Positions 1-64,000 of a stretch of DNA of 64,000 bases are shown here, one piece after another. Source of the DNA: Hysterangium stoloniferum. Its lineage: Eukaryota; Basidiomycota; Agaricomycetes; Hysterangiales; Hysterangiaceae. The stretch is from positions 496,001-560,000 of the forward strand of contig WHVD01000011.1 in NCBI GenBank assembly GCA_015178975.1, in the 5' to 3' direction. The stretch's first letter is position 1, and the number at the start of each line of letters is the position of its first letter. The position numbers and the translations under genes were made by a program. The notes under the pieces were generated by a model. That model saw only the letters and a program-made list of their open reading frames with translations, did no database searches and was not told the DNA's origin.

Positions 1-17
1 TGCGTGGAGGATGATTG

Positions 18-115
18 TTATGTTGTGAGATTGTTCTGGCACAACAATATTGCAACAGGGGGGCAGTATAGGGGATATAGGAGAAGGCACATACGGGATC
101 ATCACCTATGGCCAG
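18..115. repeat. LTR-element fragment repeated at 4030-4115
   Basis: This stretch (a TGTGAGATTG block, then ACAACAATATTGCAA, a run of G and a GTATAGGGG tail) occurs again, diverged, at about 4030-4115 in the same orientation. The G-rich tract looks like the polypurine region that precedes a 3' LTR. I infer it is a relic of one element family; no gene is visible here. Confidence 0.4.
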
Positions 116-132
116 CAAGAGCATGCAAATGA

Positions 133-759
133 CTACATCACCAGTCTCGCCGATGGAACAGTCGAGAGCGGGATGCAGTGCATGAGCACATAGGTGCGAG
201 GCTGTGGGTGTATGGGTGTGGGTGTATGAGTGCAGGTGTATGGCTGTGGGTGTATGGGTACGGGTGTATGGGTGCAGGCATATGGGTGCACTGCATAAGT
301 GTGGGTGTATGGGTGTGGCACATGGATCCACATGGGTGCACGAGTGCACCGGTGCGCTGCATGGGTGTGCAAGCACACCACACAAGTGCGTGAGTGCACT
401 GCACGGGTATGAAGCATACCATGCAAGCACACTGTGCAGATACACAGGTGCACTGTGTGGGTGCACTGTGTGGGTGCACTGTGTGGGTGCACTGTGTGGG
501 TGCACTGTGTGGGTGCGGGTGTATGGCTGCAGCGCACGAATGTGGGTGGGTGCATGCAGTACATGGATATAGGTGCAACAGTGCAGGCATGTGGCTGTGT
601 AGACATGCTGTGCAGGTGCTGGCATATGGGTGCGGCCCACAAATGTGGGTGGGTGCGCAAGTGAAGTCCATTGGTGCAGTTCAAGGGTGTGCTATGTGAG
701 TGCACAAGTGCAGTACATGGATGCAGTTCAAGGGTGCATGATTGTGCCATGCAGGCATG
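133..759. repeat. Minisatellite rich in GTGGGTGCA, 13-bp core
   Basis: Degenerate tandem repeats built on TGGGTGCA/TGTATGGGTG units. The cleanest part is at 448-512, where a 13-bp unit (GTGCACTGTGTGG) repeats about five times. Because 13 is not a multiple of 3, one array gives open reading frames in several frames on both strands; these have His/Thr/Cys-rich or Gly/Cys/Val-rich composition and resemble no protein family. I treat none of them as a gene. The array resumes after the solo LTR at 760-1481. Confidence 0.8.
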
Positions 760-1481
760 TGTTATGACCGTGTCGCAACCCTATCAGTCCTGAGGTTATC
801 GCCACTTAAACATTTTCAAGTCACCACTTTGGAAACCATCAGCCCCCGAAGCTGATGTATGTTTTCGCGATGATCAAACTCCATTTACACCCACGTCAAA
901 ATAGTCATATTGTCTGGTTAAACTTTTGATACGTCCCTTTCATTATGTTGATCTGTTCTATCCTATGTTTCACATATGTCTATCTATATTTGTAGTCCTC
1001 GAACTATTTCCTTTTATTGTAATTCCACTCTCGGTTATCATCGGCCTCCAAACTAATCATAAACTTCCCGTTCCTAGTCAAGCTTATTGTTAATACCGTT
1101 TTCTGCCCTTCTCCCCGTTAGTATTTCCTAGACGCCTGTTACTTGTATATGAACCCGCTGTAGTTGTAGTTACTAGGCAATCAGAATATCGACTTAGAAT
1201 ACCCTCATATGTCCGTAACAGTCTCATACTAAGAATCCCCCCATCCACCTTCGTGTGCACTCGCCCACTCCCGGCTCCAATCCCTTGGCCCGACACTTGA
1301 CTTGTCCTTCGGTCCCGATCAGTATCTCACCGAAAGGAACTCTTTAGGATTAGTCTTCGCCTGTCCAAAATCTAAGGACACCCTACGGATATTTGCAAGG
1401 GCACAGCACATAAGCTGAAGCCAAGTCCTTCTGATCGGTCCCTGTCGGCCACCGACATTAGTCAGTTTTCAGTTCTTAACA
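760..1481 (+). mobile_element. Solo LTR, 722 bp, target duplication GCATG
   Basis: It begins TGTTATGACC and ends CTTAACA, and is flanked directly by GCATG on both sides (755-759 and 1482-1486), which is a perfect 5-bp target duplication. A second copy of the same length lies at 14246-14967. Both ends are intact and no internal region is present, as expected of LTR-LTR recombination. The orientation is inferred from the shared box at 1409-1428 near the 3' end. It splits the minisatellite. Confidence 0.9.
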
Positions 1482-1665
1482 GCATGCCAGTACGCCCCAT
1501 GGGTGCGCAAGTACAGTCCATTGGTGCAGTTCAAGGGCATGCTACGCGAGTGCACAAGTGCAGTACATGGGCGCGGTTCGAGGGTGTGCTGTGCGGGTTC
1601 GAGGGTGCACTGTGCGGGTGCACTGTGTGGGTGTATAGCGCATGCTAGGGTTCGAAGGGCGACTG
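1482..1665. repeat. Minisatellite, continuation after the solo LTR
   Basis: The same GTGGGTGCA/GTGCACTGTG units as at 133-759. A segment at about 1500-1585 closely repeats 651-735 (AGTCCATTGGTGCAGTTCAA and flanks). From 1666 to 1873 the repeat fades into sequence with a short open frame in which I recognise nothing. Confidence 0.75.
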
Positions 1666-1873
1666 GGCCAACAGAAACAGATGGTGCTGCAGAGCAAGGC
1701 AACATAAGGGTGCAGATTTGGGTCACTGGGGAGATACCCTCCAAGTAACAAGCGATTGGGGCCAGAGAAGTGGGCCTACTTTCAAAGGACCATCCCGTGG
1801 CACTGTGTAGAGATGGGTGATCACTACATGTCAGTGCTAGGATATCTTACCCAGTCCTTTCAACAACAAGGAG

Positions 1874-3323
1874 TGTTAGAGTACATTGTATTGAAAGCCG
1901 TTGACGCATTTTATCTCAATGCTCGGCTATTTCATACTTTACAGTAGCTTAGTCATTGTAAATAAACTTCATCCATTTTTGCTATAATGTCAACATCGAA
2001 CAGGTTATGGGCCCCACCCCATTGCTTTAAAAAGTCACACTAATACTATCTCATCATCTTATGTCTAATATCAACGCATTACTTGCAAGTATCCCAAAAC
2101 TCTCTGATAATAACTACCATGAATGGAAGTTTTCATTGTCAATGGTTTTGCGGCATGCTGGATCATGGAGTGTTGTTAATGGTGGAACAAAGGCACCTAA
2201 GGATGAGAATAGCAAGGAGTATTTGGATTGGGCAAAGCATTTGGAGGATGGTTACACAGCAATTGGATTGACAATTGCGTCAAGCCAACAATTGTATATT
2301 CAGGATTGCACCACTGGACCAGAGGCATGGCAAGCACTTGCAAAAATCTATCAGGCAAATAATCGGGCCAATCGGATTTTGTTGAAATGCCAGCTCTATA
2401 TGTACCAGCATGATGTCAAAAAGCCAGTGATGGAATATGTCCATGGCATTTTGACTCTGGCTTCACAGCTTCAAGCAATTGGAGTCGAGTTACGTGATGA
2501 GGATATGCCAGATGTCCTCATCTATTGTTTGGCTCTGGAATTTGGTGTGGTAGCAACTGCTCTTATGCAGCGGGTGGGATCACTTACCCTCGAAGAAATT
2601 TCTGCAGCGCTGGTAGAAGAAGAAAGCCATCTAAAAGGGCGGAAAGAAAATGAGAGTCAAATTGCCATGAAAATAAAAGTCAACTCACCAAATGTGTGAC
2701 AGCTGAAGAATTGCTATAGATACAACGGCGAAGGTCACATTGCACATTTTTGTCCCACACCGAGGCCAGTTGTTTCATCTTCAAGTGGATTACCTACCAA
2801 AACCCAGGAGATCCCCACTGATAGTGCAGGGATGAGTGCTTATATTTTGCACACTTGAAATCATCATGTGGACTAGGAGTTGCGAGTAGGGCTCCAAGGT
2901 CCGGCATTTGTTTGTAATCTGGGAGGTTGGGGAATGCGTTCTAGGAGCGAGAATGCTCTGAGGTTCGGTTCGACACCAAATGTACCAGACAGATATTGCG
3001 TCTAGTGGGCACAGTGGGTTTCTCAAAAATTTCGAGCGGATTCTGCATCTAGTGGACACAGTGGGTTTTCATGTCAATTTTTGGATGGATTTTGCATTGA
3101 GTGGGTGCAATATTTTTGTGTGTTAAAATTGTTTATTTCTCATTTTTCGTGTGTATGGACTTACTGCACAACTCAACAACTTGCAAAGTGGGCATGTTAG
3201 AGTACATTGTATTGCAAGCCGTTGATGTGTTTTATCTCAATGCTTGGCTATTTCATACTTTACAGTAGCTTAGTCATCATAAATAAACTTCATCCATTTT
3301 CACTATAACATCAACATTGAACA
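1874..3323 (+). mobile_element. Mini LTR element with gag only (TR-GAG/TRIM-like, copia type)
   Basis: Two direct LTRs of exactly 129 bp (1874-2002 and 3195-3323) begin TGTTAGAGTACATTG and end GAACA. The whole unit is flanked by AGGAG on both sides (1869-1873 and 3324-3328), a perfect 5-bp target duplication. The interior of about 1.19 kb carries a copia-type gag and no protease, integrase, RT or RNase H. A purine-rich tract lies just before the 3' LTR. The LTRs differ at about a dozen positions (roughly 9%), nearly all transitions, so the insertion is not recent. As an element it looks whole at its ends. It would be non-autonomous, needing the enzymes of another copia element. Confidence 0.85.
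2061..2699 (+). CDS. Copia-type Gag polyprotein of the mini LTR element
   Basis: A 212-residue frame starting MSNINALLASIPKLSDNNY, typical of the Ty1/copia gag (UBN2-like) family: the N-terminal LxGxNYxxWK-like segment (SDNNYHEWKFSLSMVL), a middle EAWQALAKIYQANNRAN block and a late LTLEEISAALVEEE segment. A CCHC zinc-knuckle-like stretch lies just downstream (about 2705-2755). Family knowledge says Gag forms the virus-like particle. It sits between the two 129-bp LTRs and is the only coding part of the element. It is a fossil and is not assumed to be expressed. Confidence 0.75.
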   Translation: MSNINALLASIPKLSDNNYHEWKFSLSMVLRHAGSWSVVNGGTKAPKDENSKEYLDWAKHLEDGYTAIGLTIASSQQLYIQDCTTGPEAWQALAKIYQANNRANRILLKCQLYMYQHDVKKPVMEYVHGILTLASQLQAIGVELRDEDMPDVLIYCLALEFGVVATALMQRVGSLTLEEISAALVEEESHLKGRKENESQIAMKIKVNSPNV

Positions 3324-4669
3324 AGGAGATGGTGTGAGGTCGACAGTCGAGTATGGAACAGACTAAAGGACTGACCTCCAAAACCTGTGGACACATGTGG
3401 GTGTAGGGCCATGTCACCCCACGGTGAAACAATCACACCATTTTGACTTTCAATGTCACCTACTCTTAACCTTCCCCTCTGCTAAAGCTTCAAACTGAAA
3501 TAGTCGAAGCTCTGCTCTTCTAGCCTTTGCAACTTACAGGGTTCAGCACACACTGTTCAACAAGGTCCTTCTTCATGGTTAAAGCCTCACACTGAAATAG
3601 TCAGAGCTTTGCCTTTCTTGACCTTCATGACTTTCAGGCTCAATGCTACACTTTCTGATCAGCCATTCGCAGATTCGGGTTCAGTATGTGACGCCTTGCA
3701 ACACTGTGCCCTGACAACTTCTTGCCAACACACATGGACCCTTTCCCCTCCACCCCTCCACTTTACCTTTGTCGGTGGTCAACTAGCTGCAAAAGGTTCA
3801 ATAACTCACAGGGCAACACCTAGATCAGATATGTCTGGACAGAACTATGTGACCCAACCTCAGTGCCGTATTTGGGTCCATCATCACAATTGTACTGAAC
3901 TCAGTCAATTTCGTGATTTTTACTTTTTCCTCTAGACTCGCCCACCTACTTGAAGCATTACTGGACACTTTCTAGACCTGCCATGGGCTAGACCTTTCAG
4001 GAATACAGACTGCAACCTAACTGTGCACAACAATGGTTAATTTGTGAGATTGCCATGGAACAACAATATTGCAAATGGGGGGTGGTATAGGGGGTATAGA
4101 GGGTATAGAGTATATGTACATCCTGGCCAGGAAGGCTCACAGCATTGTGTATGCTGCTAGGTCCCATAGACTAGCAGCATGGGAAGATCCTAATTCTGAG
4201 TCTTACACTATCTGGCCACAATGAAGCATCATGAACCTTCTCTGGCACTCATTTAAGGAGGAGGTGATTCCGATGGACTCTAATGATAGCTTACCTTCCT
4301 AACCCCAAGATGCACTGCCCAACGAGTTACATAACAGTCTGTCCGCCTACAGGACATCTACTATGAGGAATGCCTTGTGTCCTGGAAGGAGACAATGTGG
4401 CAGTGTCTAGAAGGCTATCAAGTAGTCCATTTGCTGTTTGAGGACTGGAGGAGTGCTCGACTAGGGACTGAAGGAAAAGAATGGATCCATTTTTTTTCCC
4501 CCTTTCTACATCAATATCTTCCCTCACTGCCCCTAAACCCACCAATCTCTCTTCGAATATTGGGGTCTTGGCACCTTGCAGTTTGGGGGGCTCCACACAA
4601 GACACCTGGGGGGCATCCCCGAAACTTTCTAGAACTTCATATAGCACATCCCTTTGAACTGGGGGGCAC
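3324..4669. other. Relic LTR-element sequence, no gene recognised
   Basis: No host gene is visible. The stretch has pyrimidine-rich duplicated bits (AGCTCTGC...CTTTGC at about 3500 and 3600), the copy of the 18-115 repeat at 4030-4115, and at 4661-4669 a run of G (GGGGGGCAC) directly before an LTR-type start at 4670. That is the usual layout of a polypurine tract and 3' LTR, so this is probably the decayed interior of a plus-oriented element. Confidence 0.5.
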
Positions 4670-5075
4670 TGTGAGGAGTATGCTTTCACCACAGTTTCAT
4701 TATGGTAAAACACTCCTTTTATTTTATTTATATTTTACACATTTTATTCATATTTTTCTATTCTTTATATTCTTCAAATATTGCACCATTTCATTAGTTT
4801 GAAGCTTTGTGTATACTTGTGGGTGCACTCGGCACCAAATGAAACTCAGACACACTTTTACCCAAGCACCACCACTTGTAAGATATAAACTAGGTCTACA
4901 GCGAGCAGTGATCAGGGTAACGTGTCAGCTACCACATAGATAGCATTATCTGAGCTATCTAACACTTCAGGCCTCGAATTATAGCAGTTGAGGCCTCCAC
5001 TCGAATCATCCATCTTCCCATTCTACTCATTTCTTCATATATACATAGAACAGTCAGAACTTCTACCACTCTTCA
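4670..5075 (+). mobile_element. LTR-like sequence, inverted relative of 12572-13218
   Basis: It begins TGTGAGGAGTATGCTTTCAC immediately after a G-rich tract and is an inverted, diverged copy of the LTR at 12572-13218. Similarity ends near 5075 and no clear CA end or target duplication was found, so the copy is probably truncated. From 5076 to about 5520 nothing recognisable is present. Confidence 0.6.
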
Positions 5076-6208
5076 CATGTGTATTCCAAGTCCCAGGTTG
5101 GGAGTTCCAAGGAGCCTGGGGAGGATGAGGACAGGGTTCCTGGGGAACTGGTAGAACTCCAACAGGAGTTAACTGAAGTCAGGCAAAAGGATAGCCCTAT
5201 AAATGTAGATTGAAAGAACAAATAATAAAGTTTAAAATTTTCTTTTTAATTCTAAAAAATGAAAATGTGAAAAATGTAAAAGTCCATGGAAAGGTCTACT
5301 AGGACTTGACAGATGTGTCAGAAACCTGTAAAAGCAAAGAGAGACATAGGATGACAGGGAAAAATTAAGTGAATCCAATGTATACACAGGATCTGTGGAA
5401 TGCAGTTAGAGAGAGGATAGTGGTCCAGGTTTGAGCAGGTAAGCTGAGTGAAAGTCAGTGACAATCTGTGGCATTACTGAGTTCTGTGGCCAAAATCCAT
5501 GATGTCTCTTTGTCAGTGCCCTTCTAACCCACCCACTTGACCAGGTAAAGCAGTTTACAAGTGTATTGACACTTATCTATTTTTGAGTCTAAAATTTGTG
5601 AGATTTCAAACTCAGGTTCTCTGTCAATAACAATTGGAGGGGGTGGAGATTGCATGTGATCTGGGATAGTGTTAGCAGTACATAGTTCTAGCATAGAAAC
5701 ATGAAATACCAGGTGTACTGTGTGCATATGTACTATCTGAAAGCTGTAGGGTCCATGAAACTGAACCTACTTGTGCTATTAACTCAAACAGACCTAAATA
5801 TTTTTCAGCAAGTTTCTTTGCTGGATGGGTAGTCTGGAAGAATTGGGCTTTGACAAAAACACAATCACCAATCTTGAAGTTGGGTGGTGGAATCCAGTTT
5901 TTGTCCACTGAATGCTGATATTGCTCTTGTGCAGATTTTATTGCAGTCCAGAGTTCCTCGTGGAGCTCGTGGAGGTCTGTGATGAACTCTTGAGCATGGG
6001 TGGAGGCAAAATTCCATTCTGGGTGTACTGTAATATTTGGATTGTACCCTTTATTTGCAAATAATGGAGAAACACCAGTAGTGGCCAAGGGTGCATTGTT
6101 GTAAGCAAATTCTGCAAGTGGTAACAGGGATTTCCAATTGTCCTGTTGATAGTTGCAATATACATATGTGGAAGTATTGTTCCAATGTTTGATTGACACG
6201 TTCGGTTT

Positions 6209-7361
6209 TGTGAGTTATCAGTATTATCTCATAAAATTCTCTTAATTTTCTTTGAAATTAATTAGTATTTTTTCGAATTTATTGTATTTTTATTATATTT
6301 TTATTGTGAAATATAAGGCCTAGTTCCTTTTAACTTCGCATAATAATAGCATATATAAGCTCATATAATGCTATTATATCTTAATTAATTAATTATATTT
6401 TATTTACTTAGTTATTGTTTCTCAGCACATTGCTTGCCCTATGTGCACATTTTTAGAGTCATGTGACTTATTCTTATTACTTAAGTCAACTTCGAGTCAT
6501 TGGCATTTGATTCCAACCTGGATCTTGGCCTCTGAACCTTTGAGTTCAGGCTTAGATTGAAGCCTTTGTCTCAGACTGGGGAGTCATAGGATCAAAAAAG
6601 GGGTAATAAATAGTTAGACATGATATCATTACTGACTCAGTGATGATATCATAAAATAATTAAATAGTTAAATAATTAGTTATCAAAATGTATATAAGGA
6701 GGGCCAGAAATCTACAATAAATCATCTTATCACACATATTTTACTGCACAGCTCAGAAGCTTATCTCATCACCCTAAGGACAATAATAGCCTTAGTCTGA
6801 TATACTAACTGCAAGCACCTACACTTGCAGAATCTAGAACTCTTTGTCAGCACTCTTGAACTTAGTTAATCATCTAAGTTCCCCAGCCTCACAGCTACCC
6901 CTTAGGCTTATTAAATACATAATAAACCTAATAACTATCCTTACTGAAATCCCTGCCAACACTTAGATTATTCAAGGCCCATCCCTAAGTTAGTGAATTA
7001 ATCAAGTACAAGCACACAAGAAATCCAATACAAATTATTCTCTCTATTAATAAAATATTTAACTTCTTGTTAAATATCTATTAATAGTACAAATAAGCAT
7101 ACAAGAAACTGAAGCTCTTATATCAAGTCTCTGCCAAGTTACTGTGCATATATTCAGCTTCCAGCCCCTTTGCTAAAAGAGTCTCTATTGAACCTTTCAA
7201 TAATCAAAATAAGCATTGATTTTAATTGTTTAAGCTTAATAGTGCAACTAATTAATCTATCAGTATTTAAATTACTGGACCTTTGGTTATTTTATTGTTG
7301 AAGCTCTGTGACACTATGGTATATATTGAGCTATCTAAGAGAAACCTCTAAATACATTACA
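6209..7361 (+). mobile_element. Solo LTR, 1153 bp, inserted in the gypsy integrase, TSD GGTTT
   Basis: Begins TGTGAGTTATCAG and ends CATTACA, flanked on both sides by GGTTT (6204-6208 and 7362-7366), a perfect 5-bp duplication of integrase sequence. It is AT-rich and has a TATA-like TATATAAGGA at 6691-6700, which supports the plus orientation. No coding sequence is seen in it. It is younger than the gypsy element it interrupts. Confidence 0.85.
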
Positions 7362-9471
7362 GGTTTGTCCATCAGCTTCCAGGTAATATCCCAGATGTGA
7401 AATGTAATTTCATGTCCAAGGATTTCCCGAGGGATCTAAAGAAGTGAGATACAAACCCTGATCCTTGATTGGAAGTTATGTATGTGGGATGGAACTCCAT
7501 GCTTGGAAAATATGTTGATAATAAAAAGTTCCACTAACTGCACTGATGTGATGGTATTATGTGTAGAGATGAAAATACCTTGTTTTGAGAATCTGTCAAC
7601 AATGACTAAAATGGTGGAAAAGCCCTTGGAGTCCAGTAGGTGTTCAATGAAATCCATAGAGATGGAGTTTCATGGGTATTCCAGTACTGAGAGTTGTTTC
7701 AGAAGGCCGTATGGCTTGTGACACTGTGATTTAGAGTGTGGACAAGTAATGCAAGATTTACAATAGTGCTTAATGAAGTCTCAGAGTCCAGGTCAAGTAT
7801 ATTCTCTTCTTATCATTGATAGAGTCTTGTTAAACCCAAAATGTCCTGAGAGTGGATAGTCATGTTTGTACTGGAGAATCCTGAGGTGGAGGCTGTTGGA
7901 GTCCAGTACATATATGTGGTTGTCAAGTCTAATGAAACCATGCTGATCAAGAGACCACTGGGGTTGACCAGGGTCCATGGGATTGTCAAGGTGTGCTTTG
8001 GTTATCAGATCTAGTGGAATTGCTGATAGAATATCTTGATGTAGTTTCTTGATGTCCATAATGATAATTCTATGGATGATGGGATGGATGAGAAAAGTCA
8101 TGCAGACTGATTTGGTAAGCTGCTGATTCATGAAAATAGGTTTCAAGTTATGTGTGTTTACTGTGGCATAGTCATTGCTCCCCTCTTTTGGATAGACCTC
8201 CCATCATCTAGTCAAAGTGCTGGGTTTGCCACCAAGGTGGCTGGGTCGAAAATGGATAATCATATTAAAGGCTGATAGGTATTCAGACCAATGAGCTTGC
8301 CAGCAGGTCAAAAGTTTAGTAGTCGAAAAATATTCCAGGTTCTTATGATCTGTTACAACGTCAATCAGAATTCCAAGCCCTCCAAATAGTATTGCCACGA
8401 TTTGAAAGCTGCAAAAATTGCTAGGAGTTCCTTGTCATGAACATCATAATTGAGCTCCGGTCCAGTGAAAGTCTGGGACAGAAAAGCCATGGGGTGGACT
8501 TCTCCATCAGAGTCCTGGATAGACAGAATGGCTCCAAGTACATAGTCCGAGGTGTCCATCTCAACAATGAGCAAAAAGTCTGGTTTCCAATGTGAAAGGA
8601 TTGGAGCTGATGAAAAAGAATTTTTTTAAAAATTGAAAGCTTTTTGACACTTATCATCAAAATTCCATGGAGCATCTTTATGTGTAAGATGAGTAAGGGG
8701 AACCGTGATTTTGGAATATCCATGGATAAACCATCAGTAAAAATTGGCAAAGCCAAGGAAAGACTGTACATATATCTTTGACTTTTCTGAGTTCCAGCCA
8801 ATCTTTGATGACTTGTACTTTGGCTTCATCCATATGGAGTCCGTTGGGTCCCATTATGAAACCTATATGTAGATATTCCACAGAGTCCATGTCAAAAGTA
8901 CATTTTTTACCATTTGTGAATAGACCATATTGTCTGAGTCTCTGGAGAACTTTGCAGACTTGTTTGTCATGTACTGTGGGGTCCTCAGAGTAGATAAGAA
9001 TGTTGTCCAAGTAAACAATGATGCATACATCAAGCATGTCAGAGAAAATTTCATTAATAAAACATTGAAAAACAGATGGAGCATTGGTGAGTCCAAATGG
9101 CATCACCAACCACTCAAAAGCCCCATAATAGGTCCTGAAAGTGGTTTTCCACTCATCTCCCATGGAGATCTGGACCAAGTGGTAGGCATGTTTAAAGTCT
9201 ATCTTGGTATATATCTGGGCATTCCATAGAGCGTCGAGCAGGTCAGATATAAGTGGGAGTGGATATTTATCCTTCCATGTAACAGCATTGAGTCTTCTGA
9301 AATCAACACATAGCCAGAGGGATCCATCCTTTTTTGTAACAAGAGCAGGGTGCTCCAAAAGGAGACTTCAAGGATTGGATAAAACCTATGGACAAATGTT
9401 CGTCCAGGAAATCCCAGATTTCAGAAAGTTCCGTGGAGGACAGTGGGTAAATATGTCCAAGGGGTGGCTGC

Positions 9472-10284
9472 TGTTAGGATACGTACAGGGTGGGTTTTCG
9501 GAGAAACCTGCGGAATGTCCAGTAGGACTTGGCTTCAGCTTATAGGCTGCGCCCTCACTAAGATCGTCAAGTCCAATTTCAGACAGGCGGACGGGAATCC
9601 CAGGGAGTCCGGGTGGGGGTCGTGGGTTGTGAGTCGTAAGTTGGAGGTCGTGGGTTGTGAGTTGAGACTGGTGAGAGAGATAGATACACCAGAGCCCATG
9701 GGCTCTGACTAGTGCGAGCGGTGTGAATCAAGTAGGGTTTTAGAGTGGAAAATGTATTAGATTACTGGGAAATCTAAGCCAATTTTCTGACTGGATTGTA
9801 TGTACAACATCTGCCAGTTTAAATAGACCATGGAGTAAATGTCATACCGAATCCAGTAATAATGAAACAAAATGAGCAAAACATGAAATGGGAATAGTAA
9901 ACACCAAATTTGGTGTTAGGAATGGGATGGAACAGAGTGGAGTCCAAATTGTGACAAAGCATAACCCATAACAGGAAACAGAGCGGGAGCAGAGTCCAAA
10001 TCGTGACAGGTCATTTGACTAAAATGGGAACGGGGCTCAGTTAGAGCGGTGATGGGATTCTAAGCGGGTCCAGTGACTGATGCATGGGACGAAGATGGAC
10101 ATAGACAGAGACGGAGTCCGGGGAAAGTCCGGTGACTGATATGTGTCGTAATGAGGTCGAACGTAACAAGTCTTGACTTACGGAGTCCGGGCGGGAAATC
10201 CTATAAACAGACAATTGGTGCATGTAGGGCGTGGTGGTGTACAGGTTAGTGCCTGAAGACCGGCGGGATTGTCCGGTTGTAACA
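9472..10284 (-). mobile_element. Solo LTR, 813 bp, inserted in the gypsy element
   Basis: Plus-strand ends are TGTTAGGATACG and CCGGTTGTAACA. It is related to the 841-bp copy at 15954-16794. The flanks are GCTGC (9467-9471) and GCTGG (10285-10289), a near-perfect target duplication. It lies between the RT and protease regions of the minus-strand gypsy element. Orientation (minus) is inferred from the shared box, read in reverse at 9525-9544, 53 bp from its 3' end. Confidence 0.85.
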
Positions 10285-11379
10285 GCTGGGCACCTTCTTT
10301 GAGGTCAATTTTTTTAAGTTGTAATCTCTGTGGGGCAGAAGCCAGTCAGCTTTACACTTACTGAAAACATCCACGAAATCATGATATTTCTCAGGGACAC
10401 CTTCTAGATCTGTGATTTGCTCAGATGCCAGAGTTGAAAAATGACCAGTTGCTTCATCAATTTTTCAAATTGATAGTGAATGCCTGGGATCCATCCATTT
10501 TTGTAGCCTTAATAAACACTGCAACATTAATGAGAGAAATAGACAGAGGTGCCATGGGTTCCAGGGAAGCCATGGGTGATGTAGGGATCCCGGGGCCACT
10601 GAGGCCACAGGTGCTGGGAAGGCCATGGGTGCCATGGAGGCCATGTTGGGTACAGTTGTCTCAGGTGCTATGGGTGTCCAGAAAGTTATACTGTTTGATA
10701 TCCAGTCAATCAACGGATTGTATTAGGTAAGCCAATTATGTCCTAGGACAACTGAGCAACTAGAGTCTAACTGGGTCACATAAAAAGTGACTAACTGAGA
10801 TGTTCTACATGGGAATTGGATAGATAGGTTGCAAGCTTGGGTGATTACCAAATTACTTGTGCCATCAAAAAAAAAAGTCTGAGTCTGACTGGATTTATCA
10901 GATAAGTTGACAACAGATTGTTTTGTATGAATTTTGTGTCTAAAAAACAATGAGTTGAGCCAGAATCTATGAGTGTAAAAAAACAAATTTCAGGATCATA
11001 TTAGATATAAGTTTAATAAAAAGTGAGTCAGAGTTCAAAAGAGTGGATGCGTTAAGATGGGTAAACTCATGAATGTGTGGAGAGGTAATGCAACCCCCAA
11101 CCCATGTGGAGTCCATGGGGTTGCTTACTCTTTTTTTGCATTGGAAGCCAGTTTGTCCTTTGATGGGGATTCCATGGAAAATATCTTGGCTGTATGACCT
11201 TTTGTAGAGTTTGCTTTTGCCAACAGACATTCTGGAACTCAATGACTGGGTTTTCCACACAAGAGACAAAGGCTGTTGTCTATGTGCTGCTGCCTTTCCT
11301 GTGGGGTAAGTTTGCCATCAGGTCTGAGCTTGCCTGTAAGGTTGGGTTTTCCAGTTTGTTTGCTAGACTGCTGACCTTT

Positions 11380-11381
<2 letters not shown>

Positions 11382-11415
<34 letters not shown>

Positions 11416-11416
11416 G
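11382..11416. repeat. (GTT)n microsatellite in the gypsy gag region
   Basis: About twelve GTT units; on the minus strand this reads as a poly-asparagine run in the gag fossil. It is an ordinary trinucleotide expansion. Confidence 0.9.
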
Positions 11417-12571
11417 GAAGACTTCTTGTCATTCTTCCATTCAGAGTGTGTGGAGTTTTGGTTGCTGGTAGATGGGGTGTCATTGTTGGGTTTGTTGGCC
11501 ATGGACTTGTTGACCTTGTCCATGAAGGTCTCATGGGCAACTTCTGCACAATGTTCCCAATAATGTGCATACAGGACAGTGTTTTTGGTTTGCCATCTTC
11601 TCCTTTTGAGACTTCATCCTTAAGGCAGGATGGCAGACTGGCATAAAATTGGTGGTGGAGAGTGGGATCACCCCACTGACAATGAGCTGCAAGATTATTG
11701 AATTGGACAATATAGTCTGTGATATGCTGGCTGTCCTTCATATGAAGATTGGTGAGGCTGTTCTTGGCTTCTCCGGTCGGGTCATATGGGCCAAAGTTTG
11801 TTTCTAGCTCTTCAACAAACACATTCCAATCTTCAAGCCAGAGTGGCTCTTCCTCAGAAAGTCTGCTAAAAGCCAGTTCAAACCATTTCAACTCAGATCC
11901 TGAGAGGTATGAGAGTGTGTAATTGACGTTTCAGGAGTCCATAGAGAATGCAGTGGATCGATCCTGGAAATTAAAGCAACATTGCATGAGGAAGGTGGAA
12001 AGTTTGCTGGGATTGGAACCCATGAAGTAGAGCATTAACTTTTGACTGTAAAGGTTCTGGATCCTTCTTTTTGCCTTCTCCAAGCATGTGATTCATCAAA
12101 GTGATTGCTAACAACTCAGAAGTGGGATCTGAAAGTGGTGGTTGATCATTAGATGAAGAATTTTTGACACCTTTTCCAGATGGGGTCCAGAGCCTGGCAA
12201 GTTTTCCAGTCCTAACATAGAGTTATTTTTAGACTACTGGGTGCCTATGGGTCACACCTTGTAGGAGGAATTCCTTAAACTGGTTCTCTTCAGATTCCCT
12301 CCTGCTAGGTGAGTTAGGTAGTTATTTGTATATATACATATATATTAGTTCTAATATGTATATCTTCAGATTCCCTCCTGCTAGCCTAGTGTGAATATTA
12401 GGTAGTAGGGATTGCCCTTACAGAGCCCCTGAAAGAGATTGGGAAGTCTTTGAAAGGAATTTTAGGTGTGCTGGAGACAGTGACCTACATATTACTACCA
12501 TCAGTCAGAGGAGTGGTGGTCCATGATGGAGAGTAGGCAAGGGACAGGGATGCCAGTGGAGGTAGAGGTAC

Positions 12572-13218
12572 TGTTAGGGTTGATTTTATTTTATTTTATT
12601 ATGCATCTACAAAACAGGCACCTACAAAACAGTACAGGCAAAGGTGCAAGTGTGATTATGTAATCATGCTGCCACCCACATGAAAAGTGGCCACACAGCA
12701 ACACAGCAATGTGGTGCAGCAGCACCATGATGCAATGCAGCAGTGTGAAGAGTGGTATAAGTTCTGACCGTTCTATATACGAAGAAATGAGTAGAATGGG
12801 AGAATATTGACCTATTCGGTGCAATATAAGAGAAAGTGAGAGAGAGAGCACGAGATGATGCAGTAGTCAAAGAGTGCGATGGATCGAGTGGAGGCCTCGA
12901 CTGTTACAGTTCGAGGCCAGAAGTGTTAGATAGTTCAGATATTGCTACCTATGTAGTAGCTGACACGTTACCCTGATCACCGCTCATAGTAGACCTAGTT
13001 TATGTCTTACGAGTGGTGGTTCTTGGGTAAAAGTGTGTCTGAGTTCTAATTGGTGCTGAGTGCACCCACAAGTATACACAATGCTTCGAACTAATGAAAT
13101 GATGGAATATTCGAAGAATATAAAAGATAGATAAATATGAATAGAATGTGTAAAATATAAATAAAATAAAAGGAGTGTTTTACCACAATGAAACTGTGGT
13201 AAAAGCATACTCCTCACA
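12572..13218 (-). mobile_element. LTR, 647 bp, probable 5' LTR of the minus-strand gypsy element
   Basis: Read on the minus strand it starts TGTGAGGAGTATGC and ends CAACCCTAACA, and it lies just upstream of the minus-strand leader and gag, where a 5' LTR belongs. No target duplication is visible and no same-orientation partner was found beyond the chromodomain end; the related copy at 4670 is inverted. A short duplicated segment (CAGATTCCCTCCTGCTAG) lies nearby at about 12290 and 12366. Confidence 0.65.
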
Positions 13219-14013
13219 AGCAGTGGCAGAGAGGAGGAGTAGAAGTAAATCTAGAGATGAGGAGGAAGGGTAGATGCCTCAAATTGATACTCTAGATTAG
13301 AAAGTATTAATTGTAAATCATGAAGACTTAAAAATGAGTGTAAAAAAGTGAGAAGATTGGGGTGTCTGAAACTAAGAAACATGGGATGGTAAGGAGTAAT
13401 GGTAATGAATCCAAGGGTATTGGGGTGCTGAAGAAAACAGAGATCTGAAAAAAAAAGGACAGGTGAATGTCAGGGTATTCTTGAGTTTTGATTCTATCAG
13501 GTATCTAATAGTGTGTAGAATTTTCAAGAGGACTAGAAGATCAGTGGGTGGCAAACCATCAGGGCTCTGATATGCTGGTTGTTGGGTGCATGATCACTGG
13601 TCCTTCTTTAGGAAGTCATCCCACTTGAGGCAGTCATCCCATTGTCTAGCTAGTTTATACATATATACTTTATACTATTTAGAAAACAGTAAAAATATTT
13701 TTAAACAAGTCAAAAGATTAGTTATAGAATAAAACACTATTTGGCTGATATATGCTTTATTTACACTAACCTACCAGATCTACTGTGATACTAACTTATC
13801 AGGATCTTAATGTAGTCTTAAGGATTCTGCAAGAATATTCTCAGTATTTATTTATGTCTAAAACCAGGTAGAAATTAGAAATGTATTCCTAATCTCAATA
13901 TAACCTTATGTAAATAATTCTATAGTAATTTATTAATTACTATTTAAAGACCAACAGCTCAACTAGAGGTGGCAATGGGGATTAGCTTATGTCAGCAGCT
14001 CAACTAGAGGTGA
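13219..14013. other. AT-rich stretch, no gene recognised
   Basis: About 800 bp with no recognisable coding sequence; a short CAGCTCAACTAGAGGTG motif is repeated at about 13,950 and 13,995. Probably decayed element sequence. Confidence 0.4.
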
Positions 14014-14116
14014 TGTCATGAGTCAAATATTCTTCAATAAAGTCAAATAATATTCTATTGATCAAATTCAAAACCCTCATTCAACGAAGTATATATTCAC
14101 CCTGTTGATGAAGTAA

Positions 14117-15141
14117 AGTAAAAAATGCACAAAGCGGTCCTTACAGCAGGCATAGTAAGCTTTTCTCACTGGGGGACTTTGATACAATGCTAAAGTTTTC
14201 AAAAACAACCTATGGTTCTAAAAAATTTAAAATTTGATCATGTAGTGTTACGACCGTGTCGCAACCCTATCGGTCCCGAGGTTATCACCACTTATCAACG
14301 TTTCAAGTCACCATCTCGGAAACCATCGGCCCCAAAGCTGATGTATGTTTTCGCGAAGATCAACTCCGTTTACGCCCACGTCAAAATAACTCGTATTGTC
14401 TGGTCAAACTTTTGATACGTCCCTTTTATTATGTTGATCCGTTCAATCTTATGTTTCACATATGTCTATCTATATTTGTAGTCCTTGAACTATTTCCTTT
14501 TATCATAATCCCACTCTCGGTTATCATCGGCCTCTGAACTAATCATAAACTTCCTGTTCCTAGTCAAGCTTATTGTTAATGCCATTTTCCACCCTTCTCC
14601 CCATTAGTATTTTCTAGACGCCTGTTACTTGTATATGAACCCGCTGTAGTTGTAGTTACTAGGCAATCAGAATATCGACTCAGAATACCCTCATACGTCT
14701 GTAATAGTCTCATACTAAGAATCCCCCCATCTGCCTCCGCATGCGCTCACCCACTCCTGGCCCCAACCCCTTGGCCCGACACTCGACTTGTCCTTCAGTT
14801 CCGATTGGTATCTCGCCGAAAGGAGCTCTTTAGGATTAGTCTTCGCCTGCCCGAAATCTAAGGACACCCTACGGATATTTGCGAGGGTGCAGCACATAAG
14901 CTGAAGCCAAGTCCTTTTGATCGGTCCCTGTCGGCCACCGACATTAGTCAGTTTTCAGTTCTTAACACGTAGGACCTATCCGCTTGTCATGTGGTTTGAA
15001 CTTGGAAATTCCTTCTTCTTCTTGGGGATCGCTCATCAAACTCTCCAACTCTGTGAGAGTGTGATTGACCTCAATACGAAAATGATCTTGGGCTTGGTAG
15101 TGCACCTGTGCAGTTCTCTTCCATCTTCGTCAACAAATATG
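14117..15141. mobile_element. Insertion inside an LTR, with an 8-bp flanking repeat TGAAGTAA
   Basis: TGAAGTAA lies at 14109-14116 and again at 15142-15149, at the point where the uninterrupted LTR copies read through. An 8-bp duplication is typical of hAT-class DNA transposons, but I see no terminal inverted repeats and no transposase. On the minus strand, at about 15,140-15,040, a short coding-like run (IFVDEDGRELHRCTTKPKII) occurs. About 720 bp of the insert is the nested solo LTR 14246-14967. Its nature is unresolved. Confidence 0.45.
14246..14967 (+). mobile_element. Solo LTR, 722 bp, second copy of the 760-1481 family
   Basis: Same length and ends (TGTTACGACC to CTTAACA) as the copy at 760-1481 and highly similar throughout. 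The flanks TGTAG (14241-14245) and CGTAG (14968-14972) form a target duplication with one transition. It is the innermost layer of a three-level nest. Confidence 0.88.
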
Positions 15142-15471
15142 TGAAGTAAGAGGCCATTACCAGTCACAAGAGCTCATGGAAGTGTTGTCGAAGAAGTTAC
15201 GACAAGTTAGATTTTGATTATTAATATGACACTAATTTTACAGATATTTCAACTGACTTCCCTTGCTCCTTTTGTGGCCCTTTTATGCTTTTCTTCATAT
15301 CACTATCACTATATTATGATTTAATAATGAAATCATTCATGACATCAAAATGAGACATGTCGAAAGAGATTTGATGTTGTCGAATAATGTTCAGGTTTAT
15401 CAAGTTGAAGAGTTGTCAAATATTACCTTTGAATGTTTGTGACAATGTTGTGACTTGTGACGGTTGTGACA

Positions 15472-16963
15472 GATGGCTACCAAACTCAAGATAAACATAG
15501 AAATATGAAGTGAAGAGGGGATAGCTCAATGACAGGGGAGATCACACTTGTTTTAGTGGGATTCCTAAGAGATTGAAACTAAAGATTAGCTATGTACATG
15601 CCCCCTATTTATACTAGTTATTATTTATGAAAAGTTAAAAGAAAGTGCATATATGCACTGTTATTGAGCAAACCGTCACTTTGGTGTCTAACTGGCACCT
15701 CGGCATTTGCATCGATCTCGTGTTGAAACACATTGTGCAACTGGAAAAAACAAATTAGCAAAATTCGACAAAAATTCGACAAAACTGAAAAATTAGGAAT
15801 TTTCCGATTTTGCCTCAAATTCTTATTGCATCCCAATTCCCTTACAAGTCACTTTATTGAACGGTTCTTCACAGTCTTCTATGTGCTTTTTGGGAATTTC
15901 TTCTAAAAAACAACTAATTAACTAATTTAAAGAAATCCCAGAAATCGACTTACTGTTAGGATACACACACAGGCCAGGTTTCCAGAGAAACCCATGGGAT
16001 ATCCGGTAGGACTTGGCTTCAGCTTATAGGCTGCACCCTCGCTAGATCTTGTTGTCCAATTTCAAACAGGCGGATGGGAATCCCGGGGAGTTTGGGTGGG
16101 GTTCGTGGGTCATAGGTCGTAAGTCGGGGGTCGTGGGTCGTAAGTCGGAGGTTATGGGTCGTGAGTTGAGATAGTTGAGAGAGATAGATGCGCCAGAGCC
16201 CGTGGGCTCTGACTAGTGCGAGCGATGTGAATCAAGTAAGGTTTTAGAGTGGAAAATGTTATTAGATTACTGGGGGGAATCTAAGCTAATTTTCTGACTG
16301 GATTGTATGTACAACATCTGCCAGTTTATATAGACTGTGGAATGCATGACATACCAAATCCAGTAATGACGAAACGAAACTAACAAAACATAAAATGGGA
16401 ATAGTAAACACCAAGTTTGGTGTTAGGAACGGGACGGAATGGAGCGGAGTCCGAATTGTGACAAAGCATAACCCATAATGGGAAATGGAGCGGGAGCGGA
16501 GTCCTAAATCGTGACAGGTCATTTGACTAAAATGGGAACGGGGCTCGATTAGAGTGGTGACGGGATTCTAAGCGGGATCCGGTGACTGATGCGTGGGACG
16601 AAGATGGACATAGACAGAGATGGAGTCCAGGGGAAGTCCGGTGACTGATATGTGTCGTAATGAGGTTGAACGTAACGAGTCTTGATGTAATGGAGTCCGG
16701 GCGGGAAATCCTATAAACAGACAATTGGTGCTTGTAGTGTGTGGGGGCGTACGGGTTAGTGCCCGGAGTCCGGCGGGATTGTCCGGTTGTAACACTTACC
16801 AACCGCATCAACAACTACATCTCTATCCTTGAAACCCAAAAACTCGGATCCTGATTTGAGCTGATCGACTTCTATATCAGACATTGATTGATGAACACAA
16901 AAATAGACGATGAAAAACTTTTCAAACTCCGACCTCATGGGCTCGGTCACAAAGGGAGGATAC
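15472..16963. mobile_element. Relic internal sequence between two opposed LTRs
   Basis: Apart from the solo LTR at 15954-16794, this stretch (15472-15953 and 16795-16963) has no recognisable full domain. It ends in a purine-rich AAAGGGAGGATAC directly before the LTR start at 16964, which looks like a polypurine tract, so the right part is probably the 3' end of an element interior. Short coding-like runs exist on both strands but match no family I can name. Confidence 0.45.
15954..16794 (-). mobile_element. Solo LTR, 841 bp, target duplication CTTAC
   Basis: Plus-strand ends TGTTAGGATAC and CCGGTTGTAACA, flanked by CTTAC on both sides (15949-15953 and 16795-16799), a perfect 5-bp duplication. 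It belongs to the same family as 9472-10284 and carries the shared LTR box in reverse at 16009-16028, 55 bp from its 3' end. Confidence 0.9.
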
Positions 16964-17394
16964 TGTCACAACCGTCATAAGTCACAACATTGTCACAAAC
17001 AATCAAAGGTAATATTCGACAACTCTTCGACCCATCGAATTCGACTCGACAAACCTGAACATTATTTGACATCATCGAATCTCTTTCAACATGTCTCATT
17101 TCGACGTTATGTATGATTTCATTATTAGTTCATAACATAGTCATAATGATATGAAGAAAAGCATAAAAGGGCTACGAAAGGAGCGAGGGAAGTCAGTCAA
17201 AATATCTATATATTAGTGACATTAGTAATCTTTCTTGTCGTAACTTCTTCAACAAATACTTCCGTGAGTTCTCACGACTGGTAATAGCCTCTTACTTCAT
17301 CAACAGGGCGAATATATACTTTGTTGAACAAGGCTTTCGAGTTCAATTAGTAGAATATTATTTGACTTTATTGAAGAATAATCAATTTGTGACA
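16964..17394 (+). mobile_element. LTR, 431 bp, TGTCAC...GTGACA family
   Basis: Begins TGTCACAACCGTCATAAG and ends AATTTGTGACA. It is closely related to 20681-21115 (same strand) and to the split copy at 14014-15471 (opposite strand). A purine-rich tract directly upstream suggests it is a 3' LTR rather than a solo one. No clear target duplication (flanks GATAC and GATCT). Confidence 0.75.
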
Positions 17395-19168
17395 GATCTT
17401 GCGATGATGACAGCTGCATCGACCTTGTGATGATGACAGCTATGGCCTTGCAATGATGGCAGATATAGCCATGTGACGATGGTGACAACTTTGCAATGGC
17501 AGTGTGGCCTTTTGACAGTGGTGTGATTATGTAATCGTTTTCACACCTATATCTGTGTGTAGGTGCATATATGGACCTTATAAAATATAGAAAAATATAA
17601 TAAACTTAAATGGCAACCATATATTATATATATTGCCCTGACAGTGGCATACTGATGTGGCTGATAAAATGTAGTAGAGATGTCTGTTATTCAAGGCTGG
17701 AGCTGAGCTCCTTATATACATTTAGTCTGAGACATTTTAGAAGATTCTAGAAGATTGAATGATATCATTTTAATTTTCTAAAGCATTATAGAAGATTCTA
17801 GGCATAATAGAAGATTCTACAATATTCTATCTACTGTTTGTACCTATTTTTAACTGTTATATCTCAAAACTACTGGAATATTCTAAAAGTTTATGCTATA
17901 TTCCGAAATAGCATATATGTGACAGTATTTTCCCACACATCATGCCAGGTGCACATTTCACATATTATGTCATATACTAAGTAGCTGTCTGTCTCCCGGT
18001 TTGATACTATTATATAGCTATTATATTTATTTTAGTTAATTGTCACATACCTTGTCACGGATTTGTCATCCAAGGCAGGGTTGGTGAATATGTGTAACAT
18101 GTTTATATAGTCCTGCAACCTATGTCAGATAGCCTGGCATAGTGGCTCTTTTAGCCCAGTTGGTATACATAGTGTTCATTGCAGGGAATGCTTGCATAAC
18201 ATTAATTATAAATATAATACTATTTTATTACAATAATATATAAATATATACATATATTACTTTGACTATGCATGATTATATCACATCACATTTTGTCCTT
18301 GTTGGAATTTGAAATGTCATGTGAATATCACATGATCTTTCACAGCTGATGGATTTTATTTTATTAGAACAAAAAAGAATTAAATTCATCTCTAACTTAG
18401 ATTTGACTCTAAAAATATGAAATAAATTGTAAAAATTCAATTTATTTCTGAAGAATATGTATACAAAGTTTTGTAAGCAATATAAATCCATTTTAATTCA
18501 ATTTCTCAATTCTCTTTGTTTTTTTGAGGGAAAGTTAAAGGAAAAATCATTAAATACCTAACAGTACCTGTTAGGATCCTGTCATTTAGGACTTCCACAA
18601 TCTGTTTTAGGAGGATGGTCACACTTTATTGAATATACAAAATTTTACTGAATAATCCTCAGATTTTTTAAGTGAGACTATTCCTTCTGGCCATGATAAC
18701 TTATGTATTCTGTGAGTTTATATTTAATTACCTGGAATTTCATCTTTAAAATATGCATGCCCTTTTAAAATATGCACAAATGACATAGTTACACAAAATT
18801 ATTTGGGTTAAACAAGATTATCTGGGTTGTCAGCTAATCTTTGGATTATGATGTATTCTCTTGCATACAAGCAAACTTTCAAATATATTTCATATAATTT
18901 AAATTTAGTTGGTTTAGAGAGTTAACCAGAACTATCTGGGGTACCAATCCCCATTGTGCAATTTATTCCAAAAGAATAATCTACAGATGATTGTTTGACT
19001 AAATTTTGTCAGATACAAGATAAATATTAATATTTCCTTATTCTCCAGAGTATCACCTGATGGACTGAATTTGATTAAATATTAATTTTACAACAAACAA
19101 TATAAATATATATTCTTTAGTGGATAAATAACTTTTAAAGCTTTGGGTTATCCTCCTAGGCCCAAAAC
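17395..19168. other. AT-rich stretch, no gene recognised
   Basis: About 1.8 kb, very AT-rich, with short GATGATGACAGCTG-type repeats near 17,400-17,470 and no coding sequence I can support on either strand. Probably old element debris. Confidence 0.45.
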
Positions 19169-19722
19169 TGTTACAACCCATTCCCGGATGTTTCAATATC
19201 CAACTTCTGATCTCTGGCTACAGAACATCATAGTTACTGTATCTTCCGCATTCTTCCCTTGTTCCGCATTTGGTAACTTGTCCGTTGACAAGTATTCACT
19301 CGTTTGTTTATTATATTCCCATTTCAGAATATTGTCTCCCTGATATGTCTTATTGTATTCCCATTTTAAGAATACTTCCGTTTCCATCTTATTATGGTCT
19401 TAGTTTGTAGTACAATAACGAGAAGACTTATATTAGTTTCTGCAAATTTGTACTTTACCTTAGATCTGATATCGACTTAGTTTCTTATTCCTTCTCCTGT
19501 CTTTCTGTATGCTCGATATTCAGAACTCTTCGGAACTCTTTGGAACTCTGAATATCCATATCTTCCATCGTAAGTCTCACTTCTGAAATTAAGGACTCTG
19601 AGCGTTTGCGTAGGGGCGCAGCACATAAGCTGAAGCCGACATCCTGACCCTATCCAATAGTTCCCGACTTTCTGGTGACTTTCCGATAGTTCCAGAATAA
19701 GTTCCCGACACAGCACTTAACA
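19169..19722 (+). mobile_element. LTR-like sequence, 554 bp
   Basis: Begins TGTTACAACCCATTCCCGG and ends CAGCACTTAACA, with the shared box (CATAAGCTGAAGCC) at 19624-19637. The flanks AAAAC and CTAAA do not match, so it is either one LTR of a lost element or an old solo LTR. A gypsy pol fragment follows on the same strand. Confidence 0.6.
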
Positions 19723-19755
19723 CTAAATGTCTCTCAGCTCAGCACCCCCACACAT

Positions 19756-20112
19756 GTGATTACTCTCTCAGAGGCTGCTGTTAACCTTGATGGGATCTCA
19801 AAGAAGTATCACAACTTCATGGATATTTTCAGCAAACAGCATGCCAACACATTGGTGCCTTATAGAACCTATGACCTCAAGATTGACCTTGAGGATGGTC
19901 CAAACCTCCCCTTGTTCATATTTACTCACTCTCACAATCTGAACTGGCTTCTCTTAGAGAATTTATGGACAAACACCTTTGTATTAGCTTCATACAGTCA
20001 GTCCTCCATGTTGTCTTATAGCATACCAATACTTTTTATTAGAAAGAAGGACAGCTCATTATGCCTTTGCATAGATTTTAGAGGACTCAACACAAGTCAC
20101 AAAAAAGGATAG
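19756..20112 (+). mobile_element. Ty3/gypsy pol fragment (protease-RT junction)
   Basis: A 118-residue frame matches the conserved segment just before and into gypsy reverse transcriptase: KKYHNFMDIFSKQHANTLVP, a YDLKIDLEDG block and a KKDSSLCLCIDFRGLN block. The rest of pol is absent. A fossil fragment, possibly part of the same element as the LTR-like sequence just upstream. Confidence 0.8.
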
Positions 20113-20329
20113 GTGTGAAGAGTCATGGAAGTTCTGACCACTCAATATACAATATGGTGATATATTAACTATCAAAGTACAATATATATACATACAGTAG
20201 TAAGATAGGATTAGTTGACTTTAGTAACCATAGGATATGTAGTTGAGGTGACTAAAAGTGAGAATAGAATCAACCTTACGGTATGATTCCAAAGAACAGA
20301 TTCAATGAAGTAAATGACACAAATCAAAT

Positions 20330-20660
20330 TTTACTCAATAAAGTTGAATAAACAATCAAAGAATATTCAACAATATTGAATAACAGATGCCTCATTTGAC
20401 AAAGTACTAATCTGTCCCATTGATAAAGTGTGAAGCAAAGATAGGACACAGAGGCTCACAAATAAATAAGTTGAAGAAAGATTCGGAAAAGTTTGATGAT
20501 TATATAATACAGTTAATAATATAATTATGATACAGGTTTTCTGACTGACTTCCTTTGTTCCTATCATTGCCCTTTTATACTATATATCATTTACCTATGA
20601 TAATAATATGATATCAAAGTGAAATTATCAATGATGTCAAACTGAGACAAGTTGAAGATA
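20330..20660 (-). mobile_element. Diverged inverted copy of the TGTCAC LTR family
   Basis: Segments such as CAATAAAGTTGAATAA, TCATTTGACAAAGTACTA and CTGACTTCCTTTGTTCC follow the order of the reverse complement of the LTR at 20681-21115 but are much more diverged. It appears to be an older member of the family, lying back to back with the younger one. Confidence 0.5.
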
Positions 20661-20680
20661 TTCAAGATTGTCAAAGATAT

Positions 20681-21115
20681 TGTCACAACTGTCACAAGTC
20701 ACAAAACTGTCACAAATATTCAAAGGTAACTTTTGACAACTCTTCAACTCATCAAATTCGACTCGACAAACCTGAACATTATTCAACAACATCGAATCTC
20801 TTTCGACATGTCTCATTTCGACATCATGTATGATTTCATTATTAGTTCATAACATAGTCATAACGATACGAAGAAAAGCATAAAAGGGCTATGAAAGGAG
20901 TGAGGGAAGTCAGTCGAAATATCTGTAAATTAGTGATACTAGTAATTCTAACTTGTCATAACTTCTTCGACAAATACTTCCGTGAGTTCTCGTGACTGGT
21001 AATAGCCTCTTACTTCATCAACAGGGCAAATATATGTATACTTCGTCGAACGAGGCTTTCAATTTAATCAGTAGAATATTATTCAACTTTATTGAAGAAT
21101 AATCGATTCGTGACA
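20681..21115 (+). mobile_element. Solo LTR, 435 bp, target duplication GATAT
   Basis: Begins TGTCACAACTGTCACAAG and ends GATTCGTGACA, flanked by GATAT on both sides (20676-20680 and 21116-21120), a perfect 5-bp duplication. The flanks belong to a short 19-bp repeat, so the insertion landed in a small tandem array. Confidence 0.9.
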
Positions 21116-21116
21116 G

Positions 21117-21176
21117 ATATTCAAGATTGTCAAAGATATTCAAGATTGTCAAAGATATTCAAGATTGTCAAAAAAT
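21117..21176. repeat. 19-bp tandem repeat, about 3 copies
   Basis: The unit ATTCAAGATTGTCAAAGAT repeats about three times here, and one more copy lies on the far side of the solo LTR at about 20,660-20,680, showing the array pre-dates that insertion. Confidence 0.85.
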
Positions 21177-22750
21177 AGTCAAGTCAGAAGTTGAGTCAAA
21201 AAGTTGAAGGAATGTTGAAGAAATATCAAAGGAAAGTTGAAGTAAATATTATTGGAATTTGAGCTTGTACATTCGTGACAGTAAAGAATTAGAAGAGATC
21301 TTGTTGTGAGAACAATGAGGTGCAAGTAACTATTGATGGTAGTTCAAGCTTTGACTATACAGTATGAAGCTAGAAAGAGATAGCAAGTTCTAGTTGAAGG
21401 CCATTCAAGACAGCTGAGATGATATTCCAATCATGGCTTTTAGGACACTTGAAAGGGGTGTCTGGACAAGTCGTGATTATGGGATAAAAGTGTCTGAGTT
21501 TTTGGTTATGCCCACTAGTGTATATATGTAAGTGTGATGGTATGTAAGTGCTCATGAAGTCTATGTACCCACAGGTGTATGTACATATATAGATCTTCAA
21601 ACTAATATATAAAGCTCTTTCCATATACATATGCTACAGTTCTCTAGTTTAAATATTGATTTAGATTACCCCCTTCTAGTTCTCAGTCCTATTACTCCTG
21701 TTCTAATACTCTCAAAAGTATCTTCAGCAAGCCATGACCCCTTACCCTGCAACTCTTAGTAATTTGGCCTCTAGTTGATTGAACTATGTATGTAAGTGTT
21801 GATCTTCATTCCTATTGTACTACTGTATCTGCTCTGTTTGAATACTGGAGCATCCTAACAGTTCATGCAAGGTGTAACACATAAGTTGAAGCCAAGCTCC
21901 ACTATGTTTATGGAGTCAGACCTTCCAACTAGTACCATCTCTATCATCAGCCCCCCAATTGACTTAGTTACCATCATCAGCCACCCCCAACTTAGAGCCT
22001 GCTCTCCCTATTTTGCTTAGATCTTATGTAATAGTAAGTCTCTCCTCTGAAATTAAGGACATTCTGAGCATTTGCATAGGAGTGCAGCACATATGTAAGC
22101 TGAAGCCAATTTCCTGACTTTATCTAGAAGTTTCTGAGTCCCAGTTATTTCTCAATAGTTCGGGAATAAGTTCCCAACATAACACTTAACAGGAGCAAGC
22201 AAAGGGGCTTAAACACAAAGGGGGTAATCTAAGTTGATATTGGAACTGAAGAACTATAACATACATGATAAGGTCTTTATATAAAAGTGTGATGGATGAT
22301 TGGAAAGCTGATCAAGGAAGTGAGAAGTTGTGACTGGCTAAGGGAAGTAGGAAAAAGAACAAGGGTCAAACTAAAACTAAATGTGATGAAAGACAAGTAT
22401 TCTAAAGGTTGTGAGGTAGCAAATAAACTTTACATGTAGAACTGGTGATAAGAAAGTGTCGAAATGGAGATGGGACCAGATGACCAAAAAGGTAATCTAC
22501 AGGAGAACAGGGCCACAGGTGGTGACACTGTGTTCAGAGGTACCAATAGTGGAGTGCTGGAGGGTTACAAGGGTAAAATGAGTTGCAGGGGTCCAAATGA
22601 TAGGGAACCTAACATCAGGTTCCAGTGGATTCTGGATCCTAACACTAATCCAGAATAGGTTTCAGAAACTGAGATTATACCCAGGAAATACTGTTAGGGC
22701 TGATTTTCCAAGAAGGCCATGATATAGGCAGATAGAACTAGTGACATGAG
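21177..22750. other. Element debris with an LTR 3' end near 22191; no gene
   Basis: No host gene is visible. A sequence ending CATAACACTTAACA at 22191, with the shared box (TAAGCTGAAGCC at 22096-22107), is the 3' end of another LTR; a second trace of the box (ATAAGTTGAAGCCAAGCTCC) is at about 21881-21900. The start of this LTR could not be fixed. Around 22,770 there is a run of T then A, after which the composition becomes genic. Confidence 0.5.
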
Positions 22751-23348
22751 GAAACTATAAAACTGTTTTTTTTTTTTTCGAAAAAAAAGAAGCATGCGGC
22801 AGCATTTTAATCATCCTGTGTTAGTGCTTCTGCCACATCGCAATGACTGTACTATGCAGCTCACTACAAATTACACGTTGAAAGAAATCCAGATAAAATC
22901 ATACTGGTATTCTTATAGATTATAATAAAAATACCACAATATATTTTGAGGCACTTCGTTGAGAAATGAGGTCACAGGACCGAGATTCCACATCAACAAT
23001 TACCGATCATATGGGGCAAACGGGGCAAACTTGACTTGACATACATGCTGTCGCCAGTGCTTCTCGAGCTGAGAGTGGGAACCTCCATTCGCATTTACCG
23101 CTCTTAAAAAACTACAAGTATAATTCGAACCGTCAGCCCTCACCACAAACCTTTTCACATACATCTAAAGGACTAGGGGAGAACACAAAAAGTAGCATGG
23201 CTGTCTTACATGCATTGAGCAACATTGCAGAAAAAGAATGTATTTTTTCATTTTTTAAAGGCAAGTGATTATCAACAGATGATGGTAAGTAGATGCAGAA
23301 AATGCTGCTTTTATAAACCTTTAATGGCAATTTAGTGCCTAGAGGGCT
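22751..23348. other. Boundary between element-rich and gene-rich DNA; ILV5 3' flank
   Basis: About 600 bp with no gene recognised. A T-run/A-run (about 22,767-22,790) marks the change in composition. The right part would include the ILV5 3' untranslated region. Confidence 0.5.
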
Positions 23349-24986
23349 CTACTCTCCCTTGTAATCAGGGCGCAACGAACGAACAGTCTTGCCTGGAAGT
23401 GCCAATCATCAGTTTCAAGAGGGCATCTAGCGAACAAAAAAAAACGTTACCTGCTCTCCAAATCTCTTGACTGTCAATTTCAGCAAGCTCTTTGGCGAGG
23501 TCTTGCCGGTAGGTCGAGCGTCCGTTAAATTCGAGAGACTTGCGAGTCTCAGTTCCATCCTTCACACTCTGGTAGAGCTTTTCAAAGATGGGGACGTTGG
23601 CTTTTTCGAAGATGGGGGCCCAGTCGAGTGCTCCACGACGAGCTGTAGTTGAGCAGGCTGCATACATGTAGTCCTAGCGATTAAATGTCAGTTTATGAAT
23701 GGGGAGTGGTTATTGCATCTTCTACCATTCTAAACAGAGCATTAGACTCTTCCTTATATTATTCAACTTTGAAGCTTACCCATATTGGCCGATAAGAGGG
23801 TATAGGGACTGAGTGGCTTCCTCTACAGTCTCGTTGAAGGCCTCGGACGGGGTATGCCCATTTTTGCGAAGGACCTTCAAATTGCGTTAGAACAAACTTA
23901 TTTCTTACCAGCAGATAAGCTTACCTGGTATTGTGCCAAGAAGAGACCCTCTATGTATGCGCGTCGAAATGAAGATTATCCAAAAATGGAATGAACTCAC
24001 GGATAGCACCCATGAGCTACACAATCGCAATTGTCAATTAGAAATAGACCAGTTGAATATTCATGTAATACTTACCACACCACGCTCGCCATACAAGTCA
24101 GAGTAGACTTCCTTCTCAAAGGTAGTCTCGTACAGGTAGCCGGAGCCGACGGCAATGCCAATTGCAATGGCTTTCTCTTTGGCAACACCAGTTACATCTT
24201 GGAAAACGGCTATGCTAGAATTAATGCCACGTCCCTCCTTGAAGAGCGTGCGGACGGTCCTGCCCGATCCTTTGGGGGCGACAAGGATGACATCGACATC
24301 AGTGGGGGGAATGACCTTAGTGTCCTCCTTGTAAACAACGGAGAAACCGTGACTGAAGTAGAGAGTCTTGCCCTTGGTGATGAGGGGTGCAATGGTGGGC
24401 CAGGTCTGCGACTGAGCGGCGTCAGAGAGCAAGTTCATGATAATAGTACCACGGTTAATGGCCTCCTCAATGGGGAAGAGGTTCTCTCCAGGCACCTAGA
24501 GCTGACTGTCAGGAACCTGCGCGAGCGTAGAAGACGTGTATAATACTGACCCAGCCGTCCTCTTTTGCTTGCTTCCAGCTTTCTCCGTCTTTACGGACTC
24601 CGACGATGACATTCAAGCCATTGTCACGGGCGTTAAGGCCCTGTCCGTGGCCCTGTGAGCCGTAGCCTATGAGGGCAAGTGTGTCATTTTTAAAGTATTC
24701 CTGCAGCTTGGGGAGGGGCCAGTCGTTGCGCTCGTAGACGACCTCTTTGGTCCCGGCGAAGTCGAGAGTCTTCACACCGCGCACGAACTAGATGATTTAA
24801 ATTAATAAAAATTTTGGAAATTCTGAAACCGTTAAATGCCTGCGTAGATACAGCACGGGGAGTGGCTGAAACAATCGAAGGCTTCGCCTTGGAGAGGACA
24901 GAGTAAGAACGAGTAGCGGCGGGGACCGCGCGGGGTACACGGCGAGCAGCCTGGCGGAATGCTTGAGTTGAACGGAGAGCTGACAT
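23349..24986 (-). CDS. ILV5: Ketol-acid reductoisomerase, mitochondrial (ILV5)
   Basis: Catalyses the NADPH-dependent isomerisation-reduction of acetolactate and acetohydroxybutyrate in valine, leucine and isoleucine synthesis in the mitochondrial matrix. Nine exons: 24986-24852, 24787-24551, 24495-24076, 24016-24001, 23950-23925, 23874-23780, 23729-23726, 23673-23451, 23392-23349, together 1200 nt and 399 residues, the usual fungal length. The Arg/Ala-rich N-terminus ([16 protein letters not shown]) fits a mitochondrial presequence. Residues 86-91 form the nucleotide-binding GYGSQG. Later conserved blocks are SHGF, VAPKGSG and [18 protein letters not shown] 4-nt exon (AATG) is required to keep frame and to give the family's GMDYMYAAC. 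Introns are 50-66 nt. It is divergent from MGM1, with 105 bp between the two start codons. Confidence 0.95.
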
Positions 24987-25091
24987 AGTTCGAGGGTAGA
25001 GAAAATCCAACGCGTCAAAAAAATGACTTGGATTTTGAACTGGCTCTAGCGCCCATACGCGGCTTTCTCACGGCCCTTTCGTCGTTTGACG
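24987..25091. promoter_or_regulatory. 105-bp divergent promoter, ILV5/MGM1
   Basis: The whole gap between the ILV5 start codon (minus strand) and the MGM1 start codon (plus strand) is 105 bp, so both core promoters and both leaders must lie here or overlap the coding ends. No TATA box stands out. Both products act in mitochondria, so co-regulation is plausible but not shown. Confidence 0.6.
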
Positions 25092-28000
25092 ATGATCAGT
25101 GCGCTTTCTCGCCGTCTGGCAGCATTGAAGCAAAGCCCGTCTCATGATCATAAATTATCCTCTTCGCCGCCTAGACGAAGGAGCCACATGTCAACCTTGA
25201 TCATGTCTCCGACCCTTCGTCTCAATTCCAGAAGTGCTTTCGTAAATAGCAATGCTCTTCGCCATGTTCATGTTCGCGCTATATCTTACACTGCGATTCC
25301 TCGCTTCGTGTTGCGTGCATTTAGGGTTCCCATTGCTGGCGTGTCAGTAGGTGCAGGCGCGTTTGGCTATGCAAATTACAAGTTTGAAGGTAAATAGATG
25401 AGGATATTCTGTTCTATTCCCCATATAACAACCTGTCCTAGAACTTCGCAAGCAATCATCGGCCTGGATAACCAGCGCACAGGATACCGCCACGGATTTC
25501 GTAGATGCAGCTTCAGACACCCTCAAATCGGTGACCTCGCGTGTATCGGGACTGAAGCTCCCCGAATTTCAAGCCCCACAATTTTTGGAAAACCTTTTCT
25601 CCGGTTCACGGGCTGGAAGTGAAGGCAATGATGGTGAAAGCGGTAATTCACGGTCGTCTGGCGACTTGGGGGACAAACAGCCACCAAATAAGGAAGACCA
25701 GACTGCTATTGCAGCCCTGATCGCTGCCACCCTTTCATCACCTTCAGATCCTGTTCAAGAAGAGGCCCGGAAGGGACCCCGTGCTGATGAACTCATGCAT
25801 CTAACGAAGAAATTGATTGAAATACGTAGCATTCTTCTGAGCATTGATCAAAGCGACGCCCTTAAGCTACCAAGTATAGTAGTTGTAGGCAGCCAGAGCT
25901 CGGGCAAGAGCTCAGTGCTAGAAGCCATTGTCGGACACGAGTTCCTACCAAAGTAAGTATATACCCATCCTTATCACCATATTTACCTGATATGATTCAA
26001 GAGGAAACAACATGGTCACCCGTCGTCCTATCGAATTGACCCTCGTTCATACACCACGTTCAGCAACAGGAGAAGCAGTAGAATACGGTGAATTCCCAGC
26101 ACTTGGTCTTGGCCGAATAACGGACTTTACACAAATCCAAAAGACACTTACTGATCTCAATCTCGCGGTACCTGCCTCCGAAGCTGTATCGAACGAGCCT
26201 ATCGATTTGCGTATACACAGCTCTCACGTCCCGGATTTGACTCTCATTGACCTTCCAGGGTATGTCCAAATATCGTCTCTTGACCAACCAGAGACTTTGA
26301 AGGAAAAGATCGCCGCTCTCTGTGAGAGGTATATCCGTGAACCAAATATCATTCTCGCAGTCTGTGCGGCAGATGTGGATTTGGCAAATTCTCCAGCCTT
26401 GAGGGCAAGTCGTAAAGTCGATCCTCTTGGACTACGTACCATCGGTGTCATAACCAAGATGGACCTCGTTTCCCCAGAACAGGGCTCGGCTGTGCTATCT
26501 GGTAATCGATATCCTCTGCATTTAGGGTACGTAGGAGTTGTTTGCAAGCCAAATGGACGAAAGACATCAGATTCGACAGCCGTTGTAGCGAAACGAGCTG
26601 AACACGATTATTTTGGTGCTCACAAGGAACATTTTGGTTCCTCGACGTCACTAATGGTTGGAACCGACACACTTCGTAGACGACTTATGGAGGTTCTTGA
26701 ATCGTCCATGGCGTCCTCACTTCATGGAATCACGAATGCAGTGCAACTTGAGTTGGAGGAAGCCACCTACCAATTCAAAGTGCAATACAATGACCGACGG
26801 ATCACTGCAGAGAGCTATGTTGCTGAGACTGTTGATGCTCTCAAAGCCAAGTTCAAGGACTACATGGCTCAATTCAGCAAGCCTCAAATCAGGGAAAAGC
26901 TAAAGATTATGCTTGATGAAAGGACAATGGACGTACTGGAGCAGTTATATTGGTCTGACAAACGCGCCCCAGAGTTGAATGCCCTCGCAGCTGATCCCAA
27001 AATCAAGCTTGAGAGCGTGGAGCCATACTGGCGATATAAGTTAGAAGCGGCGTCATCTTTGCTGACGAAATCTGGTGTCGGTCGCGACTCTACACACCTT
27101 GTTGCAGAAGGTCTTCGCTCGTTGATCGAGTCAATCGCCACTGGAGACCCTTTCACATATCATCCCGCCGCAGCCGAACGACTCATGGATTTCTCGCATA
27201 TGATTTTACGAGATAGGATTGGTGTTACATCCGACCAAGTGGAGAACTGTATCAAGCCTTTTAAGTATGAAGTGGATGTGGAGCCACAGGAATGGGAGGT
27301 TGGCCGAGTGAAAGCTATTGATCTGTTTGAGAAGGAAATCGGCATGTGCGAGTCGAAGCTTAAAGAGATTCGGAAGCGCGTTGGAGGAAGCCGTAGATTG
27401 AACAATCTGATGTCCTATGTCAAGACGATCGAGGAGCAGGAACAGGACAAGAAGGCCAAGCCTCTAGCTGCGGAACCCTCAGAGTCTTCTTTAGAGAATA
27501 TAGATGATGAAGATGAGCCAGTAAGCTATCGTTATAATCCTGCTCAACTCTTAGATGGTGAGTCTGCATGAGACCGCTTTATGATTGAGCTAAATCCTCT
27601 GCTTTAGCACGGCATGCAATGCTCTACAATGATCGTTTAAGCATCCTTAAACTCCGGCTTACAGCGCTCAAATCAAAACGATGTCGAGGCGGTCCAGAGA
27701 ATGGGAAACTATGTCCTGAGGTTTTCCTCAATGTCGTCGCCAACAAACTGGCATATACTTCCGCATTATTCATCAATATTGAGCTACTCGATCAATTTTT
27801 CTATCAAGTGAAGAAATATAAATGGCCCTTATTAAAGATAACTGACAAAATTTGTCTAGTTCCCACGTGAAATTGACTCACGTTTAATTTACGATCTTGA
27901 TCGAAGCGAGATCCAACGCTTTGCACGTGAAAATCCAGCCGTGCGACATCACTTGGATTTACAAGAGCGTAAAGATAAATTGGAGGAGGCGAGTGGCGAA

Positions 28001-28131
28001 CGTTGTTCACGTTTGACTGTGCTAATTGCCAGATATAGGTGATGAAATCTCTACAGAGCTTGGTGAACCTGCGGAAGGATGCTCAACCACAAAAGCGTCG
28101 TTCACAAGGCCTATTTGGCTCATTCTTATAG
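25092..28131 (+). CDS. MGM1: Dynamin-like GTPase of the mitochondrial inner membrane (Mgm1/OPA1 type)
   Basis: Drives inner-membrane fusion and cristae shaping. Six exons: 25092-25389, 25442-25952, 26002-27557, 27608-27807, 27860-27988, 28039-28131, together 2787 nt and 928 residues. The start is the ATG at 25092 ([14 protein letters not shown]), giving a basic presequence. A hydrophobic stretch follows at about residues 80-95 ([13 protein letters not shown]) before an acidic linker. The GTPase has GSQSSGKSS (about 249-257), DLPG (about 352) and TKMD (about 420). The middle and effector region runs to a C-terminal coiled segment ([20 protein letters not shown]). The last intron appears to begin with GC; the alternative GT donor would destroy the C-terminus. 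Assignment is firm; processing sites are not visible. Confidence 0.93.
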
Positions 28132-28258
28132 TTCGAAACGTACATTTCATTCATTACCCTGGCGACACTTTTCCCATCTAATCCTCACTCACGATGTATA
28201 CGAGACGAATGGAAGTAATTTGACGGATATATATATATAATTGAAATTATGTGTACAG

Positions 28259-28956
28259 TTACAATTTTGCCCTGGTCTTTGACATCTATGAAAACGGTTA
28301 GAGAAGTAATATTTTCGGATAGGTATCACGGACCTTTAAGACAGTATCTAGCTTGGTTGCAAGCATGATGTTGCCTTTAGTCTAGAATATATGGACGTCA
28401 ATCGCCGCTGAACGTGTAGTCTCGCTCAAATCCATACCTTTAGTTTCCCAGTCATGAACGCCTTCTGGGGATCAAGCTAAGCCAATTATGAGTACAATGT
28501 ATCATTTATCAATGCAATTCGCTGACCTTGCCGTTCGCAATGTCTACGAAGACCTGATCTGAGCAAAAATCAGCAAAAAGTTCCCACAACAACGGCCAAC
28601 ACCAAACCATTAAAAATAAGTGTAACGTCGGCCTTGGGTTTGGCAGGTCCCTTGTAGACTGTGCCCGTCTTCTTGAGGTCAATTGTCCAGATGGCTTCCT
28701 TACCCTCCTCATTTTTGATCTGAAGTTGAAAGATTCCTTTCGTCTGGATAATCACAAATTATTAGATAGATACGTATTAAGATGTAAGCTACGCACCTTG
28801 CTAATCAGCTGTTTCTTTTCAGTCTCGCTTGCAGTTTCAAAAGTTTCTGCCATACTTGAGACGATCTCTGAGGACTTGGCAAAATTAGGGGTCGAGGGAA
28901 GGTAAACCGGAGCATTGGACACATACTGCAAAACCAGGCTCTTTGATGTCGGACAT
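28259..28956 (-). CDS. Single-domain SCP2 sterol-carrier protein, peroxisomal
   Basis: Seven small exons (28956-28927, 28874-28797, 28743-28608, 28558-28527, 28464-28438, 28381-28334, 28285-28259) give 378 nt and 125 residues, the size of free-standing SCP2 domains. Family blocks are IWTIDLKKTGTVYKG, KADVTLIFNDQVFVDIANGK and AFMTGKLKTKGNIMLATKL. The protein ends in AKL, a type 1 peroxisomal targeting signal, reached only if the last 47-nt intron is spliced; reading through it gives an untypical tail. SCP2 domains bind sterols and acyl-CoAs, and in fungi the free form is linked to peroxisomal fatty-acid metabolism. It is divergent from POP4 with 114 bp between starts. Confidence 0.88.
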
Positions 28957-29070
28957 GGCAGAGGGAGAGAAAGGATGGGTATTTCTTCTTGAACTTAGGT
29001 TGTGAGCTTAATTAGATTAAATGTTTCACATGATTTTCAATTATAAAGCACCCGTCTCACGGCTATCTCA

Positions 29071-30077
29071 ATGCAAACCAGCACCTCGATTGATCCATAT
29101 CGAGTACTCCCTCAAATTGCTCAAGCCAAGGTCATTTCTTCTGGTTACTCTATACTGAGATCTTGACAGTTACTTTGCAGGGACAAAAGCTGACATATAC
29201 CACATCAGCGCCTTTCACACCAACATTGGTTGAATCCCTGTTCACTAATTCATCCGATAGCTCTTTGGTATACACAAGCCGAATTCAGAATCGTCAGGTA
29301 CCTCTAGAAAACCCTGCAAGAGAGAGTAGAGCAAAACAGCTAGCCAATCAACGAAAAGCACGTCAACAGCAAGATGCGTCTCGACGGAAGTCTCAGGTGA
29401 TCAACCGTAAGGATGCAGCTGCGAGAGGGGTTTGGGAATTAAAAAAAGAGGAGTCACGGTGAGTCTGATAGTTTTCTCTTATTGGGACGTTATGCCCAAT
29501 ATTAACACGGAATAGCTATGATCTTTTTTTACCACTGCATCTGATGTGGCAATCATATATGGCAGAGCTTCTAGGGCTAGGCCCTCGCCCTTCAAGTCCA
29601 CCCGACCAGCCATTATTACGCATGCCGAATACACAAGCAATGCAAACCAAGTTGGTCAAGGCCGACTTCCATGGTAGTATTATTTCAGGTATGCCTATAT
29701 CACTCATTTCAAATCCATGAAGATTTATAGATGTTATGTGGACAGTTCGGAGTGCAAAAAATCCGGCTCTGGTGGGGTTATCTGGGATTGTTATACATGA
29801 AACCGAAAACACTTTCAAGGTGATAACGACGAAAAATAAATTAAAAGGCAAGGGTTCACTTTTTGTCAAGTTGATGGACTTACAACTGATATTCTTTATT
29901 TCAGTCATCCCGAAACATAATTCTACTTTCGTGTTTACAATTCCCTTATATGCCCCTGCTGCCGCCGAACCAACAGAAGTGCCCGAACCTATGATCGAAT
30001 TCGAACTTTATGGTGATCAATTCGCATTTCGGTCAAGCGATCGTGCTACCAGGAAATTTAAGCAAAAACTGATGTGA
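29071..30077 (+). CDS. POP4: RNase P/MRP protein subunit Pop4 (Rpp29)
   Basis: A protein of RNase P and RNase MRP, the ribonucleoproteins that process tRNA and rRNA precursors in the nucleus. Five exons (29071-29130, 29181-29458, 29516-29688, 29731-29847, 29905-30077) total 801 nt and 266 residues. The Rpp29 (UPF0086) core is in the C-terminal half: KADFHGSIIS, the NPALVGLSGIVIHETENTFK block, NKLKVIPKHNSTF and FELYGDQFAFRSSDRA. The N-terminal part is basic and rich in Q, K and R, as expected of an RNA-binding region. The fourth intron most likely uses a GC donor (29848-29904); a GT donor six bases on would add two residues that human Rpp29 (DRLKVIPKLN) lacks. The start of exon 4 is less certain than the others. 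Confidence 0.9.
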
Positions 30078-30154
30078 ATTGGCATCATATAATACAATAG
30101 CCGATAGCCTTACACAATTAATATATACATACTGGTGTACTATACAACTAAGGA

Positions 30155-30949
30155 CTAGCATGGAGATATTCTGATATTTCGACCGTGTTCAAGTATTTCT
30201 ATGGCCTGATCCATTGTCACAAACCATGACCAGCCTTTACTAATTCCTCCTGAACCGAGGGCGATTGGATATTTAAGCTGGCGGCGCTGTGACTTGTAAG
30301 GGAGTCCATGAACATGCAGATGTAAATGCATGACGCTATTTAAAGGGGGTATATGAAAACCTAGTCTGTATAAATTCTTCTTGTAGCTGTGAACCTTCAA
30401 TTAGAATAGATATCAAAGATACCTTCTTGCTTCAGGGGGGAAATGTACACCTGTGGAATCAAGGGCTCTGTGAGCGACTGTCTTCATTTCTTGCACTGTA
30501 TTGAAAGCAACTATCCCTTCAACCAATGGAAGAAAATGTGGCTGCTTAACTTACACAAAGAAATGTCATCGCGAATCAAATCTCGCACGCTATCTACATC
30601 CCATATGTGGTCAACTTAACTTACAGTCTTACACAATAATCTTTATACTTACCTATGTGTCTTTTGGGTGTCACTAAAAGATGTTCCGCCGCCGCAGGAT
30701 TCCGATCCCTAAAGACTACGAGGTTTGAAGTCTATTTAGAGTAGCATAAACTATATTTTATCAGAAATTGACATTTTCTCGGGAGAAACCTACCTGAAGG
30801 ACTATTTCAAAACCTTTCCCAGGTTCCACATCGCAAAAGATACATCCGGGCTTTGTAACACCATCCAATTTCAAAGCGTCCTCAAGATGCCCCCATTTCT
30901 CTCGCTCGGTGCCGAAACAGGTGCGTATTAACGACAGAAACGATGGCAT
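30155..30949 (-). CDS. HIT-family nucleotide hydrolase/transferase (HINT3/aprataxin-like)
   Basis: Five exons (30949-30794, 30731-30653, 30614-30555, 30495-30423, 30386-30155) give 600 nt and 199 residues. The N-terminal GCIFCDVEPG has the CxxC seen in many HIT proteins; FRDRNPAAAEHLLVTPKRHI is the typical central strand-helix block; and SVMHLHLHVHGLP holds the catalytic His triad (HxHxHxx). HIT enzymes hydrolyse nucleoside phosphoramidates or remove AMP from DNA ends; which substrate applies here cannot be told from sequence. The last intron is short (36 nt), but it is the only choice that keeps frame. A zinc finger of the aprataxin type is not evident. Confidence 0.8.
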
Positions 30950-32106
30950 AAAAATTGATTAGTTCGTATAGTAGGTTGACTCTAGTCAAAGGTCTTTAGA
31001 TAAATGTGAAGTCAAAGTTGAGTGACAGTTGATCGAGAAGCTGTGATGGGATCCGGCTTTTTGGCGTGACCGAATTGTGGTCACTGGTAACTTAAAGCAG
31101 ATCTTTCTACTAATCGTGTCTGAAGGGTACTGGGTTAGAATCATACCACATTGCCAGAGATGGCACTCTCGGCACTGTTGGTTCTGGTATGATCACCAGA
31201 GTAGGCGGTAATCTGTCCTCTTCCCCATTCTCAGCCACCATTTGGGGCAACGGTAGACTGGGGAGCCAATTCGTCCTTAAAAGTATCCGAAAATCCATAT
31301 ATAACTCATATAACGCGTGGAAATCTTTGCCCCTTTAAATTCAGCGAAACTGCCCAATCTGTTATTTCAGCAATTTTTTCATCTAGTGTTGGATCCCACT
31401 TAAGGAGGCTCTGCTTATCCACGAGTATTATTGTAGAGGTCTTGCATTCCGTAGGACTTTGGCAGCCTGCCAAATTTTGTGCTATGCAATCTGGAGACTC
31501 GCGTCCTCGTACCCTACGGTTACAATTCCGTGATCGTTCTGTTGATCGACCAGTGCTTTGCTTTCCCTCCCCGGAACGGTGTCCCATTTTTTGGTGGAGC
31601 TTTGGGGGAGGCTCAAGTATCCAATCCGCTCGCCCAATTCCAACTATGTTTCATTGGCGTATGCCAGGCACATGTAAACCATAGGATCAAATTGCGTAGA
31701 GCCCCCAAACGTGTAGATATTAGCTATGTAGTATCTGTCACATAGCCGCAACCCGAAGAAGTGCATCTATGCACAGTAGCTAAGCTTCTAGCGTGCGACT
31801 CGAGCAGACGGAAGTCTTATGGAGGTCTCCTCACTAATGCCTCCCGAAGTTGTTTCTTTGCATGACGCAAACTTAAGACTGCTGCTCTCTAAAGTACTAA
31901 CAGTAGCTGAATTCGAGAATTCGAGTCCTCCCCTGTTAATTTTTTTTTGCTAGACGATGAAAGAGCGCCATAAGATCAACGTGATTGTTTTTATGTATGT
32001 AAATGGTAGTACACTTGTCATCTGCAAGCAAAACCACGCCTAACAAAAAAAATCTGATAATGATACATCAGGTAGTAGTACAAAATAGATGATGGCGTGA
32101 AAAATA
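30950..32106. other. Intergenic stretch with one weak minus-strand frame (31306-31587)
   Basis: The minus strand has a 93-residue frame at 31306-31587 (ending with a coding-like run, KWDPTLDEKIAEITDWAVSL) and a second one at 31110-31298. They could be exons of a small unknown gene or of a gene relic, but I find no convincing splice model and no family. Nothing else is recognisable. Confidence 0.3.
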
Positions 32107-35100
32107 TTAGGATGCGGGAGCTGGACTAGGAAAAGAAGAACCAGTAAATATACTTTTGAACCAGTGGGGTGGGATTGGTTCTCTAATCGGGGCGAAAGCT
32201 GCTTTATACAGTGGTCCTTCTGGGAGTGAATGCTCCAGTTCATATATTTGGGCAACGGTGGGCTTATGTACCCTCAAAATAAACGTGTATTGAGAATAGT
32301 CCTTGATGTGGACAAATTGTATTTTGGTCCGATGGCCCACAAGGCTGGTTAAATCTAATGGCTCGCAACTGCGGATCTTGAAAGAAGTCAGTGTTGGGGT
32401 GAGGCGGAACAAGGAGCTTATATAGATTTAGCTACCATATCGGGGGGAGAGATGTTGAAGACTACGGGAGGTGAGTCGCCTGCTTGGATTGCAATATGCA
32501 AACCGTCGCCATCTGGCCACTCGATTGTCATTTTACGGGTGAGATCGTCTTTATTACTTTTACAATCTTCGTTAGTCAGTTCCTTGACGCTAGAGTTGCG
32601 GGTGCACATCAAAGTGATGCTCATGCAGGCGTCTTTTCTGATGTGGCAATGAGTAAAAAGAGGCGAACAAAAATAATGATAATCAATCTCGCACTGAAAA
32701 TTATCGTGACGTTTTACCCAGCGAGCAACTGAGGCCAATTGTTCTTCGTCCAATTCGAATTCGATATCCTTAGTACCCGATGTCGAACAGCCTCGAGTTG
32801 CAAATATAATACCAAAGGGGGTGATAGGGTGATAACAGTATGGCTGCAAGTTCGATATTTCTGCGAGCACGGATGCTAATGGACGCATTGGGGACCACGG
32901 TTTGTCTGGAACAAGAAAGGAAGATTCGTAACTCGGATCTTCAAGATGATTGCCTCCCATCCGCCCACCACTGGCCAACGCTTGTTCCACGTCGATGCTT
33001 ATACGTGGTCGAATCGAGGGGCGTTCAATATGCTCCTCATGGGACGGTGAAGGGCGTCCCTTCTCTTGACCAAGCACTGGAGTTTCTTGGGAAAGCATTG
33101 GGTCATCATCTGCTCCGTTTATCGCTTCATCTCGATTCGTTATTAGATGACCATCCATACTCGAATCTGGAAAAGTTGCGTCCACTGCCAATAAGAAACG
33201 TGCATCGGCAGCTTTGATCAATTTCTCCTGGACCTCTTTGGATCTCGCTAGTAGGTCTAATTTCGATGAAATATGTTGGACCATACGCTCTACCTCTTCG
33301 GGCTGGCTGGTTTTTCCGCCTGAATTTAGTATCAAGCTGGATATTGATCTAAGAGATTCCTTCTGAGCCTCTGCAAACTTAACAACAACATCTGTAGGTT
33401 CTTCTGACAACTAAATAGTGTGAAATATTTAAAATCGTAAAATCAAGGGCAGCGTATGGAACCTACATCTGCTCCAATGATGGCTCGGGAGGAAGTGGTT
33501 TCCGACAGTACCACGGCCCGTTGTTCAGTTGCTATATTATATTCGGACTAAATAACAATATATGCGTATAATTAGTACACCGGAGGCTGAGATAAAGAGA
33601 AAAGACAAAAAAAATACAAACGGGAAGTGTCTCTTTGGCTAGTTTTACGGTCCTAGATATTTTTACTGACTATTGACGAAGAGGAGGGTAAATATTGGGA
33701 AAAACGTCCAAATATGGAGATCTCACCTCTGCATCGATGCTTACACTTTGCGGGCCCCTCAGGCTGGAATCGATAAACGACAGGACATCGTCGGTATCTT
33801 TTTCCTTTTCTGTGTTTGTGAGCTAGAATGACAAAAATGAATCTCATGCTGTAACGATATAACTTCGAGTGACACACATCAATGGCAAATTCAGACGGTT
33901 CGGAAAGGAGGTCTAGAGGAGGGACGGAACTAGTAGCGAGGTTCTCCACAACGTCCATATCTTCACTAACGACATGGGAGTCAAGGTGGGGTTGGGTGGG
34001 TGGGTTCGCCGCTTGCTCAGGCTCGCTGGGCTGGTCGGTCTCCATTGTCGGCTGGGCGACTTGTTCTACTGTGGAAGTGGTCGCGGGAAGGGTCTCGGTG
34101 GGTTGGTCAGTCTCCATCGTCGGCCGGGTCACTTGTTCTACTGTGGAAGTGGTCGCGGGAAGGGTCTCGGTGGGTTGGTCAGTCTCCATCGTCGGCCGGG
34201 TCACTTGTTCTACTGTGGAAGTGGTCGCGGGAAGGGTCTCGGTGGGTTGGTCAGTCTCCATCGTCGGCCGGGTCACTTGCTCTACTGTAGAAGTGGTCGC
34301 GGGAGGGGCCTCGCTGGCAAGCGACTTAGATTCATTTGGCGCAATTATGTCTATATTTAGTTCAGACAATGGCAAGGCTTTGGCAGTAGTTGTGCCCGAC
34401 GCGTTGGCGTCTATATCGTTGAATTCAGAATCCGTCGTTGAGTCGTTAGGCAGAGGTTTAACATGGGTCTTTGGTTGAGTGGCCGATGAAATAAAAACTG
34501 TTGTTACTGCTTCGGGTGCATCTCCTGTCGCAATCATAGAACTCTCGATATTTTTCTCCTGTGGAGAAATCGGAAGTGGTGAGGGCTGTACAGGACTCGG
34601 GAGTGGGGCTGAGTCAGAGACATTAGGTAGAGGTCGGCTTTCCAGGCTCAGAAAAGAAGATTGCCGAGAACTCGGAGGTGGCATTGAATCAGGGACAATA
34701 GACGGCGTTGCGCTTCTTACACCCGGCTCTTTTGTTACAACGTCAGGACTTGGACTGGTGGTTGTACCTTTCTCGTATCCACTGGGCGTAGAAACCCGAG
34801 AGCTATCATGATAAATCTCCCTCGAAGGTCCCGGACCAGTCTTCGCCTGCTCGGGAGGACCCCTACTTTGCTCGCTTTTGTCCTCTGAAGGTGAGACGGC
34901 CAAAGTTGGACCTAGGGTAGGAGTTGTACTCGTTCTCTCCAAATCATTCGCAGTCTTTACTTGCTGAGTACTACCCCGTTTCCAGCTTTTTTTATCGAGA
35001 GCAGCCAGTTTGCTCATGAAACCGGGAGTTTTGTTTTGAATGGCACTGGATAGTGCACGGCCCTGTACAGTTGCAAGTTGTACTGGTTTAATTGGTGACT

Positions 35101-36329
35101 GACTGGCGGTACTGGGGGCGGTCGTAGGCATGTTTCGTTGTGGTGGGATGGAAGGTTGGGAAGTAGTTTCAGTTGAGGTCGGCAGCACGACCGGCGGTTG
35201 AGGTAAAGACCCCTGTCTGTGTGAATTCGGCAGAATGCCAGCAGGCACTGAAGAGGTAGGAGGGGCAGAGAACGAGGACGTTGCGGGGAATGCCTTGGAT
35301 CCGGGGGAATACTGGGGCTGCGTTGGAACCGCAACAGAGGTGGAAGGTAATGGATTATAAGAAGTGGAAGATATTGAAGCATTATTTAAGATGTTGCTTG
35401 ACGAAGCTGACACTGGTCGAGCTACAACAGACTTTAAAGTTTGTGTTACATTGCTGTCCGAAAACTGCAAATGTGGTGTAGGGGATGAATTCTGCTCCCC
35501 GACTGGTGTTGAGGGAGTAGGAGTTTCACTGTGGGAAGACGAGTTTTAGATGGATGTGCGACAAGCTCTGGAGAATATATCGTACACAGATGCTGTGTCA
35601 GATAGGCGACGACCCAACGAAAGTGACATGTCTATTGAAGGCCGTTGAGACGTTGTCTGTGACGTATAAATAGTAGAAAATACTGTTACAAGTCTTGCTG
35701 CGAAATTAGCTTTTCCGTCAAGATGGATTTGGAGTGATAGTAAAGCCAGAACTCGCACACTTAAAATTTTGCTCTGGAAATTGCGATAGGTGGGGCTGTA
35801 CGGCGTTCACCAATGCAACGTAAGCGTCCCGTTCCGCATACCTTGAAGGAGGACATAAAGCTACATGAAATGTCTGGTCGTTTCTCAGCTTTAGGACATG
35901 TGAAAGCGTATTCATCGCGATCTAGTAGTGGTGTCTATGAAAGCTCTCTTAATGACCTTTCAGAATTGAGCGTACTTCAAGCATTAGGACTATCTATTGA
36001 GACAAAGATCATCAGTAAGTCGAACAATGGGGACCACATTATATAAAGAACCTGAGGTCTAGCTTCTTTGTAGTATGCCTTCTCAGACTGCAGCCAACTT
36101 GCGAACTTTTTAGCTGCTGCGATATATTCCTTCGGATTATCCTTGGCTAACTTTGAGGTGATATCATTGAGCACTTTCAAATTTGTGTTGACGCGCTGTT
36201 CATAGAAGGTCTGAGTGGCGATGTCCCATTGATCACAGGCGGGTTCAATGAGAAAACGATTTCTCAGCTGTGATAGTTGAAACGCACCGTTCCCTTACTT
36301 GAGCCCCCAGTAGGCGATCGCTCTGACAT
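32107..36329 (-). CDS. Large Ser/Thr/Pro-rich protein with 24-residue repeats, unknown function
   Basis: I do not recognise the family. A chain of exons reads in phase from about 36,295 to 32,107. The N-terminal part is helical (QLRNRFLIEPACDQWDIATQ, then KLAKDNPKEYIAAAKKFASW). The middle (about 35,500-33,880) is a long low-complexity region with four copies of a 24-residue unit (PATTSTVEQVTRPTMETDQP and flank). The C-terminal part is more ordered (about 33,410-32,107; PYCYHPITPFGIIFATRG, FILRVHKPTVAQIYELEHSL). The last intron (about 59 nt, with a CTGAC branch site) removes the stop near 32,418. The first ATG that fits (36329, MSERSPTGGSS) is out of phase with the next block by one base near 36,290-36,300, so the N-terminus is unresolved. 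It is divergent from the gene at 37136. Confidence 0.6.
34030..34320. repeat. 72-bp in-frame coding minisatellite, about 4 copies
   Basis: A 72-bp unit (boundaries at 34063, 34135, 34207 and 34279) repeats about four times with few differences, encoding 24 residues per unit in the gene on the minus strand. Because 72 is a multiple of 3, all frames stay open, which explains the long antisense frames over this spot. Confidence 0.92.
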
Positions 36330-37135
36330 GTGGCAGAGCAAGCAAGGACCTGATTATTGTGAGTGGTTTACAAGTAGATGTTATTATCTGGACATTTGAC
36401 TCCGCGGCCAAATACTTGTCTCTGAGCACGTGACTTTTGCAAAGCTTATTGTGTATACAAAAATATTCTGATAATTGGAGATCACCTATGCGATCCTAAT
36501 TGAACGCCATTGCACTTATGATTTCGGGTGCTGGGCTTGAACAGCTCTATAGAACTTTACAAAACCCCCTTGATGAGAAGGTTAATAAGTATTAATGCCA
36601 AAATTAATGTTGATTTAACGTGCGTATGTATGTTCTTCCCATGACATTAATTACAATCTTTTATGCGCTTCTAAGCGACGCGCTTAGATGCTTGCTCACA
36701 AGTTACACGAAAGCTTCGATGCGGTTAATTCAGGTCGTTGAAATAGACAACCACTGGAAGGAGCCTGCTTGACGTTCGACGACTTCCCCTCGGATGCCGC
36801 GGGCTGCAACCGCCGTAAATCGCTCTGAATCTTTCTCATTTTTCCACGTGAGCTCGTACTTCGCAATGCTACTTAATCAAGGGACGCATTCGCACTGCTG
36901 TGTACCATATAATGTGCTACATTTGGACGCGGCAACTGTCCTAATAATTGTGAATGAAAGATGATCTCCCATTCCGGGCGCTTAATGAGTCGGCGGCCAG
37001 TACGCCTAATTGCGTTAGTCATCAATTCCCACGGGTCTACTTTCTCTGGCCCTTTTACGTTGCACTTTCCTCACTGCTGTCAGTCGCTGAGGCTGGTCTT
37101 CAGCTCTCCGTCTGCGCTCCTTCTTCGTTATCACC
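36330..37135. other. Divergent intergenic region, about 0.8 kb
   Basis: The gap between two divergently transcribed unknown genes. The last 150 bp before the right-hand start are pyrimidine-rich (CTTTTACG, CTTTCCTCACTG), typical of fungal promoters and leaders. No other gene is seen. Confidence 0.5.
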
Positions 37136-40100
37136 ATGTCCGCCAGTGTCGCGCTACTTCCTATAGGGCCTGGTTCTCGCAATAGTTCCGATGCGAGGCC
37201 TCACACTGCTCCTCCTCATCAAGTTCCCAGCGCCCATCCTCTTTTAGCCGCCCCTGCTCGGCCTACACACTCTTTGTCTCGTCCTCATCTTCTTAAAATC
37301 AACATTGATAACCAGAAAAAACTGCCGATGCCGCGCAGAGGCACAGGCAACCTTGCTTTGCAAGCTAGGGACTCAGTCGCTATTCGCAAGCGCACCTTGA
37401 GCACTGGAGCCATGTCCGCGAGAGCTGCGAGACAGTCTGCGAGAAAATCGAATGCAGGAACTTTGCAGGTGAGTCCCATTTGTAATTTGCATTTGTAAAG
37501 ACTCACCCCGCCTCCCCTCCCCAAAGCCTGCTTCTAATTTAAACGACGCGTCTGGATCAGGACGAGGCCGCCCACACTCCCGTTCCCGCTCTCCTGCTGG
37601 TACTCCCTCGACGCGTACTGACTCTCATCCCAAACGTCGGTCACGGTCACGATCGCCATCTCCCTCTTCATCCTCACCCTCTCAATCGTCTACCCCAATA
37701 ACCCCAGGGCACCCAGCTTTGTCGGGTGCTCCCTCTTCCTTCCATACCCGCCCCCACACACATGTTCCCCACAATTCACAGGGTACAACCACTTCTGCAT
37801 ACCCTGCCTCGTCATCTCACTCTTCACGCTCATCCTCACCATCCCCTGAGCGTTCCCGTGAGCGTTCCCGCACTCCTTCGCCTCTACCTCCACCACAAAA
37901 AGCCTCCGCGCCTCATACCCCTGCTTTGGAGCTCGACCCTGATGATGTAAATGCTCGTCTTCGTCTTCTTGTCAACAACAGCTATTTTCTCCCGCCTGCA
38001 CATGTTAAACCTGAGTTATCACCCATTTTTCTTTCGCCGTCTACTATCAAGGGCGTAACGTCTCCCAGTGCGTTTAAGGAGTTTTTCCGGGTGGGAAAAA
38101 AGAAGGAAAAGAAGTCATTTGAGCCGAGTGATTTCACAAGTCCAAATGGACGACGTGTTATACCACTTACGGATCCGCCTCCAGCTGCCGGTACACCGGA
38201 TGGTAGATACGGAACTGTGCGACAAGGAGAAGGGATGCTGGACCTTCACTCTCCAGAGGGACCAACTCGGAATCGGGTAGTTGTCGTTCGCGAGACAGTA
38301 GATGATTTGCCTTTACCAGCTAACCGTGCACCATACCGTTCATCCTCATTGCCAACTCACGTGCGCTCACGGACAGCGCCCCAGCCAGAAATTACTTTTA
38401 TTGATCCCACTACACAATACGACGTCCCTCCACCATCCCATTTTCCGTCCTACGATAATCTCGGCCTTGATGCAGCAGGCATCACGGGTAATGTTCAGTT
38501 AGATCAGTTCGTGCCACCTGGCGAGCCTTGGAGTCCCGCTGTTTCCCGAGCTAGTGTTATGGATTCTCAGGAGCGCGTGTGGCGCCGTGCTATTCTGGAG
38601 CAAGCTGTGGACCTTAGTTTGAGTTCTGCAACCAGTGATCCCGGGCATGTAAGTGGCGCTTCATACGACATGGTGTTTGCGCGGCCCTCGAGAGTGAGTA
38701 GTGATGATAGTGCGGAACCGCACAGCCCAAGAAGTACAAAGAGTAAAAAAGGATGGTGGAGTAGAAAAGATAAGGACGTGGAGGAAGCTGTAAGGAAGCC
38801 ATCAACGTCCTCTAACAAGGAGCCAGAAACTCCACGGCGGTCGTCTGACCGTGCAGTTCAAGTTGTAGATATTTCACAAGCAACTTCATCCGTCAACGTC
38901 TTGTCAAAGCGTAACCTTGGTCAACGCATCCTCCCGAACGTAAATACCGCCGATCTGGATGAACTTGAACGCATGCACGCGCTTACGAAGGAGAAAGAAC
39001 ATAGTGTGGTGTTCCCTTCACCATTACGATTACCCTTGTCAACAGTGCCATCTTCTGTTTCTACCCCTACAACGCCCCTTTACTCGGTTGAACCTGGATC
39101 AGCTGTGTTACCGATGACCCCGTTGCGTCCGCGACCGGTACGCCACCGGAGCGAGGCGAAACGTGGACCGAACGCATTCGGTGATACGGTAGCCAAAGAA
39201 TTTCTTCCTGGACATTCCACCATCAAGAAGAGCCTATCCAGTCCGCTTCTCTCAGACATGCATGAGACAGGGGTCAATGTCGAAGAGCTCCCGCCATTGC
39301 CAGATAGCAGTGTTGAAAGTTTCGACGGTGTCGCGGCTCCATCCCTCGTTTTGCGGGATCCGCAAGGCGTGACATCGCTCGTAAATTCGAACGCGGATAG
39401 CTTTATGACAGCGAGCCATTCAGACGACGAAATGTTTGATGCTATGATGTCTCCGAACGAGCGACATTTCGGGTATGACGATAGCGCAAGCTTGGAACGA
39501 TGGTCGATGGCGCATTCAAATGCTGAGTATGGAGATGGTCGTCCCTCCTTCGATTCGTTCCGTCGCGTACGTAGTCCCGAAAGTGGCAGACCTGCTAGAG
39601 CATCTTCGACGTTCGGGTTCAGACACTCCAACGTATCGATCCCAACACCTTCTCCTCTGCGACTCCTGCACAATGATATAGAGGTTGATATTACTGGTGA
39701 CCCCATGGAACATCTAACAATGATGGAACATCAACGATCCACCTCACCAGGGGGAGAATCACAGATGTCATCATTGAGAGGCTATGCATCTGCGGTCGAC
39801 CACACATTCTACGGATCGGAAACGTTGTCAATGAGACCTTCGTCGCCGGCTTCACAGTCATTTCTGTCGACCAAGACAAGACTTCCTTCAATTAATTCCC
39901 AAGGAGACCATACAGTCGAAGCAGCTGAGACAGAACGTTTGGCGCCGATTTCGTTCTTCGACAGCGTCCAGCGTCAAGCATATATGGATGCGGATGGGAA
40001 CACGTCTGAGTCTGATGTTGATGTTGATGAACCGCCTGATGCTGATGTGCAAGCTACCTTCTATGATCAGCGCCCTACACACACCCAAACTCTTGGTCGT

Positions 40101-40712
40101 AAGAGCTTGAACACGATACGTCCTGCACATACATTCACAACCCAGTTCCGGAACGCATCTCAACCGCAACTACCCCTTTCTCGTGGCGAAAATGGGCCGA
40201 CATTCGCCTCAATGTTCCGGCCGTATGACCTCCTAGATCGCAAGAAACCATTATCGAATATTCCTATCTCAGCGCCCCCCGTGTCCAGTGGCATCCTATC
40301 TCAATTGAAATCGAACAAAGGCCCGTCGGCCTTCGTCGTTCGAAATAAAGTGAAAAGGACTTCGCCGGTGACACTGACTACCGATTCTAAAATTGACTTG
40401 ATGCGGTATCCACCAGGCTCTACTTTCTCGTTAGCTTCGGGCGCAGGAACAGTTTCAGATGCTGGTCGCGTTGAGGAATTAGCTCGCCCAGGGAAGTTGA
40501 CATCTCAGTGTAGTCTTCCTTCACTGCGGGGCTCCGATACCGCTTCGCTAAAACAGCCGAACCCGTGGCGAGACCAAACCACTCAGGACGAGTCGCTGAG
40601 GAAGTTGGATGGTATGGTATTGCAACATCTTGAAGCTGAGAAGGACAGGTTACGGAAAATTGCAACAGCAGCAAGAGAGAAAGGGAGTGGTGGTGTAGGC
40701 AGAGTTTCCTAA
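37136..40712 (+). CDS. Ser/Pro-rich basidiomycete protein, unknown function
   Basis: Two exons (37136-37468 and 37527-40712) give 3519 nt and 1172 residues. The ATG at 37136 has a good context (CACCATG). The N-terminus is basic and disordered, with SR-type runs (RRSRSRSPSPSSS). A more conserved-looking block follows (about residues 310-400: SPSAFKEFFRVGKKKEKKSF, RVVVVRETVDDLPLPANRAP), and a short helical end (about 1140-1165; QHLEAEKDRLRKIATAAREK). No enzymatic domain is visible. The composition, with many SP and TP sites, suggests a phosphorylated scaffold or cell-polarity type protein, but this is only inference. Confidence 0.75.
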
Positions 40713-40956
40713 GATTATTTTGCGATTCCCAGGAGAGATTGAAATCCATTTGATTAGCTTTAATATCCTATTTCTATTCGCACAGTTTGTACTTAGCCGC
40801 CAGTAGCAAGTCTGTAATCGTCGTTCATTTGGCTTACGTTCGCGGTGTGACATGGCAGTGGCGCGGTTCGATGCTTTAGTCAATCGAACGCCACAAACTG
40901 AGTCGTAGTGCCTCATTGCAGCGATAACAGGCCGGTCACTCATCTTTCACTTAAGC

Positions 40957-42713
40957 ATGGATCAAGCCCTCGAAAGACTGCAGAGATACTCATGGCATCA
41001 GGTAAGAAACATGGATGGATAAAAGTATCTCTAGCTAACAATAAGCATCTTCCCAGTCTCACGATCAGGCAATTATTTCTATATAACTCTCGCGTTTCAG
41101 TACTTATACTCCATATAGGCCACTGTACTGCTATTAGTCCCGTACGAAACCCTTCCTGAAGACGTCTCTGTATGTGTGAACCTATCTTATCAGCTTGAAT
41201 CTAATAGTACCTGGATCGAAGGTTATCATTGAACAAAATTATTTGGTGGCTGGCGTGCGTGGACAACCCGCCATTATCAAGGTAACCTTATCTTATAAAT
41301 GATCAGCTCGTCAGTCATGGTGTGTTTTAGGGAAGTTTATATGCCAGTGTTGACAGCGCGAACTGTGGATGGCAGCTTGAACCCCGAGCACCGGCAAGAG
41401 GACGTACGATTTCTTCCACGTCATCTCGCTCCTCATTTGCAGTGGTCTCCGACCAGGACCTGTCTAGTTTTACCGTCTCCTTGGAAAGCGGGAGGGAGTC
41501 TGAAAGTGAGGACTACGGCGACCTCTTACACTCCCCTGTTTCCACCCCATCTTCTAATGATGAAAGTGCGGGGATAGCCCCTCGCAACAGGGATGACTTT
41601 GTCATGCCTCAGATATCTGGATTTTCTTCCCCGCACGTTGGCCCGTCCCTCACATCGTCTTACTCGTCTACGGAATCGCTTCATCACTCAGAACGGTCAG
41701 GAAGGTTGTTAACGCTGCATCTCGAGAAAAGTTCGTCGTGTTTGCCATAACTTCACGTGCGGAATTTCTTAATATTCTAATCTACAGCTGATTCGATCAT
41801 TTGGCCCTCATTGATAATTGGTCCGGTGCCGACTTCTCTCTCGCCTATAGTCTTTTTGCCGGAATTGTGGCAAGACAGCGACTTAGGTAACAGTGAGGAC
41901 AAATACAACATGGACCCGACCAGTCTGAGTCTCGTGGCTGTTGACATGCTAGACATACGACACGATCGTGTTGAAGCGTTTGAATATTTTGTGTAAGTGT
42001 TATGTTAACATGTGTTAAGTACATTGTTTACATGCCATGTCAGACGAGCCTGGCATCAATCCCGTATTCCCGTGTCAACTCTGAGGCTTGTTACCAATTA
42101 TATCCCACTTCAAGTGTCGTCCACCGACCCGATACTGCGTGATAGTGCTTCATACTATATTAATCGTCTTGGAGGCACTTCCGGTCAAGCCCAACTATAC
42201 CTGCAGGCTGGACTCTTACACTTGGAGGGTTCGGCATCGCTACTGTTGTCGTCATCGTCGACAGCACTGTCTTCCCTTCGAAGCTCAGAGCCTTTCCACC
42301 ACCCCACCTTGCGGGAAAGCGGGACTGAGACCTGGCGGCGAGATCGTGAAGCGGCACGTCGGTACTTTGAGCGTGCCAAGCTACTTGACGCGACATTGGA
42401 TGTTCCCATATTACCGGACGACAGCAAGGAAACCGGGAATGAGCGGGCATTTGGTTCTCCGAGCGTGCGCTCTACGCCTCCCAGTATCAGCGCTGTATCT
42501 AGGGCGTCTTCGAGAAAAGATACCCCGGAGAAAGGAGAGAACAATATTATTTCAAAACGGAGACGGCGGGATAAAACACCTGAAAAACCGATGCTGGAGC
42601 CTGTGGAGAATGATATGTGGTATTTATACTTACCTGGGGTTGTCGGTGCTGTTATTGCTGTGGGTGTTGTGGGTGCGTTGAGCCTCACTACATGGAGGAA
42701 GAACCAGAATTGA
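40957..42713 (+). CDS. CS-domain-like protein with a C-terminal membrane anchor
   Basis: The N-terminus (MDQALERLQRYSWHQSHDQ, then ATVLLLVPYETLPED and NYLVAGVRGQPAIIKGSLYA) follows the start of CS/p23-like domains, with the W-x-Q-S opening and the GxRGQPPIIKG-like block. A disordered Ser-rich linker, a helical middle (DMLDIRHDRVEAFEYFVRAW, like tetratricopeptide/Sel1 helices) and a single C-terminal hydrophobic span (LPGVVGAVIAVGVVGALSL, about 42,630-42,690) follow, so it is probably tail-anchored. It has about seven exons, the second only 12 nt (41057-41068) with a GC donor; the exact boundary near 41,170-41,207 is unsure. A co-chaperone role at a membrane is inferred, not shown. Confidence 0.7.
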
Positions 42714-42903
42714 AATATATATTCACGTACATTTACCGATCGATTTTCCTGTATCCTATCTACATCTGCTTTGCTTGTCATGTATATTTTATGTAACTGC
42801 GAGGTACCCCTATTTTGTTAGTGATGCTAATGCTGTGAGATACTGCGAGTCCCATAAATAGCTTGCTATTTTAAGTAATTTACGGAATTAAACTTGCACC
42901 TGC

Positions 42904-45632
42904 ATGGCCTCTATTCCGCTCATTGACCAGGCAGATATCCATAAATCATGCAAAGCTCTGGAGGCTCTTGTCTCTGCGCTTGTAGCCTATACCGACACCG
43001 TAAACTCGCTAGCTAATATACAAAAGAAGTTGTCCAAAGCATTGAAAGAGGCTGCATCCGTGAAGGGAACTTATTATATACCATGTCAGTGGACTTCGAG
43101 ATGGATATCTACCGTCAACTAAAGCCATAATAGCAAATGCTTTGACAGTGACCGCAGGAATATTTGAAGCTCTTTCTGAGGTCGATGTGAAGTTTGGCAA
43201 GATTGCAGACAGAGAGAGCGAGAACATCGGAAATGGCCTCAGAAAGTGGTTCAAGAAGCTAGCTGTGAGCAGACACATATTTTTATTACTAATTGCTTTT
43301 GCCAATGGGATGGCGTAAGAAAGAGGAGAAGGCCCATGACGAGAGAATGACCAGTGGGAATGCTAAGATCAAGCAAGCCGGTCAGTTTTTTCTTGAAATA
43401 GGGACGCTGCCTACCAACACGTGTTCTTTGTTGAAACAGGACAGGCGTACGAAAAGAAGGCCAAGCGCAAAGATCGCGATGCTGCAGATGAACACAACCG
43501 CTATGTTGGTATTCTAAATACCGTTGGACCCGAGTTGGCTCAAGACAGATAGTATGCACTTCGTCTGGCACCTATGCATTGATGTCGAACGCTCTTATTT
43601 TACAGTAATCACTCCCTCTTTGTAACTCAGAGGCACACAGCCGCCTTGTCAGACCTAGCGGGCTCACTTGCTAGGCTTGCAGAAATGGAGTGGGGTCGTG
43701 CTTGTGAACATGTGCGGAGATGTGCTCCATCCGTTGGGGAACTGGGACAGTGTCGAGCCCTCTGTGAAGGCGGATGGTCGGGAGTGCTTCCAGGTGACCT
43801 GCCTAACTTAAATGACCAGACTGATAAAGAACCAGAGAGGAAGCAAATGACTGTATCTGACCGCCCTGCCACCCATACACCACCCATACCCAGCGATGTA
43901 GACTCGCCTGTTAATAAGTCTGTCAGATCTAAACCCCCATCCTACACGCCCAGCGTAAGTGGAGCGCCATCTGGTCCTGATACTTTGAGTCCTCCTCCTG
44001 TATCACCTATCACTAAACGTCGCGAAACTACGCCACAAACGTCCACTGAGGATCTAGCAAGCACGCAGCACATGCGTAACGTGCAGGCATCTTCGAGAGA
44101 TAACTTACCTGACCAGCCAACATTACAGAGCATTACGAAATTAGACATTGAGGGTTCCGCCAAGGTAACTGTTGCGATTTTTATGAAATACTATATATTA
44201 ATCATGTTGTGTATAGAAGAATGTATCTGTCGAAACACCGAAGCTGAACGTTGCAGATTTGAATATGGACGAGGACACAGCAAATCCCTCACCGGTCTCA
44301 CAAGACCCACCACGCGTCCCTCCACAAAGAATGATACCGAGTGTAGGTGAGCGGCAACCGGTCAGTGATGCAGAGACCGCAGATCAGCATAGTGGAAGAC
44401 CACGATACATCGAATCTCCCGAGAGTAGTAAAATGCCTGTTGCAGACAACGCCTCAGAAACTGGCACTCTGGATCGTCGGACAAGCGCTGAATCGAGTAA
44501 GAGTGGCGGTAGTCTTGTCGCCAACATGAGAGAACGATACGATACCCGTCCGGTACCTAGAACGCTCATTTTGTCGTGTTAAAGTTTGCTGACGAAAGCT
44601 AATGAAACCATTCAGACAAATCCCCCTTCCTCACCTCCCCCGCGCGATCTTCCCCGTACAACCCAGAGGGTATTAGATCTGGCGACGCGCTACACGCCTT
44701 TAGATTCGCCATCGCCCACTTTACGTAGCGATGGCTCTCTGTCTGTACAAACAGGATTTACAGGGGACCGCTTCATGACTTTCCAAGAAAGGCACTCCCA
44801 TAATAACAACCATAACAGATACGGAGCTCGGGAAAGGGACCCGCCTGAACAGTTTAAACAAGACTATTTCGATGAACGGGAGGAGCCTAGACCACACTAC
44901 AATACGATGGTTCCAGCTCAAAGCAGAAAACCATTCCTTCGGGATGATAGGAATGACGACCGGTACCATTCCACTCGAGCTAAGCAAAGAACTCCTGAAA
45001 GACAATACGCCGACGAATTTGGGACGCGCGACAGACGCCGGTTTGACCCCATGGAGGAGCTGACTCTGCAGGAGCGAGAGGCAAATTTACGTGAACAGGA
45101 GCGGCAACTGGAAATCGAGCGTGTTCGGCTTGCCAATGCAAGGGATGGTGGTTATACAAGCGACTCGGCTAGGAGTCGTGGTGGGAATTCGCCCTACCGC
45201 GATAGGAAATTATCCGAGTCTCCTCATATGAGCTCACAGCATTCATTACTTCCGCCTCAAAACATATCTCCAGACGATCATTCTCCGAGCTGCGGCTGCC
45301 AGCGCTGCTCTGCACAACACTATGCATCACCGACGAGCGGACGCACTCACCGGGATTCAGGGGCTACCCAGACTCCCGTCTACAAGCCTGATCCACCCAT
45401 TCAATTGCGACCTGAGAAGCCTAAAGGGTGGTTGAGACGAATGAGCATGCCTGTTGCATCGATCGTCTCTTCCAACGAAAATAAGAGTTCAACCCTACCA
45501 GGTGTATCCAATCCACAAGGGACCTACATAGACCTACCGACGGAGGATGGCCGTCTTCGTAGGCGAAGCTTTGAAGGCGAGCAAGCTCGCGCAAGTGGCC
45601 GATATACTAGCACGGAAAGAAGGCGATCATAG
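42904..45632 (+). CDS. BAR/I-BAR-like membrane-curvature protein with long disordered tail
   Basis: The first third is a helical bundle: HKSCKALEALVSALVAYTDT, then NALTVTAGIFEALSEVDVKF, LRKWFKKLAKEEKAHDERM-like and an AYEKKAKRKDRDAADEHNRY-like stretch, which resembles fungal BAR/IMD-type domains that bind and bend membranes. The rest is Pro/Ser-rich with proline motifs, a coiled-coil segment (LTLQEREANLREQERQLEIE, about 45,060-45,120) and a basic C-terminus. It starts at the ATG at 42904 and ends at 45632, with about eight exons; not every boundary could be fixed, in particular the first intron near 43,060-43,110. It may act in endocytosis or vacuolar membrane signalling; the partner is unknown. 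Confidence 0.65.
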
Positions 45633-45984
45633 CAGGCATTGTCTTATGTAGGATTTAATGATATTACGGACACAACTCGAATCCCTTTTTGTATAGTAGG
45701 AGATCATCCCTTGTCTACAGGTAGTTTAGCAATATTCAGACTGATATCAGACTGTGAAATGTTGAGCATCGCGTGATTTGTGTGGTGCAGATACAGTAAA
45801 ACGCATTAAAAACATGGACGATTGGATGCTGGGAGACTGATGGTATGGTTGATGAGTGATGTAATAATGGAAAAATGAAGAGAAAAAGGTGGGAAATGCA
45901 CAGGATATGATTCAATGAAAGTTGACAATAGTTACAAAACAACGTTGATATAAACTCTTTGAATGTCCCAGATGAAATGCAGCT

Positions 45985-47235
45985 TCATGAACCATGCGGA
46001 GTCGGCTGCTGTAACGGTGTTGATTGCGGTGTACCTGAACCCTACACAAGATAAATTTAGAACGCAAGTCGTAACACAAGATGTGTCATAGCTCACTATT
46101 CGGCGCTTCTTTTGCGGTCGGGCTATGGCCGGCCCAGGCGTTGGTGGCTGCTGCGACTCCGAGTCTAGTCCTCGCTTTACTCCTCGCTTCTCGCTTCCAG
46201 GAGTTACGATCCCATTAGTCTGTGCGGGGCGTCCCGGGTGTGTAGAAGTTGGGGTTGTGCGTGTCGTAGTAACAGAAGGATTCGGTGTCAATTCAGCTCG
46301 CTGACCGGCTGCCTTTGGGGTGCCAGGATGTGGCGAAGCACGTGCGCTGGCTGGAGGCTTAGCCTTTGCCGTAGGTGTTGCTGAAACATTTCGAGCAGGC
46401 TGGCCCGGGGTGCCGGCTGCTCGAGGGGTAGAGACAACTCTTGGCGTCGAAACGGAAGAACCAGACGCATGCGCCTGTTGCTGTAGTAAGACTCGCTGCC
46501 GTTCTTCTTTTTCGGCTTTCCGCCGTTCCCTCTGACAACAACGTGTAAGTAGATAAGTATTTGCCGTGGTAATAGCGAATAATATACCTTCAATCGTTTG
46601 GCTTCCTTCTCTTTTGGATCTGTTCCTTCGAGTGTGGCCTTGTTGTAAGTAGGTAGACCAGTTGGTGTGACATGGAAACCCTCGCGCAAAGTCTTCAAAT
46701 CAAGAGTATGTATTTGGGCCTTTTGTTTCGGAGGTGCACCCATAAGGGTTTGGAAATAAGTATCCTTCTTCATGGAATGCTTTCCTATGGTTTTTCAACC
46801 TTAGTCATTTTCCTGAGACAGTAGGCGCAAACACATAACATACCTGGGGCACGCTTTATAAGATGTTTATAGGATTCCCTCTTTTTCTTCTTCTCCCCCC
46901 CACCGCCTTCTTCCTCTACATCACGTTCATGATTGATAAGAGGGCTAGGCAGAACCTCTTTTCCCTTGCCTTTACCCTTTATTGAATCGGGCTCGAGTAA
47001 AGGGCGGACGTGCGGTCTGACGTATTTGTCATAGGCAGGGTGAAGGTTGAACACTGAAAGAAGATCCTGCGTGCTATGAAGGTGCTGTTTTGGTCGTGGA
47101 AAAGCTAAAGTATCTCGATAAGTAGTAAAAACTAGGATATTGGAATGAGTGCTCACGCTGTGGCGCTGGGAAGATAGTTGGTGGCAGGCTAGAAGGGCCC
47201 GCTAGTGGAACGGATGGCGAGTCCAATGAGTCCAT
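45985..47235 (-). CDS. Probable Mediator subunit 19 (Med19/Rox3-like)
   Basis: Five exons (47235-47157, 47104-46844, 46784-46588, 46531-46098, 46041-45985 or within a base) read in phase. The central conserved part (LLSVFNLHPAYDKYVRPHVR, then SYKHLIKRAPGKHSMKKDTY) fits the fungal Med19/Rox3 pattern of a YVRP motif followed by a pGKH segment. It is followed by a lysine/arginine-rich coiled stretch (KEKEAKRLKERRKAEKEERQ) and a Pro/Thr-rich basic tail with PQKKRRI, a likely nuclear signal. Med19 sits in the head/hook of Mediator and links activators to RNA polymerase II. Assignment rests on motif memory, so moderate confidence. Confidence 0.65.
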
Positions 47236-49446
47236 TCTTTCGAGAACGGGATTGTAGGAGAGTGGAAACGACTGTGTCGCTCCTGGTCGTGGCGGCGGTA
47301 AAGGAACAAAGGCCTTTAGTCTTTTCGAAGTCCGCTTTACTGTTCGCTCTTCACCAGATAGTCACGGCTCACTTCTCACACGATCGTATCTAGTAACGTC
47401 TATTAACCATTCTCTATTGTCTCTGCCATCTCTAGCTAATGAGATTTTTTCAAAGACTTGTATCCTATCCTTTTCTCAAATTTTGTCAGATCGTCTAAGG
47501 GGAAGGTGGCCCCTTGATGGCATCAGTCCTCCGCATGCGTAGCGAAACCCTCACACGAAAGACCACGTTTGTGGTTGCGATGTAATCGATGTACTGCTCA
47601 TCTCGGAGCCAAGTTGTTATCTTCGGCGCTATATCTTAACTTTTCCCAGGGAACCAAGACGACAATCGTCGGATTGCACAAATTGCCAACATTCTATATA
47701 GTGTTATTCGAAATAACATCAGTATCGGCGAGCATTACGAGTCGTGGTCTTAGTTTTATCTCCAAGACATTATTGCTCGCCGCGTACAATAGAATCTACG
47801 TTTGATGTAGACAGGCACGTTGGCGACGTATACGGCCAAGATTACTCGACATGGTTACTCGAAACCAAAACGCAAGCTAAAGACTCCAAATGTCATTTCT
47901 TGGACGAACATGTCAATCAAGGCTTGATTTTGCCCTCAGGAATAATATCGGTCAGATTGCGCGTGTTATACGTTACTTGTTATATTCTTCTGTAATTGTG
48001 AGATATTTATAAGGACGCGGAACCATATAGCATAGGCAAACGTATACTACAAAGATTGTTTTATCCGAGGTGAGCACGAGAGAGCCATTTCATATCGATG
48101 GTGCCACGTATTTAGGAGCGTTGCTAAAGCGTCGATTTGGCCATACGCTACACACTTTTAGAGCAATAACACGAGTGCCGTTCTCCCTCCATGGAACTAT
48201 TTGTGAGTCATGTATATCTATTCTTAATTCAAGTTATCTCAGAGGTTTCATCATGGATGAAAAGGTTCCGCCCAGTATGTCGTCGCTTTATAGCCCATGT
48301 ATATACGTTTTGAGCACTTCAGGGTTCGGTCAAGTTTTAGATTTAACGTTGCATACTAGATTGTAGTATTACATAGTGGTTATTTAGCGAGAGCTTGAAG
48401 CTGTCGCTACTGCATCAAGTTCAATCTCCGAGTTGGCGTATAAGGTGTATGCACCTAGACGCAGCAACTTCAGTCTTTGTCATGTCATTCCTTACTGCTC
48501 GTATGTTCATTCTCGAAGCCACGAAGGACCACTAATATGTGATATCATAAACAGTGTTACCTTCAGCTCCGGGACTCCTCCCAAAATGGCAACTTTTCGT
48601 GTCTGGGATGGCATTCTTAAACAGTGCTCAGAACCTGTACACGCTCAGTTTGACGCGTCGTATATATACACAAGCGCCTCAAGAAGGTTTGTGCGGAGCA
48701 TCTCTGGTTTTATAGGTCCATTTGAGCATCGCAGAGCAGTTACGGGCCTTCAATCGCGCACATTCGCCATCTGGACGTTTACTGCCGCAATAATTCGCAT
48801 CTACTGCGCATACCACATTAATGAGAAAACGTGAGATGGAACTGGCATTTAGCAGGAAAGGAGGCTCACGGTGCTCTCAGTATCTATGATGTTGCAATTT
48901 GGTCTTATGTAGCCGCTTTGGCTCATTTTGCATCCGAGTGGTTACTCTTCCGCTCCGCCAACTTCGGTGCGGGCCTTCTAGGACCTTTGATCGTTGCACG
49001 TAGGTCTTGTTTTTCAAACAGGATGAGTATCTTGTCTGATTTTTCATAATAGCTGTGTCTTTGTTCTGGATGGTGAACCAATATGACTTCTATATCAAGA
49101 TATGAAGTTGACATCAAGGAACGCTTTTAACCCGGGGCAGCTGTTTTGGCTTTTTGATAACATTTTTACAGCAAAGATAACTACACAAATAATCTAAAAA
49201 AGTCTGTTGGCCACAGCAAGCTCGGTTTGAGTGTTTGAAATGACGATCAATATACTCAATAGAACAAGGAGCAACGTGTGAAATCGGAAAACGTGAAAAC
49301 TCCAAAGGCATTTTACTTTCCTGGGTGTTTTGCCTTTCGAAAGCAAGATGCGAGTGAGAGACTTACTCTGACAGTCCATCTTATTCGCATCAATATCGGT
49401 ACATTTCCGCTGCGATGCTATATTGTAATTGAACATTTTAATACAG
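47236..49446. other. Gene-free stretch, 2.2 kb
   Basis: The longest gene-free gap in the genic half. The plus strand has frames of 80-130 codons (48,070-48,366; 48,433-48,834), but they carry no family motif and no plausible splice chain. No repeat, LTR or RNA gene was recognised. It could hold a non-coding RNA, a decayed gene or a long promoter. Confidence 0.4.
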
Positions 49447-51205
49447 TCAATTGGTAGCATCGTCAGCGTCAAGAAGAAACTCTTGAATCTCTCCTTTCAT
49501 TTCCTGTCGCCTCTGACGGCTCCCAGAAGCCTGCAGATTTTCTGAAACCCACATTGGTAAAGGAACTTGATGGATTTGGTCACCAAGTGACGATGTCTTT
49601 CGAGAGCCACGGCTGCTACGACTGATGAGTGTGGTGTGGCAAGCATAACATAGGTATGGTGAAAGTAGGAGGCTATCCTCTGTCAAAGTGTCACTTGGTT
49701 CGAGCGGAGCGTCTGTTGAAATTTCTTCATTGTCTCGCAGAGCATTGCGAATCGATATTCGCTCTTTCCATTCCCGTATGCCCGGTTGAGCAGGTCTCGA
49801 ATAATGCAATCAATCCAAGTTGCAGGAACAATGCATGCATATATGTGATAATTCACCTTTCGCAAAGGACGCACTTTTCTCCAGTCGTATTTGAAACCAG
49901 CTTGTTACAAGTTCGTACGATCGCGCTGACAGTGGATGGATAGTCGCGCTCTAAACCGAATATGAAATCTTGATGAAAAACATTAAAATAGACTTCTCAT
50001 GACCAACGGTGACTCACTTGCCTTTCGTAAGACTGCCGATACTCTCTTTGCCATTGCTAGGTGTTGATAGCATTCGTTTATTCCCAATCACAGAGAGGTT
50101 CCGCCAACGCAAATACGCCGCACACTCTTTCATGGTGACTTCTCGTAGAGGTCGCACAAGTCGCACAATCCCTCCATCGGGCGCTATCAACTCCTCGCCC
50201 TTTTCCATACCAATTGTATAACCTGCTCCGCCGGCAACAGCGTTGATGAGACTAACACTTAAACTGGTGAGGCTGGTTCCTAGTACGAGGTGTGAGCAAT
50301 CATGGGCACGTGCGCTACGATGTAAAATTAGTCGAATCAGAGTGGAAATGGCGCTTTGATGTGACGTTGCGGTAGGGAGAGATGAAAGATATGCCTTTAA
50401 CTGATGCAGGGGAGTTGCAGCACTAGGACGCTTCAAGACGGGCAGATCTGTAGCAAATTAGGACGATACAGGTTTTGTGGCATGGACGAACCTTCATTAG
50501 ATAGGTCGACAACAGCGTCATCTCCGTTTAAGAAGGCGTCTTCAAGCCGCAAAGGTAAAAATTCAAAATCCCCCTTATAGCTTTCCAGAGCCGCTTCCAC
50601 CTCTGCGGTTCTATCCGCTGCCTGAAAACGCTTAGTTTGATCTGAGATATACAATACAATTAACACACATCTGGATATGCACCCCCGCACTCGATGTAGC
50701 ATATGATAAGCCGGTTCCATGGTTTACCGCCTTTTTTGGGGTGTTGTTTACCACCTTTACCTACTGCCTGATCCACTGGGGTTAAATAAGAGAGCCTAAG
50801 TAGATCCAACAGCACTGTAGATCCAAGACCTCCAGAATAACCGATAAGCAGGTTTCCGGCAGCCTTCAGGGAGCCTCTTAATGGAGCATTCTCATTTGAC
50901 GGATTGACGGTAGGATCGAGAACTCCACGAAATTTAGTTTTAATGAGAGCTGGAAAACATTCTCTATTGAAGATATGGGACATTGGAGTCAATTTATATC
51001 CTTAGAAACAGGTCAGCCTACTTGCAGTAGACAGCATGTCGAATTATAATGCGACCACGATTAGTTTTGCACTTGATACAGATGCCCTTCTCCGCGACTC
51101 TACGACGTCCTAGTGGCGAATACGAATATAATAAGATGGCAGAGGATATGTATACTCACTAGGCATCACCGACTCGGTAGAATCTGGGGCATTCTCGCAG
51201 GACAT
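49447..51205 (-). CDS. CTU2: Cytoplasmic tRNA 2-thiolation protein 2 (Ctu2/Ncs2)
   Basis: Partner of Ctu1/Ncs6 in the thiolation of wobble uridine (s2U34) in tRNA-Lys, -Glu and -Gln. The start at 51205 gives MSCENAPDSTESVMP; exons 1 and 2 are 51205-51160 and 51109-51022. The N-terminal zinc site is made by CIKC and CKEC around two exon joints. A PP-loop-like ATPase motif follows (LLIGYSGGLGSTVLLDLLRL), as does a late VLGTSLTSLSVSLINAVAGG block. The C-terminal region has a second cysteine pair (KCVLCERP) and a YLCYACHTTL segment, the paired zinc ribbon of the family. It ends at 49447. It is divergent from the fusion gene with 133 bp between starts. Confidence 0.88.
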
Positions 51206-51338
51206 GTCCACACAACGTCCTGAATAGACGCCACCATATAATTAGACAGAAGGCTTAACTAATATTGCGCCATCGCGACTCTCCAAGCATAAAGTAGCGC
51301 TCTTATGTCAAATTCGTTCGACTGAGCATACTTTGAGC

Positions 51339-54300
51339 ATGGTGAACTTACAGTCTGCTCATAGTCTCCCTACTCCTGCACCAGACTCTCCAATTGCTAG
51401 GCGTCGGCCATACCACTTCTCGACACAGTGTGCTACCGTCGAGAACCCGTCTCAGAAGGACCAGTATGGCTCTAGCTCCGTGCCAATATACCAAACCGCA
51501 ACGTTCAAGGGAATGAACGGAGAGTACGACTATTCGCGCAGTGGAAACCCTACAAGAAGCCATTTAGGTGCGCATTCATGATGTCTTTTGCGCGCTATTG
51601 GACCAAATGTGGCCTTGTCAGAGCACCATCTCGCCAAAATATCCTCTGCTCAGCATGCCTTTGCGGTATCTTCTGGAATGGCCGCTTTGGACGTTATTAT
51701 TCGACTCTTAAAACCTGGAGACGAGGTTATTGCGGGTGACGATTTGTATGGAGGCACAAATCGTCTCCTGGCGTATGTCAAGGACCATGGTGGAATCATT
51801 GTCCACCATGTTGATACCACGAACCCGGCTGCTGTCTACCCTTACATTAATCCGGAGAAAACAGCCATGGTTCTTCTAGAGAGCCCCACAAACCCACTAC
51901 TAAAGATTGTAGATCTTGCGACCATAGCGCGCAATGTACATGAGCGAGCTCCAAATGCCGTTATTGTTGTGGATAATACCATGATGAGCCCATATCTCCA
52001 ACGGCCGTTGGAACACGATGCAGATATCGTATACGATAGTGGAACCAAATATCTCAGCGGCCATCACGATCTCATGGCTGGTGTGATTACTTGCAACCGT
52101 GATGATTTGTCGAAGGTATTCAATTAAAAGTTGTGCTTATTCCTAGCCAGCTCACAAAGGACCTCTTCAGCGCATTGCTTTCACGATAAATGCTTCCGGC
52201 AATGCGCTCACGCCTTTCGACTCATTCCTGTTGCTAAGGGGCATCAAAACGCTTGCTATTCGCATGGATCGTCAGCAGTTGTCCGCTATTCGTGTAGCTC
52301 AGTACCTCGAAAAGCTTGGATTCAAGGTGCATTATCCAGGCCTGTCTAATCATAGGCAAAGAGACGTGCACGAAAAATTAGCAAACGGTGCTGGTGCCGT
52401 TTTGAGCTTTGAGACAGGTGATAAGGACTTGAGTTCCAGGATTGTTGGTAGCACTAGATTATGGGGGATCAGTGTCAGCTTTGGCGCTGTGAATTCGCTC
52501 ATCAGCATGCCGTGTATTATGTCGTATGTGCCGCATTATTCGTTGTTTCGTCACCGCTCATTGCCACGCATCCTCAAGACATGCATCCATCGATGCTAAG
52601 ACAAGAGAGGCTAGGGGTCTTCCGGAAGATTTGATTAGGTTATGTGTTGGTATCGAAGATCCAACAGATCTTATTGACGACTTGGAACATGCTATGGTTG
52701 AAGCTGGCGCTATCACATTACTGGAGGACGGCGGATACACTGTCAACCGACAAGGTGGCATGAAAAGAGCTTTGCAAAAGCTAGAGAGTGCCGCATCTAA
52801 AGTTGCCTCAGACAGTGAGGCTCATCCGTGGTTTGTTTCTGCCCCAGGCAAAGTTATCTTATTCGGGGAGCATGCTGTTGTCCATGGTGTGGTAAGTAAA
52901 TCCTATTGAGTCCGGCACTTATTAACATACGAATCTTAGACGGCGGTTGCGGCATCTGTTGACCTCCGTTGTTATGGTCTCGTCCATCCCAGGAACGATG
53001 GAAAAGTCAGCATTCATCTTCCTGATATAGAGCACTTTTCGCACACGTGGGATGTGATGAATCTACCTTGGGATTCAGTTACAGTCGTGCGTCGTGGCCA
53101 CCATCATGGCCCATCGTTAGACCAAAAACTCGTGGAGGCGATTATTTCACGATCGTTGCCTGAAAGTCTGAAAAGCGAGGGATCTCGTGCACGAGCCGCC
53201 ACTATTGCGTTTTTATATCTATATATGACTTTGGCTGATGATACAGCCAAGTGAGTGAGAGAACTATTTGTAATATTGCACACTTCATGATTTTTTTTTC
53301 TTTTTACAGACCAGCTTGCGATTTTACTGCTCGATCAGTACAGCCTATCGGTGCCGGTCTGGGTTCATCAGCATCGTATTCCACCTGTCTCGCCACTGCG
53401 CTCCTTCTCATTCACCAACGAATCACTGTTCCTCCGCTTCCTGTGCCAACGCGACCTGCCGATCTTAAGCTGGGTGATGTGAGTCACTCGCATGTATCAC
53501 ACCAGGGACGTCGGGCTATTCCGCCAACCACAGCAGAGGAGGTGAATCGTTGGGCATTTATTGGAGAGAAGGTCCTTCATGGTAACCCCAGTGGTGTTGA
53601 CAACGCTGCTGCTGTATTTGGAGGCGCCATTGCGTTCACTAGGGATGGATTCGGACGCAAACCAGGAATGGTACAACTTCAAGGGTGATTACCTTCATTT
53701 CCTTTGTCATTCATGTAGCCTTGACAATTTACTGTAAGATTCAAATCTGTGAAGTTCCTTCTCACCGATTCCAAAGTAGGACGGAATACCAAACTATTAG
53801 TGGAGGGAGTAGCCAAGAAAAAACATCAGGTGGGTAGACATTTCAACAAAAAAACTCCTCTCCTTCACATTACTTTACAATTAGGAACCTGAGGTTGTAG
53901 GAGAAATTTTGGATTCAATCCAGAATATTAGTGAAGAAGCACAGCGAGCATTATCAGATCCTGAACTTCCCCGGTCTACTCTTACATCTGCCCTTTGTGT
54001 GCGTTTAGCCCCTTTTCCCCAGTTTTTCTTGAGGCGAATTAATCAAATAACAGTCATTGATTCAAGAAAATCATGCCCACCTGGTAGCGCTTGGGGTTTC
54101 ACATCCGGCATTGGAGAGTATTCGAAGCACAACAGCCGCTCCCGAGTATGGTCTCAGTACAAAGTTGACAGGTGCTGGGGGAGGGGGATGTGCTGTGACA
54201 CTTGTGCCCGATAGTAAGTGCATTATGTTTGTTTTCTGACAGTCGTTCCTGATCAGTGAGCCCCAGATTTCCCCGAATCGTCTCTGAAATCCCTTACCGA

Positions 54301-54547
54301 AACTTTGGTACAAAAGGGGTATGTGCCTTATATTACTTCAGTTGGCGGGAGCGGGCTTGGCATACTGGCTCCTTATCTACCTGAATCTGATCATTCGCCC
54401 TTCACACCACCTGAGACACCATCACCGGACGGAAGTTCCGATGGTTCAGGAGACGAGCTTCAATCGTTGAGAGAAACGTTTGCAACTAGGTCGCGCGATG
54501 TGTTGGCTGAATGGGCGACGCAGAGAGGAAAGTGGTTGTATGTATAA
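51339..54547 (+). CDS. STR3-ERG12: Fusion: cystathionine beta-lyase plus mevalonate kinase
   Basis: Ten exons (51339-51567, 51622-52115, 52171-52523, 52579-52891, 52940-53250, 53310-53684, 53739-53829, 53885-53998, 54054-54213, 54267-54547) form one frame of 2721 nt and 906 residues. Residues 1 to about 440 are a Cys/Met-metabolism PLP enzyme: AFAVSSGMAALDVIIRLLKP, the PLP lysine in DSGTKYLSGHHD and a MSHASI block. It would cleave cystathionine to homocysteine. From about 442 on it is a GHMP kinase: SAPGKVILFGEHAVVHGV, PIGAGLGSSASYS and KLTGAGGGGCAVTL, the three mevalonate-kinase motifs, phosphorylating mevalonate for sterol synthesis. The join lies in exon 4 with no stop and almost no linker. 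A separate kinase start at the internal ATG (residue 420) is conceivable but has no promoter gap. Confidence 0.88.
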
Positions 54548-54807
54548 TTAAGCAGTACATAAAAAGGCAGATGTGCTTGCGGAATTTCAACCATTCCTCG
54601 ATCAGCACTATATTCTTAGTAGCAGTGATACCTCAATCGTCGTTTATTTAATAGCTCTTACCAATAGATAATTTGAGGACATATTACCTTTCAGTCACTC
54701 TAAATTTGCTGAAAGTTCCGTGGAAGCCGATCACCTGTCCACGCCTTGATCATTCGTTCATAACGTTTTGAGTTGGCCTGCGTTCTTTCATTGCGCTAAC
54801 CTATGGG

Positions 54808-57104
54808 ATGTCACCAATAAATGGAAACTTGGACCATTTGATACCCATTACTCCTACCCCGACATACCAACAGGCTATTCGTGTTGAATCGAAGAAGAAC
54901 ACAATCCTGCATAGTCATGGTCGAAGACCATGGTACGTGCTTTCATTTATCACAGTAATAAGAAGTATTCAAGTTTCTCTAAAGGTACGGGGAAGACGGC
55001 CTTCCATTTTCTGATGCCTTCGTCATTGGAATTGCAGGTAATTCGTCGCGAGCTTAAGGAGGGATGCAAATGTTCATTTAGACCCTTTCCCTATAGGTGG
55101 TTCAGGCAGTGGGAAGGTGGGACATTTGTATCACGTTGTATAAGACTGCTCCTGAGTACTGTCTTGCATTTATTTAGACACACGTCGCTCAACAGATCAT
55201 TGAATCCTTAGGATATCTCCCCACTGTTGCTATTATCTCACAGGTGATGTCGTCATCTGCTTCTCATAAATATATATATTAATACACCCACAGGACAGTT
55301 TCTATAAAGTTCATTCACCTGAAGACCTGGAGCTTGCATTCGCGAATCAGTATGATTTCGATCACCCCAATGCAATAGACATGCCTTTGTTTGCTTCTGT
55401 GCGTTTTCCTGGACTGTAGACAATGAGCCGCATTGATATCCAGTCTATTATAGTGTTTGAGCGATCTCAAAGCATGCAAGCAAACTAATATACCCGTCTA
55501 TTCGTTTTCGGAGCACCAAAGATTGCCTGAGACAAAATATCTTTATGGTGCTACTATCATTATTGTCGAAGGCATTTTGGTACTTCAAGACCCAGCAATG
55601 CGTGCGCTTTATGATCTCAAGGTCAGCCATGCTCAATGTCTTTATCTTGCAGAATGACATATTCCGTAGATTTTTGTCCAATGTGATTCCGATCTTATGC
55701 TGGCCCGTCGGATTCGCCGTGACGTCCAAGAACGGGGAAGAGACATGGAAGGAATACTTGACCAGTATGTTGGACTATGGTAACCATGTTAATTGGTACC
55801 GGCGATATTCAGGCATGTTACAGGTACCTTCGCTTTGTCAAGCCGTCGTACGATAATTTCGTTGTCCCGTCTTCTAAATATGCCGATATAGTATGTTCGC
55901 GGTCACATATTACCTGACAATTGGCTGAAGTTATGTGGAAGATAGTTCCCGGGTTGGATAATGCAGTCGCCATCGACCTCATAAGCACACACATACGTCG
56001 GAAACTCAAAGAGCGCTGTGTGCACATAAGGCCAAAGATAGCTCGTGGACTTTCGGGCTTTAAGCCGGAATCACAGAATCCAGGATGTGCTATGGACTGG
56101 TTAAACATCACCGTTCTTGAGAAGACACCACAACTAAACGTAAGTCCTTTCCACTCGAAATATTTTTTGAATAACAGCCATCCAGGCAATTTGTACCATT
56201 CTCCGGGATAAGACGACTAGTAACACGGATTTTATTTTCTATGCTGATCGGCTTGCGACTTTTCTTGCTGAAAAGGCTATGGAGTTTCTCCCGTTCCGAC
56301 AGGCGACTGTGGAAACCCCAGTAGATGTTATGGCCGACGGGAAACAGCTAGATGCCACGGTTCGTTCTTAGCTTTACTGTCCTATTAGCATTTCATTCTC
56401 TAGCAGGCTGTATGCGGAGTGTCCATCTTGCGATCGTGAGTCATAACCGACGTTCTTTACAGCATAGTAACTAATTATAAACCAGTGGCGGACCTCTTGA
56501 ACGAGGCCTTCGGCGTGTTCTACGTGATGTTGCTATTGGTTCTCTCCTCATTCAAGCAGATCCTGAAACAAGCGAGCCGATGTTACTGCACTCCATGTTG
56601 CCAAATTCCATCAAGTTGCGCCATCTAGCTGAGACGTCATGGGTTTTCCTTTTGGATGCTCAAGTATGTCTCAGTGCAACATCTATAGAGAATCCGCTTT
56701 TGACAGAACTTATTAGATTGGTACGGCGGCTGCCGCCATGATGGCTATTCGCGTTCTTCTAGACCATGGTGTCCGTGAGGATAGAATAATCTTCATAGCA
56801 TTTATAGTTGCTCGTGATGGCGGGATCTCAGTCTTGCGACAGGCCTTCCCCCGTGTTCGAATAGTCACGGGTGCGGTGGATAATAGGCTGCAGATTGGCT
56901 GGGCAGATAACACAGATGGAGAGGGGAAGGGAAGGGATGTCTGGATAATTGGTAATTTCTCCCTGAGTGCTTACGAGGTAAATGCTAAACATTCCCTTAT
57001 CACGCAGAGCCTGGTATGGGTCAAATAGGTCTGTTATCGCTTTACCTTCAATTTTCATAAATCTTTACTGGAATTATTCTGAAGGAGATAGATATTACTT
57101 ATAG
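54808..57104 (+). CDS. URK1: Uridine kinase with C-terminal UPRT-like domain (Urk1 type)
   Basis: Salvage enzyme that phosphorylates uridine and cytidine; the C-terminal half resembles uracil phosphoribosyltransferase, as in fungal Urk1 and animal UCKL1. It starts at the ATG at 54808. The P-loop (IAGGSGSGKTHVAQQI) is assembled over three exons, one of them very short (GTGGTTCAGGCAGTGGGAAG at about 55,097-55,117). Then come [26 protein letters not shown] and [13 protein letters not shown] of the kinase, and [59 protein letters not shown] and PGMGQIGDRYYL of the UPRT-like part. The usual PRPP motif is altered (DAQIGTAAAA), so UPRT activity is doubtful, as in other members. The final intron restores the GDRYYL ending; stop at 57104. 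Confidence 0.88.
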
Positions 57105-57581
57105 CATTGTACTTTTATTCATAGTTAGGGATTTTCAAAGGAGTTCTCCGGGAAATACATGTGAATCGTATGATATAGGATCAGACGTTCCCCCTTCCTC
57201 CACACTGTAGTGCCACTGACTTTTTAAGCGGTGCGAATGGAGACGTCAAGTCCGACATCCGGGTCTGGATGGAATGAGTGATACATACAGGGGTACAAAT
57301 TTACGACGCTACGAACGGCGTATGTGCACGGCATGCAACCAGCATACAAGATAGGTTATGAAACAAAACAATGTAACGCAAACACTAAAGCAAAAGTGAC
57401 AACAAAGCGAGAATAGGTGTAAATAGTATGATGATCCTGGCATGCAATATTGATGGAGGTGGGGACTGCAGATTGTGTGAGGATAATCAAGGAGTATGAC
57501 CTGAGGTGAGAGCTATGAGGATAGGGATCAAACGTGAGGCATGTGAAGAAGTCGACACTTTCGCATGCCAAAATTAGGAAT
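57105..57581. other. Convergent 3' region of URK1 and cyclin B
   Basis: About 480 bp between two converging genes, with no further gene recognised; it would hold both 3' untranslated regions. Confidence 0.5.
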
Positions 57582-59427
57582 TTATTGGGGGGTAATGTTG
57601 TCGTCACTTTCGTCGCCTTTGACGACACTAAGTGCCCAACTACGGGCGAAGCAACTGGCCTAGATGAAGTCATTAGGGATGTGGACATGGCCCATGCGTG
57701 AGAGACATACCTTAAGGAACCGCTTATACGTATATTTCCTGTAGATATATTGGTTTTCGAAATTGGATTCGGCCAGCTTGTCAACAAGCAAGTCGTGTCC
57801 GGGCCTGAGCTGCGCCTCGGTGAAACCGGAGTAATAAATAAAAGACTCGTTCTACATAGATTAACAAGCAGTTACAACATAAGGTACAAAGGCGCACCCA
57901 GTCTCCACCAAGCATCCTTCTAGCGCTATACATTCCGATGGCAGCGATCATGCTGGGCTTGACCCCAAGGAACCTATAATCAAGGAGAGTCACCTCCATA
58001 AGGAACTTGCTCAAAGTCCGTGTCTGAAGGTCATAGTCATCGGCCCTGGAGATCCTGCGGACCCAAGAGTAAGGCGAACAGTACGACGAAATACGGAAAT
58101 CAAGGGTTTGCAGTATTATGCGTTCGCCTTTGATAATCTCATCCTTTTGATAACCATTTTCAGTCATGAACACAAATTCCTCCACGCTGCATGCACGAGG
58201 TGGGCCTTCAGCAAAAGATGGAGCCAAAACCTTGAAGGACTGACCTGGGAGCAAGAATTTCTTCGTATTTGGCAGCAATGAACATGGCCGTAATCCCAAC
58301 CAGCTGCAGCTTAACAAGGCTCACAACCCTTTTTGTGAGAAAGCGATCAATAATGTTAATGGCGATCCACAACGTCTCCGGCAGAAGTTTGTAGCGAAGA
58401 TGGACTTGAAGAAGCCAATCGACAAGAGTCTGTCGCATTTCCCATGTGATCTCTTCCTGCCCATCGACATAACTCTCCCCAGGCATACTCTCCTCCTCCA
58501 GCTTACCCATGTATTCAAATATCTCATCAGAATATTCCGCGACCATCGTTGTGTCGTAGTTATCAACCGAGTCAACAAACTCTTCACGTATACGCTGGAT
58601 TTCCGCACGTGTCTTGGGGGAGGGTGGCGCAGGCCATTTTTGAGTCTGTACGGAAGGCGGGGATTCAGTGGGAGAAAGATACCGGGGGGGGATTGGAGAT
58701 GTTGTTGGAGTCGGTGTCCGCACAGGAGTTCGAGGGCGTTGGGCCGCAAGTAAATGCGTGGCCTCAACGCCGATCATGGCCTCAACCTCTGTCTTGTAAT
58801 ATTCTTCGTCTTCGGAAAGGACGTCTATGCCTGAATAGATTTTGTCAGCCAGTGGTTCCGGCTCTACGACCTGCATGTCAATATCGAGGTCGCGAGTACG
58901 TTCCTCTTGCAGAACATCAACTTGGAGGGAGGTGGGCTTGCTAGCGCCTCCGCCTACACGAATTCGAGTGGCAGGTCGATTTACCAATGACGATGTGGCA
59001 CTTGGGGGTACAGGGACACGCAGAGGACCATTGGCCGCAACGAGAGAAGACGACCGAGAACGCTTGACAACTCCGCCTGCAACCACTTTGCTTGGAACAT
59101 TTAACTCCTAGATACTTTAGTGACAGTGTTAAACTCAATAAAACGCAGGGCACCAACCTTGCGATGATTAATGGTAACTTCACCTAAAGCAGACCGTTGT
59201 GTGCCTGCTGTAACTGGAACTGCCTTACTGGCAATAGGGATCCGCTGAGCACCTCCGGTGTGGGAAATCGAGAGGGTCTTCTGCTTGGTAAGAACGGGGC
59301 CATTCGCATTGGCGTTTTCGTCCGTAACTTTGACCCTCTGCACGCGACGTGCTGGGATCTATATACAAGGAGTTAACAGGATGCTAACTGCATATAAATT
59401 TACAAAACATACTCGATTTGTCGCCAT
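57582..59427 (-). CDS. B-type mitotic cyclin
   Basis: Regulatory partner of Cdk1 at G2/M. The start at 59427 gives a 15-nt first exon (MATNR). An early RSALGEVTIN (about residues 55-65) fits the RxxLxxxxN destruction box recognised by the APC/C. The cyclin fold begins at about 58,470: EITWEMRQTLVDWLLQVHLR (the MRxxLVDWL signature), LPETLWIAINIIDRFLTKR and LVGITAMFIAAKYEEILAPS, then the second fold (SVEEFVFMTENGYQKDEIIK, GERIILQTLDFRISSYCSPY). The last intron leads to a short acidic tail ending ITPQ with stop at 57582-57584. It is the only cyclin in the window. Confidence 0.93.
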
Positions 59428-59716
59428 ACCTGCAGAAAAGAAGAGGGATGTTGTGGTCCGCTAGAGACCTAGGCAAGTGGTGGTCGACGGAAGGAAAGAC
59501 AAAACTGACAGAAACGCGTGCAACCTTTGAACTTGGGCAAGATCACGTGACTCCAAACTATTGCTCGCCAAACACACCCTCAATCACCCACGGAGCCACG
59601 GCACAAACACCGTCATGGGAAAAAAAGGTCATCCATCAATTATTGCAAGCAATCTACGATACACATAAATGGATAACAAACGCATGTCCATGGGATGTAT
59701 CTGAACATCATTAAAT

Positions 59717-60470
59717 TCAAAACACAACAAATGCACCCGCCATGATCCCAACCATCACAACCATTACACCATGAACGCTATTCTCAGATATACGCCATGT
59801 TGCAGCTGCGCTTACTGGTGAACCGACGGTATTGGTACCGATGAGTGCGGTCCATTGATTGAAAGGGAGTACCGTCCCCACGCCCGGTGGGCTTGGGGAA
59901 GGAATGCTGTTATAAGTGGGGGTAAATACGTCTTGGATAACAGTTGTCTGGCCCAAGGCATCGATGGTTGTGTATTGGTAACTTGTTGTACCTTCTCCCA
60001 CTGGTACTGTTGTAGGTGCCGGCTGTGCGACAGGACCTGGTCCTACAGGTGTAGTTCTGGTTGTTGCTGTTGTAGGGGTAGTTCTGTTGAGCTGGTGTTA
60101 GTCGACCAGGGGAGCGAAAATAAAAGTTGTACTTACGTTGGCAGCGTTGTCGATGAAGATGTTGTCGTCGTTGTGGTCAGCTCTTGGTTGCCTGGTAAGG
60201 ATTCCCTGAGAACCAAAGTCAGTAACTGTACGATAACTTGTAACAAATCTTACAAAATTTGTGTTGTAAGTAAGCCATTAACCACTGTGATAACCTCGAC
60301 GATGGATCCTCCAGGTCTGCGCGTCACAATGTTATCAACGGAACCCAACTTTCCACCAATTTGCCGGCTGCTTACACATCTGGATCAGCCAATGTCTGCG
60401 TCTGAGCGACAACGACAGGAAGTATCGTAGAGAGAAGAATGAAGAGGTATATTTTCAGCGGTGGTATCAT
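59717..60470 (-). CDS. Secreted Ser/Thr-rich protein with probable GPI anchor
   Basis: Four exons give a small protein with an N-terminal signal peptide (MIPPLKIYLFILLSTILPVV, cut after AQ), a short segment (GGSIVEVITVVNGLLTTQIL), a Thr/Pro-rich stalk (TTTTTTSSSTTLPT and TTPTTATTRTTP), a short Tyr-containing segment and a C-terminal hydrophobic tail (HGVMVVMVGIMAGAFVVF) preceded by small residues. This layout is typical of fungal GPI-anchored cell-surface proteins. The product is not a known enzyme. It is divergent from the RAD51 paralogue with 162 bp between starts. Confidence 0.75.
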
Positions 60471-60632
60471 CGTAAGAAGTCAGCCAGCGTGATGCAATAA
60501 TCTTGGCCCTAGCAAGGCAGTGGCGTCAAATGTGTGCACCGCTTAGTCATCACATAGATACCTCAGTCTTTCGTGCCTTCACAAAGCCCATCATACGTTT
60601 TAAAATTTCATAAATTATTGATCTGATTTTAA

Positions 60633-61980
60633 ATGAACCTTCAGACGCTTTTCCCTTCTTTGCCCGAGGGTATTCACCAAGGCTTACTGGGTGCTGGGAT
60701 TGTTACAACGCATGATATATTGTTCTCTGATATTTCCCAATTATACCAACGTCTCCCATCTGGTCTCCTTTCGTTACGTGAACTCAGCGAACTAAGATCA
60801 GATGCTGCTGCACGTGTCGCTGCCCCCGCAACACGAGGAGATGAGCTATTCACTCAACAAGAGGAGCGCGAGACAATACGTGAGGAGTGTCTATGTGGTG
60901 TCGAGAAAATCGACGCACTCCTTGGTGGTTTCGGAAGGTATGGAGTGACCGAAATAGCAGGCGACAAAAAGAGTGGTAAAACGGTAAGTTGTCTCTGCCT
61001 GTATTTTTTCAGGTGCTAGAGAAGCGTAGGGATTGGTGATGAATATCGTCATTCGACATCTTGCTTCACACCCAACACACACAGCCTGCTGGATTGACAG
61101 CGGTGGCGAGTTTGATATAGAACGTGCCGCCGAAATAGTCCAGCTGCATAACGGACCTGTATGCTCATTTACCTGCCATGAGTTGCTGCACATTCGTCTA
61201 ACGATTATAGGGGCGCGAAACAGCCCTAGACCGGTTGAATATTATACAATGTTTTGATATTGCCACTGCCCATCAAACTTTAGAAGACTTACAAGTTTCC
61301 CTTGCGGTGAGAGATTCATGACATATCCTACATTGCCATCTTTGCTAAGGGCATTAGGCGGAGCGCGAGATCACCCCCAGAACGCGATTTCTTATTATAG
61401 ACCCGATTACCCCGCTCCTGGGCCCTTTATTGACTGCGACGTCTTCTCAGGGTATTTTTTTCAGCCATTGAAAAAGTGTGAAATTGGATAATGCCTCAGC
61501 TTTGAACAGGTCATGCAGTTATGGTAACGTTTATGCGCCAAGTGGCTTCACTCGCGCGTATATACTCTTTGACCGCTCTAGTAAGCACTTCACGCCTTCC
61601 CCATATGCTCCTCATGTACCGTATCGTATATGTGCATGTTCATGTCGCAGGTTACAAATAATTCGGTCCAGTCACACCCTGAAAATCCCTATTCAGCCTT
61701 CTCTACGACAGTCACTAAACCTGCACTTGGCCCATCGTTTACGTACCTATCCGACGATACACTGTGGTTATTTGATGCACAAAAGCTCGTAACTAGCAAT
61801 CATCCGCACCAAGAGGCCAGGATATTCATAGCGGAAGTTTTTAGGTCACACAACACGGTGAGGCTTTTGGTTTAGCTGAGTTCATTTTGTTTTACAACTT
61901 GATGTCAGTTTTCAAAGAGATGGGATGTCTTCATGATGCGAAATGGCGTGACCCTGGAGCCTTACGAGCCAACAGCATAA
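60633..61980 (+). CDS. RAD51 paralogue (RAD51D/Rad55-like recombination ATPase)
   Basis: The ATG at 60633 opens MNLQTLFPSLPEGIHQGLLG, a helical N-terminal domain; it then has GVEKIDALLGGFGRYGVTEI, the Walker A GDKKSGKT, and CWIDSGGEFDIERAAEIVQL, followed by a Walker B-like segment and ALVTNNSVQSHPENPYSAFS, WLFDAQKLVTSNHPHQ and a C-terminal MMRNGVTLEPYEPTA. RAD51 paralogues help load Rad51 in homologous recombination. The layout fits the RAD51D-like group best; the exact orthologue cannot be fixed from sequence alone. About six exons, the last starting after TGATGTCAG near 61,909 and ending at 61,980. Confidence 0.78.
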
Positions 61981-62660
61981 CTACCTTAACCAAAATGACA
62001 TCAATACTATATACCCGCCTGTATAACCCTATAAATCCAACAACAAGACCATTGTTTTGATCGAGAAGAAGAAATTAGGTATATTAATACGTGAGCAGAA
62101 TTAAATCTAGATATCGCCATTTGGTCAGGTAGACATTACCTTCTCGATTATGAACTGGCTGCACTCTAGGAGCAAGCACTTGACATTACGGATTTTGCTT
62201 CCCTTTAATAAAAGGTATATGCTAATGGGAGGCCACGTTCCGGGGTCCAGTTCTGTGGTTGAAGTATTCGGCGGAGATATATATTAGGATTTATTGAAAA
62301 ATAAAAAATTTGAGAGGTTTTGACTAGAAGTCAACGAAAATTTGAACAGTGAAAATGCAGCAATGATATCCACTGTCAGGATGGAAAGCAAGTCATCAAG
62401 GGACGCAAAATGTGGTCAATAGTCAAAATAAACATGTGAAATAACATATAGACTTGTTCAGTTTATTATAATTCTTAACTCACATGCTTTACAGTTCCAA
62501 AGAAATTCAAGACTCCGACAATCGATCGGGCGCTCGTATATTTTTGTGACCGTGGATGCTCATCAGCTTCCTTGCGGGCTGTAGGTCACTAACTCGCACT
62601 AGTCTTTTCCAACACTCTGCCCCATTTTCTGCCACCTGTATACGAGAAGTTAAGAAGAGG
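61981..62660. other. Intergenic region before OLA1, AT-rich
   Basis: About 680 bp, AT-rich, with no gene recognised. An alternative in-frame ATG for OLA1 lies at 62556, but MPPKKQ at 62661 fits the family. Confidence 0.45.
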
Positions 62661-63528
62661 ATGCCTCCTAAAAAGCAAGTCGCAGCTGAGAAAAAAGTGC
62701 AACTCGGAAGGCCCAGTAATAACTTGAAAATCGGTATCGTTGGTGTGTTGTCGCCTTTATCCTTCGACTTTTACTTTTCCAGTGAAAGTATAACTCACCA
62801 ACGATACAGGGCTACCAAACGTTGGAAAATCCTCGTTTTTCAACGTCTTGTCAGAAACTGGTACGACTTGTAATGTAGCTGTGATCTGGGCGGGGCCTTA
62901 ACAACGTACGGTCCTCCTAGATCTTGGCAAAGCGGCCAACTTCCCTTATGCAACCATTAACCCGGAAGAAGCTCGTATACCCGTTCCAGATGCACGTTTC
63001 GAATGGTTGTGCGAAACATACAAACCTGTCTCACGAGTCCCTGCCTTCCTCACTTGCATCGATATTGCCGGATTGACTGCCGTTAGTCTCATTGTCCCAT
63101 TGCGTATGCCGATAAAATCTGATCCTATATAGGGTGCTTCGACTGGAGCAGGTCTCGGTAATTCATTCTTGTCCCATGTCCGGGCCGTCGATGGTATCTT
63201 CCAAGTCGTGCGAGCCTTTGATGACGCCGAAGTTATCCATGTTGAAGGCGATGTTGATCCCCTTCGTGACATGGAAATCATTCAGAGGGAACTCCAACTG
63301 AAAGATATCGAATGGGTCGAAAAGGCCTTGGAAGCTTCCCGAAAGCTTGGTCGCTCACTTGGCACATCGAGTTTGGCTGGCAGGCAGCGAGCAGAAGAGA
63401 TTGTAAGCTTTATGCGTGTCATTTATGGGCAAATACATAATTATTTCCAGGCCACCCAAGAACGGATTTTGAAGCTTTTGAAAGAAGATGGAAAAGATGT
63501 CAGGAAAGGCGACTGGAATAACAAAGAG
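62661..63528 (+). CDS. OLA1: Obg-like ATPase OLA1 (YchF family), 5' part
   Basis: A conserved P-loop ATPase tied to translation and stress response. The start at 62661 ([20 protein letters not shown]) is the eukaryotic OLA1 N-terminus. The G1 motif [12 protein letters not shown] is restored by the first intron; then [55 protein letters not shown] and the coiled-coil helical part ([40 protein letters not shown]). It reads to DWNNKE at 63528. The next family block (LTAKPVVYLVNLSE-like, with the adenine-recognition NxxE motif) and the TGS domain are not in the remaining 470 bases. Either the exons continue past the window or the gene is interrupted here. Confidence 0.88.
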
Positions 63529-63584
63529 GTAAACGCCGTCACTTCTCATACAATCTATATTCCATTCGTTTTCGTGATGATAAA

Positions 63585-64000
63585 GGGTGCGACGCACTCG
63601 AATTCTTAACCCAGCTCGTCGAGGAGGGAGTAACGCCCCAATCCATTGAGATCATTTCTTATCTGACTATTTTATCTATTGGTTGTGCTTCCGATCGATC
63701 TTGCTAAATTATTTTCTTTCACAGGCAAGTCTTGGATCCGTAATTATTTTATGATGACAAAGAGTGCAAGCACTCGAATTCTTAACCCAGCTCGTCGAGG
63801 AGGGAGTAACGCCCCAATCCATTGAGATCATTTCTTATCTGACTATTTTATCTATTGGTTGTGCTTCTGATCGATCTTGCTAAATTATTTTCTTTCACAG
63901 GCAAGTCTTGGATCCGTAATTATTTTATGATGACAAAGAGTGCAAGCACTCGAATTCTTAACCCAGCTCGTCGAAGAGGGAGTAACGCCCCGATATCTCC
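63585..64000. repeat. 176-bp tandem repeat, about 2.3 copies, running off the window
   Basis: CACTCGAATTCTTAACCCAG occurs at 63595, 63771 and 63947, giving a period of 176 bp. Each unit holds a coding-like part in one frame of the first copy (CDALEFLTQLVEEGVTPQSI) and an intron-like part with a CTAAAT branch site and a TTTCTTTCACAG acceptor. The copies are almost identical, so the duplication is recent or the result of assembly. Confidence 0.9.

Follow-up and report, generated by a model that had tools for sequence, protein, structure and literature searches.

The window analysed here, a stretch of 64,000 nucleotides from a contig of Hysterangium stoloniferum, carries on its plus strand a gene in which a predicted cystathionine beta-lyase and a predicted mevalonate kinase follow each other in a single reading frame. 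The gene model is a predicted one, with splice sites picked from the sequence together with family alignments. Its features are given below, with positions counted from the first letter of the window.

51339..54547, plus strand: complete fusion gene, predicted cystathionine beta-lyase and mevalonate kinase, 10 exons, 908 aa (splice model and translation)
51339-51567, 51622-52115, 52171-52523, 52579-52891 and 52940-53250, plus strand: exons 1-5 of the fusion gene
53310-53684, 53739-53829, 53885-53998, 54054-54213 and 54261-54547, plus strand: exons 6-10 of the fusion gene
52524..52578, plus strand: intron 3, the last before the joint, GTATGT...CTCAAG
52892..52939, plus strand: intron 4, the first after the joint, GTAAGT...TCTTAG

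All nine introns of this splice model are GT-AG introns of 47-59 nt, a length in keeping with a basidiomycete host though no proof of one. The spliced frame comprises 909 codons including the stop, that is 908 residues terminated by TAA, and the mass calculated for the predicted fusion protein is 97.9 kDa. The initial annotation of this DNA had proposed that a lyase and a kinase are fused here in one frame, and the 908-aa open frame and the matches to both domains bear this out; the rebuilt model also agrees with the coordinates that had been given, with the placing of the joint in exon 4 and with the mass of about 98 kDa. The 906 codons originally counted were off by three from the 909 (with stop) of the rebuilt model.

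The two enzyme domains and their joint

The spliced protein can be divided into the following parts.

51339..52708, plus strand: predicted lyase part, residues 1-402, exons 1-3 and the start of exon 4 (TIGR01329, 1ibj match, PLP lysine K219 in GTKYLSGH)
52709..52831, plus strand: linker, residues 403-443, within exon 4, with an in-frame internal ATG at codon 420 (52760)
52832..54547, plus strand: predicted mevalonate kinase part and C-terminal tail, residues 444-908 (2r3v alignment)

For the N-terminal half, the NCBI equivalog model for the eukaryotic cystathionine beta-lyase, TIGR01329, scores 545.1 bits for residues 31-402, above its cut-off of 487.5 bits, and a Pfam scan of the spliced protein places PF01053 on residues 33-398 with 432.5 bits. 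The best PDB match of the lyase part is 1ibj (E 7.2e-106), the cystathionine beta-lyase from Arabidopsis, and the PLP-lysine motif GTKYLSGH begins at residue 217. Judged by these matches, residues 31-402 are a predicted cystathionine beta-lyase of the eukaryotic type.

The C-terminal half matches 2r3v, human mevalonate kinase, over residues 444-849, with an E value of 1.1e-65 when the whole protein is used and 1.6e-66 when the C-terminal 509 residues are used. The alignment pairs K450, E653 and D664 with the catalytic residues K13, E193 and D204 of the human enzyme. Three kinase motifs are present as well, FVSAPGKV from residue 444, PIGAGLGSSAS from residue 579 and KLTGAGGGGC from residue 797. 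Both Pfam kinase models pass on the whole protein, weakly in each case (GHMP_kinases_N with 28.7 bits vs a cut-off of 22.3, GHMP_kinases_C with 23.3 vs 21). On sequence grounds we assign residues 444-849 to a predicted mevalonate kinase. The main matches of both halves (PF01053, TIGR01329 and 2r3v) are much too strong to be due to chance.

The joint lies within exon 4 (52579-52891), where the lyase ends and is followed by the linker and then by the first kinase motif; the coding frame of this exon has no stop, compared to 7 and 3 stops in the other two frames. The lyase match ends at residue 398 by Pfam or 402 by TIGR01329 and the kinase match begins at 444, which leaves 41-45 residues in between. 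The GTKYLSGH lysine motif of the lyase, all three mevalonate kinase motifs and the stop-free joint inside one exon had been named in the initial annotation and are confirmed by these results, while its figure of less than 20 residues between lyase and kinase falls short of what the profile matches leave. We considered whether the joint hides an intron or a stop and rejected this: 20 GT...AG pairs (45-119 nt) occur within the linker or shortly upstream of it, none of which has a GTRNGT 5' splice site, the linker stretch has no CTRAY branch motif, and no stop is in frame. A single-sequence fold of exon 4 places a helix in the linker stretch, but with a mean pLDDT of 50.2 it is too poor to interpret.

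A linker of about 41 residues with an in-frame ATG at 52760 leaves room for the product to be two separate enzymes, either through cleavage of the protein within the linker or through a second mRNA that starts near the codon-420 ATG. Reading the linker by eye, we recognised no cleavage element in it, and we think this course of events unlikely. An assembly or sequencing error that joined two neighbouring genes would also give a single frame, and the oddity of the pairing is the one thing that speaks for it; both domains are near complete and are joined within one open exon, which argues against such an error.

Copy number of the two enzymes in the genome

At the DNA level the 3208-bp gene stretch is matched only once in the 111-Mb assembly, and a second copy or second haplotype was rejected on the basis of this single match. 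The search with PF00288 returned three places, none of them the fusion gene, although the spliced protein passes the PF00288 cut-off; a search of the organism's own genome is therefore lossy, and for this reason the kinase protein and TIGR00549 were used instead. With the kinase protein and E values up to 1, all five matches are exons of the fusion gene. TIGR00549 gave seven matches, three at the fusion gene, two at a galactokinase, one at a homoserine kinase and one at ERG8, classes that come from NCBIfam applied to one open-frame piece per gene. The candidate for a stand-alone mevalonate kinase on contig C13 (694-695 kb) was discarded since galactokinase fits it better, with 113.6 vs 46.8 bits on one piece. 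The fusion is, within the limits of a lossy search, the only mevalonate kinase in the genome, and a missed second copy is unlikely.

For the lyase family, PF01053 gave 18 matches on seven contigs. TIGR01329 produced ten rows, where the two best and the fifth (263, 166 and 56 bits) belong to the fusion gene and the next gene is on contig C540 (134, 71 and 25 bits). For the C540 piece a cystathionine gamma-synthase model gives 222.7 bits, more than the 136.1 bits of TIGR01329, the piece on C1 is OAH sulfhydrylase-like by NCBIfam, the piece on C511 has weak matches only, and the piece scanned from C531 has no match at E up to 1e-6. This classification covered one piece each. Of the eight other members of the two enzyme families that were scanned in this way, six resemble other enzymes (cystathionine gamma-synthase/lyase-like, OAH sulfhydrylase, homoserine kinase, galactokinase, diphosphomevalonate decarboxylase and ERG8), one is weak and one is without a match. 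A second cystathionine beta-lyase of the TIGR01329 type elsewhere in the genome is unlikely, with the other C531 pieces, C68 and C223 standing unclassified.

The fusion in other basidiomycetes and its interpretation

The initial annotation had regarded the pairing of the two enzymes as undescribed. It has in fact been published by Liu et al. (2012; PMC3342255), who named it "metC-MVK", and afterwards in PMC4129116, PMC3720577 and PMC3846667; what we cite from these and the other papers below is drawn from portions of their texts. Liu et al. report metC-MVK in 12 basidiomycetes, Ganoderma lucidum among them, and its absence from Laccaria bicolor, and give its average length as about 886 aa, about half of it for each enzyme (PMC3342255). 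They describe it as the sole homologue of mevalonate kinase (K00869) and the sole best hit to cystathionine beta-lyase (K01760) in the basidiomycetes that they analysed, and infer that the fusion originated in the ancestor of Basidiomycota (PMC3342255). The enzymes of animals and Ascomycota are of the same two families as the halves of the fusion, but they stand alone as separate genes (PMC3342255).

Compared by description, the gene in our window has the same domain order as metC-MVK, at 908 vs about 886 aa, and there is no clear difference between them. By the same kind of comparison, GME67_g of Lignosus rhinocerotis is the same fusion at 918 aa, 10 aa longer than the 908-aa protein, and the only mevalonate kinase match reported there (PMC4129116), and the fusion is known from transcripts in Pycnoporus sanguineus (Psang01106; PMC3846667) and as a fused unigene in the transcript data of Pleurocybella porrigens (PMC3720577). 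The 2r3v alignment gives the kinase about 19 residues net more than human mevalonate kinase at residues about 603-643 (about 53420-53540, plus strand), and 7 of 12 basidiomycete metC-MVKs, or 7 of 13 according to the figure legend, are described as having a conserved insertion of 16 aa midway along the kinase (PMC3342255). The extra residues may be this insertion, as compared by position and not letter by letter.

Because the fusion has been reported from other genomes and in the transcripts of two other species, an error of sequencing or assembly in the present contig is hardly credible. The same transcripts carry both domains, which weighs against a second mRNA starting at the internal ATG; cutting of the protein is still compatible with them. 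The fusion is genuine, already known and ordinary for basidiomycetes; the gene exists as observed and has good precedent, which removes a false lead.

We give a probability of roughly 87% to the reading that this gene is an ordinary basidiomycete metC-MVK (STR3-ERG12 type), where one mRNA would give rise to one protein of about 98 kDa that holds two separate enzymes side by side. The present sequence establishes the single frame, the intact domains and, as far as a lossy search reaches, the copy number; a single mRNA carrying both domains is reported for other species only. The N-terminal half would convert cystathionine to homocysteine for the synthesis of methionine, the C-terminal half would phosphorylate mevalonate to phosphomevalonate for sterols and other isoprenoids, and the two, connected by the linker of about 41 residues, would act independently; we infer both activities and their independence from the domain assignments. 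The fusion would have become established in an ancestor of this lineage and then been retained, as we propose, because the sole copy of each activity sits on it.

Some reports count against this reading. Besides the absence reported for Laccaria bicolor, the fusion is unmentioned in the available portions of a paper on Ustilago maydis (PMC4393869) and one on Xanthophyllomyces (PMC7396576), which do name mevalonate kinase, so that either absence of the fusion or silence about it would account for them. The portions seen of PMC9810662 and PMC3852974 also make no mention of the fusion.

A closer tie between the halves would make the protein a metabolic coupler, in which the lyase half senses the state of the sulphur amino acids and adjusts the activity or level of the mevalonate kinase, and the isoprenoid flux follows the methyl supply. 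If true, this would link sulphur-amino-acid metabolism to isoprenoid metabolism in a way particular to basidiomycetes. S-adenosylmethionine is used in the C-24 methylation of sterols, a connection that was counted for the coupler. The two reactions share no pathway intermediate, substrate or product beyond common cofactors; channelling is therefore not expected, and the lack of a common substrate or product speaks against a coupler, as does the Pfam scan of the spliced protein, which found no regulatory domain. The sole point from the literature in favour of the coupler is that the fusion is reported to be conserved among basidiomycetes (PMC3342255); counted against it is the 2013 paper on Pycnoporus, which, in the part available, calls the relevance of the fusion unknown (PMC3846667). 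A tie between methyl-donor supply and isoprenoid flux, as proposed in the initial annotation, finds no support in the present analysis, and we consider a coupler very unlikely. With two separate enzymes side by side as the preferred reading, shared expression and a shared oligomer would be the only direct consequences of the fusion.

Another basidiomycete fusion, FfSpdsSr, joins a spermidine synthase to a saccharopine reductase with one stop-free exon bridging the two (PMC10051792). It is like the present gene in that unlike metabolic enzymes are joined via a stop-free exon; the enzymes are different and no homology is claimed, and it shows that pairings of unlike enzymes occur in basidiomycetes. 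The metC-MVK case seems to be little noticed, as the portions seen of this 2023 paper on FfSpdsSr mention neither mevalonate nor cystathionine (PMC10051792). Among the matches listed in the openly licensed literature (CC0, CC BY, CC BY-SA) we found no functional study of the fusion. Why basidiomycetes keep both enzymes joined was a question in print in 2012-2013, and the portions of text among the matches listed hold no answer to it.

Neighbouring genes

Upstream of the fusion gene and divergent from it, a gene at 50014-51001 on the minus strand carries the motif SGGLGSTVLLDLL and looks like a thiouridylase, presumably NCS2/CTU2-like; a Pfam scan of two of its open-frame pieces gave nothing at E up to 0.01. 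Downstream, a gene at about 54915-55860 on the plus strand looks like a uridine kinase, a 67-aa open-frame piece of it (55454-55657) matching PF00485 with 43 bits. Further along, a cyclin gene occupies 57781-59107 on the minus strand, with PF00134 (Cyclin_N) matching the frame 58208-59107 with 112.9 bits.
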